From a virus, in IMG/VR virus record IMGVR_UViG_3300007735_000546, positions 1 to 26,281 of that record: a DNA stretch of 26,281 bases; one strand, 5' to 3'. Positions 1-26,281 of this stretch are shown here, in pieces. A program made the translations under genes and the position numbers. A model generated the notes under the pieces. The model made no database searches, was not told where the DNA came from, and saw only the letters and a program-made list of their open reading frames with translations. Numbering within the stretch: position 1 is the first letter of the stretch; the number at the start of each line of letters is the position of its first letter.

Positions 1-461
1 AGGTCGGCAGCAATGTTGACTTCAGGGTTCAGCAGGTCAGTTGGCACTAAATTTCGCTCTAGTTTTGTTTGCAGGAAGCCTTGTGGATACCAGCGTGTTT
101 GCTTAATCCAGTAAAGGTTGATCTGGTACAGCCCGAACGAGCCTTTATGCTTTCCAATAGTTGTCGGATCATCAGGGTTTACCGCATCAGCGTTGCATCT
201 GCTTTCGCGGAAAATGATTCCATCACCCTTTGCAATGTCCTTGTCAGACCAACCAGCATCATTCATCATTTGCCACCATTGACCACATTTTGCTTTAGGT
301 GAAACACGGTAAGGAACCTTGATAACCCGATCAGGCACGTATTCATTCGCCAAATACACAGAACCAGAACTTTGATCAACATTCAATGCTTGTGCAACAC
401 CAGCAAAACCTGCCAGCAGCACTGTCACACTTAACAAAACTTTCCTCATAAAACTTCGCAT
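1..461 (-). CDS. Secreted lysozyme/transglycosylase-like protein, 3' end cut by window edge
   Basis: Reading from the ATG at 461 towards base 1 gives 153 residues with no stop, so the gene continues outside the window. Residues 1-26 form a signal peptide: charged start MRSFMRK, hydrophobic core, and a likely cleavage site after AQA. The mature part has the lysozyme-like/SLT transglycosylase pattern: FRESRC with the probable catalytic Glu, then SFGLYQIN, then LLNPEVNIAA. Such enzymes cleave the glycan strands of peptidoglycan. The start follows a strong GAGGAGG ribosome site 8 bases upstream. The gene sits alone downstream of a 369-base non-coding stretch, far from the endolysin at 8643-9149. 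It could act in cell-wall remodelling, in release, or as a virion muralytic enzyme; export makes the last less likely. The family call is firm; the role is inferred. Confidence 0.85.
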   Translation of the reverse strand, partial: MRSFMRKVLLSVTVLLAGFAGVAQALNVDQSSGSVYLANEYVPDRVIKVPYRVSPKAKCGQWWQMMNDAGWSDKDIAKGDGIIFRESRCNADAVNPDDPTTIGKHKGSFGLYQINLYWIKQTRWYPQGFLQTKLERNLVPTDLLNPEVNIAAD

Positions 462-830
462 CACTTTCGCCTCCTCTAAGTTTGAATATAGATATACAAC
501 TAAAGTTTGTTTGTTTATTACTGTTGCTCTCCTGAGCGTCACGGCGCAACATCTGCGCTGGTCGTTCGCCTCAATACGGCGTGTGTATTCAGTGTAGCAG
601 TTGAACAACATATATATATTGATTCACAGCAAACCTAGACCTGTAATGCTCCCCCGTTGGGATGCCTCACTCCAACTACCAAATACAAACGCACAGTGCC
701 TCACGCTCTTGACCAAATCATTTCATATTGCATAATTCGGTGCAGCGTGATCTACCCTCGTTACCGAGTGTTCTCGCCCGCACCTTGCAACAGGTGTACG
801 CCCTTGCTACTAGCCGATTGTGAAAACCTT
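462..830. other. Non-coding stretch with small hairpins and AT-rich patch (possible origin or regulatory region)
   Basis: I find no credible gene on either strand in these 369 bases. There are several short inverted repeats: 526-537 (GCTC/GAGC), 544-558 (GCGCA/TGCGC, 5-base loop), 757-768 (CTCG/CGAG) and 781-796 (CACCT/AGGTG, 6-base loop). An alternating TA patch lies near 610-620, and an AT-rich stretch at 483-500 could hold the promoter of the lysozyme-like gene. It lies just after the replication and recombination genes, where phages often place an origin, but no iterons or clear DnaA-type boxes were seen. No tRNA fold was found. Confidence 0.35.
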
Positions 831-1253
831 TTAACTCTCTGGCAACTGCCAATCAATCCCTCTGCAGTTAGGGCACGGGCGCACCACCTTGTAAATGTGC
901 CCATGTACTTCTAACTCGTATTGCTTACTTAAACGCTTGCCTGCTTCTGAATACCTGATGCCATCATCCCAAAGCGTCCCCAAACAAATATCACAATGCA
1001 CTTCAATCGTCTGGTTCTTTACGCCCAACACTTGAACCTTCCTGAAAATGTTGTGCAGTTCGCGCAAAGATGCAGGGAACTTGTCGCTGTTTGTTTTAAT
1101 CCAATCAGTGACCTTCCGTGCATCATCCACGTGTGCATCTAAAAGAAAATCATCTGTAACCCATGCGTTCTTAACGGTGTTACGCCCGATCTGTGTAGTT
1201 GGAAACAACCCACAAATCCTGTCCACCATCCCCTCAATTTGCATTGGTGTCAT
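831..1253 (-). CDS. Possible helicase-loader-like protein with C-terminal zinc ribbon
   Basis: This 140-residue protein starts at an ATG that overlaps the stop of the gene before it (ATGA), so the two are probably translationally coupled. The N-terminal 75 residues are helical, with the pattern LFPT...W...L.DAHVDDARKVTDWI...KFPASLREL. That arrangement resembles the small G39P-type loaders that bring the replicative helicase to an origin. The C-terminal half has two cysteine pairs, CDIC (near residue 88) and CPNC (near 129), likely one zinc-binding site. It is the last gene of the early operon and borders the non-coding stretch at 462-830, which would suit a replication role. The resemblance is to a pattern only; a plain zinc-binding hypothetical protein is the alternative. 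Confidence 0.6.
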   Translation of the reverse strand: MTPMQIEGMVDRICGLFPTTQIGRNTVKNAWVTDDFLLDAHVDDARKVTDWIKTNSDKFPASLRELHNIFRKVQVLGVKNQTIEVHCDICLGTLWDDGIRYSEAGKRLSKQYELEVHGHIYKVVRPCPNCRGIDWQLPES

Positions 1254-1744
1254 TTACCCTCCCACTTATGAAGTTGATCAATGTGAATCAACTTTGTGTT
1301 GTCGGCATCATAGTCAGAAGGTGTGCCGATTTCCCACGCCTCCTGCTGAGAAATCCAACCAAATAACTCTGCTTGCCGTAACTCTGGGTAAACCATCCTT
1401 CCGACACAAACAATCAGATCAGATATAGCGTTCTGATGCCTGCGGATAGCGGCACTGTCTCGAGTCCTCAACCTGCGAACCTCAATGTTTTTCCCAACAT
1501 CAGCAATATGTTTGAACTTCTGATGATCAGACCAATGCCAAACATGACCAGACCAGAACCGATTGGTGTACTTTGCAACAGCAAGTTCAAGCAACGCTGA
1601 AGCCACCTGCGCAGTTCTATTGTCCTCCTGCATTGCTTTGTTTGAATAATGCGCTGCATCAGGTCGCGACCAATTTGCCGTATATCTCTGAATCCCAACA
1701 TTGCAGCCATGTTCATACTCCCAACTTTCAAGAGTGACTATCAT
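1250..1744 (-). CDS. Hypothetical protein with possible PD-(D/E)XK nuclease core
   Basis: A 164-residue protein of unrecognised family. I chose the ATG at 1744 because GAGG lies six bases upstream; an in-frame ATG at 1756 has no ribosome site. The centre carries the order E (in ALLELAVAKY), D (in ADVGKN) and IEVR followed by further charged residues, which matches the E...D...(E/Q)xK/R layout of PD-(D/E)XK nucleases; Arg replaces the usual Lys. The remainder is rich in Trp, His and Arg. It overlaps the preceding gene by 17 bases and the next by four, inside the replication/recombination operon. A structure-specific or end-processing nuclease would fit, but no function can be claimed from these residues alone. 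Confidence 0.7.
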   Translation of the reverse strand: MIVTLESWEYEHGCNVGIQRYTANWSRPDAAHYSNKAMQEDNRTAQVASALLELAVAKYTNRFWSGHVWHWSDHQKFKHIADVGKNIEVRRLRTRDSAAIRRHQNAISDLIVCVGRMVYPELRQAELFGWISQQEAWEIGTPSDYDADNTKLIHIDQLHKWEGK

Positions 1745-2228
1745 CTCCCCCCTCATAAAACGCTTGCATCGCTGGTGCTACCAGTTCCTCCCATGCGCTC
1801 AAACGCATCATCACTAAACCTTCATTACCCCAATCATCGGGCATTAACACAGCCCTTGCAGGTTTCCTACGTGAACCGAAATCAGCCTCATTGGACTTCA
1901 CCTGTGCCTCGATACGAACCCAAGCGTTAACAGCAGGCTGAATCTGCTTCCCTGCTTTGACCTCATTGGCAAACAGGGCATCATTCCAGCGTTCCTCATT
2001 GCCATCACCGAACTTGTGTGATGGTGCAACACCAAGCCGCTTACGGGCTGTGCGCTGCTTATTCAACCCCTTACGCCTAGAACGCTTGCCTCTAGCAGCA
2101 GGATCACTACAACCCCTTATGCGGCGTTTCCCATCTCGACCAGCAACACCAAGAGTGCCAAATATTGGGCATCCCTCAAGATTGCATTTCTCTTGATTCC
2201 CCTGACATTCACCTTTGCGATCATCCAC
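1728..2228 (-). CDS. Hypothetical basic protein, possible resolvase/nuclease-like
   Basis: A 166-residue protein that probably starts at the GTG at 2228, because AGAAGG sits six bases before it; the only upstream alternative is a TTG at 2252 with no ribosome site. The N-terminus has three spaced cysteines (CQGNQEKC, then GCPIF) and GCSDPAARG, which may bind metal. A strongly basic stretch follows (RGKRSRRKG...RTARKRLG), then an acidic one (EERWNDALF) and NEVKAGKQ. The EVK motif after a basic region recalls Hjc-like or other PD-(D/E)XK nucleases; that is inference. It overlaps the 57-residue gene before it by 8 bases and the next gene by 17. The gene is very likely real; the role is open. Confidence 0.72.
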   Translation of the reverse strand: MDDRKGECQGNQEKCNLEGCPIFGTLGVAGRDGKRRIRGCSDPAARGKRSRRKGLNKQRTARKRLGVAPSHKFGDGNEERWNDALFANEVKAGKQIQPAVNAWVRIEAQVKSNEADFGSRRKPARAVLMPDDWGNEGLVMMRLSAWEELVAPAMQAFYEGGDDSHS

Positions 2229-2394
2229 CTTGAACCTTCTTTTCCAAAGCAATTAGCCGTTCACAAAAGTCTAAAAAGAAATAATGTGTAGGAATTATGC
2301 ACTCTTCATACGGTATTTGACCATCAGGATATTCTGACAATAACCGCTTTGTATGCTCAATCATTTTTTCAACAGTAAAAGGTTTATTAGGCAT
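2221..2394 (-). CDS. Small hypothetical protein, 57 residues
   Basis: Starts MPNKPFTVEKMIEHTK at an ATG that overlaps the stop of the helix-turn-helix gene by four bases (ATGA), which decides the start. The protein is mostly helical, with an N-terminal amphipathic helix, a short loop with acidic residues and a hydrophobic HYFFLDFCERLIALEKKV C-terminal helix. There is no signal peptide or recognisable motif. Its place between a DNA-binding protein and a possible nuclease suggests an early accessory function, but I do not recognise the family. Confidence 0.68.
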   Translation of the reverse strand: MPNKPFTVEKMIEHTKRLLSEYPDGQIPYEECIIPTHYFFLDFCERLIALEKKVQGG

Positions 2395-2630
2395 CAGACA
2401 GCCTCCAAAGCGAACCAGTCGAGCCACACCTCAGAAGGATGTAACCCCAACTTCACCGCATACCGATCTGCAGCCCACTGTGTAATCATTGTGTCGTTCT
2501 GAAACCACTTGTAAACCGTTGAGCGTTTGGTATCCAACGCCTGCGCAATAGTGATAACGCTGGTATTTGGATCAAACTTCCTTACAAGTTCCCTTGCAGG
2601 GAAAGTGCGCACTTCGTACTTCCTACTCAT
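2394..2630 (-). CDS. Helix-turn-helix DNA-binding protein
   Basis: A 78-residue protein. Three ATGs occur in a row (2636, 2633, 2630); the last is chosen because AAGGAG is six bases before it. Residues 29-48 (TSVITIAQALDTKRSTVYKW) read as a helix-turn-helix: a first helix, a turn at LDTK and a recognition helix with Ser-Thr-Val-Tyr. The C-terminal part, with DRYAVKLGLHPSEVW, resembles a segment common in small phage regulators. It lies 53 bases after WhiB, so the two regulators are probably made together. Likely a transcription factor acting on phage or host promoters; target unknown. Confidence 0.75.
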   Translation of the reverse strand: MSRKYEVRTFPARELVRKFDPNTSVITIAQALDTKRSTVYKWFQNDTMITQWAADRYAVKLGLHPSEVWLDWFALEAV

Positions 2631-2683
2631 CATCATCTCCTTCATCACAAATTGTTATGTTCAGTATCCGCTTGAATGTGCAT

Positions 2684-2947
2684 TTACAACGCATCCTTTA
2701 GCCCTCTCTTTATGTCATCACGTAAGACACGCCTATCAGCAGGTGACAGACCGCCGAACACACCCCAACGATCATCATCCTCTGGCAAGTTGATCACCAA
2801 TTTGAGGCATTGCCTTTTGACCGTGCATTTCTTGCACACAGTTTTGGCTGCATCCCAACGATCCTCAGCAAGAGTCTGCGAGGCAAAGAACACCTCTAAC
2901 GGTTGCCCTATGCACAACGCATCCTCCCGCCAATGATCACGCTTCAT
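2684..2947 (-). CDS. whiB: WhiB-family iron-sulfur transcription factor
   Basis: An 87-residue protein starting MKRDHWRED. Four cysteines stand at residues 12, 38, 41 and 47; the last three form C-x2-C-x5-C, the pattern that holds the 4Fe-4S cluster in WhiB proteins. RWGVFGGLSPADRR follows, matching the WhiB G(V/I)(W/F)GG turn, then a basic C-terminal tail (KRGLKDAL). WhiB proteins bind the host primary sigma factor and alter promoter choice; some phage copies repress host whiB genes. A longer in-frame extension upstream exists but covers the 59-residue gene in another frame and lacks a ribosome site, so the short start is preferred. It overlaps that gene by 11 bases. This is the best host marker in the window. 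Confidence 0.93.
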   Translation of the reverse strand: MKRDHWREDALCIGQPLEVFFASQTLAEDRWDAAKTVCKKCTVKRQCLKLVINLPEDDDRWGVFGGLSPADRRVLRDDIKRGLKDAL

Positions 2948-3116
2948 TCTCACCGATCCATAGGTTGTATGAATACAACGCTGCTCGTAGTTGCTCAATA
3001 GACAAACGATCAGTCCCGTCAGACCTGACCACAGCACGGGCTGCATCTGCCAAATCAACCAGAACAACAATCATTTTGCTTCGCAACGCATCCATCTCCG
3101 CAAATGGTTCATTCAT
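2937..3116 (-). CDS. Small hypothetical protein, 59 residues
   Basis: Translating from the ATG at 3116 gives 59 residues, starting MNEPFAEMDALRSK and ending LWIGENEA. The start overlaps the stop of the annealing-protein gene as TAATG, and the end overlaps the WhiB start, so the gene fills what would otherwise be an odd gap in a gapless operon. The protein looks like two helices joined by a short loop (RSDGTDR), with a hydrophobic MIVVLVDLADAARAVV segment that is more likely a buried helix than a membrane span. Family not recognised. Confidence 0.7.
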   Translation of the reverse strand: MNEPFAEMDALRSKMIVVLVDLADAARAVVRSDGTDRLSIEQLRAALYSYNLWIGENEA

Positions 3117-3904
3117 TAGCGCATCTCCATCAACTGCTTGATTAACGCTGATGCTTCTTTGCTGGTCAAATCACTAACAGAAGCCTTGTTGAACAACTGC
3201 TGCATAAGTGGAACACAATCGCCGTTCACCTTTTCTTTAGCAAGTTTGCTTATCAAACCCTTCTGCTTTTCACTTGCCTTACCTCCAGATGAAGCAACAG
3301 GCTTTGTGATCGGTGTGATGTTCTCAACAATGGTGGCGTTGAACTGTGCAGCAATCTCCGCTACCTCATCAGGTGTTGGTTCATTGTCTTGCACAAACTC
3401 ACGTACAACCTTTGGTGAAGGTACACCCTTTGCAGGGTGGTTCTGCACATATGGTTTGGCTTCCTCTGCACGCTTTGCTTGCACCGCAGGCAGGCTTGTG
3501 ATTGTGGTGTTGTCTGACCAATCCTGCTTTGACCAAAGGCTCAGGGCAATACCAAAACGCATTGCAGCGTTCCTCAAGAAATCGCCAACCAGTTCTTTGT
3601 CGAGGTCTTGCTTATCGGCTCGCACCGATCCAACACCCAACATTGATTTGCCAAGAAGGGTGAGTGTTCCCCACATAGTTGCTGTTCCGTTTTCCACATT
3701 GATTGCTGGTCTGCCGTTCACCCATTCAATCGGCTGCCAACTCCACGCTGGATCAACCTCAATAAGGATTTTGGTTATATCTGCGTGGCTGACATAGGCA
3801 AGGTTGATTCCGTTGCGAGGGATAGTCCCCACAATCTTTGGATCAGGTGTTGCATATTCATCAAGCACCGCACGTAATAGTGCTGTGTTCATTTCCTCAT
3901 TCAT
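3116..3904 (-). CDS. Probable Rad52/Sak-like single-strand annealing protein
   Basis: A 262-residue protein beginning MNEEMNTALLRAVLDEY, preceded by AAGGAA about eight bases upstream. Residues 24-130 hold a pattern I associate with phage Rad52/Sak-type annealing proteins: NLAYVSHADITKILIEVDP, then WSWQPIEW, TATMWGTLTLLGKSMLGVGS, ADKQDLDKELVGDFLRNAAMRFGIALSLW. A linker follows, then a C-terminal module of about 50 residues beginning SEKQKGLISKLAKEK, often seen at the end of phage recombination proteins. These proteins coat and anneal single strands. The gene follows the YqaJ exonuclease by two bases, the usual exonuclease-annealase pairing for phage recombination. RecT or ERF type is less likely; no strict catalytic motif exists to prove the family. 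Confidence 0.78.
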   Translation of the reverse strand: MNEEMNTALLRAVLDEYATPDPKIVGTIPRNGINLAYVSHADITKILIEVDPAWSWQPIEWVNGRPAINVENGTATMWGTLTLLGKSMLGVGSVRADKQDLDKELVGDFLRNAAMRFGIALSLWSKQDWSDNTTITSLPAVQAKRAEEAKPYVQNHPAKGVPSPKVVREFVQDNEPTPDEVAEIAAQFNATIVENITPITKPVASSGGKASEKQKGLISKLAKEKVNGDCVPLMQQLFNKASVSDLTSKEASALIKQLMEMR

Positions 3905-3906
3905 GG

Positions 3907-4854
3907 TTATTTTCCTTCTTTCTTGGTTTTGGTTACGCGCATCACACGGAATGGTGCGCCCTGTTTCTCATATTGCTGTACTAACTCTGGGTGATCTGCA
4001 CGCAGTTGCTTTGTGTCCAATGACGCTTTTCCAGCCTGCTGCTTCCAAGTGACCAACTGCGCACCATTTACTGTGCCGATCTCATTGCCCAACATCATCT
4101 GGGCAAGCGCATCCTTTGCTTTGGTTTCCAAATCAGCAGCCTGCTTTGCCATTGCTCGAGCCTCCTCCAACTGCAAAGCCCAATCAACAGCACTAGCAGG
4201 CAACTCAATACTGGTTGGTGTTGGCTTCCAAATACGTGCAATATCTGCAGCACTAAAATTGTTTATATCCTCATCCATAGGATCACCATCAACCCAACCA
4301 CCGAACACCGCAGTCTCCGTTTGCAACGCTTGAATAGCCTCTGGGTTTGCAGGCAACTCCACAACCGATATGCGCTGGTCACGATCCAGCACCACAAACC
4401 ACACAGGCACTTGAAGCACAGCCATCTGCGCCCAACCCTGCCAGCACCATTCATCAGGCAAATCATCTGCCGTATAGATGCTGTACCTAGTTGAAGTCTT
4501 AGCCTCAACCACAACCGTTGGCTGCTTTTCATTATCTACACCGTCAAGGCTGATTGACAAACGCCCGTCACGGTAGATCACATCTGGTGTAAATATGTTT
4601 GTTCCAAGAATCCGCGACGCTTCCTCGAGCAACGGCTTCTCAAGCAGGTTTCCACGCCTAAACACGGCGGTCTCTTCTTGCATTACAGGCTCATTCACTT
4701 TGTCAGCAAACAATTCGCCTCTGGTCTTGTATGGGCTTGCACCCATCAATACTGGGATATCAGATGCACCAAAGACACAACGCCCCTGCTCATCCTTCCA
4801 GCGTGATAGCAGCCAACTAATGCTGCCGTGTTTTGCTTTAGGTAATACTTGCAT
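3907..4854 (-). CDS. YqaJ-type viral exonuclease (lambda-exonuclease-like)
   Basis: A 315-residue protein with a strong ribosome site (AGGAGAAGG) before the ATG. The N-terminal 200 residues match the YqaJ viral recombinase family: GASDIPVLMGASPYKT near 29-43, RRGNLLEKPLLEEA at 66-79 with a catalytic Glu, SLDGVD with Asp104, VVEAKTS with the E-x-K pair at 117-119, and WQGWAQMAV near 138-145. These residues build a metal-dependent 5'-3' exonuclease that makes single-stranded tails for annealing. The C-terminal third is a charged helical region (EEARAMAKQAADLETKAK) typical of the family, ending in a basic tail. Paired with the annealing protein immediately downstream. Confidence 0.88.
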   Translation of the reverse strand: MQVLPKAKHGSISWLLSRWKDEQGRCVFGASDIPVLMGASPYKTRGELFADKVNEPVMQEETAVFRRGNLLEKPLLEEASRILGTNIFTPDVIYRDGRLSISLDGVDNEKQPTVVVEAKTSTRYSIYTADDLPDEWCWQGWAQMAVLQVPVWFVVLDRDQRISVVELPANPEAIQALQTETAVFGGWVDGDPMDEDINNFSAADIARIWKPTPTSIELPASAVDWALQLEEARAMAKQAADLETKAKDALAQMMLGNEIGTVNGAQLVTWKQQAGKASLDTKQLRADHPELVQQYEKQGAPFRVMRVTKTKKEGK

Positions 4855-4881
4855 TTCCTTCTCCTCTGTTTGTTGTTTGAT

Positions 4882-5805
4882 CTAAGTATGTGCAATGGGT
4901 GTTGCAGGGTAATTTGCAAGATGGGCATCCATTAGACGCTCACCAACCCACGTGGCAACGGGTACAACCACCGAATTTCCACACATTTTGTAACGCTGTG
5001 TGTCACTGATTTCTGTTCCATCTGCACCCCAACGGGTGTGTTCATCTGGGAAGCCCATCAACTTCTCACACTCTGTCGGCATCAAAGTTCTTGGTTTAAG
5101 TACTTCTGAAGCAACACAGACAACCATGTTTGCCTTGAGAGGTGGTGAGATTCCAACGGCAAATTGGTCGAGCCTTCCGTGCGTTTGGTAGAAACAGATT
5201 TGATCTCCCGTGTGTATATACCCGTTAGTGCTTTGATTGACAGGAAATATTTGGGTGGCACTTGGGTCTGTGGAGTCAGAAACAAATCCAGAGACAAGGA
5301 ATATTCTCCGTCGCGCTTGGGGGATGCCAAAGTATTTGCTGTCCAACAATTTCCACTCAATGACCACCGCCCCTGCTTCTGCCATTGTGTCCAACACTTT
5401 TCCAAAGTCAGCACCTCTGTTGGAGTTAAGTGCGCCTGCGACATTTTCCCAAATTGCCCATCTGGGAAAAGTTCCATTTGTTGCATTTCTCATCTCCTTA
5501 ATGATTCTCATGGCTTCGTAGAACAATCCTGATTTACTTCCAGCAAGACCTAACTTGGATGAACCTGCTTGCTGAGACATATCTTGGCAAGGGCTGCCGA
5601 AGATAATGCAATCAACAGAAGGCAAGAATCTCCCGTCAACATTGCGCACATCACTCCATTTTGGGATGTCAGACCAATGATGATCTAAAACATTGCGGCA
5701 ATACTTGTCCCATTCAACTTGGAACTTACACTCCCAACCAGCCTGCTCCATGCCCATATCAAACCCGCCGACACCAGCAAACAAAGAACCGAATGTTGGT
5801 TTCAC
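4882..5805 (-). CDS. DNA (cytosine-5) methyltransferase
   Basis: A 307-residue C5-cytosine methyltransferase that transfers a methyl group from S-adenosylmethionine to cytosine in DNA. Motifs in order: I FAGVGGFDMG (residues 9-18), IV GSPCQDMS with catalytic Cys73, VI ENV (120-122), VIII QARRR (163-167), IX RTLMPTECEKLMGFP (239-253) and X GNSV (276-279). The target-recognition stretch between VIII and IX is short (about 70 residues), as in many phage enzymes. It starts at a GTG that overlaps the preceding stop (GTGA), with GGGGTGA upstream. No cognate restriction enzyme is visible, so it likely protects phage DNA from host restriction (inference). All motifs are intact. Confidence 0.95.
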   Translation of the reverse strand: MKPTFGSLFAGVGGFDMGMEQAGWECKFQVEWDKYCRNVLDHHWSDIPKWSDVRNVDGRFLPSVDCIIFGSPCQDMSQQAGSSKLGLAGSKSGLFYEAMRIIKEMRNATNGTFPRWAIWENVAGALNSNRGADFGKVLDTMAEAGAVVIEWKLLDSKYFGIPQARRRIFLVSGFVSDSTDPSATQIFPVNQSTNGYIHTGDQICFYQTHGRLDQFAVGISPPLKANMVVCVASEVLKPRTLMPTECEKLMGFPDEHTRWGADGTEISDTQRYKMCGNSVVVPVATWVGERLMDAHLANYPATPIAHT

Positions 5806-5960
5806 TTCTGTTCACCCCATCTGATCTTGCTTGTCTCTTCCATACGTACAGGCTTCAAATGTCTGCTGCATACTGGCGGTTCACTTACCTTCACAAATGT
5901 TGTGATTTTGTTCCCGCATTCAACGCAAAGCCAACGCTGCTCATTTTCTTTTGGCATCAT
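5802..5960 (-). CDS. Small zinc-ribbon-like protein, 52 residues
   Basis: Starts MMPKENEQRW with two adjacent ATGs (5960 and 5957); the first overlaps the previous stop as ATGA. The sequence has CVEC near residues 12-15 and, 16 residues later, C-x2-H (CSRH), which would form a small zinc ribbon. The end overlaps the methyltransferase's GTG start by four bases, so its translation probably feeds the methyltransferase. Function unknown; small zinc ribbons of this sort are frequent in actinophage early regions and may bind nucleic acid or protein. Confidence 0.75.
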   Translation of the reverse strand: MMPKENEQRWLCVECGNKITTFVKVSEPPVCSRHLKPVRMEETSKIRWGEQK

Positions 5961-6193
5961 TTCACCCCATCTTGCAAACGGTAACGCCCGCGAGAAGCGC
6001 AGAAGCCACCATTCGGCATATCGTATCCACTGGTAACTGCTTGCTCACCGTCAACCATTGTCCAATGCCAGAATGATGAACCGCACCTGCAAGGCTCCTC
6101 CCCGTCATTAATCATTTCCATTGTTTCTGCATCATCGGTCACAAAACCACAAGACAAACATTCAAGCCGTTCAATTCCGTGATAGGTAGCCAT
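5957..6193 (-). CDS. Zinc-binding hypothetical protein, 78 residues
   Basis: Starts MATYHGIERLECLSC at the ATG at 6193, which overlaps the preceding stop as TGATG; an in-frame GTG just upstream is possible but unnecessary. Cysteine pairs CLSC (residues 12-15) and CRC (35-37) could hold one zinc ion, with EMINDGEEP between them. The C-terminal half (FWHWTMVDGEQ, SGYDMPNGGFCASRG) is aromatic and glycine-rich with no known motif. It belongs to a run of three zinc-type genes at the front of the early operon. Not recognised beyond that. Confidence 0.75.
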   Translation of the reverse strand: MATYHGIERLECLSCGFVTDDAETMEMINDGEEPCRCGSSFWHWTMVDGEQAVTSGYDMPNGGFCASRGRYRLQDGVK

Positions 6194-6678
6194 CACTTAA
6201 CCGCCTTTTTCTTGGCAGGTGTAACCATTTCAAGGTACTTTGCCACATCAATCTTGTATGACCGCCTTAGAACCTGATTCTCTGAAACTCGAGCCTCTGT
6301 GCCATCAGCAAACTTCAGAATCATGTAGTACTGATAAACCGTTTCAAGTCTGTCTCCCTTAAACGATCCACAAGATTCATCTGTTACCTCAATGCCCACA
6401 ATTTCCCTCCAAACCTTGTTGTATGCAATGAGATCACCAACATTCATTTTGTTTGGTGTGCAACGCTTGTGGGTGTTGATTTCTTCCAGCATTGCCCGCC
6501 ATGCAGCCTTTGCACGCTTCTGGATTGTGTACCCAGAACCGCCGCACCTAAAGCACTTTGATCCAGTTATTTGGTTGAATGAATAGTGCCCTGTCGTGCC
6601 GCAGCGCGAGCATTCATCAAGCGGGAAACCATGCTTATTGAAAATCTCCCCATCTATTACTTGCACTTCTGTAACCAT
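6193..6678 (-). CDS. Zinc-finger (DnaJ-like CxxC) hypothetical protein, first gene of early operon
   Basis: A 161-residue protein starting MVTEVQVIDGEIFN at 6678. An in-frame extension to 6753 would run through the leader hairpin and lacks a ribosome site, whereas the chosen ATG follows GAGGAGGG closely. Residues 24-50 contain CSRCGTTGHY and CFRCGGSGY, a DnaJ-like zinc-finger pair. The rest resembles a small beta-rich domain (KMNVGDLIAYNKVWREIVGIEV, YYMILKFADGTEARVSENQVLRR) that may read or bind a ligand, with a Lys-rich tail. As the first gene behind the putative promoter and structured leader it is probably made early and strongly. Possible nucleic-acid-binding role; function unproven. Confidence 0.82.
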   Translation of the reverse strand: MVTEVQVIDGEIFNKHGFPLDECSRCGTTGHYSFNQITGSKCFRCGGSGYTIQKRAKAAWRAMLEEINTHKRCTPNKMNVGDLIAYNKVWREIVGIEVTDESCGSFKGDRLETVYQYYMILKFADGTEARVSENQVLRRSYKIDVAKYLEMVTPAKKKAVK

Positions 6679-6681
6679 TTG

Positions 6682-6730
6682 CGCCCTCCTCTTGAGCAGG
6701 GGTACTTCCCCATGCCTCAAAGATAGGGCA
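6682..6730 (-). promoter_or_regulatory. Structured leader copy B: 5' hairpin plus strong ribosome site
   Basis: On the minus strand this leader reads CCCTATC-TTTG-GGCATG, then a hairpin GGGG-AAGTA-CCCC (plus-strand stems 6699-6702 and 6708-6711), then TGCTCAAGAGGAGGG, which ends in the ribosome site of the gene starting at 6678. A second copy with the same layout lies at 26145-26191, where the stem bases differ but pairing is kept. If transcription starts about seven bases after the -10, the hairpin sits at the very 5' end of the mRNA. Confidence 0.65.
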
Positions 6731-6748
6731 TTTAGCAAGGCAAAGCAA
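6720..6748 (-). promoter_or_regulatory. Putative promoter of early operon
   Basis: On the minus strand a TTGCTT (743-748 of the 6700s, i.e. 6743-6748) is followed after 17 bases by TATCTT (6720-6725). Both hexamers are close to the bacterial primary-sigma consensus TTGACA/TATAAT at the usual spacing. It precedes structured leader B and the long early operon. The comparable arrangement before leader A supports it. No experimental proof is available from sequence. Confidence 0.5.
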
Positions 6749-6786
6749 ATCATTCAGAATCCCTAGTGTTTACGGGCTTTGGGAAT

Positions 6787-6815
6787 AGCCCCACCCCGTA
6801 CTAGGGGGCAGGGCT
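6787..6815 (-). terminator. Strong hairpin between late and early regions (terminator-like, no U-tract)
   Basis: As minus-strand RNA the two arms AGCCCUGCCCC and GGGGUGGGGCU pair over 11 base pairs, including two G-U pairs, around a 7-base loop. The plus-strand RNA would have two A-C mismatches at those places, so the structure favours the minus transcript. It lies between the hypothetical gene ending at 6861 and the early promoter. No run of U follows, so it may terminate with a factor, block exonucleases or mark processing rather than act as a classical terminator. Confidence 0.5.
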
Positions 6816-6860
6816 ACTCAACCAAACCCATAGCGGAGAAGGAGAACACTACGGGCAGCC

Positions 6861-7124
6861 TCACCCTAGATGCTCTACTGCGTCTAGTCCACTGCCCAAA
6901 ACACGCATTGATTGCACCATTGCAACAGGGATGCTCAACACGCAATCCACCTGCTCGTAACTGTTCAAAGACTGAACAAGCACCACGTGATTAGGTTTTG
7001 CATCAGGTAACAAAATCCCACAAGACACAACAACACAGGGCTGCTCACTAATCTCATCCTTTTCCATCCATGTAGTTGTGTCAGCGTGCGCATCATGCCA
7101 AATGATCTCTGCAAAGGTTGCCAT
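6861..7124 (-). CDS. Conserved-looking hypothetical protein, 87 residues
   Basis: Starts MATFAEIIWHDAHADTTTW, three bases after the metallophosphoesterase stop. The sequence is made of alternating beta-type stretches: IIWHDAH, PCVVVSCGILLPDAKPNHVVLVQS and VDCVLSIPVAMVQSM. The layout DAH...W...G.LLPD.KP.HVVL.QS...D.VL.IP..MV recalls small conserved proteins I have seen in actinophage genomes, for which no function is known. It ends the late transcript before the hairpin at 6787-6815. Confidence 0.75.
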   Translation of the reverse strand: MATFAEIIWHDAHADTTTWMEKDEISEQPCVVVSCGILLPDAKPNHVVLVQSLNSYEQVDCVLSIPVAMVQSMRVLGSGLDAVEHLG

Positions 7125-7127
7125 ACC

Positions 7128-8189
7128 TCACCAGCCTTCCTTCTTGCGATCCATACAGAACACTGGTGCTTGGATAGTTAAGTTGCGTTCAGGTGTAACA
7201 ATTGCAAGTGCCTGTTGTGGCGGCTCATGCCCAAAGCCCATCAGAAGCGCATACTCGTCATATCCCTTCAACGATCCATTCACCACCATTGAAGGTGTAC
7301 TGATGTATTGATGCCAGTGACCAAGCCAAAGCGTTTGGAAAGATTTGCCTGTGACCATGTATCGAGCGTGCTTCCTTGCTCGCATCCGCATAATTGGTGG
7401 GTAGATGCCGCCGATACCGCCACCTCCAGAAACCTGATCACCGTGCGTTATCAGATGCCCATAATCATAAATCTGTATAAGCGCATCGGCACTCTCTGGA
7501 ATGGTGAAGGTAACCCGTTTGTCTTTTGTAAAACTGCGTTCCACCATCTTTGCCAGCAACCAATCAAAGTTGGTTTTAACACGCTGCTTCATTCGCGGCT
7601 TGCGTGTAGTTCTGCCATGATTTCCGACCACAGAAACCACGTGGCATTTCTTGAACTCTGTTGCCAACAGTTCCACAGCAGCAGACAACTGTTCAGCCCA
7701 GAACAATAATGAGCCAATCATGGTGTCCTCATTGGTTAGTGCTAGTTCCTCATGAATATCGCCACTGAAAATGTCACCACCCAAAATGAGAACCACCCCG
7801 TCATAGTTCACGCCAGCAAGATAATGGCGTGCCATCTTGATCACATTCTGTGTCCACTTCTCTAAACGCATCACAGCAATCTGACGGTTATATGCGTTCA
7901 GCCCTTCCATTTCCTCTGGGTTCACAACCTCATCAAAGTGTGTATCACTCAACATAACTACAAGCGTTGCGGCATGGGCTTTCGGTTTTGCTGGTGCAAG
8001 CCAAATAGGAGGCTGAACAGACAACCCATCCACCTGATCCACAAATGAAAGAGCCTTCTCCAACTCATCGAGTTTGGTTTGCAGGCGCACATTCTGATTG
8101 GCGTAACTGTCGCGCTGCTTACGTACACGCAACAACTCACTATTGCTCTCTGTCTCTAACGCCTCATTGATTTGATCGCCTAAGCCCAT
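7128..8189 (-). CDS. Metallophosphoesterase (calcineurin-like) with N-terminal coiled coil
   Basis: A 353-residue protein starting MGLGDQINEALETES at 8189; that ATG overlaps the stop of the preceding gene (TAATG) and decides the start against an upstream extension. Residues 12-55 are a charged coiled coil. The two-metal phosphoesterase motifs follow in order: SDTHFDE (D82, H84), GGDIFSGD (137-144), GNHGR (189-193), THGD (248-251) and GHWHQ (290-294). Such enzymes hydrolyse phosphodiesters or phosphomonoesters; in phages the substrate is mostly unknown and could be nucleic acid ends or nucleotides. The coiled coil could serve oligomer formation. The catalytic set is complete. Confidence 0.9.
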   Translation of the reverse strand: MGLGDQINEALETESNSELLRVRKQRDSYANQNVRLQTKLDELEKALSFVDQVDGLSVQPPIWLAPAKPKAHAATLVVMLSDTHFDEVVNPEEMEGLNAYNRQIAVMRLEKWTQNVIKMARHYLAGVNYDGVVLILGGDIFSGDIHEELALTNEDTMIGSLLFWAEQLSAAVELLATEFKKCHVVSVVGNHGRTTRKPRMKQRVKTNFDWLLAKMVERSFTKDKRVTFTIPESADALIQIYDYGHLITHGDQVSGGGGIGGIYPPIMRMRARKHARYMVTGKSFQTLWLGHWHQYISTPSMVVNGSLKGYDEYALLMGFGHEPPQQALAIVTPERNLTIQAPVFCMDRKKEGW

Positions 8190-8419
8190 TAGATACCTTC
8201 CCTGTTTCGCCAACGCACAATTGCGTTGCGTGTAACTGACCAACCGTTGTCTTGCAACACTTGCGCAATAACGGATGCCGAGATTGATGGGTTGCGCAAA
8301 GCGCACACCAAGTCCTCTCTGTCCTCCCCCTGCATTGATTGAATCGCCAAATCAACGGTTGATTGAACACCACCAGTATTAACTGGCGTTGCCTCTATCT
8401 GCTTGAGCAATTTTCCCAT
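8189..8419 (-). CDS. Small helix-turn-helix-like protein, 76 residues
   Basis: Starts MGKLLKQIEATPVNT at the ATG at 8419, with AGAAGG seven bases upstream; an in-frame GTG at 8425 is too close to that site. The second half (LVCALRNPSISASVIAQVL, then GWSVTRNAIVRWRNRE) fits a winged or simple helix-turn-helix: a helix, turn and a recognition helix rich in Arg and Trp. It overlaps the preceding membrane-protein gene by about 40 bases and the phosphoesterase by one. Probably a DNA-binding partner or regulator; unproven. Confidence 0.7.
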   Translation of the reverse strand: MGKLLKQIEATPVNTGGVQSTVDLAIQSMQGEDREDLVCALRNPSISASVIAQVLQDNGWSVTRNAIVRWRNREGI

Positions 8420-8642
8420 AGTCACCTTCTCTGTGATCTTGAATATGTGCTTCTAACTTGTCATCCACCTTGTTCAAACCTTTATAGATCATTCGTAGTT
8501 GCATCTGCACAACAGCATGATCCTCACGGTTCTCCCGTCTGGCTTCCTTTGTTTCCTTCTTAAATGATTGCATGAAACCAACCACAATGCCACCAAGCGT
8601 TGTAATACAGGCAACGACTATGGCAGCAGAACTGGCATCCAT
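8379..8642 (-). CDS. Small membrane protein with cytoplasmic coiled coil (lysis-linked)
   Basis: An 87-residue protein, MDASSAAIVVACITTLGG, directly after the endolysin stop. Residues 4-24 form one transmembrane segment. The remaining 60 residues are charged and helical (KKETKEARRENREDHAVVQMQLRMI...KVDDKLEAHIQDH), a likely coiled coil. This layout resembles small actinophage membrane proteins found next to endolysins (DUF2746-like), sometimes considered holin partners. It could tune lysis timing or bridge membrane layers. The placement is suggestive; family assignment is tentative. Confidence 0.72.
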   Translation of the reverse strand: MDASSAAIVVACITTLGGIVVGFMQSFKKETKEARRENREDHAVVQMQLRMIYKGLNKVDDKLEAHIQDHREGDYGKIAQADRGNAS

Positions 8643-9149
8643 TTATGCACCTACAACCACTTGCGCAGGTGGATTTGCAGCAAAAACAGCCTTAATTTGC
8701 TCAGACGATTTCTTGCCATCAACCTCAACATGAAACCAATCCCCGTTGGGCGCACCATGAACAGTCTCCTTTGTGTACTTTTGCCATGCCATGTCACGGT
8801 CACACTTTGCTGCTCTGCCGTGTGGGGCAGGGAAATAATCAATAATCATTTCAATACCCAAAGCGTCAGCGTTCTTAACCAGATAGTCCATTGCAGCCAT
8901 AGCGTATTTGCGCCCACCTTTAGCAACACCACGCTTACCATCACCCATATTGCGCCAAGAAATATCGCACGCTCGACCAGTTGCATGAACCGAAAGTGAC
9001 TCTTTGCCACGCATATTGCGAACACCCCAACTGCCATTATTCCAAAGCGCAGGGTTATAAGCCTTGAACAACTCCTTCATTAACGCTGTTAGTTGTGGAT
9101 GTTCACCAGCAGCAGCACCATCTTTGTTGCCTGTGTACGGGCGTTTCAT
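8643..9149 (-). CDS. Endolysin, peptidase M15-type
   Basis: A 168-residue protein whose ATG overlaps the holin-like stop (ATGA). It carries the zinc peptidase pattern of M15 D-Ala-D-Ala peptidases: S-x-H-x2-G-x-A-x-D at residues 53-62 (H55 and D62 as metal ligands), and DWFHVEV at 137-143 with H140 and Glu142 in the second half. These enzymes cut peptide bonds in peptidoglycan. There is no signal peptide, so it needs the neighbouring holin to reach the wall. No separate wall-binding domain is seen; the last 25 residues are a flexible Ala/Val-rich tail. The family usually has HxH at the second site; HxE is seen here, as in several actinophage enzymes. Confidence 0.88.
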   Translation of the reverse strand: MKRPYTGNKDGAAAGEHPQLTALMKELFKAYNPALWNNGSWGVRNMRGKESLSVHATGRACDISWRNMGDGKRGVAKGGRKYAMAAMDYLVKNADALGIEMIIDYFPAPHGRAAKCDRDMAWQKYTKETVHGAPNGDWFHVEVDGKKSSEQIKAVFAANPPAQVVVGA

Positions 9150-9406
9150 TTTGCAGCCTTCTTTGCAGCAATCTTTTTCGGCGTCGCGCCAAATGCTGCA
9201 TCAATTTCATCAGCCGTAAGTTTCCCATCCACACTGGCACGTGCAAGAGACTCCACAACCTTGAACACCGAGACCGCACCAGCAAGTGCAGCAGCCTTCC
9301 AAATCTCCAACTCTGGGGCAATAACAGATGCACCTGTGATCACACCCAACGCATTAGTAAGAAATAACGCAATAATTCTGCCTGCAACATCTTGAGCCTT
9401 TTTCAT
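9146..9406 (-). CDS. Holin-like membrane protein, 86 residues
   Basis: Starts MKKAQDVAGRIIALFL at 9406; AAAGG is about nine bases upstream, whereas the longer frame up to 9538 covers the 56-residue gene. Two hydrophobic helices (residues 8-30 and 36-53) are followed by DGKLTADEIDAAFG and a Lys/Ala tail. This two-helix layout with a charged end resembles r1t-type phage holins. Holins make the membrane holes that release the endolysin. The gene sits between another small membrane protein and the endolysin with ATGA overlaps on both sides. Confidence 0.82.
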   Translation of the reverse strand: MKKAQDVAGRIIALFLTNALGVITGASVIAPELEIWKAAALAGAVSVFKVVESLARASVDGKLTADEIDAAFGATPKKIAAKKAAK

Positions 9407-9573
9407 TCTGGATCGCCTTTCCTCAACATTGTTGCCATGAAGTGTACTAGCACCGTTAAACAGGTGATCCACAAGGCTTGCCGCAAGGTTGTTCCTGACA
9501 AAGTAAGCAGCACTAGACCCGTGCCAGCCCACACCCAAGCATTCTCAATCAGGTAATCATGTATTCGTTTCAT
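9403..9573 (-). CDS. Small two-helix membrane protein, 56 residues
   Basis: The translation starts MKRIHDYLIENAWVWAGTG, with the ATG at 9573 overlapping the PA14 gene's stop and its own stop overlapping the holin-like ATG (both four-base overlaps). Two hydrophobic segments (about residues 11-25 and 31-49) predict a small integral membrane protein, with positively charged ends (MKR, MLRKGDPE). It may be a second holin, an antiholin or another lysis helper. Too short for many gene finders, but the frame and the overlaps argue for a true gene. Confidence 0.78.
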   Translation of the reverse strand: MKRIHDYLIENAWVWAGTGLVLLTLSGTTLRQALWITCLTVLVHFMATMLRKGDPE

Positions 9574-10892
9574 GTACGCCTCGTAGGTGCAGGTGACGGT
9601 AAAGCAACAAGGATTGTAGTACCTGCAATGATTGTGCGTCTGACAGCAACATTGACATTAGAACCAAGCGGCACGTAAGCACTAAAGCCATCATTGCCGA
9701 AAATGTTTAGCGTCTCCTCAAACGCCTCTTTCACTTCATCAGGCACAGCAGGATCATTCATTGCATCAGAAATCACGGCTGCCATTGACTCAGATAGTTG
9801 TGTTGGTTCAATCTGCTCAAATAGTTGCTGTGCCTGATTCCTTGTGATTGCAGAAAGCACCTCGACAGCCGCAACCAACTGTTCAGCCTGATCTGATGTG
9901 ATTTGACTGTCCAGAATTGTGTCCACAATTTGCGCGACCTCATCTGGTGTTGCTTCCGATAGTGCAGTTAGGGCTTCCACAAACTGTGCTTGTGTCAAAG
10001 GCTCTCCCGTTTCTGGGGGTGTATAGATACTGGTTGTGGTTTCTGGTGCGCTAGAAACGCTTACAGAGGGCAATAAGGGGATTGTGGTGGCGGGGAGACT
10101 GGTGCTTGTAACCTGTGGGAATGTGGTCAGCGTTGTTTCTGGTAGCGGTTCTTGCGTGGTTGTTGTGGCTGGTTCTGAAGTGGTTGCCACGACTTCTGCA
10201 GCAGGTTGAGGAAGTGGTAGGGGAATAGATGAGGTTGTTTGGGGCAATGCTGTTGTTGTTTGTAATACTGCCGTTGTGGTTGGCTGGTAAATAGATGTTG
10301 TGGTGGTGCTTGGCGGCATCTCCGTTGTCGTGGTACTTGGTTCTAGCGTTGTTGTGGAAGGTGTCGGCAACGGTTCGGAAGTAAAGAACTCTGGTTGCAC
10401 AATTGCCCAACCCGTGTTGTCAATGTTCCATGCAAGCATGAAACAAGTTCCCCCGCCATTCTCATAAAACCACGCATCCAAAGGCTGTGTGCCTGCAGCA
10501 ATATCAATCAGCCCTGTTTCCGTTGCGGAACAACCCTGATCCTGCCAAACACCAAACTCATCCGTACCGATCTTGACCGTGCCACCATCATCAGATGCAA
10601 CCCAAAACTCAATGGTGTCATGCTCAGGGATTTGCAAGAAGCCTGTGTAATGCAGCATAAACAAATCACCACCGCACTGCTGATAGGGCTGCCAATCCCA
10701 CGTGGCATTAATAAACGACTCAACAGAACTACCGCATAGAGGGTAAGCAATATCAGATTTAGTTGGTGGTATCTGATCTATCTGATAGCCGCGAACCAGC
10801 AGACCAACCTGTGATGCTTCAGCAGACTGTGGTGCAAACAATGCGAACAGTGCAACAGGTAGAAAGATCAGCCAACGGGAACTTCTACCCAT
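9570..10892 (-). CDS. Secreted PA14-domain protein with threonine-rich stalk
   Basis: A 440-residue protein. Residues 1-26 are a signal peptide (MGRSSR, hydrophobic core, cut after AEA). Residues 28-172 fit a PA14 domain, a carbohydrate-binding beta fold: FLQIPEHDTIEFWVASDDGG, then AGTQPLDAWFYENGGG and W; four cysteines (53, 73, 121, 150) could form disulfides outside the cell. Residues 173-298 are a Thr/Pro/Ser-rich stalk with many TTTT runs. Residues 299-396 are helical with three repeats of an (L/I)T-x2-QA-x2-L pattern. The last 40 residues include a short hydrophobic run ending PTRRT, possibly an anchor. It lies directly before the membrane/lysis genes. A host-surface adhesin, a lysis helper or a virion component are all possible; export points away from a simple virion protein. 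Confidence 0.85.
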   Translation of the reverse strand: MGRSSRWLIFLPVALFALFAPQSAEASQVGLLVRGYQIDQIPPTKSDIAYPLCGSSVESFINATWDWQPYQQCGGDLFMLHYTGFLQIPEHDTIEFWVASDDGGTVKIGTDEFGVWQDQGCSATETGLIDIAAGTQPLDAWFYENGGGTCFMLAWNIDNTGWAIVQPEFFTSEPLPTPSTTTLEPSTTTTEMPPSTTTTSIYQPTTTAVLQTTTALPQTTSSIPLPLPQPAAEVVATTSEPATTTTQEPLPETTLTTFPQVTSTSLPATTIPLLPSVSVSSAPETTTSIYTPPETGEPLTQAQFVEALTALSEATPDEVAQIVDTILDSQITSDQAEQLVAAVEVLSAITRNQAQQLFEQIEPTQLSESMAAVISDAMNDPAVPDEVKEAFEETLNIFGNDGFSAYVPLGSNVNVAVRRTIIAGTTILVALPSPAPTRRT

Positions 10893-11212
10893 GCCAGTTC
10901 GCTTTCATCCCACATCCAATCGCCTTCAGGCTTAGGTGTAGGTGCTTGCCAGTCATGGTTGCTGTCTAAAGTCCAAGAAGGAAATGGTTGTGGCGCAACA
11001 AACACATCAGCAACAGGATCATAGGTATAACCAACACCTGCGTATTGTTTGCGGATGCGGTTGTTATATGAAGTGCGTTTGCACACTTGACCACGAACCA
11101 ACGAGTATGCGTGTTCCCAATCAGAGACACCATCAACAATTTCCCATTCATCACGACCAACGATTACTTCTGTCACAATGTTGTTGCTATCTAGAAATGC
11201 GTAGTGCGCCAT
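10868..11212 (-). CDS. Conserved phage hypothetical protein, 114 residues
   Basis: Starts MAHYAFLDSNNIVTEVIVGR at the ATG at 11212, overlapping the previous stop (TAATG); the upstream TTG is not needed. The pattern RTSYNNRIRKQYAGVGYTYD, then VFVAPQPFPSWTLD and WMWDESELAWV, is a layout I associate with small structural-region proteins of marine and freshwater phages, including cyanophages, with no known function. It sits between the glycine-rich fibre protein and the PA14 protein, overlapping the latter by 25 bases. It may be part of, or help assemble, the tail tip. Confidence 0.82.
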   Translation of the reverse strand: MAHYAFLDSNNIVTEVIVGRDEWEIVDGVSDWEHAYSLVRGQVCKRTSYNNRIRKQYAGVGYTYDPVADVFVAPQPFPSWTLDSNHDWQAPTPKPEGDWMWDESELAWVEVPVG

Positions 11213-12138
11213 TACCAAGTCACCGAGCCTGTGCCACCAGTGAACACAAAGATCTTGAAACCACCAGTTGTTGTTGTAGGTGTAAGACCACCACCAGTCT
11301 TCACAAGTGTGCCTGATATAGAAATCGGATTATCCAGAGAATCGGGATAACGCAGAATAACTATGCCTGACCCACCATTGCCAGCAATTCCTGGATTACC
11401 ACTAAAGGCCGAGCCAGCACCACCACCACCATTGCCTGTGTTTGCCCCACCAGCAGCACCGTTTGCATTGGTGTATCTGTCACCACCTCTTGCACCAGCA
11501 GCATAAGTTACAGCACTACCGCTAATGCTGTTTGATGTACCAGCCCCACCTGCGCTGCCAGTAGTTGCACCACCAGCAGTACCAACTCCAGCAGAGCCAC
11601 CACCACCACCACCACCACCACCATTGAAACCAAAGCCACCATCGTTGCCTTGAGATGGTGATGTGCTTGGTGTGTTACCGAGACCAGCAGAACCACGACC
11701 ACCACCACCACCAGAGCCACCATTCAGACCTGCAACAGGACTAGCACCTGTTGCACCACCACCACCAGCAGTCGATGTGATGCTTCCGAACACAGAATCA
11801 TTTCCACTTACGCCTTGTGCAGTGAAACCACCAGCAGTACCACCAGCACCAACTGTGATCGTGTATGCAACACCAGCCGACACGGTTAGACCAGTAACTA
11901 AATCTGTGCGATATCCACCAGCACCACCACCACCACCACCAGTCGGCCCATAGTCACCACCACCACCTGAACCAGCACCAGCGACGACGAGATACTGCAC
12001 CAAAGTAGGTGTAGTGATTTCACCACCACCAGACCAATAGTTATTTACTTGGTTGGTATTGCCTCTGCGTGATCGCAGACCTAGTGCGCCACCTGATATC
12101 GCTTTACCACCTGATAAAGCACGATCGAACTTTGGCAT
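11212..12138 (-). CDS. Glycine-rich tail fibre-like protein
   Basis: A 308-residue protein starting MPKFDRALSGGKAISGG. After about 45 residues comes a glycine-rich domain of roughly 220 residues with many GGGG and GGxG runs (for example VVAGAGSGGGG, TAGGGGATG, NGGGGGGGGG), ending with GGSGIVILRYPD and a C-terminal stretch, TTTTGGFKIFVFTGGTGSV. This is the layout of glycine-rich phage fibre or adhesin tips (Gly-rich domain family), in which polyglycine loops display variable receptor-binding surfaces. It follows two small structural proteins. The repeated ccacca triplets on the plus strand are simply glycine codons. Likely the receptor-binding or fibre component; not proven. Confidence 0.82.
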   Translation of the reverse strand: MPKFDRALSGGKAISGGALGLRSRRGNTNQVNNYWSGGGEITTPTLVQYLVVAGAGSGGGGDYGPTGGGGGGAGGYRTDLVTGLTVSAGVAYTITVGAGGTAGGFTAQGVSGNDSVFGSITSTAGGGGATGASPVAGLNGGSGGGGGRGSAGLGNTPSTSPSQGNDGGFGFNGGGGGGGGGSAGVGTAGGATTGSAGGAGTSNSISGSAVTYAAGARGGDRYTNANGAAGGANTGNGGGGAGSAFSGNPGIAGNGGSGIVILRYPDSLDNPISISGTLVKTGGGLTPTTTTGGFKIFVFTGGTGSVTW

Positions 12139-12145
12139 AGATGAC

Positions 12146-12508
12146 CTATGCGCTGATTCGGTTCACATACCCAGAGACGCAGATCACATTGGCTGTGGCT
12201 GCGAATGCACGCACATTTAGTGCAGTGGCGTTGCCTTTGAGTAGCAGACCAGCGACGATCAGATATAAACCGTTCTCTGCCTTGACTGTGTATTCAATGT
12301 GGTCGTCAGGTGATGCGACACCACCCCACTCAATAGTGAGTTTTACATCTGATGCCGAAGTATTCACTGCGTACAACCAAATCTCATCAAGCGTAGTGGT
12401 TGTGGTTGAGCCTGTATGGATCAAAGTTCCAGCAGTTGCAGTTTGTGCAACCTTGATCTGCTTGCCGTCTGTTGAACCACTAAGTATTTGTTTGCTGAAT
12501 GTTGCCAT
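12146..12508 (-). CDS. Small beta-rich structural-region protein, 120 residues
   Basis: Starts MATFSKQILSGSTDGKQIKV with AAAGGA nine bases upstream. It is rich in Thr, Val and Ala with alternating beta-type strands (TLIHTGSTTTTTLDEIWLYAVN, VKLTIEWGGV, NGLYLIVAGLLLKGNATALNVRAF). No signal peptide. The pattern resembles small beta-sandwich virion proteins found beside fibre genes. It precedes the glycine-rich protein by seven bases and may be a tail-tip or decoration subunit. Family not recognised. Confidence 0.75.
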   Translation of the reverse strand: MATFSKQILSGSTDGKQIKVAQTATAGTLIHTGSTTTTTLDEIWLYAVNTSASDVKLTIEWGGVASPDDHIEYTVKAENGLYLIVAGLLLKGNATALNVRAFAATANVICVSGYVNRISA

Positions 12509-12520
12509 GATGTTTTTCCT

Positions 12521-12790
12521 TTATCCGAAAACTTGTGCCGATAAAACGAACTGGTCATCCTCACCTAATCCTGACCAAGATGTTCCTGAATAATAGAACA
12601 ATGAGTTGCTGTCCAACAGATAACAAATCATTCCCTCAGCAAGTGCAGGTTCACCTGCACCACCAAACGCTGCATCACGGGCTGTCGCATCAGCGAACCT
12701 CATAACGCTCTGATCCATCAGGTAAGTATTGACCTGTGCTGCAGTAAGTACAGCCCCACTGGTAAAGAGTTTTGCGCCTGCGCCTGCCAT
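12521..12790 (-). CDS. Small tail-associated protein, 89 residues
   Basis: Starts MAGAGAKLFTSGAVLTAAQVN after a strong AGGAGG site. The layout VLTAAQVNTYLMDQSVMRFADATARDAAF, then AEGMICYLLDSNSLFYYSGTSW, is a pattern I associate with short phage tail or fibre-region proteins, in which an N-terminal helix is followed by a small beta domain. It lies directly after the hub-like minor tail protein, and its ribosome site is partly inside a hairpin (see 12798-12816). Exact role unknown; virion part or assembly helper. Confidence 0.78.
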   Translation of the reverse strand: MAGAGAKLFTSGAVLTAAQVNTYLMDQSVMRFADATARDAAFGGAGEPALAEGMICYLLDSNSLFYYSGTSWSGLGEDDQFVLSAQVFG

Positions 12791-12797
12791 AATGCCT

Positions 12798-12816
12798 CCT
12801 AGTGTAACACTCTAGG
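12798..12816 (-). promoter_or_regulatory. Small hairpin over a stop codon and the next ribosome site
   Basis: As RNA, CCUAG and CUAGG pair (five base pairs, one mismatch, then two more) around a short loop. The first arm includes the stop codon of the hub-like gene (12812-12814), and the second includes the start of the AGGAGG site used by the 89-residue gene. A ribosome finishing the upstream gene would open it. The stem is short, so the effect may be modest. Confidence 0.35.
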
Positions 12817-14089
12817 TGAGTGCGTTTGTTGAGTCCATGACACCAAAGGTTGTGTCATCAAGTGTGAATGGATAAACCAGATCAGCGACAGCAAGCCCGA
12901 ACTCAACCGTGTGCGAACTAGGCGTGATCACATGACGGATGTTCTCAATGCTGTACTCCTTCGTGACGCTTGCTGGTGTCCCCGTTGGGTAAGTACGTGT
13001 GATACTGACAACATCCGCGATATCAATTGCTGTCAGATCAGCCTGCTTTACAGAGTTCAACGGGTTATAGATGGTCTGCAATTTGTCAAACCTGTATTCA
13101 GGCAATTTGTACCTATCGAGCAGATCGGTTGCCAAAGTCAAGGCTGCAGCATCATCCACCAGCAACAGACCCGAAAGATTAAGGGTTGAAATCCCGTATT
13201 CCGTTTGTGACGCAACATCATTCACCGTCTGATCTGTGCCACCCTCAACCGTACACACCACCTTGTTATACAGGAATTCTTGACCATACATAACTGAGAG
13301 GCTGGTGTACGAGATGTTTGAACCAGTATCAGAGAAGTATGCGCTAGGCGTAGTGAATGAGGCTGCAATGCGATCCGTGAAAGTCAGATCACCATTGGCG
13401 GCAACAAAGAAATATCCCTGTTCGCTAGTTGCAACTTCCTGCAGGTAGGTCAGAACATTCGTATTTGCACCAATGTCAAATGTTGCACCACCACCCAATG
13501 TTGCTGAACCAGCGTCAATATTTCTTGTTGCAGGATAATTCACTTCAGGCAAATCAAGGATTGTTGTGACCCGTGTACCAGACAATTCTTGTGTTGGTGT
13601 TAGTGCATTTTCTGTGAATGTGTTTGCCAGAAGCACAAAATCATCTGATGCTGTGATGGTCACATAACTGTTCTCTGTTGTTGCATTAGGGTTGTTTGGC
13701 TCATATGAAACATCTATATCTGTGATACGCCCTGTGAACAATGCAACCCCATTAGAGAACACGGACACCTTTCTGCGTGGCGCGACGCCAGAAACACCAA
13801 GAGTGCTGTTCCAATATGGTGAACTTGTGTTGATTGGGTCAAATCTGCGATCACGGTTCAGCAGGCGCACGCTGAAAGTTCCAGCGTTAAAGTTCTGCAA
13901 CTGGTCAGACCTGCCCCGTGAAATAGAGATTTCTTGTGCATATGGTGAAACATCATCACCAATCAAAGTTCCATCAAGATAGTCAGCATCCAACACACCA
14001 AGCACCGCATCATCAAGCGTGAACGGGTTTACAGGGAAACCCAACTCCATGAAAATCTGTATGTTCTCACCCCATGCCATTGTGGTCAT
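12812..14089 (-). CDS. Hub-like minor tail protein
   Basis: A 425-residue protein. The ATG at 14089 is chosen because GAAGG lies nine bases upstream; the TTG at 14098 sits on that site and cannot use it. After a short lead comes a beta-rich body (SPYAQEISISRGRSD, FSVRLLNRDRRFDP, RRKVSVFSNGVALFTGRITDIDV, NSYVTITASDDFVLL) of the sort seen in the tail hub or distal-tail proteins that follow the tape measure gene. The motif PFTLDD-x2-(L/F)GV(L/M)D occurs twice, at residues 22-34 and again in the last 20 residues, framing the protein. It follows the tape measure stop by one base. Role at the tail tip is inferred from position and layout. Confidence 0.8.
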   Translation of the reverse strand: MTTMAWGENIQIFMELGFPVNPFTLDDAVLGVLDADYLDGTLIGDDVSPYAQEISISRGRSDQLQNFNAGTFSVRLLNRDRRFDPINTSSPYWNSTLGVSGVAPRRKVSVFSNGVALFTGRITDIDVSYEPNNPNATTENSYVTITASDDFVLLANTFTENALTPTQELSGTRVTTILDLPEVNYPATRNIDAGSATLGGGATFDIGANTNVLTYLQEVATSEQGYFFVAANGDLTFTDRIAASFTTPSAYFSDTGSNISYTSLSVMYGQEFLYNKVVCTVEGGTDQTVNDVASQTEYGISTLNLSGLLLVDDAAALTLATDLLDRYKLPEYRFDKLQTIYNPLNSVKQADLTAIDIADVVSITRTYPTGTPASVTKEYSIENIRHVITPSSHTVEFGLAVADLVYPFTLDDTTFGVMDSTNALT

Positions 14090-14090
14090 G

Positions 14091-16550
14091 TCATGCAACC
14101 TTCAGTGGTAACGCACCATTCCTGCGCTGATACCTAGTAAGCACATCAACAATTTCATCACCAAGTTTCGCTGGATCAGTACCCATACCAGCATTGATTG
14201 TGACATTGACTGTCATACCTGATTGCAAACGATCAAGAGGAATGACCGCTTCTGCGCCAGCCTCACCAATCAAAGCCCGTGTCGGCTGCGTAACAATTCC
14301 ACCAGTTGCAAACGGGGTGAACCCTCTGCGCACTGCTAACGCATCAGCCTGATCCTGTGAAAGAACACCACGAGCAACAGCACCCATTTCAGCAACACCA
14401 CCACCAATGGCTCTAGTGGATGCAAAAGGAGAACCATACTTTGCTTCTGCTGCAGCACCACCAGCACCACCAACCCTTGCCTTGCGTGCTTTCTCCTCAG
14501 CCTCAATCAAACGCTCAACGGCTTCAATCTGGCGTTCAATCGCCTCAGTCACAGCATCCTCAGCATCAGCCTGCGCCTTCTTAGCGTCATTCAATCTGTC
14601 CAACGCTTCTGTGTATGCGTCACTGCCTTCCTTTGCACCGTTCACAGCCTCATCTAACAAACGCTCTGCCTCAGCAAGCGCATCAGTTGCCTCAACTTGT
14701 GCATCTGTTGCATCCTTCACAGACAGTTTGGATTCAGCCAAAGCAATCTCAGCCTCACGAATAGCCTGCGGAGACGATTCAGGATCAAGGCGAATAGCAG
14801 CCAACTCTTGTTCAGCCTTAGAAACAGCAAACACAGAAGTTTCAACATCATAACCAGCACTCTCAACAGCACGCTGCGCCTTCTGCAAAGCCAACTGGCG
14901 ATCCTTCGCTTGCTTACTGTTCGCATCGTAACCTGCAACAACCTGATTGAAATATGCTTGCGCATCAGTCAGTTTGGTGGTTGCTTCAGCAAGGCTGGTT
15001 CGCGACTTCATCAACGATTTATCTGCATCACGTGCAGCCTTCTGTGCAGAACTCATACCCTTCAACGCATCAATATATTTTTGGAGTTTCTCTTTCGCAG
15101 TTTCAACAGCCTTTGCAGCACCACCACCCCCACCTGCCCCGCCAGCAGTATCAGCAACAGCCTTCATTGCTTTTGCAACCTTCTGAACGCCACCCTCTTT
15201 CTCTGCCATAGCACCAGCAACTTCAGCAACACCACCAATCTTTTTCTTGGCGGTATCGGCAGCATTGCCAATGCCCGTGAATGCCATATATCCAAGCGTT
15301 CCGATCTCCTCAATGTCTGCACCAAAGAAGTTGGCAGCCTTGATCAGCAAGTTGATTCCAGTGATTGCAACATTTATGAATGTCACAAAATAGTTATACA
15401 CGCCTGCGATTGCGTTCATCACCACAAACTTCAATACCTCGCCAAGCATATTGACCACTTTGCGCACAGACTCAAACTTGACATACAACGCTGCCATTGC
15501 GACAACAAAAGCAATCACGGCTGCCACCGTGATACCAATAGGATTAGACAACAAAGCCACATTAAACAAGTTCTGCGAAATAGTCGCAGCAATAGTCACC
15601 AAACGAATAGTTGTAAACGCTGCAGCCAGTACCAACAACGCATTACCAAATGCGCCCATGTTCGTAGTGACCTTCAAGAAGTCACCAGCCAGCATTTTGA
15701 TTCCAGCACCCAAACCTTTCTCACCAATAACATCAGAAAGATTCGTTAGGTATGGCACAACCTTGTTGGTTACAAAATCTGCAAACTTCTCTATATATGG
15801 AATGAGGATTGCACCAAATTCCTCAGCCACATTGCCGACAGCGATTTTCATGCGGTCAAAACCAGTTGCGGTTGCTGCAGCCGTTCCACCAACCTGTGCC
15901 TCGACTTCGGCAAGAATGATTTTCTGCGCACCCAATACATCACCAGAAGCAACAAGCGTCTTGATCTGTTCCTTCTGCTGGTCTGTGAAGTTCACGCCTG
16001 CACGGTTCAGGGCTGTAATACCCTTGACAGGGTTGCTTAACGCCTTGCCAAGTTGTATGGCTGCTGCGTCAGCAGAACCGAACACATTGCCCAAATCCTG
16101 TGCAGCAATAACAGCACGGTCAAATACCTGATTGCCTTCACCAACCTGATTCTGGATTTGCTTGAAAGTGAGCAACAAGTTTGCAGACTTCTGAATCAAC
16201 TCATCATCCACGCCGATCTGCATTGAAAGTTGTGTGGACAGTTTTGCGACCTGTGTTGCTGTGATGCCTGCAGCCCCGCCCGTAGCCTTGATGATTGCCT
16301 CAGTTTGCGCCATCACCTTCTGGGATTCATAGGCTGCAGAAGCGAGTTTGAATCCGATAGCACCTGCTGCAACAGCAACACCAGCAGCAAGTTTGCCAAC
16401 GGTTGCAAGCGTGTTGGTCATTCCCTTGTCAAATGTACGTAGACCGAAGGTTGCCTTATTTCCTGCGCCCTCAATCTTTTGGAAATCCTTGATTGCCCGT
16501 GAAATTCCCTTGCTGTCAAAGGTACTGACTATGTTTACGCCAACTGCCAT
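14091..16550 (-). CDS. Tape measure protein
   Basis: An 819-residue protein, the longest gene here. The N-terminal part (residues 60-260) has a phage tape measure pattern (SAAYESQKVMAQTEAIIKATGG...LSNPVKGITALNRAG). Residues 300-405 hold two or three hydrophobic helices. Residues 480-705 form a long charged coiled coil full of Ala, Glu and Lys. The end carries FATGGIVTQPTRALIGEAGAEAVIPLDR and NVTINAGMGTD, the usual C-terminus. It sets tail length and may pass into the host membrane; at about 0.15 nm per residue the tail would be near 120 nm (rule of thumb, not measured). Preceded by the chaperones and gp10-like gene, as expected. Confidence 0.95.
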   Translation of the reverse strand: MAVGVNIVSTFDSKGISRAIKDFQKIEGAGNKATFGLRTFDKGMTNTLATVGKLAAGVAVAAGAIGFKLASAAYESQKVMAQTEAIIKATGGAAGITATQVAKLSTQLSMQIGVDDELIQKSANLLLTFKQIQNQVGEGNQVFDRAVIAAQDLGNVFGSADAAAIQLGKALSNPVKGITALNRAGVNFTDQQKEQIKTLVASGDVLGAQKIILAEVEAQVGGTAAATATGFDRMKIAVGNVAEEFGAILIPYIEKFADFVTNKVVPYLTNLSDVIGEKGLGAGIKMLAGDFLKVTTNMGAFGNALLVLAAAFTTIRLVTIAATISQNLFNVALLSNPIGITVAAVIAFVVAMAALYVKFESVRKVVNMLGEVLKFVVMNAIAGVYNYFVTFINVAITGINLLIKAANFFGADIEEIGTLGYMAFTGIGNAADTAKKKIGGVAEVAGAMAEKEGGVQKVAKAMKAVADTAGGAGGGGGAAKAVETAKEKLQKYIDALKGMSSAQKAARDADKSLMKSRTSLAEATTKLTDAQAYFNQVVAGYDANSKQAKDRQLALQKAQRAVESAGYDVETSVFAVSKAEQELAAIRLDPESSPQAIREAEIALAESKLSVKDATDAQVEATDALAEAERLLDEAVNGAKEGSDAYTEALDRLNDAKKAQADAEDAVTEAIERQIEAVERLIEAEEKARKARVGGAGGAAAEAKYGSPFASTRAIGGGVAEMGAVARGVLSQDQADALAVRRGFTPFATGGIVTQPTRALIGEAGAEAVIPLDRLQSGMTVNVTINAGMGTDPAKLGDEIVDVLTRYQRRNGALPLKVA

Positions 16551-16562
16551 AGGGTTATCCGT

Positions 16563-17108
16563 TCAATCGTTTCTGCACTTGACTATCAATCTTGCGAATA
16601 GAAACTTCAACAGCCTTTCAATCAACGGCAAGTGCTTTTCAGTTGCAGGATACATTACACGGGAACGGTATTTGCCCTGTTTAGTTTTCACTCTCAAATG
16701 CTTATCAAGGTTGGCAACAAACTTCTGACCTGCTGAAGCACCAGAACCTCGAGCAGCACCAATGTTTGATCCTGCCGTGTCATATACCTGTCCACCAGCA
16801 TCAGATTGTTGCAGTCGGATCAAACCATGTTGACCAACACCAGTTGGCTTCTTGGTAGATACTGCAACACGTACCTTGTTCTTTGCTGAAGCACCGTTAT
16901 ATTCAGGGAGTCTTGCTTTGCCTTTGCGCCCGCCAGAAGTGTGCCAATTCAGCAACGGCTCATCAGGGAACTCACGCCCCACAGCGTCAGCAGCAGGTTT
17001 TGCAGATGTTTTGAGATCTTTCTCAATGGTCACATATGCTTCACGCTCATACTTGCGCAATTCTGCAAGCGTTTCGCGCACACCATAAACATCAACTTTG
17101 ATTCCCAT
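16563..17108 (-). CDS. HK97 gp10-like tail/neck component
   Basis: A 181-residue protein starting MGIKVDVYGVRETLAELRKY. The N-terminal helix with RETLAEL-x-KYEREAYVTIEKDLKTSAKPAADAV matches the layout of HK97 gp10-like proteins, small neck or tail-completion subunits. The middle is basic and Gly-rich; the C-terminal third (KFVANLDKHLRVKTKQGKYRSRV...ATEKHLPLIERLLKF) is helical and charged. It lies between the tail chaperones and tape measure gene; in many phages gp10-like genes lie before the tail tube, so the position is slightly unusual. Confident gene; family call moderate. Confidence 0.75.
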   Translation of the reverse strand: MGIKVDVYGVRETLAELRKYEREAYVTIEKDLKTSAKPAADAVGREFPDEPLLNWHTSGGRKGKARLPEYNGASAKNKVRVAVSTKKPTGVGQHGLIRLQQSDAGGQVYDTAGSNIGAARGSGASAGQKFVANLDKHLRVKTKQGKYRSRVMYPATEKHLPLIERLLKFLFARLIVKCRND

Positions 17109-17123
17109 AATATGCCGATACTA

Positions 17124-17539
17124 CTACCGCCTACGATTAGCCCGTTCAGCCTTCTTGGTCAGATAATCCAGCATGGCTTGAATCATCACATCACTTTCAT
17201 TGAGGAGTGATTGTGGTGCAATGCCTGTTTCACAGGCTAAATAGGCAACGATCCAATGCGCAGAATCGTCACCTAATCTGCTTTTGGGGTTTCAACTTCC
17301 TCACGGATCTCAACCGTAACAACCGTGTTAATCCAATCTGGATCAAACTTCAAACTGGTTTTGCGTGTGCGTGTCTCACTATGCCAAGCCAACCATGCCA
17401 AGTCTGTTAGACGGATCTCTGTCTCAAAGCGTGCAACGCTACGTGACCATGTGCGTTCAAACGCAACAAAGTCAGCAAACACGGCATCAACATCAGACTT
17501 TGTACCGTCATTAAACTCAACCATCAAAGCAATTTTCAT
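17124..17539 (-). CDS. Tail assembly chaperone GT fusion by -1 frameshift, 138 residues
   Basis: The upstream frame (see the G product) reads ACC CCA AAA and contains the heptamer C-CCA-AAA at 17288-17282. A -1 slip there continues as SRLGDDSAHWIVAYLACETG and ends YLTKKAERANRRR before a TAG at 17124. The extension (52 residues) has the usual T-part look: a helix, a P-x-LL step, a second helix and a basic end. It has no start codon of its own in a useful place. Such G/GT pairs bind the tape measure protein during tail tube assembly; GT is made at a lower level. The joined product is G residues 1-86 plus 52. Confidence 0.88.
17273..17539 (-). CDS. Tail assembly chaperone G, 88 residues
   Basis: Starts MKIALMVEFNDGTKSDVDAV and ends ETPKAD at a TAG just after the slippery heptamer. 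Charged and mostly helical, with DLAWLAWHSETRTRK in the middle, a pattern typical of lambda gpG-type chaperones of long-tailed phages. It lies between the tail tube and tape measure genes, the standard place for this protein. In its normal frame it makes the abundant short form; the frameshifted form is listed separately. The protein is not expected in the finished virion. Confidence 0.85.
   Translation of the reverse strand: MKIALMVEFNDGTKSDVDAVFADFVAFERTWSRSVARFETEIRLTDLAWLAWHSETRTRKTSLKFDPDWINTVVTVEIREEVETPKAD
17282..17288 (-). other. Programmed -1 frameshift site CCCAAAA
   Basis: The minus-strand heptamer CCCAAAA is in the X-XXY-YYZ phase relative to the G frame (C-CCA-AAA), so both tRNAs can slip back one base and still pair in the first two positions. 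The zero-frame stop follows two codons later, and the -1 frame stays open for 52 codons with a T-like protein. I did not identify a stimulating downstream hairpin by eye. Confidence 0.88.
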
Positions 17540-17572
17540 TGCAGTCTCCTTCTAATTGTTTGTGTTATTTAA

Positions 17573-17977
17573 TTAGGCAACAGCCTTAACAAGAGTTCCA
17601 CCAGTAAAGGTCAACGAGGTCATTGCTAATTCACCAACGGTTGCCGAAATTGGAGTGTGGCTTGCTAGATATGCCCCAGAAATCGTATAACTCGGATTGG
17701 TTGCACTGACTGCGCCAGAAGTCGGTTTGAACACAAGTGTTGTTGTAGTTCCGACAAGCGGAAAGATTGTTGCTTCAGTTTTTGTTGCAGCAAAGTCCTG
17801 CATGATATCTACAGTCACGCTGTTGTTTTGCAGACCACCAACAAATGAACGGTTGCTTCCGAACGCTGTCACCTCAACCGACTCAATTTCGTAATTGATC
17901 TCAACATTGTTTGACAATGAACTGAGATCAACAGAGTTGATTGTGATTGAAGCATTTGTGAGAACTATTGCAGCCAT
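17573..17977 (-). CDS. Major tail tube protein
   Basis: A 134-residue, Ser/Thr/Val-rich, beta-strand protein starting MAAIVLTNASITINSVDLSSL. The layout SSLSNNVEINYEIESVEVTAFGSN, then VTVDIMQDFAA, PTSGAVSATNPSYTISGAYL and TSLTFTGGTLVKA, matches tail tube proteins of long-tailed phages, which stack into the hollow tail. It is immediately before the chaperone genes and after the tail terminator, the canonical order. It ends with a short hydrophobic strand and has no signal peptide. Confidence 0.88.
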   Translation of the reverse strand: MAAIVLTNASITINSVDLSSLSNNVEINYEIESVEVTAFGSNRSFVGGLQNNSVTVDIMQDFAATKTEATIFPLVGTTTTLVFKPTSGAVSATNPSYTISGAYLASHTPISATVGELAMTSLTFTGGTLVKAVA

Positions 17978-17979
17978 GA

Positions 17980-18147
17980 CTATTTTTCCTGTTCGCTTGT
18001 TACTGACTTTGACTTTGCATTGACTTCAGCGATATGACCGCCTTCAACCAATGCCTCAATGTTACACCCATCCAAGAGTGCGCTGTCCAGCACTTCACCT
18101 TGCTTACCTGCAGCAAAGTTGTCGCTTAATACTTTGTAACTTGCCAT
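17980..18147 (-). CDS. Small hypothetical protein, 55 residues
   Basis: The frame from the ATG at 18147 reads MASYKVLSDNFAAGKQGEVL and ends VTSEQEK, stopping two bases before the tail tube start. It looks like a small beta domain (KVLSDNFAAGKQGEVLDS, GCNIEALVEGGHIAEV), a pattern found in several phages between neck and tail tube genes. No known function. Its exact fit between neighbours (gaps of 10 and two bases) supports a real gene. Confidence 0.72.
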   Translation of the reverse strand: MASYKVLSDNFAAGKQGEVLDSALLDGCNIEALVEGGHIAEVNAKSKSVTSEQEK

Positions 18148-18157
18148 GTGATGTTTC

Positions 18158-18565
18158 CTATCCGTGAACTTCCACTTGCATTTGAATAACTAGAAACTGT
18201 GCGCCACCAGCGTCGAGGCTGGTTATGTCTGCACCTGACCTTACTATGAGAGTTTGACATACGCCACCAAGTGTGGGATCACCTTCTATTGCTGCACGCA
18301 CACTCTTGCTTCCAGAATATGAAAGATAATCATCTAACGCTGCATGGGCAGTGCGATCTAACCAGCGACCAACAATCACGTACACAGTCCAATCCATGAC
18401 CACATCGCCACCCTGATATGCACGGTGATAGTTAATACTGTTGATCTGTGGATAGGCAAACGGCGGGTTTTCCTGCTCAGGTTGATAATTGAAAGTGCGC
18501 AAGCCTGTGATCGTTGCCAGCCGTGCCTGTAGACCTGTGGCAACTTGTGAAACGGTTGCTGGCAT
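18158..18565 (-). CDS. Tail terminator / tail completion protein
   Basis: A 135-residue protein starting MPATVSQVATGLQARLATI; its ATG overlaps the adaptor stop (ATGA). The fold pattern of an N-terminal helix, an aromatic PPFAYPQINSINYHRAY turn, a long strand VVMDWTVYVIVGRWLDRTAHAALDDYL and a final strand FLVIQMQVEV matches tail terminator proteins, which cap the tail tube and join it to the head. Position between adaptor and tail tube agrees. Family call rests on layout and order rather than a diagnostic motif. Confidence 0.78.
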   Translation of the reverse strand: MPATVSQVATGLQARLATITGLRTFNYQPEQENPPFAYPQINSINYHRAYQGGDVVMDWTVYVIVGRWLDRTAHAALDDYLSYSGSKSVRAAIEGDPTLGGVCQTLIVRSGADITSLDAGGAQFLVIQMQVEVHG

Positions 18566-19167
18566 CAGATAACCCCAAATACCACATACTGATTGAGCAG
18601 GTCGCGCACATCAGGGTCAACAGCGCGAACCTGCAAAGCCATATCAGCAAATCCGACAACGCCAAGCGCAGCGTTCAGACGGGCAAACTGGCGCATAGCG
18701 AGCAGAACACAAGCCTGCGACACATCAGCAGGAACAGCATCCCATCCCCAGAACCCTGTCACCTGACAGGTCGGGAATGACGGAACGGTAAACAATGGGA
18801 ATGTTTGACCGCCAACCATACGGGCGTGGACATATGGGTAACCACGTAAAGAAGCATCTGTTGGCTCCAGAATGTAGTCAACACCCTGAGTCAGCGTGGT
18901 CGCATACGTGCCATTTGCATTTGTATCAATCTTGATTGTGACAGTTGCGTTTGCTAAGTCCTCTGGCATACGAAGCAGGTATTCATTGATTGGGTACAGG
19001 TTGATTGCTGTGGCTGCTGTCTTGTAAAAGAATCTGCCACAATAACCATCAATGCGCCTAGAGGCAGACTCAATAGCCTTCTCTAGCAGCCCATCATCAA
19101 CATTGTCTGTCAGCCTCAGCGCAGACTTCACATCCTGCAAGGAACAGTAACCATTCTGGATCGCCAT
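18565..19167 (-). CDS. Head-tail adaptor protein (gp6-like connector)
   Basis: A 200-residue protein starting MAIQNGYCSLQDVKSALRL. The first 45 residues (TDNVDDGLLEKAIESASRRIDGYCGRFF) are the typical start of HK97 gp6-like connectors: short helices ending IDGYCGR-x-F. A beta region with VDYILEPTDASLRGYPYVHARM follows, then a closing helix with SQACVLLAMRQFARLNAALGVVG and VRAVDPDVRDLLNQY. Twelve or thirteen copies usually form a ring beneath the portal. It follows the 65-residue gene by three bases. Confidence 0.87.
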   Translation of the reverse strand: MAIQNGYCSLQDVKSALRLTDNVDDGLLEKAIESASRRIDGYCGRFFYKTAATAINLYPINEYLLRMPEDLANATVTIKIDTNANGTYATTLTQGVDYILEPTDASLRGYPYVHARMVGGQTFPLFTVPSFPTCQVTGFWGWDAVPADVSQACVLLAMRQFARLNAALGVVGFADMALQVRAVDPDVRDLLNQYVVFGVI

Positions 19168-19170
19168 GAG

Positions 19171-19368
19171 TTATGCCTTGCGCTTAGAGACAGCCTTGCG
19201 TGTAGCATGCTCTGCTACAGGTTCAATAGTTGCCGTTTCAACCTCTGGCGTTTTGACTGAATGACCCAATGCACGTAAAGCCTCATCGCAGGCTTTCACG
19301 CGATCCTTCAAACCTCTGCGCTCATAACCTAAACGCTCAACAAGTAGTGCTTCAATTTGTTTGTCCAT
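19171..19368 (-). CDS. Small hypothetical protein, 65 residues
   Basis: Starts MDKQIEALLVERLGYERRGL at 19368. A longer frame to 19410 would start inside the terminator hairpin and is rejected. The first 35 residues are a charged helix (ERLGYERRGLKDRVKACDEALRALG) and the end is Lys/Arg-rich (RKAVSKRKA). Small proteins with this opening occur in actinophage head modules, with unknown role; a connector helper or DNA-contacting part is possible. It has no strong ribosome site. Confidence 0.68.
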   Translation of the reverse strand: MDKQIEALLVERLGYERRGLKDRVKACDEALRALGHSVKTPEVETATIEPVAEHATRKAVSKRKA

Positions 19369-19389
19369 GTTGCAAATCATACACAATAG

Positions 19390-19433
19390 AAAAAGAAAGA
19401 CCGCCAACACCGTTCAAGATGCTGGCGGTCTTT
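19390..19433 (-). terminator. Rho-independent terminator after the major capsid gene
   Basis: The arms at 19396-19406 and 19423-19433 pair over 11 bases (AAAGACCGCCA with TGGCGGTCTTT) around a 16-base loop. In the minus-strand transcript it is followed by a T-rich run (CTTTTTCT). It lies 30 bases past the capsid stop. It probably limits read-through so that the capsid mRNA is the most abundant, while some transcription continues into the tail genes. Confidence 0.85.
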
Positions 19434-19463
19434 CGGCTCTAATCCGAAATGAAGTTATCGGTT

Positions 19464-20768
19464 TTAGAAGGTTGGAGTTACCAAGCCCGTGCCATTGATC
19501 TGCGCCCAAGCGTTCGGGTAACGGTTTGCAGTGAATGCTGCATATCCGTACACAATCATTTGAACATCAAGTTCAGCACCCTTTGGTTGCTCAAAGCGCA
19601 ACATCATTGGTTCACCAGCACCTTGTTCCCACAGGTGGAGTTCCTGTGCGTTGCCAATGTAGATGGTGTCTTGGTTCGTGCCTGCACCTTGTGTAACAGA
19701 AACGGTTGCATCAGTTACTACTGGCAAACCAGCAATGCTGTAACCAGAGTTACCGTACTGAACTGATCCTGAACCATAAGCAACAGAGTTCATTGCAACT
19801 GGTGTTGGTACAGCCAATGGGCGGTTGGTGGTGTCAAGTGCAGCCAAGATAAATGCCAAACGGCGTGGATGCATGATGATCACATTCGGGCCACCAAAGA
19901 AAGTGGTCTGAACTTTCTGAATTGCATCCAAAAGTTTTGGATACAGTTCAGCAACCGTTGGTGAAGCGTCAGTGTAAGTAACAGTCTGTCCTGCTGATGC
20001 AAGAAGTTCTGCAACCAATGCTGTGTTCAACGAGGTGTGGTAAGCAGAAACAAGATCAGCCATAACGAGGCTGTCAATTCCAGTTCCACGCTCAAGTGCC
20101 TGACGGCTCACATTCTGCTGACCTGCATAGGTGTTGACCGAAATATCTAGTTTGGTGTCATCCATGTTGGTTTCAGAAACGGCTGCACCTTCAGTTTGTG
20201 CTGCAACAGATGAACCAGTGGTCACCTTGCTGATGCTCAGGGTCAAGCCTGCTGCTGGCAATTGGTGCTTACGTGCAATGTCTGCAGTTGGGCGACCTGC
20301 ACGGGCAAACGGCGCAGCCAAGTCGGTGAGGAATTGTGGAACAACCAAACCAGCAAAGTTTGCGCTGGTCACATCGCGGCGTTCAATTTTCTCTTCCTGC
20401 ATATGGCGTGCAAGACGCTCTTTTGCAGCAAAGTCGTTGTTGAACTGTGCAGCGTATGCGTCAGCAATAAACGACACATCAGCCTGTGGGTTGTAGGTGC
20501 GTGCTTCTGACTTAACTACTGCAGGTGAAGCAACAGAGTCAAACTTCTTTTCTTTGCGCAGTTCTGCAGCCTCAGCCGAACGCTTTTCAAGTTCGCTGTG
20601 GGTTGCAATCTGCTCGTCGAGTGAACGCACTTCCTCAAGTGATGCAGCAATTTGTGCATCCTGCTCTGGTGAAAGTTCACGTGCTTCTGCCTGTGCTGCT
20701 TCAACAATGGCTTCTGCCTTTGCAAGTGCAGCATCACGCTTTTCAATAAGGGATTTACTAAATGACAT
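19464..20768 (-). CDS. Major capsid protein, HK97 fold
   Basis: A 434-residue protein starting MSFSKSLIEKRDAAL at 20768; the GGAGGTC ribosome site six bases upstream excludes the longer frame. Residues 1-75 are a charged coiled coil (AKAEAIVEAAQAEARELS...EQIATHSELEKRSAEAAEL), the scaffold-like delta domain that the prohead protease removes. The mature part has the HK97 features: VPQFLTDLAAPFARAGRPTADI, then a beta body with TYAGQQNVSRQALERG, the axial domain VIIMHPRRLAFILAALD and the end TANRYPNAWAQINGTG. It sits right after the protease and before a terminator. Its ribosome site may be masked (see 20771-20827). Confidence 0.93.
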   Translation of the reverse strand: MSFSKSLIEKRDAALAKAEAIVEAAQAEARELSPEQDAQIAASLEEVRSLDEQIATHSELEKRSAEAAELRKEKKFDSVASPAVVKSEARTYNPQADVSFIADAYAAQFNNDFAAKERLARHMQEEKIERRDVTSANFAGLVVPQFLTDLAAPFARAGRPTADIARKHQLPAAGLTLSISKVTTGSSVAAQTEGAAVSETNMDDTKLDISVNTYAGQQNVSRQALERGTGIDSLVMADLVSAYHTSLNTALVAELLASAGQTVTYTDASPTVAELYPKLLDAIQKVQTTFFGGPNVIIMHPRRLAFILAALDTTNRPLAVPTPVAMNSVAYGSGSVQYGNSGYSIAGLPVVTDATVSVTQGAGTNQDTIYIGNAQELHLWEQGAGEPMMLRFEQPKGAELDVQMIVYGYAAFTANRYPNAWAQINGTGLVTPTF

Positions 20769-20770
20769 AA

Positions 20771-20827
20771 TGACCTCCAAGATCATCTGATTTGAATGTG
20801 TGTTTTCCTTTCAGTGTTAGGAGGTCA
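20771..20827 (-). promoter_or_regulatory. Inverted repeat that could mask the capsid ribosome site
   Basis: In the minus-strand mRNA, TGACCTCC (20827-20820) is the perfect eight-base complement of GGAGGTCA (20778-20771), which contains the ribosome site of the capsid gene; 41 bases lie between them. Pairing would hide the site. Both arms lie outside coding frames, in the gap between protease and capsid. An alternative is chance: the ribosome-site core itself is common. Confidence 0.45.
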
Positions 20828-20848
20828 GTGACTTGTTCAGTCGGCTGT

Positions 20849-21445
20849 CTAACGGCTGCGTAGTTTCTGCAAAGCAACCTGATTCTTGCGCAGGCTCAAT
20901 GTAGAAACTGGTGCAAGAGTAACAGGCTCATTTCGTTTGCGCAACTCTGCCACCGTTTGCTCATATGCAGGGAAGGTAACAACGCTCACATCAAACAATT
21001 GAACCTCACGTAGTTCGCGCACCGAACGGTCAGCGTTCCATGAATCTTTGACTGTGCGGAAAGCAAAACTCATCTGTGATAGATCGCCACGCTTCATAGC
21101 GGAGATGATCCGTGCGGCGTCGGGGTTCATTGGGTCAAGTTCTGCTTCAACACGCAAACCACGCTCATCCTCCTCAAGCGCAAGAGTGCCAGACTTAGAA
21201 CGAGCCAACGGCACGCCTTCATGGTCAATGAGTAAACGCACATCAGCACCATCATTAAGGGTCTTGCTGAACGCACCACGCTTAACAAACTCTGTGAAAC
21301 CCATATATTCAGATGGTGAATCCCAAATTGCTGCATAACCGACAATCGTTCTGCCTTCGTTCTCAGCGCGAACTTCAAGATTGGAATATGCAATACTGCG
21401 CTTCTCATCAATTTCAGTTGCTACCCATTGCACAAGTTCGCTCAT
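20849..21445 (-). CDS. Prohead protease, HK97 family (S78/U35)
   Basis: A 198-residue protein with AAGGT nine bases before the start. The pattern EGRTIVGYAAIWDSPSEYMGFTEFVKRGAF, then DVRLLIDHEGVPLARSKSGTL with catalytic His75, and GDLSQMSFAF with catalytic Ser126, then FDVSVVTFPAYEQT, fits the HK97-type prohead protease. It cuts the delta domain from the capsid protein and then itself during maturation. The last 30 residues are basic and may be removed. The gene is placed between the acidic protein and capsid. Confidence 0.92.
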   Translation of the reverse strand: MSELVQWVATEIDEKRSIAYSNLEVRAENEGRTIVGYAAIWDSPSEYMGFTEFVKRGAFSKTLNDGADVRLLIDHEGVPLARSKSGTLALEEDERGLRVEAELDPMNPDAARIISAMKRGDLSQMSFAFRTVKDSWNADRSVRELREVQLFDVSVVTFPAYEQTVAELRKRNEPVTLAPVSTLSLRKNQVALQKLRSR

Positions 21446-21459
21446 AATTTTCTACCTTA

Positions 21460-22125
21460 CTATTCGGAATCTAATCTTTCCACAACACGGTTTGCATATT
21501 CCTGCGCCCTACGTGCTGAAGCCTTGCTCGAGCCACCACCCCACAACAACATTGCAACCAAACCTGCAGTGATCTCATCACCCTGCACAGCATCCAGATC
21601 GTCAATATGTCGAGCAATCCATGCACCGATCTTGCGCCACTTTGCTTCCGTCACCTGACCTGCAGCCATTTTGCGTGCGTCCTCAACGGTCTGCGGCATT
21701 AGCCCATCACCAGATAAACCCTGCTCATGCAATGCCAAACCACGCTTCGCTGAGGCACGCATGAACGCTGGTGCAGAAAGATCAACTGCGCGATATTCAG
21801 AGTCCTCAATCTCCTCTTCTGGTTCGCCTTCCATCTCATCCTCATCCTCCATCTCCTCAGATTCATAGGATGATTTGGCTTGCATCAGCAACATGATTGC
21901 AGAATCAATGAACGCAACCATTTCCTCATTGCGTTTGCTCATGCTGCGCTGCCCAACTTCACCTGCTGGTTCTAAACCTTCAGCCAACGATTGTGCCACC
22001 ATACGATCAATGGCATCCTGTTTTGTTTCATAGCAAGCCAATGTGGTTGCTGATCCGTCTGATTCAATTTTGACTGCAGCCCAATTAGAGCAATCGGGTT
22101 GGTTCGCTGATATTCCATAAGGCAT
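21460..22125 (-). CDS. Acidic head-module protein, possible protease/scaffold partner
   Basis: A 221-residue protein starting MPYGISANQPDCSNWAAVK. Residues 1-60 form a small beta/helix domain; 65-85 a helix (EEMVAFIDSAIMLLMQAKSSY); 88-110 a strongly acidic run of Glu, Asp and Met; 114-190 a helical domain with SAPAFMRASAKRGLALHEQGLSG-DGLMPQTVEDARKMAAGQVTEAKWRKIGAWIARH. I have seen the last pattern attached to phage protease or head proteins, so it may have split from, or assist, the protease. The acidic run is typical of scaffold-type proteins. Ends SSKASARRAQEYANRVVERL. Role unproven. Confidence 0.78.
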   Translation of the reverse strand: MPYGISANQPDCSNWAAVKIESDGSATTLACYETKQDAIDRMVAQSLAEGLEPAGEVGQRSMSKRNEEMVAFIDSAIMLLMQAKSSYESEEMEDEDEMEGEPEEEIEDSEYRAVDLSAPAFMRASAKRGLALHEQGLSGDGLMPQTVEDARKMAAGQVTEAKWRKIGAWIARHIDDLDAVQGDEITAGLVAMLLWGGGSSKASARRAQEYANRVVERLDSE

Positions 22126-22128
22126 GAG

Positions 22129-22383
22129 TTAATCCAAATCTGGTGTGAGAACAACCATTGTGTGCGTTGATGCTGCTGTTATTGCATACAAAGTTTCTGA
22201 TGCTGGAATGAATACGGTCATTGTTGTTCCATTAGGCAAATGCAAACCTGTTTGTGAACTAACGGTACTTCCACCGATATATGTGCTCCCAGTACTTGAA
22301 TGCAAATAAATATCACGATTCTTGTTATCTGCTGGAACAATCAATGTTGGTGTTGATGCAACTGTTACTGCTGTTGATTTCAT
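22129..22383 (-). CDS. Small beta-rich head-module protein, 84 residues
   Basis: Starts MKSTAVTVASTPTLIVPADN with AAAGGT seven bases upstream. It is almost entirely beta-type: TPTLIVPADNKNRDIYLHSS, TYIGGSTV, GLHLPNGTTMTVFIPASETLYAIT and THTMVVLTPD. No signal peptide or charge cluster. The layout resembles small decoration or fibre-type beta-sandwich subunits that occur beside portal genes. It could be a capsid decoration protein; no family recognised. Confidence 0.73.
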   Translation of the reverse strand: MKSTAVTVASTPTLIVPADNKNRDIYLHSSTGSTYIGGSTVSSQTGLHLPNGTTMTVFIPASETLYAITAASTHTMVVLTPDLD

Positions 22384-22386
22384 GTT

Positions 22387-23583
22387 TTACCTTTCAGGCG
22401 GTATTGCATCTGTGCCGATAGTTGGTAAATCTCCACCCTCAACACCAGCGACAACTGTTCCAGCCAAGCCCATAACAAACTGATCTCCGCCTTCGTATGG
22501 TTCACGGTTCTCAATCTCACGGGCTTCGTTAGGTGTGAGCGTGCCGTTCATAATTTGTTTCTGTTGTGCGTTCACACGGGTCATCAAATCCGCACGCAAG
22601 AACTCCTCTGGGTTGAAGCGCACAGATTGTGGGCGTGGCAACATTTCGCTGAAGGCTGACTCTAAACGCCTCACCCAACCAAGAAGCGTGTACTTAAAGA
22701 ATGCTGAACCCAACGCCTCAATGTTCTGATAGGTCTGCGAATCGCCACCAGTACCAATGATCAGGTGCAACGGGATGCGGTAGACACGGGCAATATCGCG
22801 GATGATTGACTCTTTGTGTTCCAGCATTTGCATATCGGCTGCACTTGTTGTGATACTGCGCCACTTCAAACCGCCCTGCAACACCGCAGGCTTCCTGTGT
22901 TTGTAATGTGACTCAACCCAATTATCACGAATCTGTCGAGCCTGATCAGTGGTCAATGCGCCATCTGTTTCAAGTACAGATGATGGTGTTGCGCCTTCAC
23001 CGTAGAACTGTGCAAGGAAACGATCCATTGCAAGTCCCATTCCAATTGTGTTGCGCATTGTTTCTAATGGGCTTATGCCTCGCAATTGGTTCGGCAGTAT
23101 TGCCCAATGGATTGCGCGAATGTCTTTGCTGCTGTATTGAACTTTTCCGAGATCGTAAATCAACTCACCTGTGTCTGTTGTTGCGATTCCCTTGATTGCG
23201 TGGGGGTGAATATTGCGCATTTCAACGGGAAGTCCGTCTGAACCTTTTGGTGCATATATGTAGGCGTTGCCATGTAATGCAAGAGTGAGCATTGTTTGAT
23301 GCACAAACTCAAACATGTTCTGGTGGTCATTTGGTTGCTGGAGTACTGATGGTGTTGGGAGTTTTTCAATTCTGCCTGCCCTTGTGCGCACCAGTTCTAC
23401 TGGCATGGATGCAATGGAGTCAGCAAGGATAGTGACAGATGCGAGAACTGCGCTGTGTGCAACAGCCGTTATTTCTGTAACAATTTCACCTGACCAGTTG
23501 TTATACAACGGGCGTGCAGTTATCTGGTATGGGTCGATGCTTGTTGGCAGCGCACGCTGTTCAGATTTTTTCCACAAACTCAT
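22387..23583 (-). CDS. Portal protein
   Basis: A 398-residue protein starting MSLWKKSEQRALPTS at 23583; this ATG overlaps the preceding stop (ATGA). The frame can extend 30 residues upstream, but the extension covers the small membrane-protein gene. Portal features: AVLASVTILADSIASMPVELV, LLEQPNDHQNMFEFVHQTM-type region, GNAYIYAPKGSDGLPVEM, AIHWAILPNQLRGISPLETMRNTI and the helical RDIARVYRIPLHLIIG, ending TLTPNEAREIENREPY. This fits HK97-type portals, which form the DNA channel at one vertex. It lies after the terminase and a small membrane gene. Confidence 0.92.
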   Translation of the reverse strand: MSLWKKSEQRALPTSIDPYQITARPLYNNWSGEIVTEITAVAHSAVLASVTILADSIASMPVELVRTRAGRIEKLPTPSVLQQPNDHQNMFEFVHQTMLTLALHGNAYIYAPKGSDGLPVEMRNIHPHAIKGIATTDTGELIYDLGKVQYSSKDIRAIHWAILPNQLRGISPLETMRNTIGMGLAMDRFLAQFYGEGATPSSVLETDGALTTDQARQIRDNWVESHYKHRKPAVLQGGLKWRSITTSAADMQMLEHKESIIRDIARVYRIPLHLIIGTGGDSQTYQNIEALGSAFFKYTLLGWVRRLESAFSEMLPRPQSVRFNPEEFLRADLMTRVNAQQKQIMNGTLTPNEAREIENREPYEGGDQFVMGLAGTVVAGVEGGDLPTIGTDAIPPER

Positions 23584-23723
23584 GCTGCCAAGCCTCCACC
23601 GACTATCAAGAGAACACCTAGCACAATAACACCAATCGGAACACTGAAGGAACAAATACCTGCTACAACACAAATTGCACCAACAAGTTCAACTGCTGTG
23701 GTGATTACTTCTCTAAGTTTCAT
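23580..23723 (-). CDS. Small membrane protein, 47 residues
   Basis: Starts MKLREVITTAVELVGAICVV at 23723 inside the end of the terminase gene (11-base overlap), and its stop overlaps the portal start. Two hydrophobic spans (about residues 8-24 and 26-45, ending LGVLLIVGGGLAA) predict a very small integral membrane protein. Tiny hydrophobic genes between terminase and portal are frequent in actinophages; function unknown, perhaps a helper in membrane-bound assembly or holin-like. A longer start inside the terminase frame is possible. Confidence 0.62.
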   Translation of the reverse strand: MKLREVITTAVELVGAICVVAGICSFSVPIGVIVLGVLLIVGGGLAA

Positions 23724-25230
23724 TCCAAATGTCCAATACTGCTGGTTCTGCTTCTGGGGTTTCAGGTTTGCTTGTTGCACGATCTAATGCCATAACCATA
23801 GCAATACAAGCGTCAATCTTCCTTTTGGATTTGCCTTTGGAAAGTGTCCAGCCTTTGTCGCTCATCCGTTGCGCTGCAGATAGCACTTGGTCTGTAAATG
23901 TTGGTGCGCCATCATGGGCAACCTTCTTGGCAACAATCATTTCATATGCGTTACCGCAAGCGGGGATCATCCGCGACGCCGACTGTGGGAAGGTCACAAG
24001 GTTCATACCTTCATCAGATAGGTATTCTGCGCTGCGTTCAAAGAAGGCAGGGTCATACACAAACTCACGTACCTCATAATTGTTGTGCAGTTCCCGCAGA
24101 TAGGCTTCTACGCCAGCAATATCAATGCCATCAATTTCTGGATTCCAAATCTTTGCCCGTACAACAACCCTGTCCTCTTGCGGTTGGGCAATACAAACGG
24201 CAATAGTGTCACGCTTCAACGCCATATCTATCCCAACCCACACAGGCAAATCAGGATCAAGTTGATGTGTATGAGATACACACTGTTCCCATGCACCTGA
24301 CGGAAGCCATGATTCTTGGCTTCTAGTCCAGTTATTTAACCGCCATCTGCGCACACTTGATTCAGCCGATTGCTTTACTGCTGCTGCCAAGTCCTCTGGG
24401 TCGAGCAAACCTTCGGCAAGGTTTGGGTTTGCAATCATCCACGCTTTGCGGTCATTCAGGTCACAATCCTCTGGGGCTTCCCACCACCAGAACCCAAAAG
24501 TGTCATCATCCACTTCACCAGCAGCAACCTGCTTGCCATATTGATACATCTTTCCTGCAGGGGAATCCAAGTCAAAGCCTGCTGTAGTGATGCTGATGCT
24601 GATCGGTTCAATACGGTTACCTGAACCTAACTGCATTTGGTCAAGCAGGTCGCTATTTGATTGCCCCCACACCTCATCTATGAGTGAAACCGATGGGTTG
24701 AGTCCAGCCAAACCTTTCACTTCACTAGAAAGCACGCGGAACACAGAACCGAAACGAGGCATCTCAATAGCGTCACGGTAAATCTTTGCTTCAGCATTAA
24801 GCAATGGGCTGTTCTGAATCTGCTGTTTTGCTTCACCAAAAATGATCCGTGCCTGCTGACGATCATTGGCAATTGCATAGATTTCTGAACCTGCCTCACC
24901 GCTAATCATGGTAAAAACACCAAGCGCACTCATCATGAGGCTTTTGCCGTTCTTACGTGGCAAACCAATCATGGCTCTGCGATAACGCAATCTGCCTGTC
25001 TCATCATTGCGTTCAAGCAAAGATTTCAACAACCATTTCTGCCAGTTTGTGAACTCAAGTGGTGCGCCAGCCTTAAAACCTTTTAACACCTGAAAGTGCG
25101 CCTCAGCAAACGCAATCAGTTCATCACCGTCAGTTTGCAAATACTTTCTAGGCGTATAGAACGCAGGCTTCCACTTATTTAGAGGCTGCACGCTTTTCGG
25201 CAATGCGCCTATGGAGTTCGCTGAACTCAT
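23713..25230 (-). CDS. terL: Terminase large subunit
   Basis: A 505-residue packaging motor. The N-terminal ATPase has Walker A GLPRKNGKS (89-97), Walker B VSLIDEVW (181-188, catalytic Glu after Asp) and the coupling motif SITTAG (213-218). The C-terminal nuclease shows the acidic residues expected for an RNase H-like fold: VGIDMALKRDT (Asp335), REFVYDPAFF and KIDACIAMVMA. It pulls DNA into the prohead and cuts concatemers. It overlaps the small subunit gene by 56 bases. The start has GGGGAAG 11 bases upstream, a bit far. Intact. Confidence 0.95.
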   Translation of the reverse strand: MSSANSIGALPKSVQPLNKWKPAFYTPRKYLQTDGDELIAFAEAHFQVLKGFKAGAPLEFTNWQKWLLKSLLERNDETGRLRYRRAMIGLPRKNGKSLMMSALGVFTMISGEAGSEIYAIANDRQQARIIFGEAKQQIQNSPLLNAEAKIYRDAIEMPRFGSVFRVLSSEVKGLAGLNPSVSLIDEVWGQSNSDLLDQMQLGSGNRIEPISISITTAGFDLDSPAGKMYQYGKQVAAGEVDDDTFGFWWWEAPEDCDLNDRKAWMIANPNLAEGLLDPEDLAAAVKQSAESSVRRWRLNNWTRSQESWLPSGAWEQCVSHTHQLDPDLPVWVGIDMALKRDTIAVCIAQPQEDRVVVRAKIWNPEIDGIDIAGVEAYLRELHNNYEVREFVYDPAFFERSAEYLSDEGMNLVTFPQSASRMIPACGNAYEMIVAKKVAHDGAPTFTDQVLSAAQRMSDKGWTLSKGKSKRKIDACIAMVMALDRATSKPETPEAEPAVLDIWNET

Positions 25231-25654
25231 GCTGTTTCACTTCCCCTGTTCCTAACAGTCCTCGCTCTGATGGTGTGAAGCCTATCTGACCAAGCAGCGT
25301 GATTATCTGGCGGTCAATTTCACGCAACGCTCGACGGTCACGCCAAGCATCAGGATTCTGCTGCAACCTCACACGTAACCTTGTGCGCTCCTCAGTTGCC
25401 TCACACAACATCAACACCAACTCTGTGTCCATCTGCTGCTTCAACCAGCCTGCACCACTAGTCCACACCTGCGCCCACAAACGCAAACCCTGCTCACCCA
25501 AAGGGCGCGACGGATCAGGGATATGTGAAGTTGGAAGCGCAGTAACGGATGCTGTTGGCGTCTCTTTGGGCAGTTTCCTTCCAGAAGGATTACCAATGCG
25601 CTGCTTGCGCTCAACAGGTTTCCTGTTATGACCGCCAGAACCTTTACCACCCAT
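25175..25654 (-). CDS. terS: Terminase small subunit
   Basis: A 159-residue protein starting MGGKGSGGHNRKPVERKQ, a basic, glycine-rich N-terminus typical of actinophage small terminases. The middle (RPLGEQGLRLWAQVWTSGAGWLKQQMDTELVLMLCEATEERTRLR) and the late helix (RDRRALREIDRQIITLLGQIGFTPSERGLLG) fit the P27-type small subunit. It binds the packaging site on DNA and hands it to the large subunit. The overlap with the next gene supports the pairing. The gene has its own space after a terminator, so it may have its own promoter, which I could not place. Confidence 0.88.
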   Translation of the reverse strand: MGGKGSGGHNRKPVERKQRIGNPSGRKLPKETPTASVTALPTSHIPDPSRPLGEQGLRLWAQVWTSGAGWLKQQMDTELVLMLCEATEERTRLRVRLQQNPDAWRDRRALREIDRQIITLLGQIGFTPSERGLLGTGEVKQHEFSELHRRIAEKRAASK

Positions 25655-25706
25655 AATGCTGAAGCCTCAATTCAAATAGATACATAGTGTTGCATAAAGA
25701 GAAATA

Positions 25707-25738
25707 GGGCGCACCCTGCGATCAGTCAGGGTGCGCCC
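25707..25738 (-). terminator. Strong rho-independent terminator before the terminase genes
   Basis: A perfect 12-base-pair stem (GGGCGCACCCTG with CAGGGTGCGCCC) closes an eight-base loop. In the minus-strand direction it is followed by TATTTCTCTTTATG. It ends the transcript that starts with the two small genes at 26140-25761 and separates it from the terminase genes. Confidence 0.88.
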
Positions 25739-25760
25739 CACAGGGGGTAATGCTAAATGC

Positions 25761-25934
25761 TTACTGTTGCTTCATCCGCATATCTGCCAATGATTGTGCA
25801 AACGCAAGTTCAATAATTTTGTTCTGCCTTACACGGATTCGGTTGTTCAGCCAATCAATCTCATCCTGCAATTTGTCCCTTCTGATAACCGCAAGATCAA
25901 TTTCCTTCTGGTATTCAGCAATGGTCTTTTCCAT
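25761..25934 (-). CDS. Small coiled-coil protein, 57 residues
   Basis: The frame from 25934 reads MEKTIAEYQKEIDLAVIRRD and ends LADMRMKQQ. The ATG overlaps the preceding stop (TGATG) and has GAGGAGG eight bases upstream. The whole protein is a single charged helix with heptad spacing of Leu/Ile (KLQDEIDWLNNRIRVRQNKI), so it is likely a coiled-coil oligomer. Function unknown; expressed with the 68-residue protein under the structured leader, it may be an early regulator or inhibitor. Confidence 0.75.
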   Translation of the reverse strand: MEKTIAEYQKEIDLAVIRRDKLQDEIDWLNNRIRVRQNKIIELAFAQSLADMRMKQQ

Positions 25935-26140
25935 CACTTGACCTCCTCAAGTACATATTCTCTATTGCCAGCAACCAATCTGTTTCCCCAATGCGCACGC
26001 ACATCTTGTTCTGAGTAACCATCCACAATGGAATACTGACGCAGTTCAAGATTCTGGTAATCACCAAAACCATCGCGCTCATCGTATGTCTGGACATTGA
26101 TCCAAACAAGAACTTTGTATTGCTTCAATTTCTTTTTCAT
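25934..26140 (-). CDS. Small hypothetical protein, 68 residues
   Basis: Starts MKKKLKQYKVLVWINVQTYD after GGAGG seven bases upstream. It has a basic N-terminus, a beta strand (YKVLVWINV), a central acidic/aromatic stretch and ends GNREYVLEEVK; probably a small single-domain protein. It is the first gene behind putative promoter and leader A, so it is likely expressed early and strongly. Not recognised. Confidence 0.75.
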   Translation of the reverse strand: MKKKLKQYKVLVWINVQTYDERDGFGDYQNLELRQYSIVDGYSEQDVRAHWGNRLVAGNREYVLEEVK

Positions 26141-26144
26141 CTAA

Positions 26145-26191
26145 GCCCCTCCTCTTGAGCAGCCCTTGTGGGCATACCCAAAGGATAGGCA
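26145..26191 (-). promoter_or_regulatory. Structured leader copy A: 5' hairpin plus strong ribosome site
   Basis: Same layout as copy B at 6682-6730: GCCTATC-CTTTG-GGTATG, then a hairpin GCCC-ACAA-GGGC (plus-strand stems 26162-26165 and 26170-26173), then TGCTCAAGAGGAGGGG, ending in the ribosome site of the 68-residue gene. The hairpin stem differs in sequence from copy B but keeps four G-C pairs and similar position, suggesting that the structure matters. Confidence 0.65.
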
Positions 26192-26211
26192 CAAACCCAC
26201 CCACAAACCAA
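26182..26211 (-). promoter_or_regulatory. Putative promoter of the small-gene operon
   Basis: On the minus strand, TTGGTT (26206-26211) is followed after 18 bases by TATCCT (26182-26187), like the TTGCTT/TATCTT pair before leader B. Distances to the hairpin and ribosome site are similar in the two copies, which supports both being promoters. Upstream lies a G/T-rich stretch of unclear meaning. Confidence 0.45.
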
Positions 26212-26281
26212 GCCAATCCAGCGCAAACCACCCCAAACCAGTTCAGAAAAACTAGTTTTGCTGCTGATATGCACGCTGTGT

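Follow-up and report, generated by a model that had tools for sequence, protein, structure and literature searches.

Two adjacent covarying hairpins, at the predicted 5' end and around the Shine-Dalgarno sequence, define a phage leader family

The window analysed is the whole of a 26,281-base IMG/VR virus record, and all the records used were metagenomic fragments. The terminase, portal, protease, major capsid and tape measure genes present in it make it a tailed phage. As it also carries a WhiB-family gene and its terminase has its best match in Pontimonas phage phiPsal1 (39%), the host is likely actinobacterial. Two leaders lie at distant operon starts, both on the minus strand, and the coordinates and sequence given for them by an earlier, sequence-only reading were found correct. 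Both leaders have the order -35/-10, six bases, A(+1)U, a hairpin, UGCUCAAGAGGAGGG and the start codon (Table 1). The first hairpin has the stem GCCC/GGGC in one copy and GGGG/CCCC in the other, and the claim of that reading that pairing is kept in spite of the changed letters holds in relatives too, which keep pairing with changed stems. The conserved block that it placed before the start codon is present in both copies; the same block also forms a second hairpin, which it had overlooked. The product of the gene behind leader B showed a zinc-knuckle-like match with a score below the Pfam cutoff.

Table 1. Positions of the two leaders, their elements and neighbouring genes in the window
Feature	Position	Strand	Basis or remark
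WhiB-family gene	2684-3070		Pfam PF02467, E 1.4e-14
Gene behind leader B	6193..6678	-	161 aa, Cys-rich; heads nonstructural operon
Copy B hairpin 2 UGCUC-AAGAGGA-GGGCG	6682..6698	-	RNA folding; Shine-Dalgarno (SD) within 7-base loop
Copy B block UGCUCAAGAGGAGGGCG	6698-6682	-	ATG at 6678
Copy B hairpin 1 GGGG-AAGUA-CCCC	6699..6711	-	RNA folding
Copy B -10-like hexamer TATCTT	6720..6725	-	predicted +1 = A6713
Copy B -35-like hexamer TTGCTT	6743..6748	-	sequence
Gene behind leader A	25934..26140	-	68 aa, no family; first gene ahead of terminase/portal/capsid operon
Copy A hairpin 2 GCUC-AAGAGGAG-GGGC	26145..26160	-	RNA folding; SD within 8-base loop
Copy A block UGCUCAAGAGGAGGGGC	26161-26145	-	ATG at 26140
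Copy A hairpin 1 GCCC-ACAA-GGGC	26162..26173	-	RNA folding; at +3 of predicted mRNA
Copy A -10-like hexamer TATCCT	26182..26187	-	predicted +1 = A26175
Copy A -35-like hexamer TTGGTT	26206..26211	-	sequence; 18 bp ahead of -10

The 15-mer core occurs exactly twice in the window. The covariance model (CM) found copy B (6680-6725, 33.5 bits, E 3.9e-05), and copy A, whose hairpin 2 loop has 8 bases, scored under the cutoff. RNA folding formed both hairpins in all seven promoter-type leaders tried. The window leaders themselves fold no better than their shuffles (z -0.63 and -0.17), so two copies by themselves leave the structure unproven; it is the relatives that prove it.

A search for exact matches to the 15-mer found 39 viral stretches. 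Many of these are chance matches, but in about a dozen a promoter and a hairpin precede the core and the start codon, and the stems differ. Many further copies were obtained from terminase relatives and from a second scan with a 17-mer, which revealed up to six exact core copies in one contig stretch; one record held nine core sites at no more than one mismatch, all on the same strand. The family core reads UUCAAGAGGAGGAC or UGCUCAAGAGGAGGG. Since UCAAGAGGAGG precedes 75 downstream protein clusters, the leader is, judged by its neighbours, independent of the downstream gene and not part of one gene. Among 84,980 genomes of bacteria and archaea only 4 core matches turned up, in an archaeon, a Lachnospiraceae bacterium, Desulfonema and Weeksellaceae, against about 30 expected by chance. 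No leader match was obtained at the Rfam gathering score in the window or in eight relatives, and blastn of the consensus leader against INPHARED returned no real copy, only two 21-base chance matches. Remnants of tRNA upstream of some copies were ruled out, as ARAGORN found none. The phages with the leader are an uncultured group, and their hosts are probably aquatic actinobacteria.

The copies expected at other operon starts were found: a hairpin stands immediately upstream in 82 of the 213 distinct core sites, while shuffles give 6.3. The search for this hairpin made no reference to a -10, and TANNNT lies 10-14 bases ahead of the hairpin in 62 of the 82 sites and almost never elsewhere. A -10-like hexamer, six nucleotides and A(+1) are seen in 71 of 76 family members, and a -35-like TTGNNN at 17-18 bp from the -10 is common. 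The suggestion that the hairpin would be the first thing in both mRNAs is in accordance with the 76 members, all of which have at most two unpaired bases before the stem counting from the predicted +1; this +1 is taken as seven bases beyond the -10 and the hexamer was chosen in a short range, making the step partly one of construction. The 'GG-x-ATG' described as shared is not conserved: relatives mostly have AUC, some AC, at the predicted start.

Hairpin 1 has 4-8 bp, including some G.U pairs, and an A-rich loop of mostly 4-5 bases. The relatives were fetched by terminase or exonuclease and not by the leader; the exonuclease gene upstream of leader B served as the anchor for its loci, which removes selection on the leader itself. 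Upstream of the terminase, the relatives L042, L043, L044, L047, L050, L051 and L056-L058 keep the pairing of copy A hairpin 1 with changed outer pairs and loops. Changed stems with the layout kept include GGGG/CCCC, UGCCC/GGGCA, AUCAGUU/AACUGGU and AUUGGGU/GCCCAAU. The orthologous leaders in many relatives lie roughly 400-530 bases past the end of the exonuclease gene, come after a -10-like hexamer and six bases, and have among their stems GGGG/CCCC, AUCAGUU/AACUGGU, AUCGGGU/AUCCGAU, AUUGGGU/GCCCAAU and AUCGGG/CCCGAU. Sealing of the 5' end by hairpin 1 is not universal, because L279, L286 and L292 lack it, with +1 AUCA followed directly by hairpin 2. The distant exonuclease-anchored group L256-L266 has neither leader hairpin 1 nor the ribosome-binding site (RBS) ACCCUGAGGAGGGA. 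The latter is repeated in a sister lineage (L226, L235, L267, L268, L270, L274 and others), where the SD is in a hexaloop on a CCC/GGG stem and several members retain hairpin 1 at the predicted +1.

The SD core (GAGGA, or GGGA) is held by hairpin 2 in a loop of 6-8 bases, 4-9 bases before the start codon, on a weak stem of 3-5 bp. The loop and its closing pairs are invariant (UC-AAGAGGA-GG) and the lower stem covaries freely, as AGUUC-AAGAGGA-GGACU, UGUUC/GGACA, GAUUC/GGAUC and UGCUC/GGGCA; further classes are GACUC-AAGGGA-GGGUC and CCC-UGAGGA-GGG. Three classes of flank occur within one genome (L009), and the class AGU/ACU dominates. All three outer pairs are formed in 63 of the 86 protein-anchored sites, against a mean of 31.3 and a maximum of 42 in 2000 shuffles; a broken outer pair, AGUUC/GGACA, is found at seven sites. 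Most of the remaining core sites are inside operons, often right behind a stop codon, and have hairpin 2 without hairpin 1. Another RBS context, AUCGCUAAGGAGGCGAA, at 7 sites (protein-anchored L042-L121, L215-L292), may also form an SD-in-loop hairpin, UCGC-UAAGGAG-GCGA.

Covariation in related phages, the absence of which would have spoken against the sequence-only reading, was found in both stems. In the seed alignment A3, 94.3% of cells are paired, compared to 85.8 for shuffled and at most 49.3 for slid versions; eight pairs changed on both sides (2.7 shuffled), with a covariation of 0.307 versus 0.148. In helix 2 of A3 pairing reaches 100% and three pairs differ on both sides; its rows were chosen, so this figure leans to structure. 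In A5, the set of hits that the CM found near the exonuclease anchor, helix 2 is 95.9% paired with a covariation of 0.279 against 0.124 shuffled and at most 0.081 slid; this alignment is fitted to the model, and CM-based alignments lean toward their structure. As relatedness inflates shuffle tests, slid and outside controls were used. For the outside control all viruses were scanned for TCAAGAGGAGG with ATG 4-8 bases on and the flanks free. Among its 83 sites 42 had no flank pairs and 24 had one, whereas nearly every site of the family is fully paired, so the RBS does not of itself bring flank pairing. The starts of Pontimonas phage phiPsal1 and of TM4 had no more SD-loop hairpins than shuffled flanks did, so such a hairpin is not a general property of actinophage starts. 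The family, its layout and the covariation of both stems are thereby established by sequence comparison. In helix 2 a U.G pair is almost invariant and helix 1 has G.U pairs, both of which argue for a structure acting as RNA rather than DNA.

At 20 places among the relatives a type II hammerhead core, GACCGAAAC..GUC^UAGC..GCUACUGAUGAGGUC, takes the place of the promoter (L111:3643-3697; also L101, L114, L122, L135, L140, L145, L170, L171, L210, L213 and others); the type was not found in the window. The core GAAA..NUH..CUGANGA is in type II order with three stems, and the best Rfam match is Hammerhead_II (RF02276) at 20.6 bits, E 0.029 in 131 bases, below the 37-bit gathering score. Stems I and III covary. 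The pseudoknot between loop I and the tail after stem II, known for the type II hammerhead (PMC3088659), has 85% of cells paired and no both-side changes. The predicted downstream cleavage product would start 5'-OH-UAGCG..CGCUA, again a hairpin. The hammerhead 3' tail overlaps the leader hairpin UGAGGU/AUCUCA, and since it also forms that hairpin, ribozyme and leader hairpin may be mutually exclusive. In all, 61 distinct type II hammerheads were collected (L302-L358 and leader-linked loci) from phages of 27-61% G+C. An SD and ORF start follow within 140 bases after 55 of the 61, compared with 20% for random positions, with a median distance of 28 bases after CUGAUGAG; phage hammerheads seem to lie preferentially just ahead of ribosome-binding sites. 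A different structured RNA, a three-way junction (GCCUAG..CUAGGC) followed by ACAAGGY..RCCGA, also stands just before the same SD hairpins (L009 about 10150-10205, L028, L048, L112, L125, L126, L133, L201, L235, L249 and L115 about 1540-1600). Its nine sequences have 95.6% of cells paired and a covariation of 0.58 against 0.16 shuffled; it has no credible Rfam match and is possibly a new RNA or ribozyme.

Compensatory base changes preserve both hairpins, which makes a role in mRNA stability or translation very probable. The explanation favoured here, with moderate confidence, is a phage-specific cis-acting structured translation leader of two adjacent hairpins with 5'-end protection. We infer the transcription start from the -10, and infer likewise the 5' protection and the effect on translation. 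Hairpin 1 would start at the predicted +1 and seal the 5' end, which would impede decay that depends on the 5' end and prevent misfolding of the leader. Protection is suggested by the preference of RppH-type enzymes for single-stranded 5' ends; BsRppH requires a 5' end with two or more unpaired bases and favours those with at least three (PMC3997798). The window copies have two, which is borderline for such enzymes, and the host's enzymes may differ. Hairpin 2 would show the 30S subunit a defined, self-contained ribosome-binding site. It is the constant part, reused inside operons, and hairpin 1 would be added where a new 5' end arises, at a promoter or, in relatives, beside a self-cleaving hammerhead. 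The occurrence of the SD hairpin without hairpin 1 in operons moves the emphasis to translation initiation.

A translational operator, in which a phage or host factor (a repressor or an SD-cutting nuclease) reads hairpin 2 and hairpin 1 is secondary, is possible and is considered the less probable explanation. The invariant loop and closing pairs over a freely covarying lower stem are the usual mark of a loop-reading protein, and the same element ahead of unrelated genes on one strand would let a whole gene set be switched together. Against a regulator of the CsrA kind, no CsrA was found in 12 phage records, which are fragments, in a search whose positive control worked, and a CsrA regulon was rejected on this ground; a search for a RegB-like nuclease found none, which says little as its positive control was silent. 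No candidate binding protein emerged from these fragments.

An operator at the DNA level is improbable. The inverted repeat would be bound by a repressor or activator dimer, and it sits exactly at the start site, the classical operator position; the repeats of the Cluster K extended start-associated sequences (ESAS), whose arms overlap the promoter, have been read so (PMC3203893). A DNA site needs conserved arms, but those of hairpin 1 differ strongly among the copies of single genomes (L002, L009), the pairing that is kept includes G.U, the A-rich loops are asymmetric, and the SD hairpin recurs without a promoter. Because the stems differ within a genome while pairing is kept, one protein-DNA site for two operons is unlikely. 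It is also very improbable that the leader is merely a strong inherited promoter and ribosome-binding site with hairpins arisen by chance or drift: the strong SD, the promoter and the unremarkable fold energies of both window copies would suit this, but compensatory changes in both stems exceed the shuffled and slid controls and unrelated copies of the same RBS lack flank pairing. Least credible of all, and rejected, is a leader peptide in which the AUG at the predicted +1, present in both window copies, serves as leaderless start codon for a short ORF that lies upstream of the gene and is coupled to it; the 12-codon frame of copy A does end in a UGA overlapping the gene's AUG, but the block of copy B is in another frame with no such stop and most relatives have AUC, some AC, at +1, so that neither frame nor AUG is conserved.

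Beyond the structured translation leader, a wider reading is tentative and rather doubtful: a genome-wide structured start code. If true, every mRNA would open with a protective hairpin, whether a promoter or a hammerhead makes its 5' end, and one phage-encoded factor that reads the SD-in-loop hairpin of each regulated gene would turn the set on or off; the start-associated sequence (SAS) of cultured actinophages would be a further form of this switch. The function of actinophage start-associated sequences has been a question since 2011 (PMC3203893, PMC11373665). Covarying SD flanks in a natural family indicate that the conserved feature is an RNA hairpin and open the way to a direct test, and the finding of one leader at both promoter-made and ribozyme-made 5' ends offers a hypothesis for the hammerheads before phage genes.

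Among known systems the leader is closest to SAS/ESAS and to 5'-terminal stabilising stem-loops, and falls fully within neither definition. SAS/ESAS are known from Cluster K mycobacteriophages and Cluster EF Microbacterium phages (PMC3203893, PMC7302621, PMC11373665). The likeness lies in a repeated, over-conserved RBS sequence just ahead of numerous phage start codons, joined in some cases by a SigA-like promoter and an inverted repeat upstream, and mostly before small or nonstructural genes; the defining feature, a highly conserved AGGAG-bearing sequence 3-9 bp before many starts, is seen in the leader as well. The leader core does not match the SAS consensus GGGATAGGAGCCC or GGGAAAGGACCCC and is unrelated in sequence, although for GGGAUAGGAGCCC and GGGAAAGGACCCC a hairpin with the SD in its loop, resembling hairpin 2, can be drawn. 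SAS flanks hardly vary, whereas those of the leader SD covary: in the sites read in TM4, Pixie and Adephagia they are nearly invariant, with one compensatory CGG..CCG in Pixie. This Pixie variant, CGGATAGGAGCCG (L295 2520, record position about 30519), has both outer bases changed with pairing kept and hints that SAS too may be an RNA hairpin. The ESAS of the same three phages have conserved inverted-repeat arms of about 17 bp overlapping the promoter, which according to their authors do not support RNA pairing; such arms are absent from the leader, where hairpin 1 starts at +1 and its arms vary freely with pairing kept. For these reasons, near-invariant SAS flanks and conserved promoter-overlapping ESAS arms, the leader is kept apart and is not a SAS/ESAS member.

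The 5'-terminal stabilising stem-loops of ompA and papA and the aprE leader of B. subtilis (cited in PMC3997798) resemble the leader in having a hairpin within a few bases of the mRNA 5' end, here a predicted one, before the RBS. Unlike them, the leader is a repeated phage family at many operons and has a second, SD-bearing hairpin. The likeness to the type II hammerhead concerns the relatives only, with the full core and the loop I / 3' tail pseudoknot at the place of the promoter. T4 RegB targets and CsrA sites also expose the GGA of the SD in a hairpin loop, whereas the leader GGA is on the 3' side of its loop. In the T4 RegB precedent the GGA is unpaired and the next G constrained (PMC3014915), and the loop of leader hairpin 2 fits this arrangement.
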